Positions 1 to 64,000 of a stretch of 64,000 nt of DNA are shown here, one piece after another. The DNA comes from Halomonas sp. (GTDB lineage Bacteria > Pseudomonadota > Gammaproteobacteria > Pseudomonadales > Halomonadaceae). Position 1 is the first letter of the stretch, and the number at the start of each line of letters is the position of its first letter. The notes under the pieces were generated by a model. It worked only from the letters and a program-made list of their open reading frames with translations, was not told the DNA's origin and did not search any database. The translations under genes were made by a program, and so were the position numbers. The stretch spans positions 62,001 to 126,000 of the forward strand of contig NZ_JAKDUR010000001.1 of assembly GCF_030457605.1 (NCBI RefSeq). The letters run 5' to 3'.

Positions 1-178
1 CCCCGACGGCGTTGACTACGTGATCCCGGGCAACGATGACTCCATCCGCGCCATCCAGATCTACGTCAAGGCGATTGCCGATGCCTGCGGCCGTGCCAAA
101 GAAGGCAGCCCGGACGAGTTCGTTGAAGTTGCTGACGACGCTACCGGCGCCGACAACAGCGCAGCCGCCGCCGAGTAA
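1..178 (+). CDS. rpsB: 30S ribosomal protein S2, C-terminal part (partial)
   Basis: Only the last 58 residues are in the window; the 5' part lies upstream. The reading frame opens at base 2 and ends at TAA 176-178. The visible segment holds the conserved S2 stretch [12 protein letters not shown], followed by an acidic, Ala-rich tail typical of gammaproteobacterial S2. S2 is a small-subunit ribosomal protein. The next gene is tsf, the classical rpsB-tsf pair, separated by an intrinsic terminator/attenuator. Identification is secure from the motif plus neighbour; the start cannot be seen. Confidence 0.95.
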
Positions 179-188
179 GGTGGCGAGG

Positions 189-240
189 CGGCACATGACG
201 TGCCGCATTGTCTGAAGAGGGGGCCTGGCCCCCCTTTTTT
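189..240 (+). terminator. rpsB-tsf intergenic hairpins with T-run
   Basis: Two hairpins follow rpsB. The first pairs CGGCAC with GTGCCG (189-205). The second is a G5/C5 stem (218-235) running directly into six T residues (235-240). The second has the form of a Rho-independent terminator and probably acts as a partial attenuator between rpsB and tsf, as known for this pair in E. coli. Confidence 0.8.
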
Positions 241-284
241 CCCGCTTTTCATCATTCAGCTAGACTCATTAGAGGTGAATTCCC

Positions 285-1154
285 ATGGCAGCTATCAGCG
301 CCTCTCAGGTTAAGGAACTGCGCGAGCGCACCGGTCTTGGCATGATGGAGTGTAAAAAAGCACTCACTGAAACCGGCGGCGACATCGAAGTCGCGATCGA
401 AAACCTGCGCAAGAACTCCGGCCTTAAAGCCGCGAAAAAAGCCGACCGCACCGCCGCTGAAGGCGCCGTTGTGACCAAAGTGGCCGACGACGGCAGCTAT
501 GGCGTGATGGTCGAGATCAATTCCGAAACCGATTTTGTCGCGCGTGATGACAACTTCACCGGCTTCGCCAGCACCATCGTTGATGCCTTCTTCGCCGCGA
601 AAAGCGAAGACGTGGCCGCCGTGATGGACGGTGACCTGGAAAAAGTCCGCGAAGAGTTGGTGCAAAAGATCGGCGAGAACATCAGCGTGCGTCGTGCCGT
701 TGTGGTTGATGCCGGCGAAGGCAACACCGTGGGCGAATACGTCCACGGCGGCCGTATCGGCGTGCTGACCGTGCTCAAGGGCGGCACTTCCGAAGCGGCC
801 AAGGACATCGCCATGCACGTGGCGGCGATCAATCCGAGCGTGGCACGCCCGGACGACATGCCCCAGGACGAGCTGGACAAGGAAAAGGCGATCATTCTGG
901 CGCAGCCGGACATGGCCGGTAAGCCGGAAAACATCGCCGAGAAAATGGTTCAGGGTCGCCTCAAGAAGTACCTGGCGGAAAACAGCCTGACCGAGCAGCC
1001 GTTCGTCAAGAACCCCGATCAGAGCGTGGCCGAGTATGCCAAGGCCGCCGGTGGTGAAGTGTCCGGTTTTACCCGCTTTGAAGTGGGCGAAGGCATTGAA
1101 GTCGAAGAAGTCGACTTCGCCAAGGAAGTCATGGAACAGGCTGGCCGTAGCTAA
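285..1154 (+). CDS. tsf: Elongation factor Ts
   Basis: 289 aa. EF-Ts is the cytoplasmic nucleotide-exchange factor that releases GDP from EF-Tu. The N-terminal UBA-like module ([16 protein letters not shown], about residues 12-27) and the signature TDFVAR (82-87) that contacts EF-Tu are intact. Length matches the family (E. coli about 283 aa). The start is supported by the Shine-Dalgarno GAGGTGA seven bases upstream of ATG. It sits in the canonical order rpsB-tsf-pyrH-frr. Nothing unusual is seen in the protein. Confidence 0.98.
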
Positions 1155-1176
1155 GGTCAGACGTTTCACTGCGTGG

Positions 1177-1230
1177 GGCGTGCGCATTGGCGCACGCCTT
1201 CGCGTATCCGCTCCCCGTGCGCGGGGTGCT
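1177..1230 (+). terminator. Paired hairpins between tsf and pyrH (possible attenuator)
   Basis: A 9-bp perfect stem (GGCGTGCGC/GCGCACGCC, 1177-1198) is followed by a second stem CCCCG/CGGGG (1213-1226), then TGCTTTTG. The T-run is short, so termination is probably partial. The hairpins separate tsf from pyrH, 46 bases upstream of the pyrH start. Confidence 0.4.
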
Positions 1231-1271
1231 TTTGCCTATCCGCTGTTCAGGTCTGCCGCAGGAGAGATGCC

Positions 1272-2042
1272 ATGCCCACTGAAACGAACGAACCCCAGAC
1301 GCCCGCCCCCCAACCAGCCGTGAGTTCGAAGTCGAACTACAAGCGCATTTTGCTCAAGCTTTCGGGCGAAGCGCTGATGGGCGAGCACGAGTTCGGTATC
1401 GACCCCAAGGTGCTTGACCGCATGGCGCTGGAAATCGGCCAGCTTGTTGGTATTGGCGTGCAGGTGGGGTTGGTGATCGGCGGTGGCAACCTGTTTCGCG
1501 GCGCCGCGCTTAACGAAGCCGGCATGGATCGCGTGACCGGTGACCATATGGGCATGCTGGCAACGGTCATGAACGCCCTTGCCATGCGCGATGCGCTCGA
1601 ACGCTCCAACATCCGCTCGCGGGTGATGTCGGCGATCCAGATGAGCGGCGTGGTCGAACACTATGACCGCCGTTCGGCCATCCGCTACCTGACGTCCGGC
1701 GACGTAGTGCTGTTCTCCGCGGGTACCGGCAATCCGTTTTTCACCACCGACTCCGCTGCCTGCCTGCGGGGCATCGAAGTGGATGTGGATGTGGTGATCA
1801 AGGCCACCAAGGTGGATGGCGTTTATGACAAGGATCCGGTAAAACACGCCGACGCGGTAAAATATGAACAGCTGAGCTATGACGACGCGCTGGATCAGAA
1901 GCTCGGCGTCATGGATTTGACCGCTATCTGCCTGGTACGTGACCATAATATGCCGGTGCGGGTATTTGACATGAACAAGCCTGGCGCGTTGCTGAATCTG
2001 GTCGTTGGCGGCCGTGAAGGCACACTGATCAACCAGGGTTAA
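1272..2042 (+). CDS. pyrH: UMP kinase
   Basis: 256 aa. Phosphorylates UMP to UDP with ATP, the first committed step toward UTP/CTP; member of the amino-acid kinase fold, normally a hexamer. Motifs seen: [14 protein letters not shown] (about 24-37), GGGNLFRGA, and the PyrH-typical [13 protein letters not shown] that contacts UMP. The frame is open further upstream to 1173, but ATG 1272 has AGGAGA at good spacing and leaves a short 20-residue polar lead, so I chose it. It lies between tsf and frr as in most Gammaproteobacteria. Confidence 0.97.
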
Positions 2043-2060
2043 ACGTGAAGGGGTAAAGAC

Positions 2061-2618
2061 GTGATCGAAGATATCCAGAAAGATGCCGGAACCCGCATGC
2101 AGAAAAGCGTTGATGCGCTGCACACGAACTTCAACAAGATTCGTACCGGACGCGCGCACCCCAGCATTCTGGACGCGGTGACCGTGGACTATTACGGCGG
2201 CCAGGTGCCCCTGAACCAGGTGGCCTCCATCAACGTGGAAGATGCGCGTACGCTGACCGTTAATCCCTGGGAAGGCAGCATGGTGCCCAAGATCGAGAAG
2301 GCCATCCTGACCTCTGATCTGGGGCTTAATCCGGCGAGTGCCGGCAACGTGATTCGCGTGCCCATGCCGATGCTGACCGAAGACACCCGCAAGGGCTACA
2401 TCAAGCAGGCGCGCAGTGAAGCCGAAAGTGCCCGGGTGGCCGTGCGCAACGTGCGCCGGGATGCCAACGGTGATTTCAAGTCGCTGCTCAAGGACAAGGA
2501 AATCAGCGAAGACGAACAGCGTCAGGGTGAAGATGGCATCCAGAAGCTGACCGACAAGCACATTGCCGAAATCGACAAGGCACTGGCTTCCAAGGAAGAC
2601 GACCTGATGAAGGTATGA
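2061..2618 (+). CDS. frr: Ribosome recycling factor
   Basis: 185 aa, the standard RRF length. With EF-G it splits post-termination 70S ribosomes. N-terminal [19 protein letters not shown] and the central [13 protein letters not shown] segment are diagnostic. It starts with GTG 18 bases after pyrH, preceded by GAAGGGGT. The stop codon is built into the stem of a strong terminator, which ends this translation-factor block. Confidence 0.97.
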
Positions 2619-2641
2619 CGTGCGATGGCACGTCGTTTTTT
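2617..2641 (+). terminator. Rho-independent terminator after frr
   Basis: Stem GACGTGC (2617-2623), loop GATG, stem GCACGTC (2628-2634), then G and six T (2636-2641). The stem overlaps the frr TGA codon, so terminating ribosomes could affect hairpin folding. Confidence 0.85.
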
Positions 2642-2667
2642 ATGATTGATTCCGGGTCCGAGACGCC

Positions 2668-3483
2668 ATGACGCCACCGCAGTTTCCTGAACCACGCCTA
2701 GGCGCCGGCGAGTCCGGCGCTGAATCAGGCGCGCCCGCTGTGCCTGCCTCCGCGCCGGGAGCCGTGCCCGCGCATGTCGCCATCATCATGGATGGCAATA
2801 ACCGCTGGGCCAGGACGCGCGGGCTCTCCGGCGTACGCGGCCACCGTGCCGGCGTCGAATCGGTGCGTGCGGTTATCAAATGCGCCGCCGAACGTGGCGT
2901 GGGTACGCTGAGCCTGTTTGCCTTTTCCAGCGAAAACTGGAAGCGTCCGGCAGCAGAGGTTCACGCGCTGATGGAGCTTTTCCTGATGGCGCTCAAACGT
3001 GAAGTCAAAAAGCTGCATGAGCGCAACGTGCGCCTGACCATTCTGGGCGATCGCACGGCTTTCTCCCACGCCATCCAGCAGCATATACAGCGCGCTGAAG
3101 CGCTGACCGGAGACAATACCGGCATGCATCTGGTGGTTGCGGCCAATTACGGTGGCAAGTGGGATATTGCCTGCGCGGCACGGCAGCTGGCCGAACAGGT
3201 GGCTGCCGGGGAGATTGCCCCCGCCGACGTGGATGCCGACCGGTTGGAACAGGCCATGGCGCAAAGCGGCGTGCCGCCGGTAGACCTGTGCATCCGCACC
3301 AGCGGCGAGCAGCGCCTGTCCAACTTCATGCTGTGGCAGCTGGCTTATGCCGAGCTGTATTTCTCTACGCTGTTATGGCCGGACTTCGGTGCTGAAGCGA
3401 TGGACGCTGCCCTTGACGATTTCGCCGGGCGCAAACGCCGCTTCGGCATGACCCACGAGCAGATAGAGGCCCAGGGTGCTTAG
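2668..3483 (+). CDS. uppS: (2E,6E)-farnesyl-diphosphate-specific undecaprenyl diphosphate synthase
   Basis: 271 aa cis-prenyltransferase that adds eight isoprene units to farnesyl diphosphate, giving the C55 carrier for peptidoglycan and polysaccharides. The catalytic motif is MDGNNRWA with the key Asp at about residue 42; the C-terminal RTSGEQRLSNFMLWQ signature is also intact. The N-terminus carries a Pro/Ala/Gly-rich lead of about 34 residues before the enzyme fold, longer than in E. coli; an internal start was not obvious. The 3' end overlaps cdsA by 8 bases, which suggests translational coupling. Confidence 0.96.
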   Translation: MTPPQFPEPRLGAGESGAESGAPAVPASAPGAVPAHVAIIMDGNNRWARTRGLSGVRGHRAGVESVRAVIKCAAERGVGTLSLFAFSSENWKRPAAEVHALMELFLMALKREVKKLHERNVRLTILGDRTAFSHAIQQHIQRAEALTGDNTGMHLVVAANYGGKWDIACAARQLAEQVAAGEIAPADVDADRLEQAMAQSGVPPVDLCIRTSGEQRLSNFMLWQLAYAELYFSTLLWPDFGAEAMDAALDDFAGRKRRFGMTHEQIEAQGA

Positions 3484-4288
3484 ACAGCGGATTATTACCG
3501 CCGCCTGGCTGGCACCGCTGGTGCTGGCCGGGCTTTTCGGTCTTGAAGGTGGCGCTTTTTCCCTGTTTGCCGCCGCCATTGTATTGCTTGGCGGTTGGGA
3601 ATGGACAAACCTGGCCGGCGTGCTTGAACCGCGCCGGCGCGGGCTTGCCGTTGCCGGCCTGGCCGGAATCATGCTGGTGCTGTGGGGCACGGGGTCGGCA
3701 CATGCGGTCTGGCCACTGGTGCTGGGTGCGCTTGGCTGGGCGTTAAACCTTTACTGGGTGGCGCGCTTTCCCGCGGCCACCGGTCAGTGGGCAAGCACCG
3801 TGCGCCGGCTGGCCATGGGGCTGTGGGTGTTGGTGCCGTGCTGGGTGGGGTTCAACGCCCTGCGCGCCACCGATCCCGGCGGCATCTGGCTTTTGTTTGT
3901 GCTGCTGCTGGTCTGGGCGGCGGATATCGGCGCGTACTTCGCCGGCCGCGCGCTAGGGCGGCGCAAGCTGGCCCCGGCGGTAAGCCCGGGGAAATCCTGG
4001 GAAGGCGTTTTCGGCGGCATGGCCGCCACCACGCTGTTGTCGCTGGGGTTTGCCGTCTGGCAGTCCGTTGGCGTGCCGGCCACGCTGGTGCTGCTGCTGG
4101 TAACGGCTGGCGTCACGCTGGTGTCGGTACTCGGCGATTTGCTCGAAAGCATGCTCAAGCGCCATCGCCAGATCAAGGATTCCAGCGCGCTGCTGCCCGG
4201 CCACGGCGGCGTGCTTGACCGCATTGACAGCCTGACTGCTGCGGTGCCGGTATTTGCCCTGTTCTACTTGCAGGTACTGCCGTTATGA
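3476..4288 (+). CDS. cdsA: Phosphatidate cytidylyltransferase (CDP-diacylglycerol synthase)
   Basis: 270 aa integral membrane enzyme that makes CDP-diacylglycerol from phosphatidate and CTP, feeding all phospholipids. The sequence is strongly hydrophobic with several membrane segments and ends with the CDP-DAG synthase signature [12 protein letters not shown]; the upstream SPGKSWEG segment is also typical. It starts at GTG 3476 inside the uppS 3' end and ends in an ATGA overlap with dxr, so the three genes form one transcription and translation unit. Confidence 0.96.
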
Positions 4289-5490
4289 CAGACGCTGCCG
4301 TTCGCTGCGTAACCGTGCTGGGCTCCACTGGCTCCATCGGCAAGAACACGCTGGACGTGATCGCGCGCCACCCTGATCGTTATCGCGTGCATGCGCTGAC
4401 GGCCCACGCGTCTAGCGAAGCACTGCTGGCCCAGTGCCTGGTGCATCGCCCGGCGGTGGCGGTGCTGTCGGCCGAGGCTGATGCAGCCTGGCTACGTGGC
4501 GAGCTGAAGGCGAAAGGCGTTGCCACGACGGTGACCGCCGGCGTTGAAGCGCTTTGCGAAGTGGCCCGCGACAGTGCTGCGGATACCGTCATGGCAGCGA
4601 TTGTCGGCGGAGCAGGACTGTTGCCGGCACTCGCTGCGGCCGACGCTGGCAAGCGCGTACTGCTGGCCAATAAAGAAGCACTGGTGATGAGTGGGGCGCT
4701 TTTCATGGACGCCGTGGCGGCTTCCGGGGCGACGCTTTTGCCGATTGACTCGGAACACAACGCCATTTATCAGTGTCTACCCGCCGAGCATCGCGGCGGG
4801 CTTTCCCGCCACGGTGTCTCGCAGCTGTTGCTGACCGCGTCAGGCGGGCCGCTGCGTCACCTGAGCGCCGAGGCGCTTGAGCGCGTGACACCGGAACAGG
4901 CCTGCGCCCATCCCAACTGGTCCATGGGGCGCAAGATCTCCGTGGACAGCGCCACCCTGATGAACAAGGGGCTTGAGCTGATCGAGGCCTGCTGGCTGTT
5001 CGACGCCGCCCCCGAGCAGGTGCAGGTGGTAGTGCACCCGCAAAGCGTGGTTCACTCCATGGCCGCCTACGCGGATGGCTCGGTGATCGCGCAAATGGGC
5101 AATCCCGACATGCGCACGCCCATTGCCTATGGCCTGGCCTGGCCCGAACGTATTGATGCCGGCGTCAGGGCGCTTGATCTGTTCCAGGTGGCGCGACTGG
5201 ACTTTGAAAGCCCGGACGAAGAGCGCTTTCCCTGCCTGCGGCTGGCCCGCGAGGCCATGCTGGCCGGCGGAACGGCGCCAGCCGTGCTCAACGCGGCCAA
5301 TGAGATAGCCGTTGATGCCTTTCTTGACCGTCGTCTGGGCTTTGCCGCGATCGCCCGGGTGGTGGACGACGTGCTTGAGAGAGAGCCGGCGGCGCCGGCG
5401 GCAAGCCTTGAGGCGATTGTCGACGCCGACCGGCGCGCGCGCCACCTCGCCACTCAGCGGGTGAGCCACCACGGTATGCCACGACGATAA
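4285..5490 (+). CDS. dxr: 1-deoxy-D-xylulose 5-phosphate reductoisomerase
   Basis: 401 aa, normal length. Second step of the MEP isoprenoid pathway: DXP plus NADPH to 2-C-methyl-erythritol 4-phosphate, in the cytoplasm. Seen: NADPH-binding [13 protein letters not shown] near the N-terminus, ANKEALV, the metal/substrate segment [11 protein letters not shown], and [16 protein letters not shown]. It overlaps cdsA by four bases (ATGA). Its position next to uppS makes biochemical sense because both serve the isoprenoid supply. Confidence 0.98.
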
Positions 5491-5523
5491 GCCGCGCAGC
5501 AAGCGCGCAGGAGAACACAGCCG

Positions 5524-6897
5524 ATGGGCCTGATACAGAACATTCTGGCGGTTATTGTGGTGTTGGGGCTTCTGGTCACCTTCCACGAATTCGGGCACTT
5601 CTGGGTAGCGCGCCGCTGCGGGGTCAAGGTGCTGCGCTTCAGCGTCGGCTTTGGTAAACCGCTATGGTCACGGGTTGACCGCCACGGCACCGAATTTGCC
5701 GTGGCCGCGATTCCGTTGGGCGGCTACGTGAAAATGCTCGACGAGCGCGAAGCGCCGGTGCCGGCAGAGGAGCAGCATCGGGCATTCAACCGTAAAAATG
5801 TCTGGCAGCGTATTGCTGTGGTGGCCGCAGGCCCTGCGGCCAATTTCCTACTCGCCATCGTGGCCTACTGGGCGCTGTTTGTGGCGGGCACGTCTGTGGT
5901 GGTGCCCAAGGTGGGCGCCGTGGCGCCGCAGTCTCCGGCCCATGAGGCGGGGCTTCGCCAGGGCGACGAGCTGACCGGCGTGGAGGGAGAAGCCGTACGT
6001 TCCTGGGAAGATGTCAATCTGGCGCTGGTGGGGCTGATCGGGCATGACGGTGAACTCACCGTCGAGGCGCGCCCGGAAGGAGCCAGCGAGTCGCGGCGTT
6101 ATGCCCTGCCGGTGGAGCGCTACCTGGTGCGCCAGGATCCGCCCCGGCCGTTGAAAACCCTGGGTATCACACCCTGGCAGCCGGCATTTCCGCCGGTACT
6201 GGGTCAGGTTGTTGACGGAGAAGCGGCGGCGCGCGCGGGGCTCAAGGCCGGCGACCGTATTGTCGCGGTCAACGGCGAGACCATCGATAACTGGATGGCA
6301 TTTGTTGAACGAGTGCGTCAAAGCCCCGGGCGCACTCTGGAAATACGCGTCAATCGCGATGGGAATACCCGCGCGATGACGCTGACACCCGGCACTCATC
6401 AACTGGAAGGTGGCAGTGAAAAAGGTGGCAGTGAAATAGGCTACATCGGCGCCGGCGTGGCGTCGGCCCAGTGGCCCGACGAGATGCGTCGCGAGGTGCG
6501 CTTTGGCCCTGTCGAAGCCGTGGGCGAGGCGTTTTCACGCACCGGCGAGATGACGCTGCTGACGCTTGATTCCATCCGCAAGATGTTGGTGGGACTGATT
6601 TCACCGTCGAATCTGTCAGGGCCGATCACGATAGCCAAAATTTCCGGTGATTCGGCCCGGGCGGGGCTTGATGCCTTTGTCAGCTTTCTGGCGTACCTTT
6701 CCATCAGCCTTGGGGTGCTTAACCTGCTCCCGATCCCGGTGCTCGACGGCGGGCATTTGCTTTACTATGCCGTGGAGCTGGTGCGGGGGCGTCCGGTTTC
6801 CGAGCAGGCGCAGGCCGTCGGGCTGCGCATCGGTCTGGCCATGGTCGGTACGCTGATGCTGATGGCCCTGTATTTTGACCTGATGCGCCTGTGGTAA
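5524..6897 (+). CDS. rseP: RIP metalloprotease RseP (site-2 protease)
   Basis: 457 aa inner-membrane zinc protease that cuts anti-sigma factor RseA after DegS, releasing sigma-E. The zinc-binding HEFGH is at residues 21-25 in the first membrane helix. Two PDZ domains occupy about residues 120-300. The third metal ligand lies in PVLDGGHLLYY near the C-terminus, followed by the last membrane segments. The order dxr-rseP-bamA is the standard gammaproteobacterial one. AGGAG lies about ten bases before the ATG. Confidence 0.96.
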   Translation: MGLIQNILAVIVVLGLLVTFHEFGHFWVARRCGVKVLRFSVGFGKPLWSRVDRHGTEFAVAAIPLGGYVKMLDEREAPVPAEEQHRAFNRKNVWQRIAVVAAGPAANFLLAIVAYWALFVAGTSVVVPKVGAVAPQSPAHEAGLRQGDELTGVEGEAVRSWEDVNLALVGLIGHDGELTVEARPEGASESRRYALPVERYLVRQDPPRPLKTLGITPWQPAFPPVLGQVVDGEAAARAGLKAGDRIVAVNGETIDNWMAFVERVRQSPGRTLEIRVNRDGNTRAMTLTPGTHQLEGGSEKGGSEIGYIGAGVASAQWPDEMRREVRFGPVEAVGEAFSRTGEMTLLTLDSIRKMLVGLISPSNLSGPITIAKISGDSARAGLDAFVSFLAYLSISLGVLNLLPIPVLDGGHLLYYAVELVRGRPVSEQAQAVGLRIGLAMVGTLMLMALYFDLMRLW

Positions 6898-6921
6898 TGA
6901 CGCGTGTAAAGGCAGCGTGCC

Positions 6922-6949
6922 TTGTCATCTGCCTGCACAAATGTATATG
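6922..6949 (+). promoter_or_regulatory. Candidate promoter upstream of bamA
   Basis: TTGTCA (6922-6927), a 16-base spacer and TATATG (6944-6949) lie 47 bases upstream of the bamA start, in the 99-base gap after rseP. Hexamers are read by eye against the sigma-70 consensus. I did not find a convincing sigma-E consensus here. Confidence 0.4.
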
Positions 6950-6996
6950 GTGCCTGTCTGACACGGTGGGCAGACCAACGCGAGCGAATTGACTGC

Positions 6997-9345
6997 ATGA
7001 AAATAAAGACCCTTGGAATGGCGGCATTTTTGCTGGCTTCGGCCGGCAGCGCCCAGGCACAACCCTTTGACGTTTCCGACATTCGTGTAGAAGGACTCAA
7101 GCGGGTATCCGCCGCCTCGGTCTTTAACGCCTTTCCGGTAAGCGCAAGCGATACGGTAAGCGAGCGCGAGCTGGCGGCTGCCGCCCGCGAACTGTTTGCC
7201 ACCGGCCTGTTTGACGACGTTTCCCTGGCCCGTGAAGGCGATGTGCTGGTGATCAAGGTGATCGAAAGGCCGACCATTGCCCGGCTGGACATCAGCGGCA
7301 ACGAACAGATTGCCGAAGATGACCTGCGCAAGGGGCTGACCGAAGCCGGGCTTGCCGAGGGCCAGGTGCTTGAGCTTTCCACCCTTGAAGAAATTCAGCG
7401 CGAGCTGGAAAACGTCTACCAGTCCCAGGGGCGTTATAGTGCCCGCATCGATGCCGAGGTCGAGGAAATCGACACCGGCCGTGTGCAGGTCAATATCAAG
7501 ATCAACGAAGGCGAAGTGGCCAAAATCCGTCAGATCAATATCGTGGGTAACCGCGCCTTTGAAGACGAGACATTGCGCGACCTGTTCGAGCTTGAAGACC
7601 GGCCCGGCATGTTCTTCGGCTGGTTTTCAAGCGACGAATATTCGCGCCAGGCACTCGCCGGTGATATCGAGCGGCTGCGTTCGTACTATCTGGACCGCGG
7701 CTACGCCAACTTTGAAGTGACCTCGACCCAGGTGTCCATCGGGCCGGAAAAAACCGACATCTACATCACCCTGAACGTCGATGAGGGCGAGCAGTACCGC
7801 ATCGGCGACGTGCGCTTTGCTGGCGATATGCCGATTGCCGAAAGCGAAGCCCGCAAGCTGCTCAAGGTAGAGCGCGGCCAGCAGTTCTCGCGCAGCAAGC
7901 TTAACGCCTCCACCGAGGCGCTGCGCAAGCGGTTGGGCGCCGAAGGCTTTGCCTTTGCCGAGGTCAACGCCGCGCCTGAAATGAACGACGACAGCACCGC
8001 CGATTTGATTCTCAACGTCGAGCCGGGGGAACGCACCTACGTTCGCCGTATCGAGTTCAAGGGCAATACCACCACTCAGGATGAAGTGCTGCGCCGGGAA
8101 ATGACCCAGATGGAAGGCGCGCCTGCCTCCACCGATGAAATTACCAACTCTCGCCAGCGCCTCAACCGCCTCGGGTTTTTCAAGCAGGTGGAAGTGGACA
8201 CCCAGCGTGTGCCCGGCGAACCCAACCAGCTGGACGTGACTTACGAAGTGGAAGAGCAGCCCTCGGGTTCGGTATCGGCAAGCGTCGGCTTTTCACAAAG
8301 TGCCGGTGTCATCTACGGCGCGTCGCTTTCCCAAAACAACTTTTTGGGCACGGGTAATCGCGTCAATCTGGGGGCCCAGCGCAGCGATACCTTCACCAGC
8401 GTCAACTTCGGTTTTACCGATCCGTACTGGACCATCAACGGCATTTCCCGGGGCTATAACGTTTTCTACCGTGAAACCGATTACGAAGATTCGGACATTT
8501 CCACCTATTCCACCGATTCCTACGGCGCCGGCATCAACTTCGGCTACCCGATCAGCGAGCTTTCGCGGCTGAACTTCGGCGCCAGCGCTGAAGACCTCAA
8601 GATCAAGACGTATTACGACACGGCGTCGGAAATCGAGCGCTATGTGGCAGACGAGGGCGATAGCTCCCAGGCCGTCAAGCTCACGGCCAGCTGGACGCGC
8701 AATAATCTGAACCGCGGCATCATGCCCACTGACGGCAGCTATCAGCGCGTCTCCGTCGAGACCGCCGCGCCGGGCAGCGACGTCAGCTATTACAAGTTCC
8801 GCGCGCGTGCCCAGCAGCTGTTTGCCCTGGATGACGACGACCTGTGGTCGCTCAAGTTTTCCGGTAACCTGGGCTATGCCGACACCTTTGGCGGTAACGA
8901 CCCGTATCCTTTCTATGAAAACTTCTACGCCGGCGGGTTGGGCTCGGTACGTGGCTTTACCTCCAACACCCTGGGGCAGCGCACCACGCCCAAGCGCGTA
9001 GGCGGTCGCGACCGCACGCTGGGGGGTAACGTGCTGGTGGAAGGTAGCGCCGAGGTGCTGTTCCCGGTGCCGTTCGTGGAAAATCAGGATTCCATGCAAA
9101 CCTCGTTGTTTGTGGATGCCGGTAATACCTTTTTGACGTCCTGCTATGACGTGCTCGACGACGACGCGGACCGCCAGAACTGCAGTTCCGGCGTTGATCT
9201 GGGCGAGCTGCGTTACAGCGCCGGGATCGGACTGTCCTGGCTTACGCCGGTAGGGCCGTTGACCTTTAGTGTGGCCAAGCCGCTCAATGACAAGAGTGAA
9301 GACGACACCGAGTTTTTCCAGTTCTCGCTGGGCCAGTCGTTCTAA
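6997..9345 (+). CDS. bamA: Outer membrane protein assembly factor BamA
   Basis: 782 aa. Central Omp85 subunit of the BAM complex that folds beta-barrels into the outer membrane. The signal peptide MKIKTLGMAAFLLASAGSA is followed by a cleavage site near AQA/Q. Five POTRA domains fill about residues 23-420. The C-terminal half is the 16-strand barrel; it contains the conserved GLGSVRGF motif (VRGF, loop 6) and ends in an aromatic residue (SLGQSF). The frame is open to 6922, but ATG 6997 begins the signal peptide. skp follows, as usual. Confidence 0.97.
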   Translation: MKIKTLGMAAFLLASAGSAQAQPFDVSDIRVEGLKRVSAASVFNAFPVSASDTVSERELAAAARELFATGLFDDVSLAREGDVLVIKVIERPTIARLDISGNEQIAEDDLRKGLTEAGLAEGQVLELSTLEEIQRELENVYQSQGRYSARIDAEVEEIDTGRVQVNIKINEGEVAKIRQINIVGNRAFEDETLRDLFELEDRPGMFFGWFSSDEYSRQALAGDIERLRSYYLDRGYANFEVTSTQVSIGPEKTDIYITLNVDEGEQYRIGDVRFAGDMPIAESEARKLLKVERGQQFSRSKLNASTEALRKRLGAEGFAFAEVNAAPEMNDDSTADLILNVEPGERTYVRRIEFKGNTTTQDEVLRREMTQMEGAPASTDEITNSRQRLNRLGFFKQVEVDTQRVPGEPNQLDVTYEVEEQPSGSVSASVGFSQSAGVIYGASLSQNNFLGTGNRVNLGAQRSDTFTSVNFGFTDPYWTINGISRGYNVFYRETDYEDSDISTYSTDSYGAGINFGYPISELSRLNFGASAEDLKIKTYYDTASEIERYVADEGDSSQAVKLTASWTRNNLNRGIMPTDGSYQRVSVETAAPGSDVSYYKFRARAQQLFALDDDDLWSLKFSGNLGYADTFGGNDPYPFYENFYAGGLGSVRGFTSNTLGQRTTPKRVGGRDRTLGGNVLVEGSAEVLFPVPFVENQDSMQTSLFVDAGNTFLTSCYDVLDDDADRQNCSSGVDLGELRYSAGIGLSWLTPVGPLTFSVAKPLNDKSEDDTEFFQFSLGQSF

Positions 9346-9454
9346 CGCGGGCATGGCACTTTGCGCCACACCCGGCTTGCGCCATGCCGGCGCGAGCCAG
9401 GCATATCAGCCCGGTTGTACCCATCTCAGCTGTACCCACGAGGAGTGATGTAGG

Positions 9455-9955
9455 ATGCGCAAACTGATAGCCGCCGTCATGGTGTCCGGCCTTATGACAC
9501 TGCCGGCATACGCAGCGGATGTGGCCGTACTTGACTGGCGCGCCGCGCTGATGAATACCGAGTCGGCCCAGGCGTCCTTGAGTCAGCTGGAAGGCGAAGT
9601 GGGCGCTCAGCAAAGCGAAGCGAAAAGCCTTGGCAATGAACTGCAAAGCCTGCAGCGGCGTCTGCAGGACGAAGGCGACGTGATGTCGGATTCCGAGCGT
9701 CAGCGCCTGATGAGCGAGCTGCAGCAAAAGGGCCGCCGCTTTGAAACCCTGCGCCGTGAAGTGCTGAGTGCGCAGCAGCGCTCGGAAAAGCAGTTTCTGG
9801 AACAGGCCGAGCCGACCCTCGAGAAGGCCGTGGATCAGGTGATCGCGCGCCACGGTATTGATATACTGGTCGAACCTCAGGGCGTGTTGCATTCCTCCAT
9901 GGATCTGCCCAACCTCACCGACGAGGTGACGCAGGTATTCAATTCGCTGAATTAA
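9455..9955 (+). CDS. skp: Periplasmic chaperone Skp/OmpH
   Basis: 166 aa. Signal peptide MRKLIAAVMVSGLMTLPAYA, then an OmpH/Skp domain: a short beta core (ADVAVLDWRAAL) with long charged alpha-helical arms (about residues 45-125, Gln/Glu/Arg rich) that form the trimeric jellyfish clamp holding unfolded outer-membrane proteins. It lies 109 bases after bamA and before lpxD, the conserved position. Family assignment relies on context plus domain shape. Confidence 0.93.
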   Translation: MRKLIAAVMVSGLMTLPAYAADVAVLDWRAALMNTESAQASLSQLEGEVGAQQSEAKSLGNELQSLQRRLQDEGDVMSDSERQRLMSELQQKGRRFETLRREVLSAQQRSEKQFLEQAEPTLEKAVDQVIARHGIDILVEPQGVLHSSMDLPNLTDEVTQVFNSLN

Positions 9956-10002
9956 TTTTATCCGCTGCGGCGCTGTCGCAGCGCTAGCATTTCTGGGCTC
10001 TT

Positions 10003-11034
10003 ATGACGCACGCTTCCCCCTCCCTGACCCTTGCGGACATCGCCCGCCATCTGGACGTGCCCTTGAGCGGTAACGCACAAGCGCCCATTCGTGGCCTGGC
10101 AACGCTGAAAGATGCCGAGTCTGACCAGATCGCGTTTCTGGCCAACCGCGCCTATCTCAAGGATCTGGCCACGACCCGTGCCGGTGCCGTGCTGTTGCAT
10201 CCGGAACACAGCAAGACCTGCCCGGTGCCGTGGCTGGAGCTGGATAACCCCTACCTTGGCTATGCCCGGCTTTCCCAACTGTTTGATCCGCTGCCGGCGC
10301 GTGACCGCCCGGGCATTCATCCCGCGGCGGTGGTCGCCGACGACGCGAAGCTTGGTGAAGGCGTGTGCGTTGCCGCCAATGCCGTGATCGAGTCGGGCGC
10401 GGTGCTCGGTGAGCGCGTGGTCGTCGGGCCGGGCAGCGTGGTAGGCGCCGACAGCCAGCTGGGTGAAGGATCGCGCCTGCACGCCAACGTCACGGTGTGT
10501 CACGGCGTGGTGATTGGCAAGCGAGCGATTCTCCACAGCGGTTGCGTGATCGGTGGCGACGGCTTCGGCTTTGCCCATGATGGCGGTGCCTGGCACAAGA
10601 TTGCCCAGCTCGGTGGTGTGGTGCTGGGCGACGACGTGGAAGTCGGCAGTTGTTCGAGCATTGATCGTGGCGCACTGGGCGATACCCTGATCGGCAGTGA
10701 TGTCAAAATCGACAGTCAGGTACAGATCGCCCACAACGTACAAATCGGTGATCACAGCGCCCTTGCCGGCTGCGTGGGCATTGCCGGTTCCACCCGGGTA
10801 GGCAAGCACTGCATGTTGGGCGGTGGTGTCGGCCTTTCCGGCCACTTGACGCTGTGTGACGGCGTGCAGGTGACGGGCATGAGTCTTGTGACCAACTCCA
10901 TTCATGAGCCTGGCGTCTACTCCTCGGGGACCGGTGCCATGGAGAACCACCAGTGGCGGAAAAACGCGGTACGTTTCAAGCAGCTGGACGATATTGCCAA
11001 GCGGCTTTCGCGGCTGGAAAAGCATCGCGATTGA
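10003..11034 (+). CDS. lpxD: UDP-3-O-(3-hydroxyacyl)glucosamine N-acyltransferase
   Basis: 343 aa, normal length. Third step of lipid A synthesis: N-acylation of UDP-3-O-acyl-glucosamine by 3-hydroxyacyl-ACP. The N-terminal uridine-binding domain (LADIARHLDVPLSG) is followed by a left-handed beta-helix of hexapeptide repeats from about residue 100 to 300. The catalytic His lies in the stretch QIAHNVQIGDHS. A C-terminal helix (KQLDDIAKRLSRLEKH) closes it. It forms one functional block with fabZ, lpxA and lpxB. Confidence 0.97.
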   Translation: MTHASPSLTLADIARHLDVPLSGNAQAPIRGLATLKDAESDQIAFLANRAYLKDLATTRAGAVLLHPEHSKTCPVPWLELDNPYLGYARLSQLFDPLPARDRPGIHPAAVVADDAKLGEGVCVAANAVIESGAVLGERVVVGPGSVVGADSQLGEGSRLHANVTVCHGVVIGKRAILHSGCVIGGDGFGFAHDGGAWHKIAQLGGVVLGDDVEVGSCSSIDRGALGDTLIGSDVKIDSQVQIAHNVQIGDHSALAGCVGIAGSTRVGKHCMLGGGVGLSGHLTLCDGVQVTGMSLVTNSIHEPGVYSSGTGAMENHQWRKNAVRFKQLDDIAKRLSRLEKHRD

Positions 11035-11066
11035 ACGCTTGCCCGGTTATTTTCACGGTGGTGCGC

Positions 11067-11094
11067 TTGAGGCCTTCGGACAGCGCGTTATAAT
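11067..11094 (+). promoter_or_regulatory. Candidate promoter upstream of fabZ
   Basis: TTGAGG (11067-11072), 16-base spacer, perfect TATAAT (11089-11094), in the 138-base gap between lpxD and fabZ. This would allow fabZ-lpxA-lpxB to be transcribed separately from the upstream cluster. Confidence 0.55.
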
Positions 11095-11129
11095 CCACTG
11101 CTTTTTTTGCCGGCGGGAGCGCTGGAGTC

Positions 11130-11152
11130 ACCCGGGGTTGCCCGGGTATTTT
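11130..11152 (+). promoter_or_regulatory. Leader hairpin before fabZ
   Basis: Perfect 7-bp stem ACCCGGG/CCCGGGT with loop GTTG (11130-11147), followed by ATTTTG. It lies between the TATAAT promoter and the fabZ ATG (11173). It could be a weak terminator/attenuator or a 5'-UTR stabiliser; the T-run is short. Confidence 0.4.
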
Positions 11153-11172
11153 GTCATTTAGAGGTCGCTACG

Positions 11173-11616
11173 ATGGTTATGGATATCAACGAAATTCGCG
11201 AATACTTGCCCCACCGTTTCCCGTTTTTACTGGTGGACCGGGTAACGCAGCTGGTGGAAGGCGAAACCATCGTGGCGTACAAGAACGTGAGCATTAACGA
11301 GCCGTTTTTCAGCGGTCACTTTCCCCATCATCCGATCATGCCCGGCGTGCTGGTGGTTGAAGCGCTGGCTCAGGCCTGCGGCATTCTGGGATTCAAAACC
11401 GTCGACAAGCGTCCGGCCGACGGCTATGTCTACTATCTTGTGGGCAGTGACAAGGTGCGCTTCAAGCGTCCGGTCATGCCTGGCGACCAGCTGACGCTTG
11501 AAGCTAACGTCATTCGCGGCAAACGCGGTATCTGGAAGTTTGCCTGCCGTGCCACGGTAGACGGCGAGCTTGCCTGCGAAGCTGAAATCACCTGTGCCGA
11601 GAGGAAGGTGGCTTGA
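11173..11616 (+). CDS. fabZ: 3-hydroxyacyl-[ACP] dehydratase FabZ
   Basis: 147 aa. Dehydrates 3-hydroxyacyl-ACP in type II fatty-acid synthesis and competes with LpxA for 3-hydroxyacyl-ACP. Hot-dog fold; the active-site His is in [13 protein letters not shown] and the catalytic Glu in VVEALAQ. The N-terminus [20 protein letters not shown] is diagnostic. The frame is open to 11107, but ATG 11173 with upstream AGAGG matches the family. Its TGA overlaps the lpxA start. Confidence 0.97.
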
Positions 11617-12380
11617 TTCATCCTACTGCTCTGGTTGATGCATCGGCACGCCTTGCCGATGATGTTGAGGTTGGTCCGTTCAGCGTGATCGGCCCCGATA
11701 TCACCATTGGCGCCGGCTCCGTCATCGGCCCCCACGTGGTTATCAAAGGCCCGACAACGCTCGGGGAACGCACGCGTATTTTTCAGTTTGCCTCGGTGGG
11801 TGAAGACTGCCAGGACAAGAAATACGCCGGTGAACCCACCCGTCTGGTAATGGGCGACGATAACGTCATCCGCGAAGGTGTCACCCTGCACCGGGGGACA
11901 GTACAGGATCGCGCCGAGACCACCATCGGCTCGCGCAACCTGTTGATGGCCTATGTACACGTCGGACACGACTGCGTTATCGGTGACGACTGCATTCTGG
12001 CCAATCAGGTGACCCTTGCCGGCCACGTGACCCTTGGTGATTTCGCGATTATCGGCGGGTTATCCGCGGTGCATCAGTTCTGTCATTTTGGTGAACATGC
12101 CATGGCCGGCGGCGGTTCCATCATCACCAAGGACACGCCCGCCTTCATCATGATCAACGGCAGTCCGGCCCAGGCACACGGGCTGAACGCCATCGGGCTC
12201 AAGCGCCGTGGCTTCAGCCGTGAAGCGATCAAGGGGCTGACCGATGCCTACAAGCTGGTGTATCGCCAGGGGCTGACCGTGGAGCAGGCGCTTAATACCA
12301 TGCGCGAGCGCTATTCACTGACCGAAGTGGAGCATTTCGCCGCGTCCATCGAACGCTCACAGCGTGGCATCGTGCGTTAA
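11613..12380 (+). CDS. lpxA: UDP-N-acetylglucosamine acyltransferase
   Basis: 255 aa. First step of lipid A synthesis: transfer of a 3-hydroxyacyl chain from ACP to UDP-GlcNAc. It starts at TTG 11613, overlapping the fabZ stop by four bases; the resulting [20 protein letters not shown] is the family's standard N-terminus, which supports the rare start codon. Left-handed beta-helix hexapeptide repeats run over about residues 1-190, including the catalytic-His stretch YVHVGHDC; a helical C-terminal domain follows. Confidence 0.96.
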
Positions 12381-12418
12381 AGGCGATGCGTTAACCGATC
12401 CGCCCGGTGAGGCCTGCC

Positions 12419-13603
12419 ATGACGCTTAGGCGTATCTACATTGTTGCCGGCGAGCTGTCCGGCGATATTCTGGGTGCCGGGGTAATGCGCGAGCTGAAAG
12501 CGCGCCATCCGGGCATCGAGTTCCGGGGCATTGGCGGGCCACGCATGCTGGCCGAGGGTATGCACAGCTGCTTCGCGCTGGAAACGCTATCCATCATGGG
12601 ACTGGTGGAAGTGGTCAAGCATCTACCTGAACTGCTGCGCGTGCGCCGCACCCTGAAAGCCGATGCGCTGGACTGGCAGCCCGATGTGATGCTGGGCATT
12701 GACGCGCCGGATTTTAATCTCGGGCTTGAGCGGGCGCTGCGCGACGCCGGCATCACCACCGCACACTACGTCAGCCCCTCGGTCTGGGCGTGGCGTCAGG
12801 GGCGGGTGAAAGGCATTGCCCGCTCGGTGGATGCCATGCTGACCCTGCTGCCGTTTGAAGCGGCGTTTTATCGCGAACACCGTGTGCCGGTGACCTTTGT
12901 TGGCCATCCGCTGGCTGACGAAATGCCGTTGGAGAACGACCGTCAGGCCGCGCGCGAGTCGCTGGGGCTTGTGCCCGAGGCGCTGACGCTGGCGATTCTT
13001 CCGGGCTCCCGGGCCAGCGAAATCCGCTTTCTGGGCGCGGCCTTTCTGGCCGCTGCCGAGGCGCTGTGCCGCCGTTTTGAAGCGCTTCAGGTGGTCATTC
13101 CCGCAGCCAGCCCTGTGCGGTACGCAGAACTATCTGCGCTGCTGGACGACTATCCCGCACTTGCCGCGCGGATCATGCTGGTCGACGGCCAGTCCCGGGA
13201 GGCCATGGTGGCAAGCGATGCGGTGCTTTTGACCTCGGGCACCGCCGCCCTTGAGGCGATGCTGTGCCACCGGGCGATGCTGGTGGCGTATAAAATGGCC
13301 CCGACCACCCACTGGCTGGCGAAGCGGCTGGTCAAGACGCCGTGGATTTCGTTGCCCAACCTTATTGCCCGGGAGGCTGTTGTGCCCGAGCTGATACAGG
13401 ACGCCGCCACGCCCGAGGCGATTGCCGAGTCGCTGTCCGCGATGCTGGAGGATGCCGATGAGCGTGCTGCGCTGGAAGCGCGTTTTGCCGCCATGCACAG
13501 CGAACTTCAGCGCGGTGCCAGCGCCCGTGCGGCAGACGCCATCGAGGGGCTGGCGGCAGGGCAACCGCTCAATGAGGCGTCGTTCAATGAGGATCAGCCA
13601 TGA
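12419..13603 (+). CDS. lpxB: Lipid-A-disaccharide synthase
   Basis: 394 aa. GT19 glycosyltransferase joining UDP-diacylglucosamine and lipid X into the lipid A disaccharide at the inner membrane. N-terminal [14 protein letters not shown], central [14 protein letters not shown] and [13 protein letters not shown] are characteristic, as is LPGSRASEI of the second Rossmann half. A GTG at 12407 is in frame, but ATG 12419 has GGTGAGG at proper spacing. It overlaps rnhB by four bases. Confidence 0.96.
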
Positions 13604-14241
13604 GCCACGCCAAACCGACCAGGGCCAGGCGCGCCGCCGTTGAGTTCGCCCCGCTCGAAATTGCCTATCAGGGCGAGCGGTTGGCCGGGGTAGATGAAGT
13701 CGGGCGCGGGCCGCTGGTCGGCAGCGTGGTAGCGGCTGCGGTGATCCTTGATCCGGCGCGGCCGATCAGCGGTCTGACCGATTCCAAAAAGCTCAGTGCC
13801 CGGCGCCGTGAAGCGCTGGATGCCGAGATACGCGAAAGCGCACTGGCCTTTGCTGTGGCCGAGGCAAGCGCGGCCGAAGTGGATGCGCTGAATATCTATC
13901 ACGCCACGCATCTGGCCATGCGCCGCGCGATTGACGCGCTATCGCCTGCGGCCGAGTATCTGCTGGTGGACGGCAATCGGCTGCCGGGGCATGCGCTGCC
14001 GGGCCAGGCCGTGGTCAAGGGTGACGCCCGCCATCCGGCGATTGCCGCGGCGTCGATACTTGCCAAGGTGGCGCGGGACGCCCAGATGCTTGTCCTGGAC
14101 GCGTGCCACCCGGATTACGGCTTTGCCCGTCACAAGGGCTATCCGACGCAAGTGCATCTGGCCGCCCTTGAGCGTTTGGGGCCGCTTGCCGAACACCGCC
14201 GCAGCTTCGCCCCGGTGGCTCGCCAGCTGTCGTTGATCTAG
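13600..14241 (+). CDS. rnhB: Ribonuclease HII
   Basis: 213 aa. Cuts RNA in RNA-DNA hybrids and removes misincorporated ribonucleotides. Active-site motif [12 protein letters not shown] with the Asp-Glu pair, a further Asp in LTDSKKLS and in VDGNRLPG, plus [12 protein letters not shown] near the C-terminus. ATGA overlap with lpxB. There is a short basic N-terminal lead (about residues 1-15). The order lpxA-lpxB-rnhB-dnaE is classic. Confidence 0.96.
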
Positions 14242-14338
14242 ATTTTTACGTCAGGCTTTCACATCAGACTGGCCGGCTGTTTTTACTCCCTGCGTTTTTC
14301 TTTCCATGCGTTTTGTCGAGGCTATCATCGAGACTCCC

Positions 14339-17300
14339 ATGACGGTTCCCTTTGTTCATCTGCGTGTACACAGCGAGTTTTCCCTGGTCGACGGGCTGGT
14401 GAAAATCAAGTCGCTGGTGAGCACTACCGCCGAGCGCGAGATGCCGGCGCTGGCGCTGACCGATGAAACCAACCTGTTCGGTCTGGTCAAGTTCTACACC
14501 GCCGCCCAGGGCGCGGGGCTCAAGCCGATCATCGGCAGTGACGTGTGGCTGGTTAACCCCCACGACGCGGCGCACCCGTATCGCCTGACGCTGCTGGCGA
14601 TGAACGACACCGGCTATCGTAATCTCACCGAGCTGATTTCCCGGGGCTGGGTGGAGGGCCAACAGCAGGGCCGGGCGCTGCTGGAAAAACGCTGGGTACT
14701 TGAACAAGGCGGCGGGCTGATTGCGCTGTCCGGCGGCCGAGACGGCGAAATCGGCCGCCACCTGTTGAGCGATCACGAACGCGATGCCCGGGCGCTGCTG
14801 GATGAATGGCAGGCCGCGTTTCCCGAGCGCTTTTATCTGGAGCTGACCCGTACCGGCCGAGCGCTGGAAGAAGACTGCGTGCACGCGAGCGTTACGTTGG
14901 CCCTTGAGGCCGGCGTACCGTTGGTGGCCACCAACGACGTGCGCTTTCTTGAGCGCGACGACTTCTGGGCGCATGAAACCCGGGTGGCCATCGGTGAAGG
15001 CAAGGCGCTGGATGATCCGCGCCGTGAAAACCGCTACACCGAAGAGCAATACCTCAAAAGCCCCGACGAAATGGCCGAGCTGTTTGCCGACATTCCCGAG
15101 GCGCTTGAAAACAGCGTGATGATTGCCAGACGCTGTAGCGTTGACGTGCGCCTGGGGGAAATCTTTCTGCCCGAATTTGCCATCCCCGAGGGCATGACCC
15201 AGGACGAGTTTTTCCGCAAGGTGTCCCACGACGGGCTGACCGAGCGGCTGGACTTCCTGTATCCCGTCGAGCGCTATCCCCGGGACGGTGACGACTACCG
15301 CGAGATTGACGCCCGCTACCGCGAGCGGCTGGATTTCGAACTCAACATCATTTTGCAGATGGGCTTTCCCGGCTATTTTCTGATCGTGATGGACTTTATC
15401 CAGTGGGCCAAGGATAACAACGTGCCGGTGGGGCCGGGGCGTGGCTCGGGTGCCGGTTCTCTGGTGGCTTATGCCCAGAAGATCACCGATCTGGACCCGA
15501 TCAAGTACGACCTGCTATTCGAGCGCTTTCTCAACCCCGAACGTGTGTCCATGCCCGACTTTGACGTCGACTTCTGCATGGAAAAGCGCGACCGGGTGAT
15601 CGAGTACGTGGCCAGCCACTACGGACGCGATGCTGTCTCGCAGATTGTGACCTTCGGCACCATGGCGGCAAAGGCCGTGGTGCGCGACGTGGCCCGGGCC
15701 CAGGGCAAGTCGTATTCGCTGGGCGACAAGCTGTCCAAGCTGATCCCGTTTGAAGTGGGCATGACCCTGAGTAAGGCCATCGAGGCCGAAAGCGCCCTGC
15801 AGGAGTTTATTGCGGCGGATGAAGACGCCGAAGAAATCTGGGAGATGGCGTTAAAGCTTGAGGGCACTACCCGGGGCACCGGCAAGCACGCCGGCGGGGT
15901 AGTCATCGCGCCGACCAAGCTCACCGATTTCTCGCCGCTGTTGTGCGACGAAGACGGCTCGGGGCTGATGGTGCAGTTCGACAAGAACGACATCGAAGAC
16001 GCCGGGCTGGTGAAGTTCGACTTTCTTGGTTTGCGCACCCTGACCATTATCGACTGGGCGCTGGAGATGGTGGACAAGGTGCGTGCCGTGGACGGCGATG
16101 CCCCGCTGGATATCGCCGCCATTCCGCTTGACGACAAGCCCACCTTCGAGATGCTCAAGAAGGCCGAAACCACCGCGGTGTTCCAGCTTGAGTCCCGGGG
16201 CATGAAGGAGCTGATCAAACGCCTGCAGCCGGACTCGCTTGACGACATGATCGCGCTGGTGGCGCTATTCCGCCCCGGCCCGCTGCAGTCGGGCATGGTC
16301 GATGACTTTATCAACCGCAAACACGGCCGGGCCGAAGTATCTTATCCACACCCGGATTACCAGCACGAGCTGTTGAAACCCGTGCTGGCGCCCACCTACG
16401 GCATCATCCTGTATCAGGAACAGGTGATGCAGATTGCCCAGGTGATGGCCGGCTACAGCCTGGGGCAGGCGGACATGCTGCGCCGCGCCATGGGCAAGAA
16501 AAAGCCCGAGGAAATGGCCAAACAGCGCGCGGGCTTTATGGAAGGGTGTGCGGAAAACGGCATTGAGAAGGATCTTGCGGGCAACATCTTTGACCTGGTG
16601 GAAAAGTTTGCCGGCTACGGTTTCAACAAGTCGCACTCGGCGGCCTACGCGCTGGTGTCGTACCAGACGGCGTGGCTCAAGGCGCACTATCCCGGCCCGT
16701 TCATGGCCGCGGTCATGTCCACCGAAATGGACAACCTCGACAAGGTCGTGCCGCTGATCGAAGAGTGTCGCCATCTCGGGCTCACGGTGACGCCGCCGGA
16801 CGTCAATGTGGGCGGCTACAAGTTCACCGTGGATGCCGACGGGCGCGTGGTATACGGCCTGGGGGCGATTCGCGGGGTGGGTGAAGGCCCCATTGGCGCG
16901 ATTGTGGCAGCCCGGGAAGACGGCGGGGCGTTTACCGACCTGTTTGATTTCTGCCGTCGGCTGGACCCCAAACGCATCAATAAACGCACCCTTGAAGCGC
17001 TGATTCGCGCGGGTGCGCTGGACAACCTGGGCGATAATCGCGCACTGCTGGCCGCCTCCACGGAAGACGCACTCAAGGCCGCCGCGCAGAATCATACCAA
17101 CCGGAATCTGGGTATGACCGACATGTTCGGTGATGCCTTCGCCCCCGCCGAAGACCGCGACGTGTATGCCGATTATCGCGGCGTGCGTGAATGGACCGAC
17201 CGCGAGCGGCTGTCCGGTGAAAAAGACACCCTGGGGCTGTATCTTACCGGCCACCCGATTGACGAATACGAGCGCGAGCTCAAGCGCTTTGTCTCTACCC

Positions 17301-17839
17301 GGATCAGCGATCTGTCGCCGTCACGAGAGCCCCAGCGCGTGGCCGGGTTGGTCATCGGCGTGCGCACGATGAAATCCAAACGCGGTGATACCATGGCGTT
17401 CATCACCCTGGACGACCGCACCGGGCGTATTGAAGCGTCGCTCTTTGGTGAACTCTTCGAGACGTTGCGCGGCCAGATCGAGACCGATCAGGTCATTATC
17501 GTGGAAGGTGAAGTCTCCACCGATGACTATTCGGGCGGGGTCAAGCTGCGGGGCAAGGACGTCACGCCGATGGTGACGGCTCGGGTGCGCTACGGGCAAT
17601 CCGTTGACGTGGCGCTGGATGCCACCCGGATCAACGGTCGTTTGGTGGACAGCCTGCGTGATAGCCTGACGCCATACCGCGACGTCGACGGCCTGCCGGT
17701 CCATCTGCAGTATCGCCATCCGGAAGCGACGGCCTGGCTTAAGCTGGATGAGACCTGGCGGGTGGCACCAAGCGATGCGCTACTGCTGGCGCTGCGCGAT
17801 GTCCAGGGTCAGGCCGGCGTCAAGCTGCGTTACCGTTAA
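14339..17839 (+). CDS. dnaE: DNA polymerase III alpha subunit
   Basis: 1166 aa. Replicative polymerase catalytic subunit. The PHP domain is at the N-terminus ([17 protein letters not shown]). The polymerase core carries [15 protein letters not shown] and the catalytic acidic stretch [13 protein letters not shown] helix-hairpin-helix and an OB-fold region ([16 protein letters not shown]) occupy the last third, as does a tail for tau/beta contacts. The frame is open to ATG 14306, but [12 protein letters not shown] at 14339 aligns with the known DnaE N-terminus and has GAG upstream, so I prefer it. Confidence 0.97.
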
Positions 17840-17863
17840 CCCGCGTCACGCTGCGCGCCTGCC

Positions 17864-17890
17864 TTGCGTGACAGGGCCAAGCTGCGATAA
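17864..17890 (+). promoter_or_regulatory. Weak candidate promoter upstream of accA
   Basis: TTGCGT (17864-17869) and GATAAT (17885-17890) with a short 15-base spacer, in the 136-base gap between dnaE and accA. Spacing is suboptimal; no better pair was seen. Confidence 0.25.
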
Positions 17891-17925
17891 TGCCATCCCA
17901 TAATGCGTTCGATTTGTTCACGCTG

Positions 17926-17966
17926 GCTTTTTCTTTACAGGCTTTTTTTACAGGTTCTTTTTACAG
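17926..17966 (+). repeat. Three T-rich/ACAG tandem repeats before accA
   Basis: Three imperfect copies, 17926-17940, 17941-17953 and 17954-17966, each G(C/T)(T/C)-rich followed by TTTACAG or TTTTACAG. They end ten bases before the accA ATG. The last ACAGG may serve as the ribosome-binding site. Function unknown; replication slippage could change the copy number. Confidence 0.6.
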
Positions 17967-17975
17967 GCGACGCCC

Positions 17976-18932
17976 ATGAATCCCAACTATCTCGATTTTG
18001 AACAGCCGATTGCCGAGCTACAGGCAAAAATTGAAGAGCTGCGGCTGGTCAGTTCCGACAGTCAGGTCAACCTTGCCGATGAAATCGAACGTCTGGAGGC
18101 CAAACGCCGCAAACTGACCGAATCCATCTTCAAGGATCTCACGCCCTGGCAGGTAACACAGCTGGCACGCCACCCCAAGCGTCCGTATACGCTCGATTAC
18201 CTTGAGCACGTGTTTACCGACTTCGACGAGCTGCACGGCGATCGGCGCTTTGCCGACGACGCCGCGCTGGTTGGCGGTGTGGCCCGGCTGAACGACAAGC
18301 CGGTGATGGTGATCGGCCATCAGAAAGGCCGCGATGTGAAAGAAAAAGTCCGCCGCAACTTCGGCATGCCGCGCCCTGAAGGTTATCGCAAGGCCTGCCG
18401 TTTGATGGAAATGGCCGAGCGCTTTCGCATGCCGGTGTTCACCTTCATCGACACCCCCGGCGCCTATCCGGGCATTGACGCCGAAGAGCGCGGGCAGTCC
18501 GAGGCCATCGCCCACAACCTGGCGGTGATGTCGCGGCTGAAGACCCCGATTATTTCCACCGTGGTCGGCGAGGGCGGTTCCGGCGGTGCGCTGGCGATTG
18601 GCGTGTGCGACGAGCTGGCCATGCTGCAGTATTCCACCTATGCGGTGATTTCACCGGAAGGCTGTGCCTCGATTCTGTGGAAGAGCGCGGAAAAAGCCTC
18701 CGAAGCGGCTCAGGCCATGGGCATTACCGCCGAACGCCTGCAGGAGCTGGGCTTTGTCGATACGTTGATCAAGGAACCTCTGGGCGGCGCTCACTGCTAC
18801 CACGAGCAAACCGGTGAACGGGTGAAAGAAGCGCTCAGCCAGAGTCTGGAGCGGCTTGAAGGGTTGGATACCGAGACGCTTCTGGCGCGGCGTTACGAGC
18901 GATTGATGAGCTATGGCGCGCCCGCCGCATAA
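17976..18932 (+). CDS. accA: Acetyl-CoA carboxylase carboxyltransferase subunit alpha
   Basis: 318 aa. With AccD it transfers the carboxyl group from biotin-BCCP to acetyl-CoA, giving malonyl-CoA. N-terminal [19 protein letters not shown], central [20 protein letters not shown] and the oxyanion-forming [13 protein letters not shown] are diagnostic. It follows dnaE as in E. coli. Its last 20 bases overlap tilS. The chromosomal bio operon at 56807-62569 supplies the cofactor for the partner BCCP. Confidence 0.97.
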
Positions 18933-20250
18933 TATCTTGCCGGCACTGCTTGAACGCGCCCTGGCGGAGATCCCGCCGGGGCGTGGCGTTTGGGTAGCGC
19001 TCTCCGGTGGAATGGACTCGTCGCTTTTACTGATGCTTGCCGCCGAGGTCTGCCATGCCCAGGGCCGCGCGCTTTACGCTTTCCACGTCAATCACGGCCT
19101 GCAGGATGCTGCCGCGGAGTTTGAGTCTCACAGCCGTGACCTGTGCCGAAAGCTTGACGTGGCGTTGACTGTGGCATCGGTAGACGCCAGCGCCAAAGGC
19201 AGGGGCGTGGAAGGTGCCGCCCGTGAAGCACGCTACGCTGCCTTTGCCCGCCACGTTCCTCCGGGCGATACGCTGTGGCTGGCCCAGCATCAAACCGATC
19301 AGGCCGAAACCTGGCTGCTGGCTGCATTGCGCGGCAGCGGCGTGCGCGGGCTTGGGGCCATGCCCGGGCATCGGACGCTTGGCGGCATTACGCTGATGCG
19401 CCCGTGGCTTGATGTGTCGCACCAAGCCCTTGCCGATGAGGCTCAGGCGCTCAAGCGTGCGGGGAAGCTTGGCTGGTGCGATGACCCGACCAACGCTGAT
19501 ACATACTTCGAGCGCAACTATTTACGCCACCGGGTCCTGCCTCTGCTGCAGGCGCGCTGGCCCCATGCCGAACGCGCGCTGGCTACCACCGCCCATCACA
19601 TGCAGGACGCCGACGCACTGCTGACCGCCTACGCCAGCGACGAGCTCTCCACGCTCATACTGGCCCCCGGCCAGCTTGATGCCAAGGCGCTTGCTACCCG
19701 TTCCCGGGCACGCCAGCGGCTGCTGGTGCGCACTTTTTGCCAGCAGCAGCGGCTGGCCAAGCCGCCGGCCCGGCGGCTTGATACCCTGCTTGACCAGCTG
19801 AATGCCGGTGCCGACGCTCAGGTGTATGTTGCCTGGCCGAGCGCCTGCGCGAGAGTCTGGCGCGGGCGGCTGTATCTGTTCACGGAAGAGCGGTTAACCG
19901 CACGCGCCGCGCAGCCTGAATGGAGGGCAAGCTGGAGCAGCGGCATCCCGTGTGCCACACCGCTGGGTGAGGTGATGATCAAGGCGGAGGGGGCGGCAGC
20001 GGAAACCACACTGCCACTGGCGATGAGCTGGCGGCAAGGCGGCGAGGTTATCCGGCTGGCCGGCCGTGGCCGGCGCGACCTCAAGCGGCTGCTGGCCGAA
20101 CTGGGTGTGCCGCCCTGGGAGCGCCACGAGGTGATGGTGGTGTGGGCTGGCGATACCTGCATCGCCGCGTTCAAGGCGCCGGAGACGTTGCTGTGTCAGG
20201 CAGCGGGCTGGCAGATTTCTCTGGCGCGGGTCAGTGAGCCGAGCGGATGA
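18913..20250 (+). CDS. tilS: tRNA(Ile)-lysidine synthase
   Basis: 445 aa. ATP-dependent enzyme that converts C34 of the tRNA(Ile) CAU anticodon to lysidine, so that it reads AUA. The PP-loop motif [11 protein letters not shown] lies at about residues 28-40, followed by HVNHGLQ. Central and C-terminal substrate-binding domains follow; the C-terminal part shows [19 protein letters not shown], the usual TilS tail. It starts inside accA, and its last 20 bases overlap the convergent ppx. Confidence 0.95.
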
Positions 20251-21805
20251 GCGAAAGGGAATAGCCGGCCGCTTCGAGATAATGGGCTTCCTGCTCCAGG
20301 TCAGCGCCCAGCAGGGTGTCGCTGTCGCGCAGTGATAGTGCCACCGCCGGGCCGTCATTCGCCATGCTGACGGGCAGTTCAACCGGCGCCTGTTCCGGGC
20401 GTGAGTGGTTGAACAGCACGGCCAGGCGCAATAACCGCGCCAGCCGGGCGGCATCCTGCTGGCGGGCCCGGGGCAGCATCAGGTATTCTTTCCGAGGAAA
20501 CTTGCGCCGGTGGGCGCGCACCAGAAAGGCCAGCAACTGCTGCTCGGGGCGCGAAAAGCCGGCCATGTCGGAGTGCTCGATCAGGTACGCGCCGTGGCGA
20601 TGAAAGCGGCTGTGGGAGACGGCAATGCCGAGCTCGTGAAGTTCGGCTGCCCAACACAGGTAGCGGCGCAGTTCGTTGCCCAGTGGCCAGTGCTGGCGTG
20701 CGCGATCAAACAGCTGGCCGGCGGTGGTGGCTACGTTGTGCGCCTGGCGCTGGTCAACGCTATAGCGTTGCTTGAGCGCGGCGATGCTCTTGCCCCGGGA
20801 GTCTTCGGCGTGATCACGGCCGACCATATCGTAGAGGACGCCTTCACGCAGGGCGCCTTCGGCAAAGCGCATGCGTTCAAGGGAAAACGCCTCGAATATC
20901 GCGGTGAGCACCGCCACGCCGGCGGGCAGGATGCTGGCGCGATCGGCTTTCAGGCCGTCCAGTGCCACCTTGTCCAGGCGTTTGCAGTCCAGCAGGCGTT
21001 GGCGCAGCTTATGTAGCCCCGTGCGGGTAATAATGCCCGGCTGAGGGCTGTCGCCGTAGGCGTGTAATACGCTGGCCACTGCCTTGGCCGTGCCGCTGGT
21101 GCCCACCAGCTCGTCCCAGCCCAGCTGCTGGTAGGCGCGCTGAATGTGAACAAGCTCGGAAAGCGCGGCCAGTTCGGCGCGACGCATATTCGCTTGGGTA
21201 ATTCGGCCGTCAGGAAAGAAGCGCCGGGAGAACGTCACACAGCCCATCCGCAGGCTTTCCAGTGCCAGAGGCTCAAAGGCTTCACCAATGATGAGCTCGG
21301 TGGAGCCACCGCCAATATCCACAATCAGCCGTCGACCGTTCTCGGCCAGCGCATGGGCGGCCCCCAGATAGATCAGCCGGGCTTCTTCACGCCCGGCAAT
21401 GATTTCGATGGGGTGACCAAGCTGGGCTTCCGCCTGATCGATAAAGGTGCGGCTGTTGTCGGCTTCGCGTAGCGCGTTGGTGCCGACAATGCGCAGGTTT
21501 TCCGGCGCGATATTGCGCAGGAAGGCAGAAAACCGGCCCAGGCAGCCCAGCGCCCGCTGTATTGCGGCATCGTCGAGATGGCCGTCAGCGCCAAGCCCCG
21601 AGGCCAGCTGGACCTTTTCCCCGCGCCGGGCAACGATCTGTAGCCGTCCATGTCGGGAGTTGGCCACCAACAGGTGAAAACTGTTGGAACCCAGGTCAAT
21701 AGCGGCCACACGCGTTAAGGCGGCGTGACGTTCCTGCGTACGACGCCGGGATTGGGGGCTGGCATGATGAGCGTCGGCGACGGGAAAAGGCGTGTCCTTG
21801 GGCAT
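20231..21805 (-). CDS. ppx: Exopolyphosphatase (Ppx/GppA family)
   Basis: 524 aa. Releases phosphate from the ends of long polyphosphate; ASKHA fold. Seen: phosphate-1 motif AIDLGSNSFHLLVA near residue 38-51, VDIGGGSTELIIGEA, and an HD-like helical C-terminal half. ATG 21805 has AAGGA about eight bases upstream; the open frame continues to 21901 but that start lacks a Shine-Dalgarno and adds only a basic, low-complexity tail. Convergent with tilS (20-base overlap). In the Pseudomonas arrangement ppx also lies next to the trxA-rho region. Confidence 0.93.
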   Translation of the reverse strand: MPKDTPFPVADAHHASPQSRRRTQERHAALTRVAAIDLGSNSFHLLVANSRHGRLQIVARRGEKVQLASGLGADGHLDDAAIQRALGCLGRFSAFLRNIAPENLRIVGTNALREADNSRTFIDQAEAQLGHPIEIIAGREEARLIYLGAAHALAENGRRLIVDIGGGSTELIIGEAFEPLALESLRMGCVTFSRRFFPDGRITQANMRRAELAALSELVHIQRAYQQLGWDELVGTSGTAKAVASVLHAYGDSPQPGIITRTGLHKLRQRLLDCKRLDKVALDGLKADRASILPAGVAVLTAIFEAFSLERMRFAEGALREGVLYDMVGRDHAEDSRGKSIAALKQRYSVDQRQAHNVATTAGQLFDRARQHWPLGNELRRYLCWAAELHELGIAVSHSRFHRHGAYLIEHSDMAGFSRPEQQLLAFLVRAHRRKFPRKEYLMLPRARQQDAARLARLLRLAVLFNHSRPEQAPVELPVSMANDGPAVALSLRDSDTLLGADLEQEAHYLEAAGYSLSLIRSAH

Positions 21806-22394
21806 GGGCTGTCCTTCCGGTTGGTCAGGCCAAGGTTGCGGGGCCCCTGCATGATTGTCAATCGTCAAAGGCTTGCGTTTGCTGCGGCGCTTGACTACCA
21901 TCCAGTGACTGGTTTGAGCCGCAAGGGCACATTGTAGATCCGTACTTTGTCACACGTCATTCAATCGCGTACCTTGTATTGATCGTACCACCTGGCTCTT
22001 CGGCCATCCTGGGCTTTACCGGATTTCCACATGTGCATCAGGCGTTTTCCCACGATTTTTCAGCTGTGCTTCATGCTTCACCCGTACTTCATGGTAAAAT
22101 CGTTCAAGCGTCAGGTTCGCAGCGGTGGTAGAGCTGGCCAGATGTCCAAGTCGTCAGATTATCCGTTGAACCGACTTTCCCAATGTCGGGCGTACGTACT
22201 TTAACAGGCACGTACTTATCACAGGCGTTAGCATATTCACGCTGAAACCCGGTATCTCCCGGTTCAGCCTGACCCCTTTCATATCGAGCACGCGCCTTTT
22301 CGGAATCTGAACGCATCATACGGCGAATTTCACGCCCCTTTCTTATTCTTGGCGCCTGGCGCCTCGCTTCCATGAGCAACGTTCTAACACACCG
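21806..22394. other. 589-base gene-free interval between ppx and rho
   Basis: No convincing gene. The part nearest rho (about 22205-22394, + strand) is C-rich and G-poor, as expected for a Rho utilisation (rut) leader used in rho autoregulation; this is inference. A 16-base direct repeat with three mismatches lies at 22195-22210 and 22211-22226 (CGTACTT-x2-ACAGGC). A possible -10 TAAAAT is at 22095-22100 without a clear -35. A 20-codon ORF (22142-22204) could be a leader peptide but has no other support. The trxA gene often found before rho is absent. Confidence 0.6.
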
Positions 22395-23654
22395 ATGAAT
22401 CTTACCGAACTCAAGCAAAAAACTGTTCCCGAGCTGCTGAATATCGCCCGCGAAATGGGGATTGATAATCTGGCTCGTTCGCGCAAACAGGACATCATTT
22501 TCGCCATCCTCAAAAAGCACGCCAAAAGCGGCGAGGATATCTATGGCGACGGTGTGCTGGAAATTCTCCAGGATGGCTTTGGCTTTCTGCGCAGCGCCGA
22601 CAGTTCCTATCTGGCCGGCCCGGACGATATCTACGTCTCGCCGTCGCAAATCCGCCGCTTCAACCTGCGCAAGGGTGACTGCATTGCCGGCAAGATTCGT
22701 CCGCCGAAAGACGGCGAGCGTTACTTTGCCCTGCTCAAGGTCAGCCAGATCAACTTTGATCGTCCGGAAAACGCCAAGCACAAGATTCTGTTCGAGAATC
22801 TGACGCCGCTGTTTCCTGATGAACGGCTGCGCATGGAAATCGGCAACGGCTCGACGGAAGACCTGACCGCGCGGATTCTTGATCTTACCGCGCCGATCGG
22901 CAAGGGGCAGCGGGGGCTTCTGGTCTCGCCGCCCAAGGCGGGCAAGACGCTGATGCTGCAAAACATCGCCACCTCGATCACGCGCAATAACCCCGAGTGC
23001 CACCTGATCGTTTTGCTGATCGACGAGCGTCCGGAAGAAGTCACCGAAATGTCGCGCACCGTGCGCGGTGAAGTGGTGGCCTCGACCTTTGACGAACCGC
23101 CGGCGCGCCACGTTCAGGTCGCCGAGATGGTGATCGAGAAAGCCAAACGGCTGGTCGAGCACAAAAAGGACGTAGTGATCCTGCTGGATTCCATCACGCG
23201 TCTGGCGCGAGCCTACAACACCGTTGTGCCAAGCTCGGGCAAGGTGTTGACCGGCGGTGTTGACGCCCACGCCCTGGAAAAGCCCAAACGCTTTTTCGGC
23301 GCGGCGCGTAACATCGAAGAGGGCGGCAGCCTCACCATCATCGCTACGGCGCTGGTGGACACCGGCTCGAAGATGGACGAGGTCATCTTTGAAGAGTTCA
23401 AGGGCACCGGCAACATGGAAGCCCACCTGGACCGCAAGCTGGCTGAAAAGCGCGTCTTCCCGTCGTTCAATATCCGCCGCAGCGGCACCCGGCGCGAAGA
23501 CCTGATCGCCTCGGAAGACGAAATGCAGCGCATGTGGATTCTGCGCAAGCTGCTCAATCCGATGGATGATATCGGTGCCACGGAGTTCCTGATTGATCGC
23601 CTGAAAGATACCAAGACCAATCTGGAATTCTTCGAGGCCATGAAGCGCCGCTAA
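22395..23654 (+). CDS. rho: Transcription termination factor Rho
   Basis: 419 aa, standard length. Hexameric RNA-dependent ATPase that ends transcription at C-rich unstructured RNA. N-terminal [18 protein letters not shown] helix bundle, an OB/cold-shock RNA-binding domain with GFGFLRS (about 60-66), Walker [11 protein letters not shown] (about 178-187), Walker [16 protein letters not shown] and the Q/R-loop regions are all intact. It heads a rho-ubiD-fre group. Confidence 0.98.
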
Positions 23655-23719
23655 CCATTGTTGCCCTGCCGGCGAGCGTTACCGGCATCGGTGACACCCA
23701 GGAGAACAGGAACCCTGCC

Positions 23720-25222
23720 GTGAAATACCGCGATCTGCGCGATTTTATCCAGGCGCTGGAAGCCAAGGGCGAGCTGGTTCGGGTCTCGGCCGAGGTCGAT
23801 CCGTACCTTGAGATCACCGAAATCTGCGATCGTACCCTGCGCGCGGGTGGCCCGGCGCTGCTGTTTGAAAACGTCAAGGGGCACGATATGCCGCTGCTTG
23901 GCAACCTGTTCGGCACGCCCGAGCGAGTGGCGCTGGGCATGGGCGAAGACTCGGTCGAGGCGCTTGGCGAAGTTGGCAAGCTGCTGGCGTTTTTAAAGGA
24001 GCCGGACCCGCCGAAAGGGCTGAAGGACGCCTGGAGCAAACTGCCGATTTTCAAGCAGGTGCTGAGCATGGGGCCCAAAATGGTCAAGCGTGCACCGGTG
24101 CAGGAAGTGGTGTACGAAGGCGATGATGTGGACCTCGACCGCCTGCCCATTCAGCATTGTTGGCCGGGAGATGCTGCACCGCTGGTCACCTGGTCGCTGG
24201 TGGTGACCCGCGGGCCGCACAAGGAACGCCAGAACCTGGGGATTTATCGCCAGCAAAAAATCGGCAAAAACCGCCTGATCATGCGCTGGCTTTCGCACCG
24301 CGGCGGGGCGCTGGATTTTCAGGAGTTTCAGCAAGCGCATCCCGGCGAGCCGTTCCCTGTGGCGGTGGCACTGGGCGCTGATCCGGCGACCATTCTCGGC
24401 GCAGTAACGCCGGTGCCGGATACGCTGTCGGAATACGCCTTTGCCGGCCTGTTGCGCGGGTCGCGTACGGAGCTGGTTAAATGCGGCCACGCCGAGCTTG
24501 ATGTGCCGGCATCAAGCGAGATCATTCTCGAGGGCTACATTTATCCCGACGACACCGCACCGGAGGGGCCGTTTGGCGATCACACCGGCTACTACAACGA
24601 GGTGGAGTCGTTTCCGGTGTTCACCGTGACGCGTATTACAAAGCGTCGCGATGCGATTTACCACTCGACCTATACCGGCCGTCCGCCGGACGAACCGGCG
24701 ATTCTGGGCATGGCGCTCAACGAAGTGTTCGTGCCCATCCTGCGCAAGCAGTTCCCCGAGATCGTGGATTTCTACCTGCCGCCGGAAGGCTGCTCGTACC
24801 GCATGGCGGTGGTGACCATGAAAAAGCAGTACCCGGGGCACGCCAAGCGGGTGATGATGGGCGTGTGGAGTTTTCTGCGCCAGTTCATGTACACCAAGTT
24901 TGTGGTGGTGCTTGACGACGACGTCGACGCCCGCCGCTGGGAAGATGTGATCTGGGCCATGACCACGCGCATGGATCCTGCGCGGGATACAGTCATCGTG
25001 GAAAATACTCCCATCGACTATCTTGATTTTGCCTCGCCGGTATCGGGGCTGGGTTCCAAGATGGGCTTTGACGCTACCAATAAATGGCCCGGCGAAACCG
25101 ATCGCGAGTGGGGCGCACCCATCGCCATGGATAGTGAAATCAAGGCGCGTGTGGACGTACGCTGGGAGGCGCTGGGTATCGGCATACCGCTGCCGCCGGC
25201 GCGAAGCGGCAGCAGCGGCTGA
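23720..25222 (+). CDS. ubiD: 4-hydroxy-3-polyprenylbenzoate decarboxylase
   Basis: 500 aa. Prenylated-FMN-dependent decarboxylase of ubiquinone synthesis, acting on 3-polyprenyl-4-hydroxybenzoate. N-terminal [20 protein letters not shown] and central [16 protein letters not shown] plus [12 protein letters not shown] (with the catalytic Glu region) are typical. Sixty-five bases separate it from rho. In E. coli ubiD is followed by fre, as here. Its prFMN cofactor needs UbiX, which is not in this window. Confidence 0.95.
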
Positions 25223-25297
25223 CTGCATCATTCATATTGACTCTTCATCATTCACGACGTCGCGTTACCCGGATGGGACGCTGAACAAGAGGTTTGC

Positions 25298-26041
25298 ATG
25301 AGCGCTAGAACGATGACCTGTCAGGTCACCGAAGTGGAAAGTCTGACCCCCGACGTGTTTGGCGTGACTCTCGAAGGACGCGCCGAAGCCATGCGCCATG
25401 CGCCGGGGCAGTATCTGGAGCTGGCGCTGGACGAAAATACCTGGGTGCCGTTTTCGATTGCCAGTGCCGCCCGCGGTGACGGCCGGCTGGAATTACACGT
25501 ACAGCACTGGCCGGAACGCAGCAATTCGGCACGCTTGCGCGAGCTTTTGAAGGTGGCCAACCAGCTGACCGTACGTTTGCCTGGCGGCGACTGCGTGCTG
25601 GATGACGCAAGCAGCCGCCCGCTTTTGCTGATTGCCGCCGGCACCGGTTTTGCCCAGATGAAGGCGCTGGTGGAAGCCGCGCTGGAGAAACATCCCAAAC
25701 GCCGGATTGATCTGTGGTGGGCCGCCCGGGAGCATCGTGAACTGTATCTTGAGCCGCTGGCCACGCACTGGGCGCAAACCCGGCCGCAGTTCTGCTTTCA
25801 CGCGGTGACCGAGTCCCCCCTTGAAGAGCCGCTGGCTGAAGGCGAGCGCATCATTCATCACGCCGGACGTATCGACGAAGCGCTGGAGCGTGCCGAGCTT
25901 TCGCCGGCGGAATACGATGTGTATCTGTCCGGCTCGCCGGGCATGGTGTATGCCTGCCTGGATGTTCTGGAAGGCAAGGGCATTGAACAAACTCGGGTCT
26001 TTTCCGATGTGTTCAGCTATGCCCCGCGTGATAAAGCCTGA
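25298..26041 (+). CDS. fre: NAD(P)H-flavin reductase (Fre-like)
   Basis: 247 aa. FNR-superfamily enzyme that reduces free flavin with NAD(P)H. Flavin-binding motif WVPFSIASA (about 50-58, the R/P-x-x-S motif), NAD-binding GTGFAQMKALVE (about 112-123), and the C-terminal YLSGSPGMVYA. Close in pattern to E. coli Fre and placed after ubiD exactly as in E. coli. A role in supplying reduced FMN to the UbiD/UbiX system is an attractive inference but unproven. Confidence 0.88.
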   Translation: MSARTMTCQVTEVESLTPDVFGVTLEGRAEAMRHAPGQYLELALDENTWVPFSIASAARGDGRLELHVQHWPERSNSARLRELLKVANQLTVRLPGGDCVLDDASSRPLLLIAAGTGFAQMKALVEAALEKHPKRRIDLWWAAREHRELYLEPLATHWAQTRPQFCFHAVTESPLEEPLAEGERIIHHAGRIDEALERAELSPAEYDVYLSGSPGMVYACLDVLEGKGIEQTRVFSDVFSYAPRDKA

Positions 26042-26158
26042 AACGCTGCTCGGGATTTTGCTAAACTGGGAAGAGAAACCCAAGCGGTGGACGCTTGCGC
26101 ACCAGGCGTCACAAGGCTTGATGTATGAAACCGGCGTAATAAAAACAGGGAGGCTTAT

Positions 26159-26284
26159 ATGGCCCACGACGAAAACTATCACGACAGCTCCGGCTTTTTG
26201 TCCATCCTGATGGGGCTGATTGTGCTGGTGAGCATGAGCTGCCTGCCGGCTACCATCGGCTGGATTCAGGCGTTTACCGGCTAG
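26159..26284 (+). CDS. Small membrane peptide, 41 aa, unknown
   Basis: ATG with GGGAGG six bases upstream, 118 bases after fre. The peptide has a polar N-terminus (MAHDENYHDSSG) and one hydrophobic segment (about 13-37) with two closely placed residues, Cys and Pro, in SMSCLPATIGW. I do not recognise a family. The excellent ribosome-binding site and the clean membrane-helix pattern are the evidence that it is real. It lies just before the leader of the DAHP synthase gene. Confidence 0.6.
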   Translation: MAHDENYHDSSGFLSILMGLIVLVSMSCLPATIGWIQAFTG

Positions 26285-26293
26285 CGGACTGTC

Positions 26294-26323
26294 TTGCCAG
26301 GGGAGCATTAATCAGGCTACTCT
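26294..26323 (+). promoter_or_regulatory. Candidate promoter for the DAHP synthase leader
   Basis: TTGCCA (26294-26299), 18-base spacer, TACTCT (26318-26323), placed about 50 bases upstream of the first leader-peptide ATG. The match is moderate. I saw no clear TyrR box. Confidence 0.35.
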
Positions 26324-26372
26324 GGCGTCAGATGACTTACTAACACGGCAACCCGACCCACAGGCAGAACGC

Positions 26373-26486
26373 ATGAATACCGTCGATTCCACTTACAGGG
26401 TATTTCTTTCACCGGTGCAAAGCACCGTGTCTGCCTGCGGTTATGGTTACTGGTTTAGCCAGGGGGTGGCCGTGGCCGACGCATGA
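26373..26486 (+). CDS. Aromatic leader peptide 1 (37 aa), attenuator of DAHP synthase
   Basis: A 37-codon ORF that ends 36 bases before a strong intrinsic terminator. Codons 24-28 read Tyr-Gly-Tyr-Trp-Phe (26442-26456), all three aromatic amino acids within five codons, and further Tyr and Phe lie at codons 8 and 11. This is the hallmark of a ribosome-stalling leader peptide that senses charged aromatic tRNAs. The Shine-Dalgarno is weak (CAGGCAG). The downstream gene makes the first committed intermediate of aromatic amino acids, which fits. Inferred from position and codon content, not from homology. Confidence 0.7.
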   Translation: MNTVDSTYRVFLSPVQSTVSACGYGYWFSQGVAVADA

Positions 26487-26522
26487 GTCGCGCCAACGGG
26501 CATCCCCCAACGGGTTGCCTGC

Positions 26523-26565
26523 CGCGAAAACCCCGGTGGGTATACCCCAGCCGGGGTTTTTTGCG
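26523..26565 (+). terminator. Attenuator terminator upstream of DAHP synthase
   Basis: Perfect 10-bp stem AAAACCCCGG (26527-26536) with CCGGGGTTTT (26551-26560); the loop itself contains TGGG/CCCA pairing. The T-run continues to 26562, and outer CGC/GCG can extend the stem. Upstream, G5 (26462-26466) and C5 (26504-26508) and two CCAACGGG copies (26493-26500, 26507-26514) offer alternative pairings. Confidence 0.88.
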
Positions 26566-26633
26566 TTTATACCTCGGTCCGGAAAAAAACCTGAATGATC
26601 CACAACAGCGATTTATGACACAGGAGCTGCACC

Positions 26634-26801
26634 ATGAGTTACCGCGCACTGGCCAACATCGAATCTCCCGTTTTGTACAGCTATCCGGCGTACGACTACG
26701 GGTGGCGATTTAGCCCCGCGCGGCCGGCAGCAGCAGCCACCTCCGGTCGTGTGCATACGGGTGGCGAGAGCCCACGATGTCCCTTGCGTACGGAGAGCTA
26801 A
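26634..26801 (+). CDS. Tyr-rich small ORF 2 (55 aa) coupled to DAHP synthase
   Basis: ATG preceded by AGGAG at seven bases. The peptide contains five Tyr, a Trp and a Phe between residues 15 and 26 (YSYPAYDYGWRF), then an Ala/Ser/Arg-rich tail. It stops at TAA 26799-26801, only three bases before the synthase ATG (26805). The synthase's likely Shine-Dalgarno (GGAGAG, 26792-26797) lies inside this ORF, so translation of the two should be coupled. It lies beyond the terminator, so it could give a second, translational layer of aromatic control. No family recognised. Confidence 0.6.
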   Translation: MSYRALANIESPVLYSYPAYDYGWRFSPARPAAAATSGRVHTGGESPRCPLRTES

Positions 26802-26804
26802 CCC

Positions 26805-27878
26805 ATGAATGCGACTGTTTCTGCCCTTGAATCTGCCACGACGGCAGCTGCCCCTTCGTTGACCACGCCGGCCGTAACGCACGCGTTACCCACGCCCGGC
26901 GCGCTGCACGCCGAGTACCCGGTAAATCGTGCGCTGCACGCGCAAATCAGCGCCCAACGTCAGGCGATAAAACGTATTTTGTCAGGCGAGGACTCGCGCC
27001 TGCTGGTAGTGGTGGGGCCGTGCTCAGTGCACGATCCTCGTGCGGCCCTTGAATACGCCGAGCGCCTCGCCACGCTTGCCGACGACGTCGCCGGCCAGAT
27101 TCTGCCGGTCATGCGCGTGTACGTGGAGAAGCCGCGCACCACGGTGGGCTGGAAAGGACTTGCCTACGACCCGGACCTTGACGGTAGGGGTGATATCGCC
27201 CGAGGGCTTGCGCTTTCCCGGCAGCTGATGCGCGACGTGGCCGAATGCGGCCTGCCGATTGCCACCGAGCTGTTGCAGCCCATGCTCGCGCCGTATCTGG
27301 ATGACCTGCTCAGCTGGGTAGCGATTGGTGCGCGGACGACCGAATCTCAGCTGCATCGGGAGCTGGCAAGCGATCTGGGGGCTGCGGTGGGCTTCAAGAA
27401 CGCCACCAACGGTGGCGTGCAGGTAGCGGTTGACGCCATGGCGGCCGCTGCGCACCCGCACCAGCGCTTTGCCATGGATGCCGACGGGCGGCCGGTCATG
27501 CAGCAAACACAGGGCAATCCGCATACGCACCTTGTACTGCGCGGCGGCAGCGGCGAGCCCAACTATGCCGCAGAACACGTGCGCGTCGCGGCGACGGCGC
27601 TTGCACACGCCGGACAAAACCCGCGGCTGATGGTGGACTGCAGCCACGCCAATGCGCGCAAGGATCACCGCCGCCAGAGCGAAGTGATGCTTGACGTGCT
27701 TGCCCAGCGCGAGGTGGGTAATCTCAATCTGGCGGCGCTGATGCTCGAAAGCCACCTGCATGAAGGCAAGCAGTCGCTTGGTGGAACGCTGCGCCACGGC
27801 GTGTCCGTGACCGATGCCTGTATCAACTGGGACACCACCGAGCGCCTGCTGAAAACCGCCGCGGAACGGTTGGCCTGA
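26805..27878 (+). CDS. 3-deoxy-7-phosphoheptulonate (DAHP) synthase, class I
   Basis: 357 aa. Condenses phosphoenolpyruvate and erythrose 4-phosphate, the first step of the shikimate pathway. Conserved motifs: VVGPCSVHDPRAALEYA, EKPRTTVGWKG, IGARTTESQ and DCSHANARKDH (metal and substrate ligands). AroF/G/H type; which amino acid inhibits it cannot be told from the sequence by eye, so I give no symbol. It has an Ala/Thr-rich N-terminal lead of about 30 residues. Preceded by a double leader with a terminator, so transcription attenuation by aromatic tRNA charging is likely. Confidence 0.95.
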   Translation: MNATVSALESATTAAAPSLTTPAVTHALPTPGALHAEYPVNRALHAQISAQRQAIKRILSGEDSRLLVVVGPCSVHDPRAALEYAERLATLADDVAGQILPVMRVYVEKPRTTVGWKGLAYDPDLDGRGDIARGLALSRQLMRDVAECGLPIATELLQPMLAPYLDDLLSWVAIGARTTESQLHRELASDLGAAVGFKNATNGGVQVAVDAMAAAAHPHQRFAMDADGRPVMQQTQGNPHTHLVLRGGSGEPNYAAEHVRVAATALAHAGQNPRLMVDCSHANARKDHRRQSEVMLDVLAQREVGNLNLAALMLESHLHEGKQSLGGTLRHGVSVTDACINWDTTERLLKTAAERLA

Positions 27879-27918
27879 TGGATGTGCTTGTCTGCGCCGG
27901 CAGGCGCCGTATGATGGG

Positions 27919-27978
27919 CGTCTTATCGTCTATAAAAGCGTCTATCAAGACTGTTTATTATTACGTTTTTTATCAAGA
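27919..27978 (+). repeat. AT-rich short repeats upstream of the DUF3087-like gene
   Basis: CGTCTATAAAAG (27927-27938) and CGTCTATCAAGA (27939-27950) are adjacent near-copies, preceded by a partial copy CGTCTTAT (27919-27926); TATCAAGA recurs at 27971-27978. The region is clearly AT-richer than its surroundings and probably carries the promoter of the next gene, but I could not fix hexamers. Confidence 0.45.
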
Positions 27979-27986
27979 GACCGGCC

Positions 27987-28502
27987 ATGGCACGTTTTAT
28001 ACTGCAACATCAGGATGCCCACGCGTATCGGCGCAAATCGCGGATTATCAGCCTGGTGATGGCGGGGCAGTTCATCGTGCTAGGCATGCTCTTTGCCATG
28101 CTGCTGACCGCGGCCTTCGGTAGCAGTCTGGCGCTGAATGCGTTGGGCGTGCTGCTGGGGCTTCTGGCCACCAGTGCGATGTTTGCCGTGCTCAAGGATC
28201 GCCCATGGATGACCGAGGTGCGCTATGTCTGGCAGCTCAAACACCACCTGGGGCAAGTCAGCGGGTATCTTTCGACCCTGCGCAGCGCCATGGATAACGA
28301 CGACCCCACGGCACTGGATATTGTTACGTTTTACCATCAGGGCATGGTACAGCTGGCTGAAATGAACGATCGCACCACCGACGATGACGCCGAAAGGCTG
28401 GCCGAAAAAGTGCAGGTTCGGCTAAAGCGTGAGGCCCTTGAACTGCCCGAAGAGGTAGACGGTTTCAACCCCGACGACCTGCAGCATTACAAGCGTGCCT
28501 GA
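27987..28502 (+). CDS. DUF3087-like inner-membrane protein
   Basis: 171 aa. Two adjacent hydrophobic segments (about 24-46 and 50-68) near the N-terminus, then a conserved-looking RPWMTEVRYVWQLKHHL stretch and a soluble helical, acidic C-terminal half. This layout and the PWM-x5-W-x-LK pattern fit the uncharacterised DUF3087 family of Gammaproteobacteria as I remember it. No catalytic motif is visible. Its last bases are close to the following lipoprotein gene (28 bases apart), so the two may be co-transcribed. Confidence 0.7.
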   Translation: MARFILQHQDAHAYRRKSRIISLVMAGQFIVLGMLFAMLLTAAFGSSLALNALGVLLGLLATSAMFAVLKDRPWMTEVRYVWQLKHHLGQVSGYLSTLRSAMDNDDPTALDIVTFYHQGMVQLAEMNDRTTDDDAERLAEKVQVRLKREALELPEEVDGFNPDDLQHYKRA

Positions 28503-28530
28503 GCACGTGAATCACATCAGGGAGATCCAC

Positions 28531-29265
28531 ATGGGAACCTATCACTACGCTTTGCCGCTGGTGGCCGCCGGTGCGCTTGTCCTCGGTGGTTGCGCCTCTC
28601 AGGGCAAGGTGTCCTCGGTGGCCCCGGCCGCTTCTGAGCAACACTCGCCGGCCACTACGGCGCCGCTGCTGCCACCCATGCTGTTTTCCGGCGAGGCAGA
28701 GCGCTTTGAAGCCTGGCGCTGTGCGCCGGCCAATCAGAATCTGGTCACCGCTTTTGGCGATGAAACTCTCCGGCTATGGTCACTGCACGGTGCCTGGCGA
28801 CTGCCCCGGGCCGTGGTGGCGAGCGGCGCACGCTACCAGAATGGTGAAATCAGCTTCTGGAATCGTGGCGACAAGGCCCAGGTGGAAACCTCGCGCGGCC
28901 AGCTGCAGTGCCAGCTGGCGCATAAACGCACGGCACGAACCCGGAAGGAGCACCCCGGTGTGATGTTTTTTGCCCACGGCAACGAGCCCGGCTGGACAGT
29001 CGAGCTGGATAACAAGGTGCCCACATTGACGCTATCCACCGACTACGGTGAAACCACTGAGACGCTGCCCTACATGATGAGCGTGATGGACAACGCTGCC
29101 GGCCGCGTGGTGCTGGAAAACGCCGATGCCTCGCGGTTTTTCCGTGTGCGTATCGAAGCGGGGGCCTGCTTTGACGACATGAGCGGCAAACCGTATCCGG
29201 CCCGGGTCACGCTCTCCATCGGTGGTGAGCAGTACAGCGGCTGTGGCGAGGGCATCGCTCCATAA
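28531..29265 (+). CDS. Lipoprotein with MliC-like and COG3650-type domains
   Basis: 244 aa. Lipoprotein signal peptide with lipobox LVLGGC (Cys about residue 20), then a linker. About residues 65-135 resemble MliC, the c-type lysozyme inhibitor domain: FEAWRCAP, a mid segment with [18 protein letters not shown], and LQCQL, giving a likely Cys pair. The C-terminal 110 residues ([15 protein letters not shown], then [16 protein letters not shown] and a final Cys) match the uncharacterised COG3650 type. ATG 28531 has GGGAG; the frame also opens slightly upstream at 28495. It may protect envelope peptidoglycan; function inferred. Confidence 0.75.
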
Positions 29266-29332
29266 GGCTTGCCAGCGCTGCCGCCGCGGCGTTAGCCTCG
29301 AACGGTTTGCATCCGATATGCCGAGGACTGAC

Positions 29333-29773
29333 ATGCAATATCTCCATACCATGGTTCGCGTAAGCGATCTCGACGCTGCACTGCATTTTTATTGTGACCT
29401 GTTGGGGCTTGTCGAAGTGCGCCGCAAGGACAACGAAAAAGGCCGCTTTACGCTGGTATTCCTGGCTGCCCCGGAAGACGAAAGCCGCTCGGCGGAAAAG
29501 CAGGCGCCGGAGCTTGAGCTGACCCACAACTGGGACCCGGAAACCTACGACGGCGGCCGCAACTTTGGCCATTTGGCCTACCGCGTTGATGATATTTACG
29601 CCCTTTGTCAGCGCTTTCAGGACAATGGCGTTACCATCAACCGTCCGCCAAGGGATGGTCACATGGCTTTTGTGCGCTCTCCCGACGGTATTTCGGTCGA
29701 ACTGCTGCAAAAGGGCGAGCCGCTTGAACCCGCTGAGCCCTGGGCGTCCATGGAAAACACCGGCAGCTGGTAG
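29333..29773 (+). CDS. gloA: Lactoylglutathione lyase (glyoxalase I)
   Basis: 146 aa. Isomerises the methylglyoxal-glutathione hemithioacetal to S-lactoylglutathione. The four metal ligands are placed as in the family: His in LHTMVRV (residue 5), Glu in the LELTHNW strand, His in [10 protein letters not shown] and Glu in [12 protein letters not shown] 29333 has GAGG upstream; the open frame reaches further but has no better start. It stands alone between two lipoprotein genes. Compact gammaproteobacterial (Ni-type) length. Confidence 0.93.
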
Positions 29774-29801
29774 TTCGCCACGCCACACCGAGGAAAACCC
29801 A

Positions 29802-30308
29802 ATGACACAACGTGCCCCAGGCAAGCAAACAGGCCGCTTGAGACAGGGCTTGAGAAAGCACTTGCAGCTCGCCGGCGTGGCGGCGTCCATGGCGCTACTG
29901 GCCGCCTGTTCAAGTGCGCCACCGGTGACCAGCCCTGCCGGCCCTGATGCCTCCAGCCCGCAGAAACTGAGCGGTGAGGTCATTGATCAGCGCTGGAATT
30001 TGCTGCTTATCGGCACCCATGAGCGCATCACGTTGCCTGCGCCAGCGCATTTTCGTATTGCGCCCGACGGCAGCGTCAGCGGCAGCGATGGTTGCAATCG
30101 CTTTACCGGTAACGTCTCGCTGGGCAAAAAGCAGCGTATCGATTTTGACGAGTTGGCCACCACGCGCAAGGCCTGCCCAGCGCTTGACGATGCCAAACGC
30201 GTGACCGATATGCTGGAAAACGCCTACGGCTATTTGATCGACCACGACCGGCTGGTGTTTTTTGGCCCTGATAGCCGGGTGATCGGCGGCTGGCGCAAAG
30301 CCAATTAA
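29802..30308 (+). CDS. META-domain (HslJ-like) lipoprotein
   Basis: 168 aa. Basic N-terminus followed by a lipoprotein signal with lipobox LLAAC (Cys about residue 36). The mature part is a META domain: ISGEVIDQRW-like opening (LSGEVIDQRWNLL), the hallmark GSDGCNRFTGNVSL, and ATTRKACP. This domain is found in HslJ, linked to heat and novobiocin resistance in E. coli. The reading frame is open for 79 more codons upstream over gloA, but the start at 29802 with GAGG is right because it opens the signal peptide. Convergent with the next gene. Confidence 0.85.
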   Translation: MTQRAPGKQTGRLRQGLRKHLQLAGVAASMALLAACSSAPPVTSPAGPDASSPQKLSGEVIDQRWNLLLIGTHERITLPAPAHFRIAPDGSVSGSDGCNRFTGNVSLGKKQRIDFDELATTRKACPALDDAKRVTDMLENAYGYLIDHDRLVFFGPDSRVIGGWRKAN

Positions 30309-30329
30309 GTCACACCTGGCAAACGGCGA

Positions 30330-31496
30330 TCATGCGTCGTTAAACGGCGGGTTGAAGCGGGCGATAAAGCGCGTATCAAGGCGTTTTTTTGCCCGCCATA
30401 GCCACTTGCCCGAAGCGCCGAGCACGCCGTAACTGGCGATGGCACGACCGTCGCCGGTGTTGATCAGCGCCAGCACCCGCCGGGGTGGCTGCCAGTTTTC
30501 GAGCGGTTCGCCCCGGCAGGCCCGGCGCAGGTTGTCGGCCAGATGCGGCCCGGCGCGCACGGCGTAAACGCCGGCCTTGGGCAGCGAGCCGGGAAATGCC
30601 GCGCAGTCGCCGGCGGCAAATACCCCGGGCGCGCCCCGCGCCTGCAGGCTTTTCTCCACATTGATAAACCCACGCTGGTCAAGCGCAAGGTCGCTCTCCC
30701 TGAGCCAGCCGTGGCCCACCGCACCGGTGGCCCAGAGCGCAATGTCTGCCGGCACCGGCGCGCCTTTTTCCAACGTGACCGTGGCTTTTCCAGACTCATT
30801 TCCCCCAAGCCCGCTGGCCCGCACGCCGAGGCGCAGAGTCACGCCGGCTTTTTTTAGTGCCCGCTTCAATAGCGCCCGGGGCAGCCGGCCTGCGCCGGGT
30901 AACAGCCGGTGCCCGGCGCTTAGCAGGGCGGCGTCAAAGTCCACGTCCGGCCGGCGGGCGCGCAGCGCGGTAAGCACCGCAAGCAATGTTTCGCAGCCGG
31001 CCGCGCCCCCGCCCACGCTGACTATCTTCTGCTGGCTGCCCGGCGGCAGGGTATCCACGCGCGCGCACAGCGCCTGCCAGCGCGACGGCAGCGCAGCCAG
31101 CGGGCGCATGGCCAGCAGCTGCGGCGCTGTGCTGGCGCAACCCTCGGGTGCGAGCAGCGTCGCGCCGACGTTGATCGAGGCCACGTCAAAGCGCAGCCGT
31201 TCGCCGCTGGCAAGCGTGACCTCCCGCTGCGCGGCGCTGAATGCCACCGCGCGCTGGGGGATAAACCGCGCGCCGGCCCAGCGGCACAGCGCAGCGATAT
31301 CGATACGGGTGTCTTCAAGCGAGCACTCGCCGGCAAGCCAGGCCGGCACCCGGCCGGAGTAGGCTGCCAGTGCGCTTTCGCTGATCACGGTCAGGCGCAC
31401 GCCGGGCTCCGGGCGGCGGGCAAGGGCCTCAAGCGCCAGCGCGTGGGCGTGGCCGCCGCCGATCAATACCAGCTCTTTTGGCGGAAGCCCCGTCAT
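30330..31496 (-). CDS. FAD-dependent NDH-2-like oxidoreductase (TIGR03169 type)
   Basis: 388 aa. Two-dinucleotide-binding oxidoreductase. N-terminal FAD motif LVLIGGGHAHALALEAL and YSGRVPAWLAGE match the family annotated as the N-terminal partner of some SelD proteins (TIGR03169), here without a SelD domain. A second GxGxxG-like fold (SVGGGAAGCETLL, about 165-177) should bind NAD(P)H, and a late VFAAGDCAAFPG contacts FAD. The frame is open another 62 codons upstream, but ATG 31496 overlaps the stop of the preceding gene (ATGA). It is the last gene of the 39137-30330 operon. Electron acceptor unknown. Confidence 0.8.
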   Translation of the reverse strand: MTGLPPKELVLIGGGHAHALALEALARRPEPGVRLTVISESALAAYSGRVPAWLAGECSLEDTRIDIAALCRWAGARFIPQRAVAFSAAQREVTLASGERLRFDVASINVGATLLAPEGCASTAPQLLAMRPLAALPSRWQALCARVDTLPPGSQQKIVSVGGGAAGCETLLAVLTALRARRPDVDFDAALLSAGHRLLPGAGRLPRALLKRALKKAGVTLRLGVRASGLGGNESGKATVTLEKGAPVPADIALWATGAVGHGWLRESDLALDQRGFINVEKSLQARGAPGVFAAGDCAAFPGSLPKAGVYAVRAGPHLADNLRRACRGEPLENWQPPRRVLALINTGDGRAIASYGVLGASGKWLWRAKKRLDTRFIARFNPPFNDA

Positions 31497-33658
31497 GCGC
31501 CTCGCCGCCAGCGGAAGTAGCGCTCCAACAGCGCCAGTGCGCGTTCGGGTTTGTGGGCGTTTTTCCATGCCCCGGCGGTGGCCTTGGCCGCCTCGCCCAG
31601 GGTGGGGTAGGGGTGAATCGTGCCCAGCAGCTTGTTCATGCCAAGCCCGTGCTTCATTGCCAGGCTGAACTCGCCCAGCCATTCGCCGGCGTTTTCGGCA
31701 ACGATCGTCGCCCCCAGAATCTTGTCCCGGCCGGGTACGGTGAGCACCTTGATAAAGCCTTCCGTGGCCCCCTCGGCCATGGCGCGGTCGCTCTCGCTCA
31801 TGGCGTAGCGGGTCAGCTCGTAATCGATGCCCTGTTCTGTGGCCTCGCGCTCGTTGAGCCCCACCCTTGCCACCTCGGGCTGGGTGTAGACCACGGCGGG
31901 GATAAAGCGGTAGTCGACGTTGAAGCGCTTGACCTCGCCGAACAGCGCGTTGACCGCCGCGTGCCAGGCCTGGTGGGCGGCGGCGTGGGTCAGCTGGTAG
32001 GGGCCGGCGACGTCGCCGCAGGCCCAGACGTTGGGCAGCCGGGTCTGTAGCTGGCGGTTGAGTTCCAGGGTGCCGGTATCGGCGGTGGTGATGCCCAGCG
32101 CCTCAAGCCCCAGCCCCTCGACGTTGGCGCGGCGGCCGACGCATACCAGCAGGGTGTCGAACTCCACGCTCTGCTCGCCCTCGGCGGTTTTCAGGTGCAG
32201 CCGCTGGCCGTCGTCGTGGCTGATGCGCTCGGCGCGGGTGCTGGTCAGCACGGTGACGCCGTCCTGCTCAAGGGTTTGGGCCATGTGCTCGCCGACCTCG
32301 GCGTCCTCGCGGCCCAAAAGCTGCTCGCCGCCTTCGATCAGCGTCACGCGGCTGCCGAGCCTTGCAAAGCTCTGGCCAAGCTCGCAGCCGATGGCCCCGC
32401 CGCCGAGCACCGCCAGCCGCCCGGGCAGCTCGTCCAGCTGCCACAGGGTTTCGGACGTCAGCATCCGGGCCTGTTCGATGCCGGGAAGCGGTGGCACCGC
32501 CGGGCGCGCGCCGGTGGCAATAACGATGTGCCGGGCGCTTACGCGCCTGCCGCCGACGTCGACTTCCCAGGGGGTGACAAGAGTGGCGCGAGCCTTGTGC
32601 ACGTCCACGCCGAGGCTTGTGTAGCGTTCGACGCTGTCGTGGGGGGCAACGCCTTCAACGGCACCGCGCACGTGCGCCATGACCCGGGAAAAATCGACCG
32701 TCGGCTCGCTTGTGCCCTGGCCCGGGAGAATGCCAAAGCGCTCGGCGTGGCGCACCTCGTGGGCGGCGCGGGCCGCGCGGATCAGCGCCTTGGAGGGCAC
32801 GCAGCCGGTATTCAGGCAGTCGCCGCCCATCTCGCCTTCTTCCACCAGCGCGACCCTGGCCTTTACCGCGCTGCCGATGTAGGCGCTGACCAGCCCCGCC
32901 GAGCCCGCGCCGATCACCAGCATGTCGTAGTCGAAGCGCCTGGGCCGCTCAAGGCCCTGATAGGCCTTGCGCCGCTGGACCAGGCGGGTGATCTTGCGTG
33001 CGATCCAGGGAAACAGCGCCAGCAGCGCAAACGAGGCGACCAGTTCCGGGGAGAGCACATCGCCCAGCCGTTCGATATCGCCCAGCTGGCCGCCGGCGTT
33101 GACGAATACTGCAGTGCCGGGAAGCATGCCCGCCTGGCTGACCCAGTAGAAGGTGCGCGCCTTGATGCGGGTCAGCCCCATGACCAGGTTGATCACGAAA
33201 AACGGAAAGACCGGCACCAGCCGCAGGCTGAACAGGTAGAACGCGCCGTCCCGGTCCACGCCGCGGTTGATGGCGGCCAGGCGGCCGGGAAAGCGCCGCT
33301 CGATGGGCCCGCGCAGCAGATAGCGCGAGATCAGAAAGGCAAGCGTCGCGCCGATGGCGCTGGCAAACGACACCAGTACCAGACCCAACCCCAGGCCAAA
33401 CAGCGCCCCGCCCAGCAGGGTCATGATGGCCGCGCCGGGCAGCGACAGCGCGGTGATGACCACGTAGGCGGCGAAAAACGCCCCGGCGATCTGCCACGGA
33501 TGGCGCTCGAAGGCGGCCTGGAAGTCGCTTTGGTAGGCCTTGAGGGTGTCCAGGCTGAACCACTCGTGGGCACCGGTGGCAAAAAAGGCGGCCACGGCGA
33601 TCAGCAGCAGAGCGATAAGCAGCAGGCGTTTTCGGGTCACGGACGTCTGTTGTGTCAT
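31493..33658 (-). CDS. Fusion: TVP38/DedA (VTT) membrane domain + disulfide oxidoreductase
   Basis: 721 aa. The N-terminal ~235 residues are a VTT/TVP38-TMEM64 membrane domain (several helices; LPGAAIMTLLGGALFGLGLG and the FPFFVINLVMGLT region). Residues from about 245 on are a complete class I pyridine nucleotide-disulfide oxidoreductase: FAD motif MLVIGAGSAGLVSAYIGS, redox Cys pair GGDCLNTGCVPSK, NAD motif VLGGGAIGCELGQSFA, FAD motif VWACGDV, and a C-terminal dimer domain with HPYPTLGE. No C-terminal vicinal Cys pair as in mercuric reductase. ATG 33658 has GGAG and overlaps the upstream gene by four bases. Likely couples membrane lipid or quinone chemistry to disulfide reduction; substrate unknown. 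Confidence 0.85.
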   Translation of the reverse strand: MTQQTSVTRKRLLLIALLLIAVAAFFATGAHEWFSLDTLKAYQSDFQAAFERHPWQIAGAFFAAYVVITALSLPGAAIMTLLGGALFGLGLGLVLVSFASAIGATLAFLISRYLLRGPIERRFPGRLAAINRGVDRDGAFYLFSLRLVPVFPFFVINLVMGLTRIKARTFYWVSQAGMLPGTAVFVNAGGQLGDIERLGDVLSPELVASFALLALFPWIARKITRLVQRRKAYQGLERPRRFDYDMLVIGAGSAGLVSAYIGSAVKARVALVEEGEMGGDCLNTGCVPSKALIRAARAAHEVRHAERFGILPGQGTSEPTVDFSRVMAHVRGAVEGVAPHDSVERYTSLGVDVHKARATLVTPWEVDVGGRRVSARHIVIATGARPAVPPLPGIEQARMLTSETLWQLDELPGRLAVLGGGAIGCELGQSFARLGSRVTLIEGGEQLLGREDAEVGEHMAQTLEQDGVTVLTSTRAERISHDDGQRLHLKTAEGEQSVEFDTLLVCVGRRANVEGLGLEALGITTADTGTLELNRQLQTRLPNVWACGDVAGPYQLTHAAAHQAWHAAVNALFGEVKRFNVDYRFIPAVVYTQPEVARVGLNEREATEQGIDYELTRYAMSESDRAMAEGATEGFIKVLTVPGRDKILGATIVAENAGEWLGEFSLAMKHGLGMNKLLGTIHPYPTLGEAAKATAGAWKNAHKPERALALLERYFRWRRGA

Positions 33659-34344
33659 GGGTGGCTCCGGCTTGGTGGGAAGGCAGGGGGTAAAAGGGAT
33701 GGCGCACGGGGATAAAGGCGGCGATAGCGCTGCCAGTCTTCGGGACGGTCCACGTCCCACACGGTGGCGGGGAAGGCGGCCTCAAGCCCTCGCGCGGCAA
33801 GGCGTTCGCGGGTGGCGGTGAGCACTTCGCCGCCGCCCCAGGGAATGTCATCAAACAGCGCCCGAGTGTCGGCAGGGGTGAGGGCGTGAATGCCGATCAG
33901 ACCGTAGCCGCCGTCCTCGGCGGGTAGTATTGCCACCGGGTGAGTGGCGAGGCTTGCCGCGCAGGCCTTGATGAGCCCCGGAGTGATCGAGGGGCAGTCG
34001 CTGCCCATGATCATCGAAGCGCCCGGAGAGCTTGTCAGCGCATGGTGAATGCGCACGCCAAGATGGCCCTCGGGCTGAGGTGCAAGATGAATGCCCAGGC
34101 GTTGCTTGAGCTCAATAAACAGCGGGTGAGCGTGGTCGAGCGCGGTCCACAGAGTGACCTGTGCTGCCGGCAGCGCCTGGCAGGCGTGAGCCACGCAGCG
34201 CCTGACCATCTCGGCGTGGGCGCTGGCCGCCCCGTGGGCGCCCAGGCGCGGCATGAGCCGGGTCTTGACCCGGCCGGGAAGCGGGGCCTTGGCCAGCAGG
34301 TGCAGCGCCACCGGGGCGCATTCGGCAGAAGGGTCATCGTGCAT
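33655..34344 (-). CDS. TIGR04282-type glycosyltransferase (DUF2064)
   Basis: 229 aa. GT-A-like nucleotide-sugar transferase fold. Seen: LLAKAPLPGRVKTRL (nucleotide-binding loop), IMGSDCPSITPGLI with the metal-binding Asp, and LPAEDGGYGLIG. This matches the family annotated as TIGR04282/DUF2064, often paired with TIGR04283 proteins and sometimes linked to arsenosugar or radical-SAM loci. Here no radical SAM enzyme is nearby. It overlaps the upstream glycosyltransferase by 11 bases and the downstream fusion gene by four, so the three are probably translated as a coupled set. Confidence 0.85.
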   Translation of the reverse strand: MHDDPSAECAPVALHLLAKAPLPGRVKTRLMPRLGAHGAASAHAEMVRRCVAHACQALPAAQVTLWTALDHAHPLFIELKQRLGIHLAPQPEGHLGVRIHHALTSSPGASMIMGSDCPSITPGLIKACAASLATHPVAILPAEDGGYGLIGIHALTPADTRALFDDIPWGGGEVLTATRERLAARGLEAAFPATVWDVDRPEDWQRYRRLYPRAPSLLPPAFPPSRSHP

Positions 34345-35053
34345 CGCGGTTGTCTCGCTGTGTGTATTCGCGCGCCAGGTCTGCGGGGTGTGCGCCGCAC
34401 CAGTAGCGAAAGCGCAGCCGCCACATCAGCCAGATCGTGGGCCAGACGCCGTGGCGCTCAAAGCGCCGGCCGGAGCTTTCGACGCAGCGTGTCAGGCAGG
34501 CCGGGCGGCCGGCCTTTTTCAGCTGTCTGGCAAGCGTAATGTCTTCCATCAGCGGCTGTTCGGGAAAGCCGCCGGCGGCGGCAAAGGCGGCTCGGGTCAT
34601 GAACATCACCTGGTCGCCGGTGGCGATGCCGGTCAGGCGCGAGCGGGCGTTCATCAGCGCGGCAATCACGCCGAGCCAGCGGCTTTGGCCGACAAGCGCT
34701 ATGTCAAAGCGGCCCCAGCGGTGCCCGGCCAGCGCTTGCTGGATCTGCTCCGGGGCGTCGTCGGGCAGGCGCGTATCGGCGTGGAGAAACACCAGCGTAT
34801 CGCCGCTGGCGGCGCTGGCGCCGAGATTCATCTGCGAGCCGCGCCCGGGCGGGCCGGTCAGCACGGTGTCGGCAAGCGGCAGGGCGATGGAGGCGCTTGG
34901 GTCGGTGCTTTCGCCGTCGACGACGACCACCTCCACGCCGCGCCGGCGCAGGGGGGTTAGCGCGGCGAGGGCCTCGCCAAGCATTTCGGCCTCGTTGCGC
35001 ACCGGCATCACAATGCTGATGCCGGTGAGGTCCTGGCGGTCAGTGGTGGCCAT
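34334..35053 (-). CDS. TIGR04283-type family 2 glycosyltransferase
   Basis: 239 aa. GT2 fold: ISIVMPVRNEAEMLGEALAAL at the start, VVVVDGESTD, and the metal-binding FLHADTRLP (DxD-like). PLMEDITLARQLKKAG near residue 190 holds the likely catalytic ED. The set of motifs fits the TIGR04283 family named for arsenosugar loci. It overlaps the permease gene by 14 bases on one side and the TIGR04282 gene on the other. Acceptor and sugar unknown. Confidence 0.85.
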   Translation of the reverse strand: MATTDRQDLTGISIVMPVRNEAEMLGEALAALTPLRRRGVEVVVVDGESTDPSASIALPLADTVLTGPPGRGSQMNLGASAASGDTLVFLHADTRLPDDAPEQIQQALAGHRWGRFDIALVGQSRWLGVIAALMNARSRLTGIATGDQVMFMTRAAFAAAGGFPEQPLMEDITLARQLKKAGRPACLTRCVESSGRRFERHGVWPTIWLMWRLRFRYWCGAHPADLAREYTQRDNRDAR

Positions 35054-36716
35054 GGCGGGTCTCCCGACGGGTGAGAAAACGGGGCAGGGCGGCGGCCAGC
35101 ATGAAGCCCAGAAGCGGCAACAGCGCCTGCACCAGCGCCCACACGCTGATCAGCCGACGGTTGCCGCCGGAGGCCAGCGCCACGGCTTCGGTGGTCACGG
35201 TCTCCACCCGGCCTGCGCCCAAAAGCCGCGTGGGCAGATACTGGCCGATGCTGATGGCAAGCCCCACGGCGCAGGCCGTGGCCAGCGGGGCGGCGAGCAG
35301 CGGCAGACGCACCCGCACAAAGGCCGCATTGCGCGAGACGCCCAGCGACCGGGCGATTTCCAGCCAGCGCGGGTCCAGCCGCCGGTAGGCTTCGGCCAGT
35401 GATAAATACACGTAGGGCAGCACAAACAGCAGGTGCCCGGCGATCACCAGCCCGATCTGCGGGCCGATGCCCACGCTTTCAGCGGCCACCACCAGGCCGA
35501 ACAGAAAGGCAATCTGCGGCACGATCAGCGGCAGGTACAAAAGCCACAGCGAACGTGCCGGCTGCAGCTGCCGGCGGTGTTCGTTTTCCAGCACGGCAAG
35601 CACCAGAAGCGTGGCCACAAGCGTGGCGGCCAGCGCAATAATGGCGGTGCTGCCAAGCGCCTCGCCGAGCATCGGCGTAAAGCGCTGCCAGTGATCCAGC
35701 GTAATGCTCTGGGGCAGCGCCTCGGGGAAGCGCCAGAAGCCGGCCACGGAAAACAGCGCCAGCCCCACAAGGGCGGCAAGCGCGACAAGCCCCGCCACCG
35801 GCAGCAGGGTGCGGCCCACCAGCCGCAGCGTGGCCTCGCCCCGCTGTCGGCTGCCGGCGCAGAGCCAGCCGCGCAGCAGCCGTGCCATGATGCGCTCGCC
35901 CAGCCACCAGATCACAAGCGCTGTCAGGGTAACGCCAAGCTGCAGCACCGCCGCAGCGGAGGCCATGAAACGCCGCTCGAGATCCGGGTCGTTGAACCAC
36001 TCAAGAATCGATACCGCAAGCGTTGGCGGGAGCCTCGGGCCCAGAATCAGCGCCATGTCGACGTTGGCGCTGGCGTAGGCGATCACCGCATACACCGGTA
36101 GCCGGATCAGCGGATACAGCACCGGCAGCACGGTCTTCAGCCAGCCAAGGGTGGGCGCGTAGCCAAGCGAGCGCGCCGTTTCGACGTGTTTTTCCGGCCT
36201 GAGCTGGTACAGCGCGGCCAGGCTCATCAGCAGCAGAAAGGGGATTTCCTTGAGGACCAGCCCGGCCATCAGCGAAAGCCCCAGCGGGTCGTTGACGATC
36301 AGCGCGTCAGGCGGCTGTTTGGCACCGGTCAGCCAGGGCGAGAGAAGGCGCATGGCGAGCCCCGAAGGGGCGATCAAGAACGCCAGGCCAAAGCCAAGGG
36401 CGGCGTGGGGCACGGCCAGCAGCGGCGAGATCAGCCGGTGGACCGCGCGTGCCAGCCGGCCGCGCTGCCCGGCGGCCAGAAACAGCACCACGGCCCCCAG
36501 CGCCACGGCCGGCGTGGCAAGCCCGCTTGCCAGGCTCAGCGCGGCGGAGCGCCAGAGCCCGGGCTGACTGAACAGTTCCCGCCAGGGCGCGAGGCTTAAC
36601 GCCTCGCCGCCCAGCACCGGCAGGTAGCCAAACGCCGGCAGCCCCACCATGACCAGCCCCGCGGCTACCGGCAGCGTCAGCAGGGCGATGACCAGCGCCG
36701 GTGCCAGTCGCAGCAC
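35040..36716 (-). CDS. ABC transporter double permease, YnjC-like
   Basis: 558 aa. Very hydrophobic; two consecutive binding-protein-dependent permease domains (about 1-275 and 290-558) in one chain, so about 12 helices. Each half has an EAA-type loop (ETARSLGYAPTLGWLKTVLP in the first, EIARSLGVSRNAAFVRVRLP in the second). Layout and partner match E. coli YnjC of the YnjBCD system, substrate unknown. The two halves would bind an ATPase through the EAA loops, but no ATPase gene is in the operon. Two bases separate it from the binding-protein gene. Confidence 0.85.
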   Translation of the reverse strand: MLRLAPALVIALLTLPVAAGLVMVGLPAFGYLPVLGGEALSLAPWRELFSQPGLWRSAALSLASGLATPAVALGAVVLFLAAGQRGRLARAVHRLISPLLAVPHAALGFGLAFLIAPSGLAMRLLSPWLTGAKQPPDALIVNDPLGLSLMAGLVLKEIPFLLLMSLAALYQLRPEKHVETARSLGYAPTLGWLKTVLPVLYPLIRLPVYAVIAYASANVDMALILGPRLPPTLAVSILEWFNDPDLERRFMASAAAVLQLGVTLTALVIWWLGERIMARLLRGWLCAGSRQRGEATLRLVGRTLLPVAGLVALAALVGLALFSVAGFWRFPEALPQSITLDHWQRFTPMLGEALGSTAIIALAATLVATLLVLAVLENEHRRQLQPARSLWLLYLPLIVPQIAFLFGLVVAAESVGIGPQIGLVIAGHLLFVLPYVYLSLAEAYRRLDPRWLEIARSLGVSRNAAFVRVRLPLLAAPLATACAVGLAISIGQYLPTRLLGAGRVETVTTEAVALASGGNRRLISVWALVQALLPLLGFMLAAALPRFLTRRETRHGHH

Positions 36717-36718
36717 GT

Positions 36719-37996
36719 CTAGTTGACTCCGTAGCGCTCAAGCCAGGCATCCTGCAGCGCGGTCATCCAGCTTGGGTGCGGCTCGGCCAGGGTTTTGTCG
36801 AAGGCACCGGCCGGCGGCAGCGCGGGGTTGTCGCCCTGGGCCTCAAACAGCGCCTGCTGCTCGTCGCTCAGCCGGGCCATGTCGAGCACGGTACGATCGC
36901 CCCAGTAGTCCAGCGACTGCTTTTTGGCCTGGGCGACGGGCGAGAGCAGAAAGTTGGCCAGCGCCATGGCCCCGGCCTTGTGCGGCGAATTGTAGGGAAT
37001 GGCAACGAAGTGCACGTTGCCAAGGGTGCCGCCGTCAAGCACGTAGCTGCGCACGCTTTGGGGCAGCTGGTATTCCCTGACCGCCACGGCGGCGTCGGTG
37101 GGGTAGAACGAGAACGCCAGGTCCAGCTCGCCGTCGCTCATCAGCGCGCGCAGTGCCGGGCCGGACTCGGGAAAGCTGCGGCCTTCGCGCCACAGGTGCG
37201 GGTGCAGCGCGTCGAGGTAGTCCCAAAGCGGCGCGGTAACGGCGGCAAAGTCGCTTTCCGACACCGGCTGATACAGGGCATCGTCCTGTTCCGTCAGCTC
37301 GATCAGCGCCTGCTTTAAAAAGGTGCTGCCGGTAAAGTCGGGAATGCGCGGGTAGGTAAAACGCCCGGGATTTTCCCGCGCCCAGTCGAGCAGCTCGGCC
37401 ATACTGCCGGGCGGCTCGCTTTGGCCGGCCAGGCTTGCGGCCCGGCTGTCATAATAAAAGGTGATCTGCGCCCGGCCCCAGGGCGACTCGAAGCCCTCGG
37501 TGGGCAGGGTGAAATCGGTGATCACTTCGGGGTTGTCCGCAGGATGGGTCAGATCGAAGTGGGGCAGCGACTCGGCGAAGGGGCCGAACAGCAGTTCATG
37601 CTTGCGCATGGCGGCAAAGTTTTCGCCGTTGATCCAGATAAGGTCCACGCTGCCGTCGTCGTCGTTGCCGGCCTGCTTTTCCGCCAGCACCCGGGCCACG
37701 GCGCTGCCGGTGTCCTCGAGCTTGACGTGCTCGACCTCGACGCCAAAGCGCTCCTGCATCCGCCCGTCTACCCAGTCAATGTAGCGGTTGGTACGCGAGT
37801 CGCCGCCCCAGGCGTTCCAGTACACGGTCTGGCCGTCGGCCTGCTCGAGCACGGCATCCCAGTCGTTTGGGTCGGGGCTTGCCAGCGCCGTTGACGCGAG
37901 CGTGGCCGAGCACAGCGCGGCAAGGCCGATGGCGGCCGCCAGCCGTCGGGGAGCGAAAAGGGCAAAAGCGGCGGTGTGGGCAAGCGTGGTGTTCAT
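36719..37996 (-). CDS. ABC transporter periplasmic binding protein, YnjB-like
   Basis: 425 aa. Signal peptide (about residues 1-39; cleavage near STALA/SP) and a large periplasmic binding fold: TVYWNAWGGDSRTNRYIDW, VDLIWINGENFAAMRKHELLFGP and a C-terminal PHPSWMTALQDAWLERYG. These are the features of the COG4134/YnjB family, uncharacterised in substrate. Rich in Trp/Tyr in the cleft regions, as for binding proteins of organic ligands. The gene precedes the double permease in the same operon. A 21-bp tandem repeat lies just upstream. Confidence 0.85.
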   Translation of the reverse strand: MNTTLAHTAAFALFAPRRLAAAIGLAALCSATLASTALASPDPNDWDAVLEQADGQTVYWNAWGGDSRTNRYIDWVDGRMQERFGVEVEHVKLEDTGSAVARVLAEKQAGNDDDGSVDLIWINGENFAAMRKHELLFGPFAESLPHFDLTHPADNPEVITDFTLPTEGFESPWGRAQITFYYDSRAASLAGQSEPPGSMAELLDWARENPGRFTYPRIPDFTGSTFLKQALIELTEQDDALYQPVSESDFAAVTAPLWDYLDALHPHLWREGRSFPESGPALRALMSDGELDLAFSFYPTDAAVAVREYQLPQSVRSYVLDGGTLGNVHFVAIPYNSPHKAGAMALANFLLSPVAQAKKQSLDYWGDRTVLDMARLSDEQQALFEAQGDNPALPPAGAFDKTLAEPHPSWMTALQDAWLERYGVN

Positions 37997-38038
37997 CGGC
38001 AGAGGTCCTTTGCGGGTCGGGGCGACGCGAGTCCGGCA

Positions 38039-38122
38039 CGTCGTCAGGCTGGTTCAGTTCGTCGTCAGGCTGGTCCAGTACTTCATCAGGCTAGTCCAGT
38101 ACTTCATCAAGATAGTCGAGTT
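38039..38122 (-). repeat. 21-bp tandem repeat at the 3' end of the phosphotransferase gene
   Basis: Four copies of 21 bases: 38039-38059, 38060-38080, 38081-38101, 38102-38122, differing by a few substitutions each. Seven codons per unit, so on the - strand they stay in frame and encode L-D-(Q/Y)-(P/L)-D-E-V-like heptads. The phosphotransferase stop TAG (38091-38093) lies inside copy 3, where copy 2 has CAG. Confidence 0.85.
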
Positions 38123-39137
38123 CGTCTTCCACGAAGTCGATGGCGGGCAGCGATAGATAATGCTCCACCCGGTCGCGCACGTGGGCAATCAGGGCCGGGT
38201 CGCTGAGCTCGGCGGACCAGTCCTCGCCCTGGTGGCTTGCGTCTCTTGCCTGCAGGTGCTGGGCGCGCCACTTGGCGCACCAGGTCAGCGACCACAGCCA
38301 CATGGCCCGGCGGCAGGCCAGCAGGGTCTCGGTATCGGCCAGCGCATCGGCGGTGTCGGCCCCCAGGGTGCGCCGCCAGTGGCGATAGAATTCGGCCACG
38401 TCCCGCGGCGTGAGCGTCGCACTGCTCTCGATATCCCAGGTGGTGGAGGTGTAAAGGGTGGCGTGGGCCAGATCGAACCCGGCCAGCCCGTAGCGGCATT
38501 TCTCAAGGTCCACCAGCACCGCGCGGCCGCGATCGTCGATGAGAAAGTTGCCGGGATGGGCGTCAAAGCTGATCAGGCAGGCGCGGGTGTCGTCGAGCCT
38601 TGCCGGCAGCGTCTTGAGCGCGGCATGAATGCGCCGGCTGGCGGCGTCGGGCAGCTGGGCCATGTCGACAAAGCAGGCCTGTTCGGCAATTTCCAGACGC
38701 ATGGCCCGCCACGGGTCGGCCGGGGCCTTGAGCGGCGCGCGCTGGCTGGCGGGCGGCACGGCCAGGCCGTGAATGCTGGCCAGCGCCCGGCTGATTTTCG
38801 GCAGGTCATCGGGCAGCCGAGCCGGCCGGCCGTGGATGGCCTCGACCACCAGCCCGCCCCGGGGCAGGTGGTCATCCGGCGGCAGTACAGCGTGCAGCCC
38901 GGGCGTATGGCCGCCGGCCGCAGTGCGCCGGTAGCAGGCTGCCTGGTAGGCCAGGTTGGCCTCGGGGGGCAGGTTCATCTGGCTTTGCTTGGGCAGCCGG
39001 GCGACCCGATCGTTGCCGCCGTTGTGCAGCCAGACGTGATCGTGGGCCAGGCCGGTGGCGGCCATGGGCGTCAGGGAGGCGTAGTCCAGGCCGGCGTGGT
39101 GCAGTGCCGCCTCAAGCAGCGCGGTGGCAATGGGCAT
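38091..39137 (-). CDS. APH-family phosphotransferase (choline/thiamine kinase-like)
   Basis: 348 aa. Protein-kinase-like small-molecule kinase. Catalytic loop ISFDAHPGNFLIDD (Asp as base, Asn as metal ligand) and the following metal motif VLVDLEKCRYG (Asp) are intact; the N-terminal lobe is short. ATG 39137 has AGGAGG at ideal distance. First gene of the operon running to 30330. The acidic end (DFVEDELDYLDEVLD) is made by a 21-bp repeat and ends at a TAG that arose within it. Substrate unknown; a sugar, amino-alcohol or lipid head group would suit the neighbouring glycosyltransferases. Confidence 0.8.
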   Translation of the reverse strand: MPIATALLEAALHHAGLDYASLTPMAATGLAHDHVWLHNGGNDRVARLPKQSQMNLPPEANLAYQAACYRRTAAGGHTPGLHAVLPPDDHLPRGGLVVEAIHGRPARLPDDLPKISRALASIHGLAVPPASQRAPLKAPADPWRAMRLEIAEQACFVDMAQLPDAASRRIHAALKTLPARLDDTRACLISFDAHPGNFLIDDRGRAVLVDLEKCRYGLAGFDLAHATLYTSTTWDIESSATLTPRDVAEFYRHWRRTLGADTADALADTETLLACRRAMWLWSLTWCAKWRAQHLQARDASHQGEDWSAELSDPALIAHVRDRVEHYLSLPAIDFVEDELDYLDEVLD

Positions 39138-39296
39138 GGACCCTCCTGCATGGATAGCGGGTAGTGGTGGCGAACGTCGTGGTCGTGTATCGCCAATATT
39201 GTACAGAAGTGATTCAGAATATATACAGTATACGCAGCGGAGCGGCGTGCTGCACCGACGGCTTTCAACGCTTTCATCACGCCGCGCCGCGCGGGC
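39138..39296 (-). promoter_or_regulatory. AT-rich promoter region of the 39137-30330 operon
   Basis: The segment 39195-39232 is far more AT-rich than its surroundings. On the - strand it contains TACAAT (a -10 candidate at 39199-39204) and TACTGTATATATTCTG, which resembles one half of a LexA box but lacks the second half. A good -35 was not found, so only the region, not the exact promoter, is proposed. Confidence 0.35.
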
Positions 39297-39299
39297 AGC

Positions 39300-39326
39300 A
39301 AAACGCCCGCACGATGGCGGGCGTTG
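39300..39326 (-). terminator. Rho-independent terminator after valS
   Basis: On the - strand: 9-bp perfect stem AACGCCCGC/GCGGGCGTT (39302-39325) with a six-base loop, followed by TTTTGC. It lies 18 bases beyond the valS stop. Confidence 0.8.
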
Positions 39327-39343
39327 GGGACAGCCGGGGCGGC

Positions 39344-42232
<2,889 letters not shown>

Positions 42233-42339
42233 GGGGTCACTCACAGCAGAGACGCCGCGCCGGGGCGCAGCATCGAATTCATGTCATTGGGCGGCAGCGT
42301 AAAAATGCGGCCGATTATAGCGCGTGATGCGGGGTGACG

Positions 42340-43524
42340 TCAGGCCTTGTCGCCGCCGCCGGCCTGGCGCATGGCGATGAGCCCAAACATTGGCCCGGGC
42401 AACAGCCACCACAGCACCGCGAGCCCGTGATCGGCCCACAGCGTTGTCACCAGCGCAATCGCGGGGATGGTCAGCGCAAAGCCGATCGCATTCATGCCGG
42501 CAAGCGCAGCGCCCAGTCGTGCCGGTGGCGCGTGGGTCGAGGCCAACGCCGAAAACTGCGCCGAATCGGCAATCACGCTGATGCCCCACACCAGCAGCAG
42601 CGCGATAAGTACGAGTGGTGACGAGCTTCCCAGTAGCGGGTAGAGCAGGCACAGCGCGCCTGATGTGGCAAGTGCCGCGCGCGCCACCGCGGCGCTGCCG
42701 TAGCGCCGGCTGGCCTTGCCGGCGAGCACGCAGCCCGGCGTACCCACCGCCATCACCACAAAACTGAGCCAGGCCACGCCGCCCGGCGAGGCATCAAGGC
42801 GGGTTAGCTCGCGCGCTACCAGCAGTGGCACCAGCGCCCAGAACGCGTAAAGCTCCCAGTAGTGGCCGAAATAGCCCAGTGCCGCCGCGCGAAACTGGCG
42901 CTGTTTGAAGGCACGTGCCTCGGCCCAGGGCGGGCCCGCAGGCGGCGTTTGGGGCAGGTGGGGGCCGACGCCCAGAAGATACACCAGCGCGGCGGCAATG
43001 AGGGTCAAAGCCGACGCCAACGCCAGTGGCCATTGCCACGGCAGCGAAAGCGTCAGCCCGCGCAGCAGGTGCGGCGAGGCGGTGCCCAGCGTGAGTATGC
43101 CCACCAGCCAGCCGAGGGCAGCACCTGACTGGCGGGGCGTCCAGCTGACCACCAGTTTCATCCCCAGCGGGTAGATACCCGCCAGGCACAGCCCGGTGAG
43201 AAAACGCAGCAGTGCGCCGGCGGCCAGGTGGTCGGCAGCGAGAATAAACGCGACGTTGAACACCGCGCCGGCCACCGCCGAGCCGGCAAACAGATAGCTG
43301 GCGCGGACGCGATCCGCCAGCCCCGTGGTAGCAACGGTCAGCGTGCCGGTAATAAAGCCGGCCTGCACGGCAATGGTCAAAAGCCCCAAATTGCTTGCGC
43401 TCAGCCCGACCGTTTGCTGCAACGCCTGCCCCACCCCGTTGACGCTGAACCAGAGCGAGGTGCCAAAAAACTGCGCGATAACGATCGTGGTTAACGGGAA
43501 ACGCGCGAGCTGTGAATGCAGCAT
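42340..43524 (-). CDS. Major facilitator superfamily transporter
   Basis: 394 aa, about 12 hydrophobic helices. The loop 2-3 region (GLADRVRASYLF) is the MFS motif-A position. The start at 43524 is chosen over 43557 because GGTGGA lies nine bases upstream and the preceding residues are Pro-rich and not helix-forming. The closest resemblance I can see is to cyanate/nitroimidazole-type (CynX/NimT) carriers, but substrate is not readable. It is inserted between holC and valS, so it may be transcribed with them. Confidence 0.85.
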   Translation of the reverse strand: MLHSQLARFPLTTIVIAQFFGTSLWFSVNGVGQALQQTVGLSASNLGLLTIAVQAGFITGTLTVATTGLADRVRASYLFAGSAVAGAVFNVAFILAADHLAAGALLRFLTGLCLAGIYPLGMKLVVSWTPRQSGAALGWLVGILTLGTASPHLLRGLTLSLPWQWPLALASALTLIAAALVYLLGVGPHLPQTPPAGPPWAEARAFKQRQFRAAALGYFGHYWELYAFWALVPLLVARELTRLDASPGGVAWLSFVVMAVGTPGCVLAGKASRRYGSAAVARAALATSGALCLLYPLLGSSSPLVLIALLLVWGISVIADSAQFSALASTHAPPARLGAALAGMNAIGFALTIPAIALVTTLWADHGLAVLWWLLPGPMFGLIAMRQAGGGDKA

Positions 43525-43597
43525 AAATCCACCGGGAGAAAGCGGCATGGGTGGCAAGGCACTTGTTGAGCGACACTTGGCGGACAGTGCTTAATGT

Positions 43598-44029
43598 CTA
43601 GCCAAGCTTGTGGGGCACCACCTCATGACCGAGCGTCTTGTAGCGCTGCCAGCAGGCGCGTTTGGCCATCAACACGGCCTGGTGCTGGTTGATGATTTCG
43701 GCTACCCGGGCGTAGCGCTCGAACCCCTCGGGAATCTCGGGGTGAAGATTCAATAGCGCGGTCTCGCCCTGGGGCTCTGGCAGTGCCTGAAAACCAAGGG
43801 TTACCGGGACGCTTTGGGCCATGTCGCTGTCTTCCAGCGCGTGGGGCAGGTAGGCATCGGGGCGAAAGTCCCACAGCGCGGCGTCGGCCTGTTCGGCAAG
43901 GGCTCGGTCTTCGCAGTGCAGGTGCAGCCGGTAGCCCTTGTTCCAGATGGTCTCGGCAAGTTTGCAGGCAAACGCCAGGCGCGCGTCGAGGGTGGTATCT
44001 TGCAGAATGTAGAAATCGATGCGCGCCAT
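43598..44029 (-). CDS. holC: DNA polymerase III subunit chi
   Basis: 143 aa. Accessory subunit linking the clamp-loader complex to single-strand-binding protein. N-terminal ARIDFYILQDTTLDARLAFACKLAETIW and the internal W-x-F-x-P-D-AYLPH stretch (LWDFRPDAYLPHALE) are typical HolC features; the length is normal. It keeps the pepA-holC-valS order loosely, but ilvE precedes and an MFS gene follows it. Confidence 0.93.
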   Translation of the reverse strand: MARIDFYILQDTTLDARLAFACKLAETIWNKGYRLHLHCEDRALAEQADAALWDFRPDAYLPHALEDSDMAQSVPVTLGFQALPEPQGETALLNLHPEIPEGFERYARVAEIINQHQAVLMAKRACWQRYKTLGHEVVPHKLG

Positions 44030-44058
44030 AAAGGCTCCTGCGCTGTGGCCTGTGGCGT

Positions 44059-45159
44059 TTAAACCAGTCGGGTCAGCCAGCCGTGAGTGTCTTCGCTACG
44101 GCCGTACTGGAGGTCGAGAAGCTTGGTGCGCAGGCGCTTGGCCACGGCGTTGTCGCCGCCGGCGGAGAGGCGGATGCGCTCGTCTTCGGTGACCAGCTCG
44201 CTGACCGGAGTGATCACCGCGGCGGTGCCACAGGCAAACACTTCGGTGATCTCGCCGGACGCGGCCCCTTCACGCCATTCGTCCAGGCTGATGGAGCGCT
44301 CTTCCGGCGTCAGGCCTTCATCCTTGGCAAGGGTCAGCACCGAGTCCCGGGTCACGCCTTCGAGAATGGTGTCGGTGAGGCGCGGCGTCACCAGTCGACC
44401 GTCCTTGAAGACGAAAAACAGGTTCATGCCGCCCAGCTCTTCGATCCAGCGGTTCTCTGCCGCGTCGAGAAACGCCACCTGGCTGCAATGCTGTGCTTCG
44501 GCCTGCTTCTGTGCGGCGAGCGAGGCGGCGTAGTTGCCGCCGCACTTGGCAAAGCCGGTGCCGCCGGGCGCGGCGCGCTTGTAGTGGCTTGATAGCCAGA
44601 TCGAGACAGGCTCTACGCCGCCCTTGAAGTAAGCCGCCGCAGGCGAGGCGATGACGTAAAAGTCCACTTCGTGGGAGGGGCGCACGCCGAGAAAGGCCTC
44701 TGAAGCGATCATGAACGGGCGCAGGTAGAGGCTGCACTCGTCGGCTGCGTCAGCGGGGGTCGGCACCCAGCCGTGATCCTGGGCCAGCAGCGCCTTGATC
44801 GCGCCGATAAAATCCTCGTCGGAAAGCTCCGGCAGGGCCAGGCGCCGCGCACTTTTGCGAAAGCGTTCGGCATTTTTTTCCGGGCGAAAGGTCCACACCG
44901 AACCGTCGGCGTGGCGATAGGCCTTGATGCCTTCAAAGATTTCCTGGCCGTAGTGCAGCACCGCGGCGGCAGGATCGAGGGTCAGCGGGCCGTAGGGGCG
45001 TACGCCGTGTGCGTGCCAGCCCTCGTCCAGCGTCCAGCGAATATGCGCCATGTGATCGCTGAAGTGAATACCAAACCCGGGTGCTTCGAGAATGCTGTCG
45101 CGGATGTTGTCGGCCGTCGGCAGGTTGGACGGCTGGGTCTGAAAGGTGGCTGAAGGCAC
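44059..45159 (-). CDS. ilvE: Branched-chain amino acid aminotransferase
   Basis: 366 aa from GTG 45159. PLP fold type IV enzyme interconverting Leu/Ile/Val and 2-oxo acids with glutamate. Seen: LHYGQEIFEGIKAYR, the Schiff-base Lys in GGTGFAKCGGNYAASL (TIGR01123-like group II BCAT), and the PLP-binding EELGGMNLFFVF. GGAG lies nine bases before GTG 45159, and the sequence after it fits the family; the upstream ATG 45270 would add 37 residues unlike other BCATs. It lies between pepA and holC. Confidence 0.93.
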   Translation of the reverse strand: MPSATFQTQPSNLPTADNIRDSILEAPGFGIHFSDHMAHIRWTLDEGWHAHGVRPYGPLTLDPAAAVLHYGQEIFEGIKAYRHADGSVWTFRPEKNAERFRKSARRLALPELSDEDFIGAIKALLAQDHGWVPTPADAADECSLYLRPFMIASEAFLGVRPSHEVDFYVIASPAAAYFKGGVEPVSIWLSSHYKRAAPGGTGFAKCGGNYAASLAAQKQAEAQHCSQVAFLDAAENRWIEELGGMNLFFVFKDGRLVTPRLTDTILEGVTRDSVLTLAKDEGLTPEERSISLDEWREGAASGEITEVFACGTAAVITPVSELVTEDERIRLSAGGDNAVAKRLRTKLLDLQYGRSEDTHGWLTRLV

Positions 45160-45271
45160 GAGCGTATTCTCCGCTAAAGCCCAGCGCCGCAGCGCTGGCG
45201 TGAAAAGACTAGGTAAAAGGCTGACATAAAAATAACGACGGGCGTTGTCAGGCGCGCCCGGGCGTTCCATA

Positions 45272-46792
45272 TTAGCGCTCGGCGTCTTCCACGTCAGCCT
45301 CGTTTTGCCGATCCAGCAGATACTGGGTCAACAGGCCTACCGGTCGGCCGGTCGCGCCTTTTTGCTTGCCCGAGTGCCAGGCGGTGCCGGCGATGTCGAG
45401 GTGCGCCCAGGGGTAGTTGTCGGTGAAGCGCGACAGAAAGCAGCCGGCGGTAATGGTGCCCGCCGGTGCGCCGCCGATGTTGGCCAGGTCGGCAAAGTTG
45501 GAGTCCAGCTGCTGCTGATATTCGTCCCACAGGGGAAGGTGCCAGGCGCGGTCCCAGGCGGTTTCACCGGCGTCGAGCACGTCCAGCGCGATGTCGTCAT
45601 CGTTGGAGAGAAGCCCGCTGGCATGGTGGCCAAGGCCGGTAATCACAGCGCCGGTGAGGGTGGCGATATCCACGACGCTGGCCGGCTCAAAACGTTCGGC
45701 GTAGGTCAGCGCATCGCACAGCGCCAGGCGGCCTTCGGCGTCGGTGTTGAGCACTTCAACGGTCAGCCCCTTGAGCGTGGTGACGATGTCACCGGGTTTG
45801 GTCGCCTTGCTGCCCGGCATGTTTTCCGCCGCGGCGACGATAAACACCAGGTTGAGGCGGGGGCGAATGCCCAGCACCGCCTTTGCCGTGCCGAAAACGC
45901 TGGCCGCGCCGCCCATGTCGAATTTCATTTCGTCCATGCCGGCGCCGGGCTTGAGGGAAATGCCCCCGGAGTCAAAGGTAATGCCCTTGCCCACCAGCAC
46001 GTGGGGTGCTTCGTCGGGGTTGTCGGCACCACGATAGTGCATCACGATCAGCCGGGTAGGCTCGGCGCTGCCGCGCCCTACCGAGAGCAGCGACCCCGCG
46101 CCCAGGGCTTCAAGGGCGTCTTCGTCGAGAATCTCGGCGGTGAGCGCGCCGCTGGATTCCGTTGCGAGTATTTCGGCCTCGCCAGCGAGATAACGCGGCG
46201 TACATACGTTGCCGGGCAGGTTGGCCAGGGTGCGGGTGTAGTTGATGCCGTCCCCGATGGCGAGCCCTTCCTGTGCGCCGGCTTCAATATGGCGGGCGTC
46301 GTCGCTGTCATGCGCGGTCAGTGTCAGCTGTTTGAGGCTGGACAAGGGCGTGGGGGACGATTTGAATCGGTCAAAGCGATAGCCGGCACGGACGATGGCT
46401 TCGAGTATCTTGCGCGCTTTCCAGGCGCTGTCGCGATCTTCCAGAGGGACGTCGATGAAGGTCGTCACGGCATCGTCGGCGGGCAGTTTGATCAGCGCTT
46501 CGCTGGCGGCGTCGAGCGCCCTGAGAAACGCGGTTTCCTGACAGTTTTCCTGTTTGCCCAGGCCGACCAGCATCAGGCGTGCGGTACACAGCCCAGGCGC
46601 AAAAGGCACCATCAGCACGTTGCCAAGGGTCGCATCAAAGTCGCCACGTTCCACCAGCTGGCCAATCAGCCGCTCGCTGGCGTCGTCCAGTTTGGCCGCA
46701 GCGGGTAACAGCTCGCCGTCCTTGAATACGGGGACAACAACGCAGTCGGTTTCGGCTTTGGCGGGGTTGGCAGTCTGAACGGAAAATTGCAT
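45272..46792 (-). CDS. pepA: Leucyl aminopeptidase (cytosol aminopeptidase)
   Basis: 506 aa from ATG 46792 (GGAG nine bases upstream); the frame is open to 46870 but the extra residues are not family-like. M17 peptidase with two metal ions; in E. coli also a DNA-binding factor for Xer recombination and carAB control. Motifs: LVGKGITFDSGGISLKPG (Lys/Asp), MKFDMGGAASV, NTDAEGRLALCDAL (metal-binding Asp/Glu and active Arg). Divergent from lptF, sharing a 108-base promoter gap. The stop is two bases past the alternative ilvE ATG. Confidence 0.96.
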   Translation of the reverse strand: MQFSVQTANPAKAETDCVVVPVFKDGELLPAAAKLDDASERLIGQLVERGDFDATLGNVLMVPFAPGLCTARLMLVGLGKQENCQETAFLRALDAASEALIKLPADDAVTTFIDVPLEDRDSAWKARKILEAIVRAGYRFDRFKSSPTPLSSLKQLTLTAHDSDDARHIEAGAQEGLAIGDGINYTRTLANLPGNVCTPRYLAGEAEILATESSGALTAEILDEDALEALGAGSLLSVGRGSAEPTRLIVMHYRGADNPDEAPHVLVGKGITFDSGGISLKPGAGMDEMKFDMGGAASVFGTAKAVLGIRPRLNLVFIVAAAENMPGSKATKPGDIVTTLKGLTVEVLNTDAEGRLALCDALTYAERFEPASVVDIATLTGAVITGLGHHASGLLSNDDDIALDVLDAGETAWDRAWHLPLWDEYQQQLDSNFADLANIGGAPAGTITAGCFLSRFTDNYPWAHLDIAGTAWHSGKQKGATGRPVGLLTQYLLDRQNEADVEDAER

Positions 46793-46805
46793 GGCGTCTC
46801 CAAAC

Positions 46806-46834
46806 AAGACAAGCATTGTGAGAATCGGGATAAT
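46806..46834 (+). promoter_or_regulatory. Weak candidate promoter for lptF-lptG
   Basis: AAGACA (46806-46811), 17-base spacer, GATAAT (46829-46834) in the divergent pepA/lptF gap. The -35 is poor, the -10 good. Confidence 0.3.
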
Positions 46835-46900
46835 GCCTCCCAGTGTACCCAAGCCATGGGCGCATTGCATGGCAACCTGCGAGACTGGCCGGAGAACGCG

Positions 46901-47977
46901 TTGATTTTATTTCGCTACCTAACCCGCGAAGTGCTGCTCACCATGTCGGCGGTGGCCGGCATTTTGCTGTTGGTGATTATGGGCAGCCGTTTCATTCGTT
47001 ATTTTGCTAATGCGGCAGAAGGCGATTTCCCCGTGACTATCCTCGGCAACCTGATGCTGTTCCACCTGCCGGGCTTTATGGAACTGGTGCTGCCACTGGC
47101 GTTTTTTCTGGGCATTCTGCTGGCTTACGGCCAGCTTTACATGAACAGTGAAATTACCGTGATGGTGGCCTGCGGCATCAGCCCGCTGAAGCTTTTGAAC
47201 ATCACACTGCTGCCGTCGATGGTGGTCGCCGTGCTGGTGGGTATTTGCAGTATTTGGCTGACGCCCTGGGGCAGCATGCTGACCGAAGAAATTATTCAGG
47301 AACAGCGCAGCCGGCTGGACACATCGGTACTGACGCCGGGCCGCTTTCAGGAATTCGGTGAGGGGCGCACGGCGTATATCAGCGGATTTTCCCGGGATGG
47401 CAAGAAAATGGAAGACGTCTTCGTCCACGAGCTGGGCAATCGCGGTGAAAATGTTCCCAATTACGTCACCCGGGCGGATCAGGGCTATCAGGAGGTTCGT
47501 GACGAGACCGGCAGCCGCTTTCTGGTGCTGGAAAGCGGTGATCGCTTTGGGGTAACGCCGGGCGAGCATCGCGCCGAGCACCTGTCTTTCGAGCGCTATA
47601 TCATGCGCCTGGGACTGAGCGGGGATCGTCGTGAGCTGGATGCCATGGAATATCAGAATACCGCTGCCCTCTGGCAAAACGGTGGGCCCGCTGCCATGGC
47701 GCAGTGGCAGTGGCGGGTAGGGTTGCCGCTGATGGTGTTTGTGCTGGGGCTGATGGCGCAACCGTTGTCACGGGTGAACCCGCGCCAGGGGCGTTTTGCC
47801 AAACTGTTGCCGGCGGTGTTTTTGTACGTCGCTTATTTGAGTCTTTTGCTGGCCGCGATAGATGCCATTGGTAGCGGCGCCTTGCCTGCTGCACTTGGCG
47901 TATGGCCTATTCACGGCGCATTTCTCACGCTTGGCCTTGTGCTGCTGTGGCACTCGCAACGCAGGGGGATGCGCTAA
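46901..47977 (+). CDS. lptF: LPS export system permease LptF
   Basis: 358 aa. Inner-membrane half of the LptB2FG transporter that extracts LPS from the membrane. The start is TTG 46901 with GGAG upstream: it yields MILFRYLTREVLLTMSA, aligned with the E. coli LptF start, whereas the ATG at 46787 lies across the pepA 5' region. Six membrane helices flank a periplasmic jellyroll (about residues 115-260); SEITVMVACGISPLKLL (about 85-101, coupling to LptB) is conserved. Its last base overlaps the lptG start (TAATG). Confidence 0.95.
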   Translation: MILFRYLTREVLLTMSAVAGILLLVIMGSRFIRYFANAAEGDFPVTILGNLMLFHLPGFMELVLPLAFFLGILLAYGQLYMNSEITVMVACGISPLKLLNITLLPSMVVAVLVGICSIWLTPWGSMLTEEIIQEQRSRLDTSVLTPGRFQEFGEGRTAYISGFSRDGKKMEDVFVHELGNRGENVPNYVTRADQGYQEVRDETGSRFLVLESGDRFGVTPGEHRAEHLSFERYIMRLGLSGDRRELDAMEYQNTAALWQNGGPAAMAQWQWRVGLPLMVFVLGLMAQPLSRVNPRQGRFAKLLPAVFLYVAYLSLLLAAIDAIGSGALPAALGVWPIHGAFLTLGLVLLWHSQRRGMR

Positions 47978-49041
47978 TGTTGATGGATCGTCTGGATCGC
48001 TACATCGCGCGTAACGTACTGGCGTCAATTATCGTGGTGCAGGCCGTGCTGCTGGGGCTTGATTTCATCATCGCCTACATTGATGACCTGGGCGACGTGG
48101 AGGGAGCCTACAGCAGCCTGGATGTGCTGCTGTACCTGGGCATGCGGCTGCCGTGGCGGTTTTACCAATATGCGCCGGTAGCGGTATTGATCGGCGCGCT
48201 GGTGGGGCTTGGCAGCATGGCCTCAAGCAACGAGCTGACGGTGATGCGTGCGGCGGGGCGCTCGCTGTCGCGCATTGTCTGGGGCGTGATGAAGCCTGTA
48301 CTGCTGGTGGTGGCAGTAGTGCTGTTGGTAGCCGAGTTTGTCAGCCCGCGCACCGAGCAGTTTGCCGAAGCCTGGCAGTTTGAGCAGCGTATGGGCGAGG
48401 GGGCTTTGCTGACCAGCCGCAGCGCCTGGCAGATCGAGGATGACCGTGTGTACCGCTTTGGCGCCATCCGCGCCGATGACGTGGTGCTTGACCTTTTGCG
48501 CTATCGATTTGATGACCGCCGACTGGTCGAGGCCTCCTATGCCGAGCGCGCCTACTGGGAGAATGGCGAGTGGCGGTTGGCCAACGTGTCTACCACGCGG
48601 TTTTATCCCGAGCGTACGGAAACCGATTATCACCAGAGCCAGGCCTGGGACACGGAGCTGACGCCCATGCAGCTTGAACGGCTGCTGCGCGATATTGCCA
48701 GCCAGTCGCCCAGCGAGCTTTATGCCTACGCCCGGTTTCTCGTCTCCCAGGGGCGCAATGCTGAACAGCCACTGTTGTATTTCTGGCAGAAAGTGTTGCT
48801 GCCACTGACCATGGGATCGCTGGTGTTGATTGCCGCCTCGTTCGTATTCGGCCCGCTGCGCACCGTGGCCGCCGGTACGCGGGTGTTTTACGGCGTGATC
48901 ACCGGACTTGTTTTCAAATACACCCAGGATTTGCTGGCGCCGGCCTCGACGATTTTCGGCTTCTCCCCGGTATGGGCGGTGCTGGTGCCCACTCTTGCCT
49001 GCGCGCTGGCGGGGTTGTTGCTGTTGCGCCGCAACGGCTAG
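47977..49041 (+). CDS. lptG: LPS export system permease LptG
   Basis: 354 aa. Partner of LptF. MLMDRLDRYIARNVLASIIVVQAVLL start, six membrane segments, NELTVMRAAGRSLSRIVWG coupling helix, and a periplasmic beta-jellyroll in the middle (about 120-265). AGGGGG precedes the ATG at 47977; the second ATG (47983) is the only alternative. It works with the lipid A genes of the first region to deliver LPS to the outer membrane. Confidence 0.95.
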   Translation: MLMDRLDRYIARNVLASIIVVQAVLLGLDFIIAYIDDLGDVEGAYSSLDVLLYLGMRLPWRFYQYAPVAVLIGALVGLGSMASSNELTVMRAAGRSLSRIVWGVMKPVLLVVAVVLLVAEFVSPRTEQFAEAWQFEQRMGEGALLTSRSAWQIEDDRVYRFGAIRADDVVLDLLRYRFDDRRLVEASYAERAYWENGEWRLANVSTTRFYPERTETDYHQSQAWDTELTPMQLERLLRDIASQSPSELYAYARFLVSQGRNAEQPLLYFWQKVLLPLTMGSLVLIAASFVFGPLRTVAAGTRVFYGVITGLVFKYTQDLLAPASTIFGFSPVWAVLVPTLACALAGLLLLRRNG

Positions 49042-49078
49042 ATGCGGCCCCAGGTTCGCTTTTGTTAAAGAGTCTTTC

Positions 49079-49609
49079 ATGACCCAACGACGTTTTACCC
49101 AGCTGGATAGCGTTACGCCAGCCGCCTTGCCCAGGCGGCTGGCGGCGATGTTTTATGACGGTTTTCTGGTGCTGGCCATCTGGCTGGTGGTGACGGTAGC
49201 GCACCTGGCGTTCATGCGCTTTGTGCTTGGCTACAGTGCCGAAAGTGTTGGTGCCGGAAACCTGGCAGTGGCCACACTGCGCCTGCTGCTGGTGTGTTCC
49301 GCGGCTGCATTTTTTGCCTATTGCTGGCGCCGGGGTGGTATGACGCTGGGCATGCAGGCCTGGCGGCTGCGCGTGCAAACGCTGGATGGCAGCCCTATTA
49401 GCCTGTTTCAAAGTCTTGTGCGCTGCCTGACGGCCTGGGTGTCGCTTGCCGCGCTGGGGCTGGGCTACTGGTGGGTACTGTTTGATGCGGAAAAGCGTAG
49501 CTGGCCGGATATTGCCTCCGGCACGCGCACGGTGGTGCTGCCCAAAGATGAATTAAAAAAAGCTGTATTAGCTAAAGAGCGGGAAAAGCATCGGCCCGGG
49601 GGAAAGTAA
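49079..49609 (+). CDS. RDD family membrane protein
   Basis: 176 aa. Three to four hydrophobic segments and the RDD-type opening PAALPRRLAAMFYDGFLVLAI (Arg and Asp positioned as in the family name). GGMTLGMQAWRLRV is also typical. AAAGAG upstream of the ATG. It follows lptG at 37 bases, a common gammaproteobacterial association, but RDD proteins lack a defined role; transport or cation homeostasis has been proposed. Confidence 0.9.
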   Translation: MTQRRFTQLDSVTPAALPRRLAAMFYDGFLVLAIWLVVTVAHLAFMRFVLGYSAESVGAGNLAVATLRLLLVCSAAAFFAYCWRRGGMTLGMQAWRLRVQTLDGSPISLFQSLVRCLTAWVSLAALGLGYWWVLFDAEKRSWPDIASGTRTVVLPKDELKKAVLAKEREKHRPGGK

Positions 49610-49636
49610 TAGGTGTCGTTACTACTTGCAAAGATG

Positions 49637-49660
49637 TATGGGAATCATTTACATTGGTGG
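49637..49660 (+). promoter_or_regulatory. Candidate Fur box upstream of bfd
   Basis: GGAATCATTTACATTGG (49641-49657) contains AATCAT and TTACAT hexamers in the arrangement of Fur sites (repeats of NAT(A/T)AT), 27 bases before the bfd ATG. The match is partial; iron repression of bfd would be expected from the family. Confidence 0.4.
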
Positions 49661-49683
49661 CGTGTCCTGCATGAGGTGTTGCC

Positions 49684-49890
49684 ATGTATGTTTGCGTGTG
49701 CAAGGGAGTAACCGACCACCAGATTCGCCGCGAAGTGGATGACGGCGCGCGTAGCTGGAAAGACGTCCAAAACGCGACCGGATGTTCCACCCAGTGCGGC
49801 AAATGCGCCTGCGTGGCGAAATCCGTGACCCGTGAAGCACTCAGCGAGGCTCGCGCCGAGGCCGATATGGGGCTTGCCTACGCCGTGTGA
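49684..49890 (+). CDS. bfd: Bacterioferritin-associated ferredoxin
   Basis: 68 aa. Small [2Fe-2S] protein that reduces bacterioferritin so that stored iron can be released. Four ligand cysteines: CVC (residues 4 and 6) and CSTQCGKCAC; the fold's final pair lies in the latter. GAGG precedes the ATG. The next gene is bfr, the usual partner. A candidate Fur box lies directly upstream. Confidence 0.95.
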   Translation: MYVCVCKGVTDHQIRREVDDGARSWKDVQNATGCSTQCGKCACVAKSVTREALSEARAEADMGLAYAV

Positions 49891-49937
49891 CGCGAATCTT
49901 TACTGTTCTATTTAGCGTTAGCAACTTTATGATTTAG

Positions 49938-49965
49938 TTGAACTTTTCACGTTATCGCCTATACT
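49938..49965 (+). promoter_or_regulatory. Promoter upstream of bfr
   Basis: TTGAAC (49938-49943), 16-base spacer, TATACT (49960-49965). It lies 180 bases before the bfr start, implying a long 5'-UTR. Bfr can thus be expressed apart from bfd, as expected since the two are used in opposite iron conditions. Confidence 0.55.
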
Positions 49966-50144
49966 CCCAAACATCCCGGGAGTAGGCTTTATCGCGCCTG
50001 TACCCCGGTTGAGCTGGTCTTGACAAGCCCGTTTTGATAGAAATGGGCTGACAGGACAAGTTCGAAAGAGCACGCTCAATAGCACGCGTGCGAGAAAAAG
50101 TTTTCGGCATTGTCGTGGGCAATGTCCAACCAGGAGGTGGTGTC

Positions 50145-50627
50145 ATGAAAGGCGATCCGAAAGTTATTGAGCACCTGAATATTGCGCTGGGCAACGAACT
50201 TGTGGCGATCAACCAGTACTTTTTGCACGCCAAAATGTACAAGGACTGGGGCCTCAAGGCGCTGGCCAAGTGGGAATACGATGAATCCATCGAAGAAATG
50301 CAGCACGCCGACAAGCTGATCGAGCGTATCCTGTTTCTTGAAGGCATTCCCAACCTGCAGGATCTGGGCAAGCTGCACATTGGCGAAAACGTCAAGGAAA
50401 TGCTCGAGTCCGATCTGAAAATCGAGCACGACGGGCGCAATGATTACATTGAAGCCGTGACCTATGCCGAAAGCGTCAAGGACTACGTCACCCGGGATTT
50501 GTTGCGTGACCTGCTGGCCGATGAAGAAGATCACATCGATCACATCGAAACCGAGCTGGGCCTGATCGAGAAGGTCGGTATCCAGAACTACATGCAGCGT
50601 CAAATGCAAATGGCCGGCGACGAATAA
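50145..50627 (+). CDS. bfr: Bacterioferritin
   Basis: 160 aa. 24-mer heme-containing iron store. Four-helix-bundle features: [31 protein letters not shown], ferroxidase Glu/His residues ([13 protein letters not shown] and [13 protein letters not shown]). The Met at position 52-equivalent that binds heme would be the M in EEMQHADK region. AGGAGG lies eight bases before ATG 50145, so I use it over GTG/ATG 50088. A strong bidirectional terminator follows. Confidence 0.96.
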
Positions 50628-50655
50628 AGGCTACCAAAGCGGTATTTTCAAGCTG

Positions 50656-50688
50656 AAACGGGCAGGCCATGAGGCCTGCCCGTTTTGG
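50656..50688. terminator. Bidirectional terminator between bfr and sodC
   Basis: 13-bp perfect stem AAACGGGCAGGCC (50656-50668) / GGCCTGCCCGTTT (50673-50685), loop ATGA, T-run on one side and A-run on the other. It can terminate bfr on + and sodC on -. Confidence 0.9.
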
Positions 50689-50712
50689 TTGCGTGCTGCC
50701 TGGCTGTTGCGG

Positions 50713-51246
50713 TTATTGGCTGACAACGCCACAGGCCACGCGTGAGCCGCCGCCACCCAGGTGGGGCTCGTCGGAGTAGTTGTCGCCGCCGGCGTGAATC
50801 ATCAGGCTGCGCCCGCTCATGTCTTCAAGGCTCAGGCGCGGCGCCAGCGTGGGCAGATTGGCTTCGCCGTTTTCATTGACGGCGAGCACCGGCAAATCAC
50901 CGAGGTGGCCGTCGCCGTAGGGGCCCTGATGGGTCTCGGTGGACTCGGGATCGTAGTGGCCGCCGGCGGAAAGCGCAGCGACAGTATCACCGCTGTCGTT
51001 TTCGTCCGGTTCGCAGCTGGCATTCTGGTGGACGTGGAAACCGTGAATGCCTGACTCGAGCCCTTCGAGCGAGGGCGTGAGCAGTAGCCCGTGGTCGGTT
51101 TGCTCAAGGGTGACGCTGCCAAGAGAATCGCCAACGCCATCGGCGCTGACGCTTTGCATGTCAACGTCCAGCGTATCAGCGGCGTGAGCCGAGGCGGCAA
51201 GCAGCAGCGAGGCGGCAATACCGGTAAGCGGTGCTGTATAGCGCAT
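50713..51246 (-). CDS. sodC: Superoxide dismutase [Cu-Zn]
   Basis: 177 aa with a Sec signal peptide (MRYTAPLTGIAASLLLAASAHA). Periplasmic copper-zinc SOD. Metal ligands visible: HGFHVHQNASC (Cu His, disulfide Cys), GGHYDPESTETH, and SLMIHAGGDNY followed by GGGGSRVACG (second Cys). ATG 51246 has AAGGAG eight bases upstream; the frame extends to 51321 but would destroy the signal peptide position. Divergent from truC. Confidence 0.96.
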   Translation of the reverse strand: MRYTAPLTGIAASLLLAASAHAADTLDVDMQSVSADGVGDSLGSVTLEQTDHGLLLTPSLEGLESGIHGFHVHQNASCEPDENDSGDTVAALSAGGHYDPESTETHQGPYGDGHLGDLPVLAVNENGEANLPTLAPRLSLEDMSGRSLMIHAGGDNYSDEPHLGGGGSRVACGVVSQ

Positions 51247-51271
51247 GGTGATTTCTCCTTGCTGGTGTGGC

Positions 51272-51313
51272 GCTGCCCGGTTGGGCAGCTTTGGTCTCGA
51301 AGCCTCATTCGAG
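51272..51313. promoter_or_regulatory. Two short perfect hairpins between sodC and truC
   Basis: GCTGCCC/GGGCAGC with loop GGTT (51272-51289) and CTCGAA/TTCGAG with loop GCCTCA (51296-51313). On the - strand both lie in the sodC 5'-UTR, just upstream of its AAGGAG. They could act as operators or RNA structures; no consensus recognised. Confidence 0.4.
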
Positions 51314-51450
51314 CCTAGCAAAGTTTTGCGCCGTGACCCAATGACGCACCCGAATCAGCGCTCATGTTCACAAAGGGTTCTTTATTACGGTGCGGATGAC
51401 ATCCGGCCGCCAAGCCGCGACAATAGCGCCATGTTTTGCAGGAGGCGCCC

Positions 51451-52218
51451 ATGTCGCCATTGACACTCCTTTATCAGGACGAACATCTGGTTGCCGTACA
51501 CAAGCCGTCCGGGCTTTTGGTGCACCGTTCGGCGTTGGCGCGCGGCGAGACCGAGTTTCTGCTGCAGCGGCTGCGCGACCAGATTGGCCGGCGTGTCTAT
51601 CCGGTGCATCGGCTGGACCGGCCCACGTCCGGCGTCATGCTGTTTGCGCTGACCCCCGAGGTGGCCGCGAGCCTGTGCCAGGCGTTCAGCGAGCAGCAGA
51701 TCGACAAACGCTACCTGGCGGTGGTGCGCGGCGTGGCTCCCGAGCGCGAACGGCTGGACTATGCGCTGCGCGAAGAAGATGGCACCCGACCCAAGGTTGA
51801 TATGCCCGCGATGCCGGCGGCCACCGAGATCATCCGGCTGGACAGCGTCGAGCTGCCGATACAGATCGATCGTTACCCCAAAGCGCGCTACTCGCTGATC
51901 GAGGCGCGACCGCTGACCGGCCGCCGCCACCAGATTCGCCGGCATTTGTCGCGGCGCGGCTACCCGATCATCGGCGATGCCAAGCACGGTAAAAGTGTCC
52001 ACAACCGCTTTTTTGCCCACCAGCTGAATGCACCTCGCCTGTTGTTGGCGGCCACGCAGCTGGCGTTTGAGCATCCGGTGCTCGGGCAACGCATCGCACT
52101 CGAATGTGCGCTGGATGCGCCCATGACCAAGCTGTTTCACCATTTTGGCTGGGCCGGCCACCTGCCGCTGAATCGCCGGCGTAGGGTGCCGGTGACCGAA
52201 GCGTTGCCCCTGACGTAA
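51451..52218 (+). CDS. truC: tRNA pseudouridine(65) synthase
   Basis: 255 aa. RluA-family pseudouridine synthase. Catalytic Asp in VHRLDRPTSGVMLFAL; LLYQDEHLVAVHKPSGLLVHRS near the start and GRRHQIRRHLSRRGYPIIGD later are family motifs. TruC acts on U65 of several tRNAs; the R-x-H motif pattern and length favour TruC over RluA/C/D. ATG 51451 has GGAGG six bases upstream, five codons inside the longer open frame. Next gene also modifies tRNA. Confidence 0.9.
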   Translation: MSPLTLLYQDEHLVAVHKPSGLLVHRSALARGETEFLLQRLRDQIGRRVYPVHRLDRPTSGVMLFALTPEVAASLCQAFSEQQIDKRYLAVVRGVAPERERLDYALREEDGTRPKVDMPAMPAATEIIRLDSVELPIQIDRYPKARYSLIEARPLTGRRHQIRRHLSRRGYPIIGDAKHGKSVHNRFFAHQLNAPRLLLAATQLAFEHPVLGQRIALECALDAPMTKLFHHFGWAGHLPLNRRRRVPVTEALPLT

Positions 52219-52241
52219 AGATAACGAACCATGAGCCTGAT

Positions 52242-53111
52242 ATGACCCAGACCCCTGCCGAGAGCGATATGCCCTCAAGTGATTACGCCCTGCGCTTTGG
52301 TGGTATCCGCCGGCTTTACGGCGCTCGTGCCGCCGAGGCGTTTCGCCACGCTCATGTTGTCGTGGTGGGCGCGGGTGGCGTGGGCAGCTGGACGGTCGAG
52401 GCGCTGGCGCGCTCAGGCGTCGGCAAGCTCACCCTGATTGATCTGGACGATGTCTGTGTGTCCAATATCAACCGCCAGCTCCACGCGCTGGACGGCACCG
52501 TGGGCCGCCCCAAGGTCGAGGTGCTGGCCGAACGCTGCCGGCTGATTGCCCCCGAGATCGAGGTCGTTGCGGATACCGCTTTCGCCACGCCGAGCAACCT
52601 TGACGCGCGCATCCCGCCGGATGCCAACCACGTGGTGGATGCCATCGACAGTGTGGTGGCCAAGGCGGCACTGATCGCCTGGTGCAAACGGCGCAAGATT
52701 CCCGTGACCGTGACCGGTGCGGCGGGCGGACAAACCGACCCGACGCGCATTCGAGTGGCCGATTTGACCCGAACGCAGCACGACCCGTTGCTGGCCAAAG
52801 TGCGCGCCCGGCTGCGCCGGGACTTCGGCTTTTCGCGTAACCCTCGGCGGCGCTTCTCGGTAGAGTGCGTCTACTCCGATGAACAGCTTGTCTACCCGGG
52901 CGCTGACGGCGAGGTCTGCCAGCAGAAGCCGGCCAGCGGTGAGTCCACACGGCTGGACTGCGCAAGCGGTTTTGGCGCTGCTGCCTTTGTCACCGGCACT
53001 TTCGGCTTTGTGGCCGCCTCACAGGTGCTGGCTCGCCTGGCCAAAAAATCCCGAGCCGGGAACGGAGCGCCAGCCTTGCACCATTCAACCTCGCCAGGAG
53101 AAACAACGTGA
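52242..53111 (+). CDS. tcdA: tRNA threonylcarbamoyladenosine dehydratase
   Basis: 289 aa. E1-like (MoeB/ThiF fold) enzyme that cyclises t6A37 to ct6A using ATP. FGGIRRLYG start, ATP-binding VVVGAGGVGSWTVEALARSGVG, NRQLHALDGTVG, and VVDAIDSVVAKAALIAWCKRRKIP. The last Cys-containing GFSRNPRRRFSVECVYS stretch is typical. It follows truC by 23 bases and its stop overlaps the next GTG start. Confidence 0.95.
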   Translation: MTQTPAESDMPSSDYALRFGGIRRLYGARAAEAFRHAHVVVVGAGGVGSWTVEALARSGVGKLTLIDLDDVCVSNINRQLHALDGTVGRPKVEVLAERCRLIAPEIEVVADTAFATPSNLDARIPPDANHVVDAIDSVVAKAALIAWCKRRKIPVTVTGAAGGQTDPTRIRVADLTRTQHDPLLAKVRARLRRDFGFSRNPRRRFSVECVYSDEQLVYPGADGEVCQQKPASGESTRLDCASGFGAAAFVTGTFGFVAASQVLARLAKKSRAGNGAPALHHSTSPGETT

Positions 53112-53329
53112 CGCCACCCCCTGTTCCGGGTATCTACCGCCACTATAAAGACGCGCTGTATGAAGTGCTTGGCACTGCACAGCACAGTGAAAACGAAGAG
53201 ACACTGGTGGTCTATCGCGCCCTTTATGGCGAGTACGGCCTGTGGGTGCGCCCGCTTGCCATGTTCAACGAAACGGTGGAAAAAGCCGGGCAGATCCGGC
53301 CGCGCTTTGCTCTGGAAAAAGCGTTTTAG
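53108..53329 (+). CDS. DUF1653 small protein
   Basis: 73 aa. GTG start overlapping the tcdA stop by four bases. The sequence GIYRHYKDALYEVLGTAQHSE and LVVYRALYGEYGLWVRPLAMF matches the uncharacterised DUF1653 family of small cytoplasmic proteins. No membrane segment or catalytic residue is obvious. Translationally coupled to tcdA. Confidence 0.9.
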   Translation: MTPPPVPGIYRHYKDALYEVLGTAQHSENEETLVVYRALYGEYGLWVRPLAMFNETVEKAGQIRPRFALEKAF

Positions 53330-53377
53330 CCTTTTCTGCCGATACCCGATGTGCCCCCATAATCAAGGACTCTCTCC

Positions 53378-53551
53378 ATGAAAATCAGCTTCTGGAAGCG
53401 GATGGCCATTTACCTCGTGCTGTCCATCATCGTGATGGTGCTGATGAGCTACTTTGCCGATGACAGCGATGCCCGGGCGAGCGTTCAAACGGTGGCCGAG
53501 GCGCAGCCGCTGGCCCTCAGTGCGTTGCCGGCGGCTTTTTTGCCGCAATAA
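53378..53551 (+). CDS. Small single-span membrane peptide, 57 aa, unknown
   Basis: ATG with AAGGA eight bases upstream. MKISFWKRMA is followed by a hydrophobic helix (about 10-26) and an Asp/Ala-rich tail ending LPAAFLPQ. No family recognised. Its last 35 bases overlap the 3' end of the convergent methyltransferase gene. It lies 48 bases after the DUF1653 gene and may be in the same transcript. Confidence 0.55.
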   Translation: MKISFWKRMAIYLVLSIIVMVLMSYFADDSDARASVQTVAEAQPLALSALPAAFLPQ

Positions 53552-54149
53552 GCGCACGAAATAGCGAGCCCATCAGTACCGGCCTGTCGCAGCGCACGGT
53601 GAAGCCCGCGCTGTTAAGTAGCGGCGTGGCCTGGCGGGTAATGTCAGTAGCAATGGCTGCGGTAACGGCATTGAGCAGGCGGCGCCCTGTGCCGGCAGGA
53701 CGATGGTCGGGCTGGAACTTGTCCATCACGCAGAGCTGGCCGTCCGGCTTGAGCACGCGATGCGCTTCGGCAAGCCCCCGGGCGGGGTCGGGCATGACCG
53801 CCACGATAAAGTGCATTACCACCACGTCAAAATGTGCGTCGGGGTAGTCAAGCGCTTCGGCATCCATCACACGGCAGTCGGCATCCCGGCGCAGGTGAGC
53901 CGCCCGCCTGGCGGTGCGCTTGACCATCGCGGCCGAGAGATCAGTGGCATGTAGCTCGATATTACCCGGTAGAAACGGCAGGTCGAGCCCCGTGCCGGCG
54001 CCCACCAGCAGCACGCGCATACCCGGTTCCCAGTCCACCTGTGCCAGCGACGTCTCGCGCGGCTTTTGCAGTACACGCCCGGCCACCGCGTCATACAGCG
54101 GCGCGTAGACGGTGTAGCGCAGGCGGTTCCACGCGGTGGTGTTGAGCAT
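53517..54149 (-). CDS. Class I SAM-dependent methyltransferase
   Basis: 210 aa. Rossmann fold with SAM motif VLLVGAGTGLDLPFL (about 47-61), acidic strand ATDLS, and a post-I motif MDAEALDYPDAHFDVVVMH. Similar in style to UbiE/phosphatidylethanolamine-type methyltransferases, and a C-terminal CMDKFQP, but the substrate cannot be assigned. Stands alone on the - strand, convergent with the small peptide gene and divergent from aceK. Confidence 0.85.
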   Translation of the reverse strand: MLNTTAWNRLRYTVYAPLYDAVAGRVLQKPRETSLAQVDWEPGMRVLLVGAGTGLDLPFLPGNIELHATDLSAAMVKRTARRAAHLRRDADCRVMDAEALDYPDAHFDVVVMHFIVAVMPDPARGLAEAHRVLKPDGQLCVMDKFQPDHRPAGTGRRLLNAVTAAIATDITRQATPLLNSAGFTVRCDRPVLMGSLFRALIAAKKPPATH

Positions 54150-54324
54150 GGCAGGCTCCTGATAGAACGGCTCCGGAAGGTAAACTATTGGTCATTCCAG
54201 GACTGTCGGTTCATTCTAGGAGAAGGGCAGACAGGGAGCCAGAAACAGTGTCGTATCCGCCAAAGGTCGTCTCGCGTGTAGCGTAGCGTTCAGCGAAGCT
54301 TGATGAAACGCACAGGAGATGCCC

Positions 54325-56067
54325 GTGAAACTTTCTGCCGCTTATCGCCTGGCTGCCACGGTATTGCACGGCTTTGATGAATATCGCACGCGCTTTCAGT
54401 CCATGACCGGGGATGCCCGCCGGCGATTTCGCGAGGCTGCCTGGCAGGAAACCCAGCAGGTCAGCGCTGCACGCATCAACCTGTACAAGGAAAAAGTGGA
54501 CGACACCCTGGGGCGCCTGCAGCGTACCTTCAGCCAGGATGTACTGGCCCACTGTGACTACTGGCGTGAGGCACGCGGTCACTATGCCGAGCTGATCAGT
54601 CAGCGGTTGGACTTTGAGCTGGCCGAGACGTTTTTCAACTCACTGTTTTGTTCGATCTTCCATCATCGCCACATCCGCAACGACTGGATGTTTGTGTACA
54701 GCTCCCGGGATGATGCCCCGCGCCATTCGGGGATCGAGCTGTGCCGGCGCCAGCCGGTCAATGACGACTGGCAGGCGGGACTGATCTGGGCACTGACAAG
54801 GGCACCGCTGGATAACCCCTTTGCCCACGTGGAAAACGACGCGGTGCTGGGCGCTGCCTTTTTGCGCGATTACCTGCCGGCCGGCATCCTGCATGCGGAA
54901 GATGCCGAGATCGAGCTATTGCACAGCGTGTTCTACCGCAACAAGGGTGCCTATCTGGTAGGGCGCATTCGTGGCAGCGGCGAGCAGGTGCCGCTGGTTT
55001 TGCCGGTGCTGCACGGCAAAGGCGGCCGCCTGCATCTGGATACCGTGCTGATCGAGCCGGACGAAGTCTCGATTCTGTTCTCGTTTACCCGCGCCTACTT
55101 TCAGGTCGATGTGCCGGTACCCAGCGAATTTGTCGGCTACCTGCAGGCGCTGATGCCGCAAAAGCCCGAAAGCGAACTGTACGCCGCCATCGGCTTTTTC
55201 AAGCACGGCAAAACCGCGTTTTTTCGCGCGCTCAACCATCAGGTCGCCCGGCGCGAAGACCGCTTTATCATCGCGCCGGGGGTGCGCGGCATGGTGATGG
55301 CGGTATTTGTGCTGCCGTCGCACCAGACGGTGTTCAAGATCATCAAGGACACCTTTGATCCGGCCAAGGACGTAACCCACGATCAGGTGCGCGAAAAATA
55401 TCGTCTGGTCAAACGCCACGACCGCGTGGGGCGCATGGCCGACACTCAGGAGTTCTCCAACTTTATTGCCCGGCAGGATCACTTTGACCCCGACTGCCTT
55501 GATCACCTGCTGGACGTCGCGCCTTCCACGGTGACGTTGAAAGGCGACAAGGTGATTATCCGCCACTGCTATACCGAACGCATGATGACGCCGCTCAACC
55601 TGTATCTGGAGCGCTGCGACGAAGCCGAGCAGCTGACGATTCTCAAAGACTACGGCAATGCCATCAAGCAGCTGGCAGCGGCCAACATCTTCCCAGGCGA
55701 CATGCTGCTGAAAAACTTTGGCGTGACCCGCCACGGCCGCGTGATCTTTTACGACTACGACGAAATCAGCTACCTCACCGACTGTCACTTCCGCGCGATT
55801 CCCCGGCCGAGCTACCCCGAGCAGGAGCTTGCCGGCGAGCCGTGGTTTTCCATCGGCCCGAACGATATTTTCCCTGAAGAGTTTGGCCCGTTTTTGATCC
55901 CCAACCCTACCCGTCGCGAGCAGTTTTCGCGTTTGCATCCGGAGATCTTCGACCCGGCCTACTGGCAGGGGCTGCAGCAGGACATTCGCGCCGGCCGGGT
56001 GATCGACGTCTACCCGTACCGCAACAAACAGCGGTTTAATGGGGAGCGCCGGGCGTTGTTACACTGA
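54325..56067 (+). CDS. aceK: Isocitrate dehydrogenase kinase/phosphatase
   Basis: 580 aa from GTG 54325. Phosphorylates and dephosphorylates isocitrate dehydrogenase, sending carbon to the glyoxylate shunt during growth on acetate. The kinase-type ATP site (VFKIIKDTFDP, with Lys) and metal/phosphatase Asp residues in IFYDYDEISYLTDC are present; the family length is normal (E. coli 578). An ATG at 54319 is in frame but AGGAG touches it; GTG 54325 has the correct six-base spacing, so I choose GTG. aceBA are not adjacent, unlike in E. coli. Confidence 0.96.
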   Translation: MKLSAAYRLAATVLHGFDEYRTRFQSMTGDARRRFREAAWQETQQVSAARINLYKEKVDDTLGRLQRTFSQDVLAHCDYWREARGHYAELISQRLDFELAETFFNSLFCSIFHHRHIRNDWMFVYSSRDDAPRHSGIELCRRQPVNDDWQAGLIWALTRAPLDNPFAHVENDAVLGAAFLRDYLPAGILHAEDAEIELLHSVFYRNKGAYLVGRIRGSGEQVPLVLPVLHGKGGRLHLDTVLIEPDEVSILFSFTRAYFQVDVPVPSEFVGYLQALMPQKPESELYAAIGFFKHGKTAFFRALNHQVARREDRFIIAPGVRGMVMAVFVLPSHQTVFKIIKDTFDPAKDVTHDQVREKYRLVKRHDRVGRMADTQEFSNFIARQDHFDPDCLDHLLDVAPSTVTLKGDKVIIRHCYTERMMTPLNLYLERCDEAEQLTILKDYGNAIKQLAAANIFPGDMLLKNFGVTRHGRVIFYDYDEISYLTDCHFRAIPRPSYPEQELAGEPWFSIGPNDIFPEEFGPFLIPNPTRREQFSRLHPEIFDPAYWQGLQQDIRAGRVIDVYPYRNKQRFNGERRALLH

Positions 56068-56107
56068 GGAATGTGGGGAGGAACGTTGTCCGGAAAGCGA
56101 GGTAGGT

Positions 56108-56833
56108 ATGAGCAAAGCGCCGCATCTGGTGGTATTCAGCGGTTCGGGAATCAGCGCGGAAAGCGGCATCGAGACGTTTCGCGCAAGCGACGGCCTGTGG
56201 GAAAACCACGCGGTTGAAGACGTGGCTACCCCTGACGGTTTTCAGCGCGACCCCGGCCGCGTGCTTGAATTTTACAACCGCCGCCGCGAGCAGGTGCGCC
56301 GTGCCCGGCCCAACGCGGCGCATAAGGCGCTAGCCGGGCTTGAACAGGCCGGGTTTCGCGTCAGCATCATTACCCAGAACATTGATGACCTGCACGAACG
56401 CGCCGGCTCCAGGAGCGTGTTGCACCTGCATGGCGAGATTTTACATGCCCGCTCAAGTGTTGATGCACGCATGCGCTATCCGTTGTCCAAAGGCGGCATT
56501 GCTCTGGGCGATGTGTGCGACAAGGGCAGCCAGCTGCGCCCTGATGTGGTCTGGTTCGGCGAGGCCGTGCCGCTGTTTGATGACGCCTGCGCGCTGGTGG
56601 AAGAGGCAGATTTTCTGCTGGTGGTAGGTACCTCGCTTGCCGTGGTGCCGGCAGCGCTTTTGCTTGACCACCTCAACGTGGCTGTGCCCTGCGCGCTGAT
56701 CGACCCCAACGCCCGCGCGTTAAGCCCGCCCGGCGTGCGGCCAATCAGCGCGACCGCGGGCGAGGGCGTCCCCGTGCTTGCCCGCCAGTGGCAGCGCGAG
56801 GGCGAGTTAGCGTTGGCCAGCGAGGCCGGATAA
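56108..56833 (+). CDS. Sirtuin (NAD-dependent protein deacylase), zinc-less type
   Basis: 241 aa. NAD-binding GSGISAESGIETFR (about 12-25), TQNIDDLH (about 91-98) and the active-site His in HLHGEI, plus the late GTSLAVVPAA and VPCALIDPN loops. I find no CxxC pair in the region where class III sirtuins carry two Zn-binding pairs (about 110-150), so this belongs to a zinc-less clade. Deacetylase or deacylase activity is inferred. ATG 56108 has GAGG. Its last 27 bases overlap bioA (convergent). Confidence 0.85.
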   Translation: MSKAPHLVVFSGSGISAESGIETFRASDGLWENHAVEDVATPDGFQRDPGRVLEFYNRRREQVRRARPNAAHKALAGLEQAGFRVSIITQNIDDLHERAGSRSVLHLHGEILHARSSVDARMRYPLSKGGIALGDVCDKGSQLRPDVVWFGEAVPLFDDACALVEEADFLLVVGTSLAVVPAALLLDHLNVAVPCALIDPNARALSPPGVRPISATAGEGVPVLARQWQREGELALASEAG

Positions 56834-58105
56834 AAACCACGCTTTCATCACGGTGGTGATTTTTTGCATGTCGTCTTCGCCGGTAATGTAGGCGGGCATG
56901 GTGTACATCCAGCGGCCGAAGGCGCGCAGCCAGACGCCGTGCTGGCGGGCAAACTCGCGCACGCCGTCAAGTACGGCGGCGTCGTGGACCTCGATCACCG
57001 CGGCGGCGCCGAGCACGCGCACGTCGGCCACGACGTCACAGGCGTTAAGCGCAGCGTCGTCCTTCAGCTCCCGGGTTAATACCGCATTCAGCCGGGCGAT
57101 CTTGCCCAGGTAGTCGTCTTCCTCAAATACCCGCAGGCTTTCGAGCGCCACGCGGCAGGCCAGCGGGTTGCCCATAAAGGTGGGGCCGTGCATAAAGGCG
57201 TGGATGTCGCTGTCACCGATGAAAGCTTCGTGGACACGATCGGTCGCAAGCGTCGCGGCGTGGCCGAGGTAGCCGCCGGTCAGTCCCTTGGAGAGCACCA
57301 TGATATCCGGCGTCACGTCGGCGTGGTTGGCAGCAAACAGCTTGCCGGTGCGGCCAAACCCGGTGGCGACTTCGTCAAATACCAGCAGCACGTTGAACTC
57401 GTCGCACAGCGCGCGGGCGCCGCGCAGGTAGTGTGGCGAGGTCATGTTCAGCCCGCCGGCGGCCTGCAACAGCGGCTCCATCAGCAGCGCGGCGATCTCT
57501 TGGTGGTGTTTCTCAAGCATCTCGCGCAGGGCGGCAAGATTGCTCTCGACGTCTTCGGGTGCGGCATCAAAGGGGGCGGTCGGCGCGGGGGCGAAGTGGT
57601 GCTGGGGCAACAGCGGGCTGAACAGCCGGTGCATGCCGTTGTCCGGGTCGCACACCGCCATGCAGCCGCTGGTGTCGCCGTGGTAGCCGCGCTTGAGCGC
57701 CAGCATGCGCGTCTTTTCCGGACGATCGGTGAGGATGTGATACTGCAGCGCCATTTTCATCGCCACTTCCATGCCCACCGAGCCGCTATCGATGAAAAAC
57801 ACGTGGTTCAGCCCTTCCGGCGTAATGCGCACCAATTCCCGGGCGAGCTGCTCGGCGGGGTCGTGGGTGAGCCCGGCAAGCATGACGTGGCACAGCGTCT
57901 GCGCCTGGTCGGCAATGGCCTGAACCAGCCGCGGGTGACGGTAGCCGTGAATCATGCACCACCACGAACAGCAGGCATCAAGCAGCCATTCGCCGCTTTC
58001 AAGCTCGAACCAGGCGCCGTCGCCACCTACCACTTTGGGCGGCGCAAGGGCCGGGTTGGCAGAAGGGCTCAGTCGCTGGTAGGGGTGCCAGACGGGGGAG
58101 GTCAT
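56807..58105 (-). CDS. bioA: Adenosylmethionine-8-amino-7-oxononanoate transaminase
   Basis: 432 aa. PLP enzyme making DAPA from KAPA with SAM as amino donor. Seen: YQRLSPSANPALAPPK start, GSVGMEVAMKMALQY, RGYHGDTSGCMAVCDP, the Asp of LLVFDEVATGFGRTG and the PLP Lys in LSKGLTGGYLG. Last gene of the bioB-F-H-C-D-A operon; its start overlaps bioD by four bases. In E. coli bioA is divergent from bioBFCD; here it is in line. Confidence 0.97.
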   Translation of the reverse strand: MTSPVWHPYQRLSPSANPALAPPKVVGGDGAWFELESGEWLLDACCSWWCMIHGYRHPRLVQAIADQAQTLCHVMLAGLTHDPAEQLARELVRITPEGLNHVFFIDSGSVGMEVAMKMALQYHILTDRPEKTRMLALKRGYHGDTSGCMAVCDPDNGMHRLFSPLLPQHHFAPAPTAPFDAAPEDVESNLAALREMLEKHHQEIAALLMEPLLQAAGGLNMTSPHYLRGARALCDEFNVLLVFDEVATGFGRTGKLFAANHADVTPDIMVLSKGLTGGYLGHAATLATDRVHEAFIGDSDIHAFMHGPTFMGNPLACRVALESLRVFEEDDYLGKIARLNAVLTRELKDDAALNACDVVADVRVLGAAAVIEVHDAAVLDGVREFARQHGVWLRAFGRWMYTMPAYITGEDDMQKITTVMKAWFLSGLAGQR

Positions 58106-58794
58106 GAGAGTTCCTGTAATGTTAGATACGTTGATGCCGCCTCGGCGGTGGGTGTTTCAAGATGAGGAATGATGCCAAGGCAGGGCGCGCCCAGTTTGCG
58201 TTCCAGTAGTTCAAGGTTGGCGGTAAAGCGTGGGGTGTCAGCGCTGAACGCGGGGTCAATCGAGCTGCCTACCCAGCCGGCAAGCGTAAGGCCGTCGGCG
58301 GCGATGGCCTCAGCGGTGAGCCGGGCGTGATTCAAGCAGCCAAGGGTCAGCCCCACGGTGAGAATCACCGGCAGCTTGAGCCCGGCGGCCAACTCGGAAA
58401 AATCCTCATCGGCGTTGAGCGGCACCCGCCAGCCGCCGGCACCTTCCGCCAGGGTAAATTCCCGTGGCGTCTGCTTGAGCGTTTGCTTGAGCGCATCAAT
58501 AATGGCGTTGGCGCTGAGCGGGCAGCCGGCCTCGTCCGCCGCCAGATGTGGGGCAATGGCCGGGGCAAAGGCGAACGGGTTGACGGTGCGATACGCCACC
58601 GGCGGCACACTTTGCGCCTGAAGCGCCAGCGCGTCGGCGTTGCGCAGCCCGTTTTCGGTCGCCTCGCTGCCGGAAGCCACGGGCTTTAACCCAAGGGTAC
58701 TCAGGCCCTGGCGGCGCGCGGCGCAGAGCAGCGCACTGGCGACAAGCGTTTTGCCTGCGTCGGTATTGGTGCCGGTGACAAAATAGGTGCTCAT
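58102..58794 (-). CDS. bioD: Dethiobiotin synthetase
   Basis: 230 aa. ATP-dependent closure of the ureido ring of DAPA. P-loop FVTGTNTDAGKTLVASALL at the start, the Asp-Pro motif region, and TLAEGAGGWRVPL are typical. ATGA overlaps on both sides (bioC before, bioA after). Product goes to BioB. Confidence 0.97.
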   Translation of the reverse strand: MSTYFVTGTNTDAGKTLVASALLCAARRQGLSTLGLKPVASGSEATENGLRNADALALQAQSVPPVAYRTVNPFAFAPAIAPHLAADEAGCPLSANAIIDALKQTLKQTPREFTLAEGAGGWRVPLNADEDFSELAAGLKLPVILTVGLTLGCLNHARLTAEAIAADGLTLAGWVGSSIDPAFSADTPRFTANLELLERKLGAPCLGIIPHLETPTAEAASTYLTLQELS

Positions 58795-59594
58795 GGTCGC
58801 TCCACAACAAGGGTTAAACAGCGGTAGCTAACGGGTAATCCCTGGGGCGTACGCAGCCGTTCCATGCGCGACTGCGCGGCCTTGAGATCTCGGCGGGTAA
58901 GCCCCGTACTCGCAGGGCGGGCCACCTGCGCGCCGACGCCCTTGATTGAAGCCATCACCGCCGCCATGTCCGGGTAGTAAAAGCGCTCCAAACGGATGTC
59001 TTCATGCGCGATATCAAGCCCGGCGGCCTGTGCGGCGCGGCGGTGAGCGGCTCGGCTTGAATAGTCCAGCAGCGCCCCCGGGCGCTGCCAGGCAAAGCCG
59101 ATTTCCTCAAGGGTGCCGTCAAGTAGGGTGGTGAATGCCGCCCGGCCGCCGGGGGCCATCACCCGGGCGAACTCGGCCATTACCGCGTCGATATCCGGGC
59201 ACCACTGCAGGGCGAGGTTGGAAAAGATCAGCTCCACACTTTGGGCATCTACCGGTAGTGCCTCGGCGCTGCCCTCGCGCCAGTTCACCCGCCCGCCGTG
59301 GCGTTTGGCCTCGGCGAGCATGCCGGGGGCGATATCCAAGCCGGTCACGGTCGCCGCCGGATAGCGCCCGGCAAGCCTGCGGGTCCAGTCGCCGGTGGCG
59401 CAGCCCACGTCCAGCACGCTTGCCGTCGAGCCCGGCAGGTGTTGCCACAGTGCTTCGCCGATGTGGCGCTGGGCACTGGCGCGTTCGTCGTAGCGCTCGG
59501 CAGCGCGGGAAAACGCCCGGGCCACCCGGGCCTGCCAGTCGTCACTGGCGTTGACGGTGTCGTCTAATACGTCGTGTGCGGCAAGCGTGCTCAT
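58791..59594 (-). CDS. bioC: Malonyl-ACP O-methyltransferase
   Basis: 267 aa. Methylates malonyl-ACP to start pimelate synthesis through the fatty-acid machinery. SAM motif VLDVGCATGDWTRRLAG (about 59-75) and LDIAPGML, plus FSNLALQWCPD typical for BioC. ATGA overlap with bioH before and bioD after. Confidence 0.95.
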   Translation of the reverse strand: MSTLAAHDVLDDTVNASDDWQARVARAFSRAAERYDERASAQRHIGEALWQHLPGSTASVLDVGCATGDWTRRLAGRYPAATVTGLDIAPGMLAEAKRHGGRVNWREGSAEALPVDAQSVELIFSNLALQWCPDIDAVMAEFARVMAPGGRAAFTTLLDGTLEEIGFAWQRPGALLDYSSRAAHRRAAQAAGLDIAHEDIRLERFYYPDMAAVMASIKGVGAQVARPASTGLTRRDLKAAQSRMERLRTPQGLPVSYRCLTLVVERP

Positions 59595-60346
59595 GGGGCC
59601 TCCGCGGGGTGTGTCATTTCAGCCGCGATGCGGTAAAGCGCTCGGGCGAGTGCGGCAGGCTGGGAGACCATCGGGCAGTGGCCGGCCTGGCTCAGCCGAT
59701 CTGTGGTTTCTGTGGCGCTTAATAGCGGGTCGTTATCCCCCGCCAGATGCTCTACAGGGCAGGGCAAGGCAGCCAGTTGCGCGCGGTTATCCAGCGTATC
59801 CAGCCAGCCAAGCCCGGCGGCGAGCGTTGCGGTATCTGCCGGCGGGGTTTTGCCCAGCAGCGCGTGCAGCTGTTTTAGTGCGTCCCGAGGGGCAGGCTCG
59901 CCGCTGCTCTGCCAGCGCAAAAAGTGCCGCCAGGCGGCGGTGGGCGAGCGATCAAAGGCGTGGGTGAAGTCGGCAAGGGCGTCAGGCGTGACGCCGCCGG
60001 GGGCGCAGAACTGCGCGCCTGCGCCGAGCAGAATAAGCCCCCTGGGCGGCGGCAGGTGCGCGGTAAGGGCGGCGGCCAACAGTCCACCGAGCGACCAGCC
60101 GACCCAAATGCTGTCGGCGGGCAACTTGTCGGCCATGGCGTCAGCGGTGGCGGTCAGGCTGGCCGGTTCGACAAGCGCGGGCGTGGTGCTGGCCCGTGTT
60201 GAAGTTTCGTCCCGTGATAAAGCGTACCCCGGCCAGTCGGGCGTGGTAATGCTTACGCCTTCCGGCCAGTGCGGGGCGAGCGGCTGCCAGATGCGCGAAT
60301 CTACGCCCCAGCCGGAAAGCAGCGTCAAGCGTAGCGCGGGACTCAT
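59591..60346 (-). CDS. bioH: Pimeloyl-ACP methyl ester esterase
   Basis: 251 aa alpha/beta hydrolase. Removes the methyl ester that BioC installed. LLSGWGVDSRIWQPLAPHW start, nucleophile Ser in GWSLGGLLAAAL (about 77-88), the catalytic His in QAGHCPMVSQP. ATG 60346 overlaps the bioF stop; the longer frame start is less likely. Inside the bio operon, unlike E. coli where bioH is separate. Confidence 0.92.
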   Translation of the reverse strand: MSPALRLTLLSGWGVDSRIWQPLAPHWPEGVSITTPDWPGYALSRDETSTRASTTPALVEPASLTATADAMADKLPADSIWVGWSLGGLLAAALTAHLPPPRGLILLGAGAQFCAPGGVTPDALADFTHAFDRSPTAAWRHFLRWQSSGEPAPRDALKQLHALLGKTPPADTATLAAGLGWLDTLDNRAQLAALPCPVEHLAGDNDPLLSATETTDRLSQAGHCPMVSQPAALARALYRIAAEMTHPAEAP

Positions 60347-61530
60347 GGCGCCACCTCGCGCTGGCACGCCACCAGGCCATCGAGCAGACGTTCAATATCG
60401 TCCGGGGTATGCAGTGCGCTGAGCGTAATGCGCAGGCGCGCCTGCCCTAAAGGCACGGTGGGCGGGCGGATGGCACCCACGGCAATGCCCGCACGCTCAA
60501 GGCTGGCGGCCCAGCGCAGGGTGCGCGCTTCATCGCCGAGCATCAGCGGCTGAATCGGCGTGGTTGACTTGGCCAGCGGCAGACCCAAACGCTGGGCTTC
60601 GCGGCGAAAGGTGGCGATGTTGGCGTTAAGGCGAGCGCGGTGCTCGGGTTCATCGCGCACGATGTTGAGCGCGGCAAGGCTGGCGCTGGCCACGGCCGGC
60701 GGCTGGGCGGTGGTGTACACGTAGCTGCGGGCAAACTGTGTGATGTGTTCGATCAGCGCGGCATCTCCGGCCACAAAAGCACCGCCGGTGCCCAGCGCCT
60801 TGCCCAGCGTGCCCACCAGTACCGGCACCTCATCGCTGCCCATGCCTTCGCTACAGCCGCCGCCGTGCTCGCCGAGCACGCCGATGCCGTGGGCGTCGTC
60901 GATCATCAGCCAGGCCTGATGCCGGCGGGCAACGTGGGCCAGCGCATTAACGTCGGCCACGTCGCCGTCCATGCTGAACACGCCGTCGCTTATGATCAGC
61001 CGGTGCGCGGCATGGCTGCGGGCGAGCAGGCGCTCAAGGTCGTCGTTGTCGCGGTGATGAAAGCGCCGCGAGCGGGCGCCGGAAAGCGCCGCGCCGTCGA
61101 TCAGCGAGGCATGATTGAGCCGATCCTGAAACAGCGCCGTGCCGCCGTCGGCCAGGGCTTGAAGCACGCCGAGGTTGGCCATGTAGCCGGTAGAAAACAG
61201 TAACGCGCGTTCGCGGCCCAGCCACTCGGCCAAGGTGTTCTCCAGCGCCTCGTGAATGGCCAGATGACCGCTGACCAGGTGCGAGGCACCGGCGCCCGCG
61301 CCAAAGCGGCGTGCGCCAACGGCCGCGGCTTCGCTGACCCGCGGATCAAGCGCGAGCCCCAGATAGTCGTTGCCGGCGAAATCCAGCGCCGCGCCATCAT
61401 TCACCCGCCGGCGGCGCCAGCGCCGGGCGCCTTCGCGCTCACGGCGCGCGCCGGCCAGGCGCTCGGGCCAGGGCGTTGTGGCTGGAGTTGGTTTACGCAC
61501 GGAGTCGGGTATGGGTTCAGGCACTGGCAT
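60343..61530 (-). CDS. bioF: 8-amino-7-oxononanoate synthase
   Basis: 395 aa. PLP-dependent condensation of pimeloyl-ACP and alanine. [51 protein letters not shown] and the PLP Lys in [15 protein letters not shown] are diagnostic. The start is uncertain: ATG 61530 lies 14 bases inside bioB and is used here; GTG 61500 is another option without a Shine-Dalgarno. The N-terminal ~30 residues are Pro/Thr/Arg-rich and atypical. Confidence 0.92.
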
Positions 61531-62569
61531 CCACCGCCAGCGCATCGGCTTTTGCCGCCTGCGCCTGCCGGGCCAGGCGCTCGGCGTGAACTTCTTCGCT
61601 TTCGCAGGTCTCGCGGGTTTCGGGGTGCAGCCCGAGTTTGGCAAACAGCGCGCGGTCGAGATCAGCCTGGGGGTTGTCGGTGGTCAGCAGTTTGTCGCCG
61701 TAAAAGATCGAGTTGGCTCCGGCCATGAACGCCAGCGCCTGAGTGGACTCGCTCATGTTCTCGCGCCCGGCGGAAAGGCGAACGTGGCTTTTCGGCATCA
61801 TGATCCGGGCCACGGCGATAGCGCGGACAAACTCGAGCGGGTCCATGTCTTCGACGTTTTCCAGCGGCGTGCCCGGCACCTTGACCAGCATGTTGATGGG
61901 TACCGATTCCGGGTGCGGCGACAGGCTCGCCAGCTGCTGCAGCAATGCACTGCGGTCGCGCGCGCTTTCGCCCATGCCCAGAATGCCGCCGGTGCAGACC
62001 TTCATACCCGCATCGCGCACGTGGTCGAGGGTTTCCAGCCGCTCGCCGAAGGTGCGAGTGGTGATGATTTCGCCGTAGTACTCCGGCGAGGTATCGAGGT
62101 TGTGGTTATAGTAGTCAAGCCCGGCCTCGGCCAGCTGTCCGGCCTGTTCACCACTGACGCTGCCCAGGGTCATGCAGGTTTCAAGCCCTAGCGCCTTCAC
62201 CTGGCGGACCATCTCTTCGACTACCGGCATATCGCGCTCGCGGGGGCTTTTCCACGCTGCCCCCATGCAAAAGCGGCTTGCGCCGGCTTCTTTGGCGGCG
62301 CGCGCCTGGGCCACCACCTTGTCCACCGCCATCAGCTTTTCCTTTTCCAGCTGGGTGTTGTAGTGGCCGGACTGGGGGCAGTATTTGCAGTCTTCGGGGC
62401 AGGCGCCGGTTTTTATCGACAGCAGCGTGGAGATTTGCACCGCGTTGGGCTCGAAGTGCTCGCGGTGTACCTTCTGAGCGTCAAACAGCAGGTCGTTGAA
62501 CGGCAGGGCGAACAGGGCATTGATTTGTTCAAGAGTCCAATCATTGCGTGGCGCGGCGGTCTCGGTCAT
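61517..62569 (-). CDS. bioB: Biotin synthase
   Basis: 350 aa radical SAM enzyme inserting sulfur into dethiobiotin. The [4Fe-4S] cysteines are in [14 protein letters not shown] (about 53-66, CxxxCxxC) and the [2Fe-2S] ligands follow further on; [13 protein letters not shown] and [13 protein letters not shown] are conserved. First gene of the operon, with a BirA-type operator upstream. The C-terminus is Ala-rich. Confidence 0.97.
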
Positions 62570-62602
62570 GGGTAAACCTGTTTCATTTTTAAAGTTGACG
62601 GG

Positions 62603-62632
62603 ACTTTATCGATGCGCCGTATTTCATGTCAA
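62603..62632 (-). promoter_or_regulatory. bio operon promoter
   Basis: On the - strand: perfect -35 TTGACA (62627-62632), 18-base spacer, -10 TAAAGT (62603-62608). The -35 lies within the left arm of the BirA operator, so bound repressor would block RNA polymerase. Confidence 0.75.
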
Positions 62633-62658
62633 CCTGAAATAATAAAATGGTTTACATG
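62625..62658. promoter_or_regulatory. BirA operator
   Basis: Arms CATGTCAACC (62625-62634) and GGTTTACATG (62649-62658), a 10-bp inverted repeat with one mismatch, 14-base AT-rich centre. It fits the known BirA consensus TTGTAAACC-N14-16-GGTTTACAA. It controls bioB on the - strand and may also touch the divergent DTW-domain gene. Confidence 0.85.
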
Positions 62659-62743
62659 GTGGGCGTCAACAAGAGAGGTGGCGTCGTCACACAGAGGCGA
62701 CTGCTTTACAATGCATGCTTTATGACAAGCAGCGGGAGCGCAC

Positions 62744-63472
62744 ATGCAGCGCGAGGAAAAGCCTCAGCCGGTACGCGGCGGATTCAAGGCGCGGGGCAGC
62801 TTTGTGGTGCGCTGCGAGAGCTGCAACCTGCCGGCGCTTAACTGCCTGTGCCCGTACCGGGTCAGTGCCAGAAGCCGCATTCAGGTGTGGCTGATTACCC
62901 ACCGCATGGAACACTACAAACCCACCAATACCGGCCGGCTGATTGGCGATGTGCTGGACGATACCCGCGTGTTTACCTGGCATCGTACCGAGCCTGACGC
63001 CGAGCTTCTGGCGCTGCTGGATGATCCGCGCTACGCGCCCTTTGTGGTGTTTCCCGACGATCAGCCCGACTACGATAGCGGGCGGGTGGTAGGCATTGAT
63101 GCGGTAACAAGCGCGCAGGCGGCGGGCAAGGTGGCGGTGTATATCCTGCTTGACGGTACCTGGCGACAGGCGCGGCGGATTTTTCGCAAAAGTCCCTACC
63201 TCGACCGCTTGCCGGTACTGCCGCTGCGCACCACGCGTGAAACCCGCTATCGATTGCGCAAGCCGGCTTCCAGCGACCACCTGTGTACTGCGGAAGTGGC
63301 CGCCGAGCTTTTGCGCCAGGGCGGCGACGCCAACGCCGCCGATGTGCTGGATGATTACTTCGACGCTTTCAACCAAAGCTACGCGGCCAGCCGTGGCCAC
63401 CGAAAAATCGACACGCCAGGCCCCGCCATGCAGCGGCTGCTGGCGCGGAAATCCCCTGCAAGGAGTGAATAA
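62744..63472 (+). CDS. DTW domain-containing protein
   Basis: 242 aa. The domain signature DGTW (in LLDGTWRQARRIF) and a Cys cluster CESCNLPALNCLCP near residues 24-37 are visible. DTW proteins such as TapT/TrmG-like enzymes form acp3U in tRNA using SAM as aminocarboxypropyl donor; this one's target is unknown. It is divergent from the bio operon and two bases before the symporter gene. Alternative: an uncharacterised DTW paralogue. Confidence 0.85.
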   Translation: MQREEKPQPVRGGFKARGSFVVRCESCNLPALNCLCPYRVSARSRIQVWLITHRMEHYKPTNTGRLIGDVLDDTRVFTWHRTEPDAELLALLDDPRYAPFVVFPDDQPDYDSGRVVGIDAVTSAQAAGKVAVYILLDGTWRQARRIFRKSPYLDRLPVLPLRTTRETRYRLRKPASSDHLCTAEVAAELLRQGGDANAADVLDDYFDAFNQSYAASRGHRKIDTPGPAMQRLLARKSPARSE

Positions 63473-63474
63473 CA

Positions 63475-64000
63475 ATGCAGTATTTCGAGCGTTTTAACCG
63501 GCTGTTTCCCCTCTGGGCCGTGCTGCTGGCGGTAGTGGCCGCGCTGGTACCCGAGTGGTTTACGGGGCTGGCGGGTCAGATCAAGCTGTTGCTGACCGTG
63601 ATCATGTTTGCGATGGGGCTGACGCTCTCGGGCAGTGACTTCGCCCGGGTGGTGAAATCTCCCGCACCGATTGCCGTGGGGGTAGTCTTGCAGTTTTTGA
63701 TCATGCCGCTGGCGGCATTGGCCATCTCCCGGGTGCTTGCCCTGTCGCCCGAGCTGACCGTGGGAATGGTGCTGGTGGGGGCGACCGCCGGCGGCACATC
63801 GTCCAACGTCATGACCTGGCTTGCCGGCGGGCGTGTGGCGCTGTCGGTATCGATGACGATGGTCTCGACGCTTGTCTCCGTGGTGGCCACGCCGCTGTTG
63901 ACGCTGCTGTTGGTCGGACAAAGCGTGGAGGTGCCGGCCGCGGGGATGCTGTTGAGCATCGCGCAGCTGGTGGTAGCCCCGATTGTCGTGGGCGTGGTGG
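63475..64000 (+). CDS. Bile acid:sodium symporter family protein (partial)
   Basis: The first 175 residues are in the window; the 3' end is beyond it. AAGGAG lies upstream of ATG 63475, two bases after the DTW gene stop. The chain is almost all hydrophobic helices; VIMFAMGLTLSGSDFARVVKSP and GMVLVGATAGGTSSNVMTWLAGG are typical of the BASS family (sodium-coupled carriers of organic anions). Substrate unknown. Confidence 0.85.
   Translation, partial: MQYFERFNRLFPLWAVLLAVVAALVPEWFTGLAGQIKLLLTVIMFAMGLTLSGSDFARVVKSPAPIAVGVVLQFLIMPLAALAISRVLALSPELTVGMVLVGATAGGTSSNVMTWLAGGRVALSVSMTMVSTLVSVVATPLLTLLLVGQSVEVPAAGMLLSIAQLVVAPIVVGVV

Follow-up and report, generated by a model that had tools for sequence, protein, structure and literature searches.

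Tandem aromatic-rich leader frames upstream of DAHP synthase genes from Halomonas to Pseudomonas, the second with a probable RNA pseudoknot

How the entry enzyme of the shikimate pathway might be controlled by two aromatic-rich leader frames placed one behind the other is the question raised by a DAHP synthase locus of Halomonas sp. Leader-peptide transcription attenuators of the trpL and pheL type govern amino acid operons. In the window, i.e., the whole stretch of 64,000 nucleotides that was analyzed, two short frames with an intrinsic terminator between them precede the synthase gene, and an earlier note on this DNA had proposed that they exert two-stage control, by attenuation and then by translation.

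RESULTS AND DISCUSSION

Organization of the locus

On the + strand, leader ORF 1 (26373-26486) is followed by the terminator (26527-26562), leader ORF 2 (26634-26801) and the DAHP synthase gene (26805-27878). The features of this layout are as follows.

26373..26486, + strand: leader ORF 1, 37 aa, MNTVDSTYRVFLSPVQSTVSACGYGYWFSQGVAVADA and stop; recognized by its sequence, a conserved motif and an excess of synonymous changes
26527..26562, + strand: intrinsic terminator of leader 1; long G+C-rich stem and T tract
26622..26626, + strand: Shine-Dalgarno (SD) sequence AGGAG of leader ORF 2; from the sequence, with an SD-like motif also in related loci
26634..26801, + strand: leader ORF 2, 55 aa, beginning MSYRALANIESPVLYSYPAYDYGWRFSPARP and ending ES before the stop; Tyr-rich, with WRF at codons 24-26
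26792..26797, + strand: SD sequence GGAGAG of DAHP synthase, within the final codons of leader 2; from the sequence
26805..27878, + strand: AroFGH-type DAHP synthase, 357 aa; matches to TIGR00034 and NF009395

The synthase scored 433.9 bits against TIGR00034 (cut-off, 173.2) and 485.6 bits against NF009395 (cut-off, 343). A second DAHP synthase copy, 48% identical, is present elsewhere in the genome of the window, and neither leader 1 nor leader 2 was found upstream of it. In leader 1, the putative control codons specify Tyr24-Gly-Tyr-Trp-Phe28 (26442-26456), and the ribosome-binding site is weak (AGG only). Leader ORF 2 stops three bases upstream of the synthase ATG at 26805. The two frames are present as the earlier note had described them, namely, a first ORF with Tyr-Gly-Tyr-Trp-Phe at codons 24 to 28 before an intrinsic terminator, and past that terminator a second ORF, rich in Tyr, Trp and Phe, with its own AGGAG and a stop three bases before the synthase. 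The terminator had been called perfect, which holds for the basal ten pairs and fails for the 14-pair stem, as the latter carries one mismatch.

When the region 26301-26804 was shuffled 3000 times with dinucleotides preserved, one or more aromatic-rich ORFs (ATG start, at least 20 aa, at least 4 F/Y/W in 8 residues) appeared in 4.1% of the shuffles, and two appeared in 0.03%, i.e., in one shuffle. Directly upstream of leader 1 lies a further ORF of 41 aa (26159-26284, + strand), which is preceded by GGAGG and looks hydrophobic by eye (MAHDENYHDSSGFLSILMGLIVLVSMSCLPATIGWIQAFTG). It had no family match above cut-off in NCBIfam or Pfam, and it may be kept in a few related loci, where fragments in other frames were seen.

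Conservation of both leaders

Upstream DNA was compared for 110 orthologues, made up of the window's own locus, a further 29 from 201 genomes of its family (taken, on the strength of the named relatives, to be Halomonadaceae), and 80 named records from Halomonas, Vreelandella, Chromohalobacter, Salinicola, Pseudomonas, Stutzerimonas, Halopseudomonas and others. These loci are best matches, some species are duplicated across both sets, and the sample of genomes contained none named P. aeruginosa. The leader 1 motif (YGYWFS, GYWFS and variants) was found upstream of the synthase in all 110 loci, with YFM in place of YWF in two of them. Leader 2, recognized as a Tyr-rich frame leading to WRF, was found in 106 of the 110 loci, from Halomonas to Pseudomonas, including the two Pseudomonas putida strains examined (L081 and L082). 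It was not found in four Salinicola loci (L045, L046, L049 and L053), all of which have leader 1. These Salinicola loci represent a natural variant that would make a useful comparison.

The aromatic share is 63% over the nine residues ending the leader 1 motif (110 loci) and 43% over the 12 residues that lead up to and include WRF of leader 2, compared with 3.6% in the synthases. Selection on the amino acid sequence was assessed from single-base codon differences between similar loci in the 12 codons preceding each motif. Synonymous changes accounted for 232 of 584 in leader 1 (24% expected) and for 460 of 910 (51%) in leader 2 (22% expected), the locus pairs not being independent. Both leaders thus look like translated frames under amino acid selection. 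The conservation of both frames settles, beyond the odds given by the shuffles, that the ORFs are real. Lack of conservation of the aromatic codons and reading frames in relatives had been named by the earlier note as grounds for dropping its reading; both leaders carry Tyr, Trp and Phe codons, their codons and frames are conserved in relatives, and the reading stands on this point.

Leader 1, its terminator and the P15 family

An intrinsic terminator follows leader 1 in 107 of the 110 loci, and the base after the leader 1 motif, the first of the next codon, is A in 109. A strand that could compete with the terminator was also identified.

26512..26519, + strand: candidate antiterminator strand GGGTTGCC; predicted partner of the terminator's apical portion, a bulge being needed in the window

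Across the 107 loci with a terminator, pairing of the strand GGGUUGCC with the upper terminator is possible in many cases, with a mean of 8.5 pairs compared with 6.6 in shuffles, and on average 22% of shuffles match the helix count of the real loci. The bulge-free helix of the window was no better than in shuffles, several other loci were likewise weak, and duplex energies differed little or not at all from those of swapped loci. A mutually exclusive antiterminator of leader 1 is predicted but only partly shown. The two leaders of the window also have TGG..TTTAGC in common (26451-26459 in leader 1, 26703-26714 in leader 2); leader 2 may have arisen by duplication of leader 1, or the two may share an RNA signal.

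The end of leader 1 and its terminator resemble a catalogued RNA family.

26441..26557, + strand: stretch homologous to Rfam RF00627 (P15), comprising the end of leader 1 and the terminator; Rfam model match

The window matched RF00627 over the full model length (positions 1-119) with 22.8 bits and an E value of 0.026, below the gathering score of 70. Among 13 related loci, the gathering cut-off was passed by seven, i.e., six Pseudomonas-type loci and L110, and the six below it are relatives of the window. The matches coincide with leader 1 and its terminator upstream of orthologous DAHP synthase genes. When 369 genomes were searched with the P15 model, six matches were obtained at an E value of 0.001, one of them above cut-off. 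Both leaders accompany two of the six (L112 and L116), and no synthase was present in the stretch fetched around the match in L115 and L117. In L113 and L114, which belong to another family, a P15-like leader 1 lies upstream of a DAHP synthase gene and a WRF ORF was not found, so leader 1 may be the wider-spread part of the arrangement. P15 is catalogued as a Pseudomonas sRNA gene (Rfam RF00627), and one paper voices the suspicion that it is a riboswitch. On the sequence comparisons above, P15 reads better as the terminated transcript of an aromatic leader-peptide attenuator.

The invariant core of leader 2

Leader 2 starts with ATG in all 106 loci that have it, and its Trp codon is preceded by 11 to 25 codons. 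Tyr occurs before this Trp in 106 of 106 loci, with two or more Tyr codons in 105. The frame then reaches a stretch that hardly varies.

26703..26712, + strand: invariant core TGGCGATTTA, the Trp-Arg-Phe codons and the next A; fixed across loci

In the core, Trp is encoded by TGG (106 of 106 loci), Arg by CGA (105 of 106) and Phe by TTT (106 of 106), and the following base is A in all 106, even though the codon that begins with this A encodes Ser, Thr or Asn, depending on the locus. The synthase genes of these loci use both codons sparingly, with CGA accounting for 4% of Arg codons and TTT for 12.6% of Phe codons. The core of leader 2, UGGCGAUUUA, is thus fixed at the nucleotide level as well as at the amino acid level, and it uses rare codons. 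Aromatic sensing does not account for the conservation of CGA or of the A that follows TTT.

ORF 2 had no NCBIfam or Pfam match, and a search of its region against Rfam gave only chance-level matches, on the opposite strand. Near the end of leader 2, CGATGTC (26775-26781) recurs in relatives of the window, with CGAACAC at that place in Pseudomonas types; this is another CGA codon.

A probable pseudoknot in the tail of leader 2

Gly-Gly codons lie at one fixed distance from WRF in 83 of the 106 leader 2 loci (74 distinct sequences). These 74 sequences and two look-alikes (L024 and L035) were aligned for covariation analysis; the resulting 76 sequences are gap-free over 72 columns, partly because they were selected for that spacing. 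Two helices emerged, with their strands in the order S1-S2-S1'-S2'.

26720..26727, + strand: 5' strand of pseudoknot stem S1 (helix 1, alignment columns 24-31)
26736..26741, + strand: 5' strand of pseudoknot stem S2 (helix 2, alignment columns 40-45)
26743..26750, + strand: 3' strand of pseudoknot stem S1 (helix 1, alignment columns 47-54)
26760..26765, + strand: 3' strand of pseudoknot stem S2 (helix 2, alignment columns 64-69)

Pairing was found in 96.2% of 1064 cells, and both partners varied in seven of the 14 pairs. The pairing fraction, the number of both-side changes and the covariation score were each matched by none of 500 shuffles, and five of 500 matched the number of pair types. 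When the strands were slid by one to three columns, only 24 to 50% of the cells paired, with six pairs changed on both sides at the +3 slide. The pair at columns 27-51 forms in just 1 of 31 Pseudomonas sequences. In L051, an S1 G-C pair is replaced by A-U silently, while in L024 an S2 C-G pair is replaced by U-A at the cost of changing Thr to Ile and Gly to Asp. The covarying crossing helices and this costly swap argue that the leader 2 tail is kept as RNA, and the tail probably encodes an H-type pseudoknot, with two alternative hairpins fitting the same covariation. The pseudoknot overlaps the leader 2 ORF and begins 8 nt past the Phe codon, which, by the geometry of frameshift sites, we take to be roughly the point at which it would confront a ribosome that is decoding Trp-Arg-Phe.

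Genomes were searched with a covariance model built on S1. Within the window's family, the model matched 141 of the 201 genomes sampled, spread over 14 of 24 genera, and with the strict filters used the pseudoknot was not seen in the other 60. Matches were obtained in 12 of 293 genomes of the order, eight from the window's family and four from one genus of another family, the latter with P. fluorescens-type loci. Among 340 genomes sampled across the class and searched under strict filters, only the window's own genome gave a match. All 12 of the matching loci that were opened lie upstream of DAHP synthase genes. A second copy was not found in the genome of the window (about 80% complete), and plasmids gave no match.

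The knot is present in P. fluorescens/putida-type loci. It was not seen in a Pseudomonas-type group comprising P. citronellolis, Stutzerimonas, Halopseudomonas and kin, in which WRF is kept and to which most of the 23 leader 2 loci outside the Gly-Gly set belong. Judging from this group and the genomes in which no knot was detected, leader 2 can exist without the pseudoknot. A hairpin after TTTA in knot-less loci looked plausible by eye and was not significant (mean z, -0.40; 18 sequences); one of these sequences, L048, may carry the knot with a different loop.

What follows leader 2

Under the criteria applied, a second intrinsic terminator was found in none of 104 loci, and none lies on the + strand of the window between 26563 and 26805. 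The second stage is therefore not ordinary attenuation and most likely works through translation or stability of the message. The two-stage control proposed in the earlier note is accordingly borne out as to two conserved aromatic leaders with a terminator after the first and a strong SD sequence belonging to the second, but its second stage is not intrinsic termination. Its further description of the second leader as translationally coupled does not hold as a general rule. In 43 of 104 loci, including the window, the stop of leader 2 falls -4 to +7 nt from the start of the synthase gene; in the other 61, among them the Pseudomonas-type loci and some relatives of the window such as Chromohalobacter, the distance is 25 to 50 nt. 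Where the stop is -4 to +7 nt off, a ribosome ending leader 2 would cover the SD sequence of the gene. As this overlap is absent from 61 of 104 loci, such occlusion cannot be the shared mechanism, and the part common to the loci is the Tyr-rich frame with its WRF core.

In Pseudomonas-type loci (e.g., L063 and L104), a strong conserved hairpin lies between the leader 2 stop and the SD sequence, and it would bring the stop next to the gene's SD. The pseudoknot had no consistent effect on predicted SD accessibility, which was higher in 17 and lower in 5 of 44 loci of the window's family, and higher in 1 and lower in 1 of 30 in Pseudomonas. A switch in which the CACCTCC strand of the knot would act as a conserved anti-SD sequence was considered and set aside, being unsupported in Pseudomonas and weak in the window's family.

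A two-step model and its alternatives

The recurrence of the tandem from Halomonas to Pseudomonas suggests two successive checks on aromatic amino acid supply. We see about an even chance that the tandem leader controls the shikimate-pathway entry enzyme in two steps, attenuation and then a pause at WRF. In the first step, a ribosome would translate leader 1 behind RNA polymerase. With charged Tyr, Trp and Phe tRNAs at hand, leader 1 would be completed, the terminator would form, and a short RNA, the counterpart of P15, would be left; if Tyr, Trp or Phe tRNA were scarce, the ribosome would stall at YGYWF and transcription would read through. On the readthrough mRNA, a second ribosome would then meet the Tyr codons of leader 2, followed by Trp-Arg(CGA)-Phe(TTT), with the pseudoknot standing at the ribosome's mRNA entry while these three codons are decoded. 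The pause at WRF, longer when aromatic tRNAs are scarce, would set the output of DAHP synthase per mRNA. In the window, where the leader 2 stop and the SD sequence of the gene overlap, the simplest form of this step would be an on/off switch by SD covering: a ribosome that reaches the end of leader 2 would mask the SD (off), and one held at WRF would leave it free (on). We infer the stalling, the occlusion step, the role of the pseudoknot and the direction of regulation, the last from the biosynthetic role of the gene. Rather more tentatively, leader 2 may represent a new kind of translational sensor, in which a Tyr-rich leader with a UGG-CGA-UUU-A core would be parked by an H-type pseudoknot, and a hold proportional to aromatic tRNA would set translation or decay of the downstream mRNA, in series with the P15-producing attenuator.

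Some of the same observations would fit a simpler arrangement, in which leader 1 alone regulates by attenuation and leader 2 merely supplies ribosomes by translational coupling and senses nothing. Stop and start overlap in 43 of 104 loci, the Pseudomonas hairpin would join the leader 2 stop and the SD sequence, and the four Salinicola loci manage without leader 2. However, coupling requires neither a fixed Trp-Arg-Phe, nor two or more Tyr codons (105 of 106 loci), nor a pseudoknot, and we hold this explanation to be unlikely. The fixation of nucleotides beyond what the amino acids demand, including the A after the Phe codon, would be expected if leader 2 were an mRNA-stability switch, with UGGCGA/UUUA as an RNase E-type site that a paused ribosome shields and a passing ribosome exposes. 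GAUUU presumably agrees with the RNase E consensus, and a covarying RNA structure follows the core in the 76 aligned sequences. We would nevertheless give this little chance: the cleavage is putative, the Tyr codons and the upstream synonymous excess are left unexplained, and the post-UUUA hairpin in knot-less loci lacks significance.

The two crossing helices, which covary and keep a constant distance to the core, could also point to a ligand- or protein-binding, riboswitch-like RNA made up of the pseudoknot and the invariant core, to which the ORF would be secondary. This is improbable, given that the core persists without the pseudoknot in one Pseudomonas-type group, that the leader 2 ORF is under amino acid selection, that the knot does not consistently hide the SD sequence of the gene, and that no terminator follows. 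The spacing of 8 nt between the Phe codon and the pseudoknot, which we take to be that of frameshift sites, raises the idea of a programmed frameshift at UUUA before the pseudoknot, yielding a leader 2-synthase fusion or an alternative peptide. A fusion as the rule was rejected, because across the 106 loci the gene may lie in any of the three frames with respect to leader 2 (same frame, 37; +1, 27; -1, 42), and a standard slippery heptamer was not seen by eye. Programmed frameshifting thus has only the faintest likelihood in our estimation.

Comparison with known systems

Like attenuators of the trpL and pheL type, the two-step arrangement has cognate codons (in leader 1) just before an intrinsic terminator that precedes a biosynthetic gene. 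Unlike them, it has codons for three amino acids, serves a branch-point entry enzyme and continues with a second leader. P15 is the same type of element in the same place as leader 1 and its terminator but is filed as an sRNA gene.

Two-stage logic is also known from the Bacillus subtilis rtpA (anti-TRAP) operon, described in the passages seen as having a T-box followed by the RtpLP leader peptide, complete translation of which prevents translation of the gene (PMC2311275, PMC4027176). Here, too, transcription and then translation would respond to one amino acid supply. According to the same passages, rtpA differs in that its first stage is a T-box and a single amino acid (Trp) is sensed; they mention no pseudoknot. 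The proximity of stop and SD sequence known from RtpLP is present in the window and in 43 of 104 loci in all, and absent from 61. In Salmonella mgtCBR, mgtM and mgtP are two short ORFs in series in the leader mRNA, which, in the passages compared, answer to ATP and proline and both act on transcription (PMC3641672). In the synthase loci, both leaders are aromatic, and unlike in the mgtCBR tandem, the second has no intrinsic terminator of its own (0 of 104 loci).

The LEU element of actinobacterial leuA is similar in that a leader peptide ORF is overlapped by a pseudoknot. The passages seen describe control codons that pair with the gene's SD sequence at the base of the knot; such pairing was sought and not found here (mean longest helix, 5.18, compared with 5.31 in shuffled sequences; 104 loci). 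Those passages also describe no upstream terminator stage, unlike leader 1 here. The uORFC-13-1 motif before Acholeplasma aroF, as presented in the part of the source compared, consists of a uORF with one or more Phe codons and a terminator; it is a single uORF from another phylum, with no tandem leader or WRF-pseudoknot module (PMC8632094). In the passages compared, none of these systems joins an aromatic attenuator to a second aromatic leader with a knot.

Comparative work on proteobacterial attenuators exists, and an earlier publication may have pointed out leader 1. A description of the tandem leader or the pseudoknot was not found in the parts of the open-access full-text literature seen. 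In a word search of the main text of a 2010 survey of premature terminators, DAHP, aroF and aroG were absent (PMC2965389).

Implications

Three features go beyond what the earlier note had described, namely, the pseudoknot, the fixation of UGGCGAUUUA at the nucleotide level, and the kinship of leader 1 with P15. Through this kinship, P15 gains a testable identity as the attenuator leader of DAHP synthase. Furthermore, a second leader with a pseudoknot, matched in 141 of the 201 sampled genomes of the family, is now described. Pseudomonas putida is used as a host for making aromatics; as both leaders are present in strains L081 and L082, they may limit aromatic flux there. More generally, the tandem leaders offer a natural system in which to study why two serial sensing steps persist at a branch-point enzyme.
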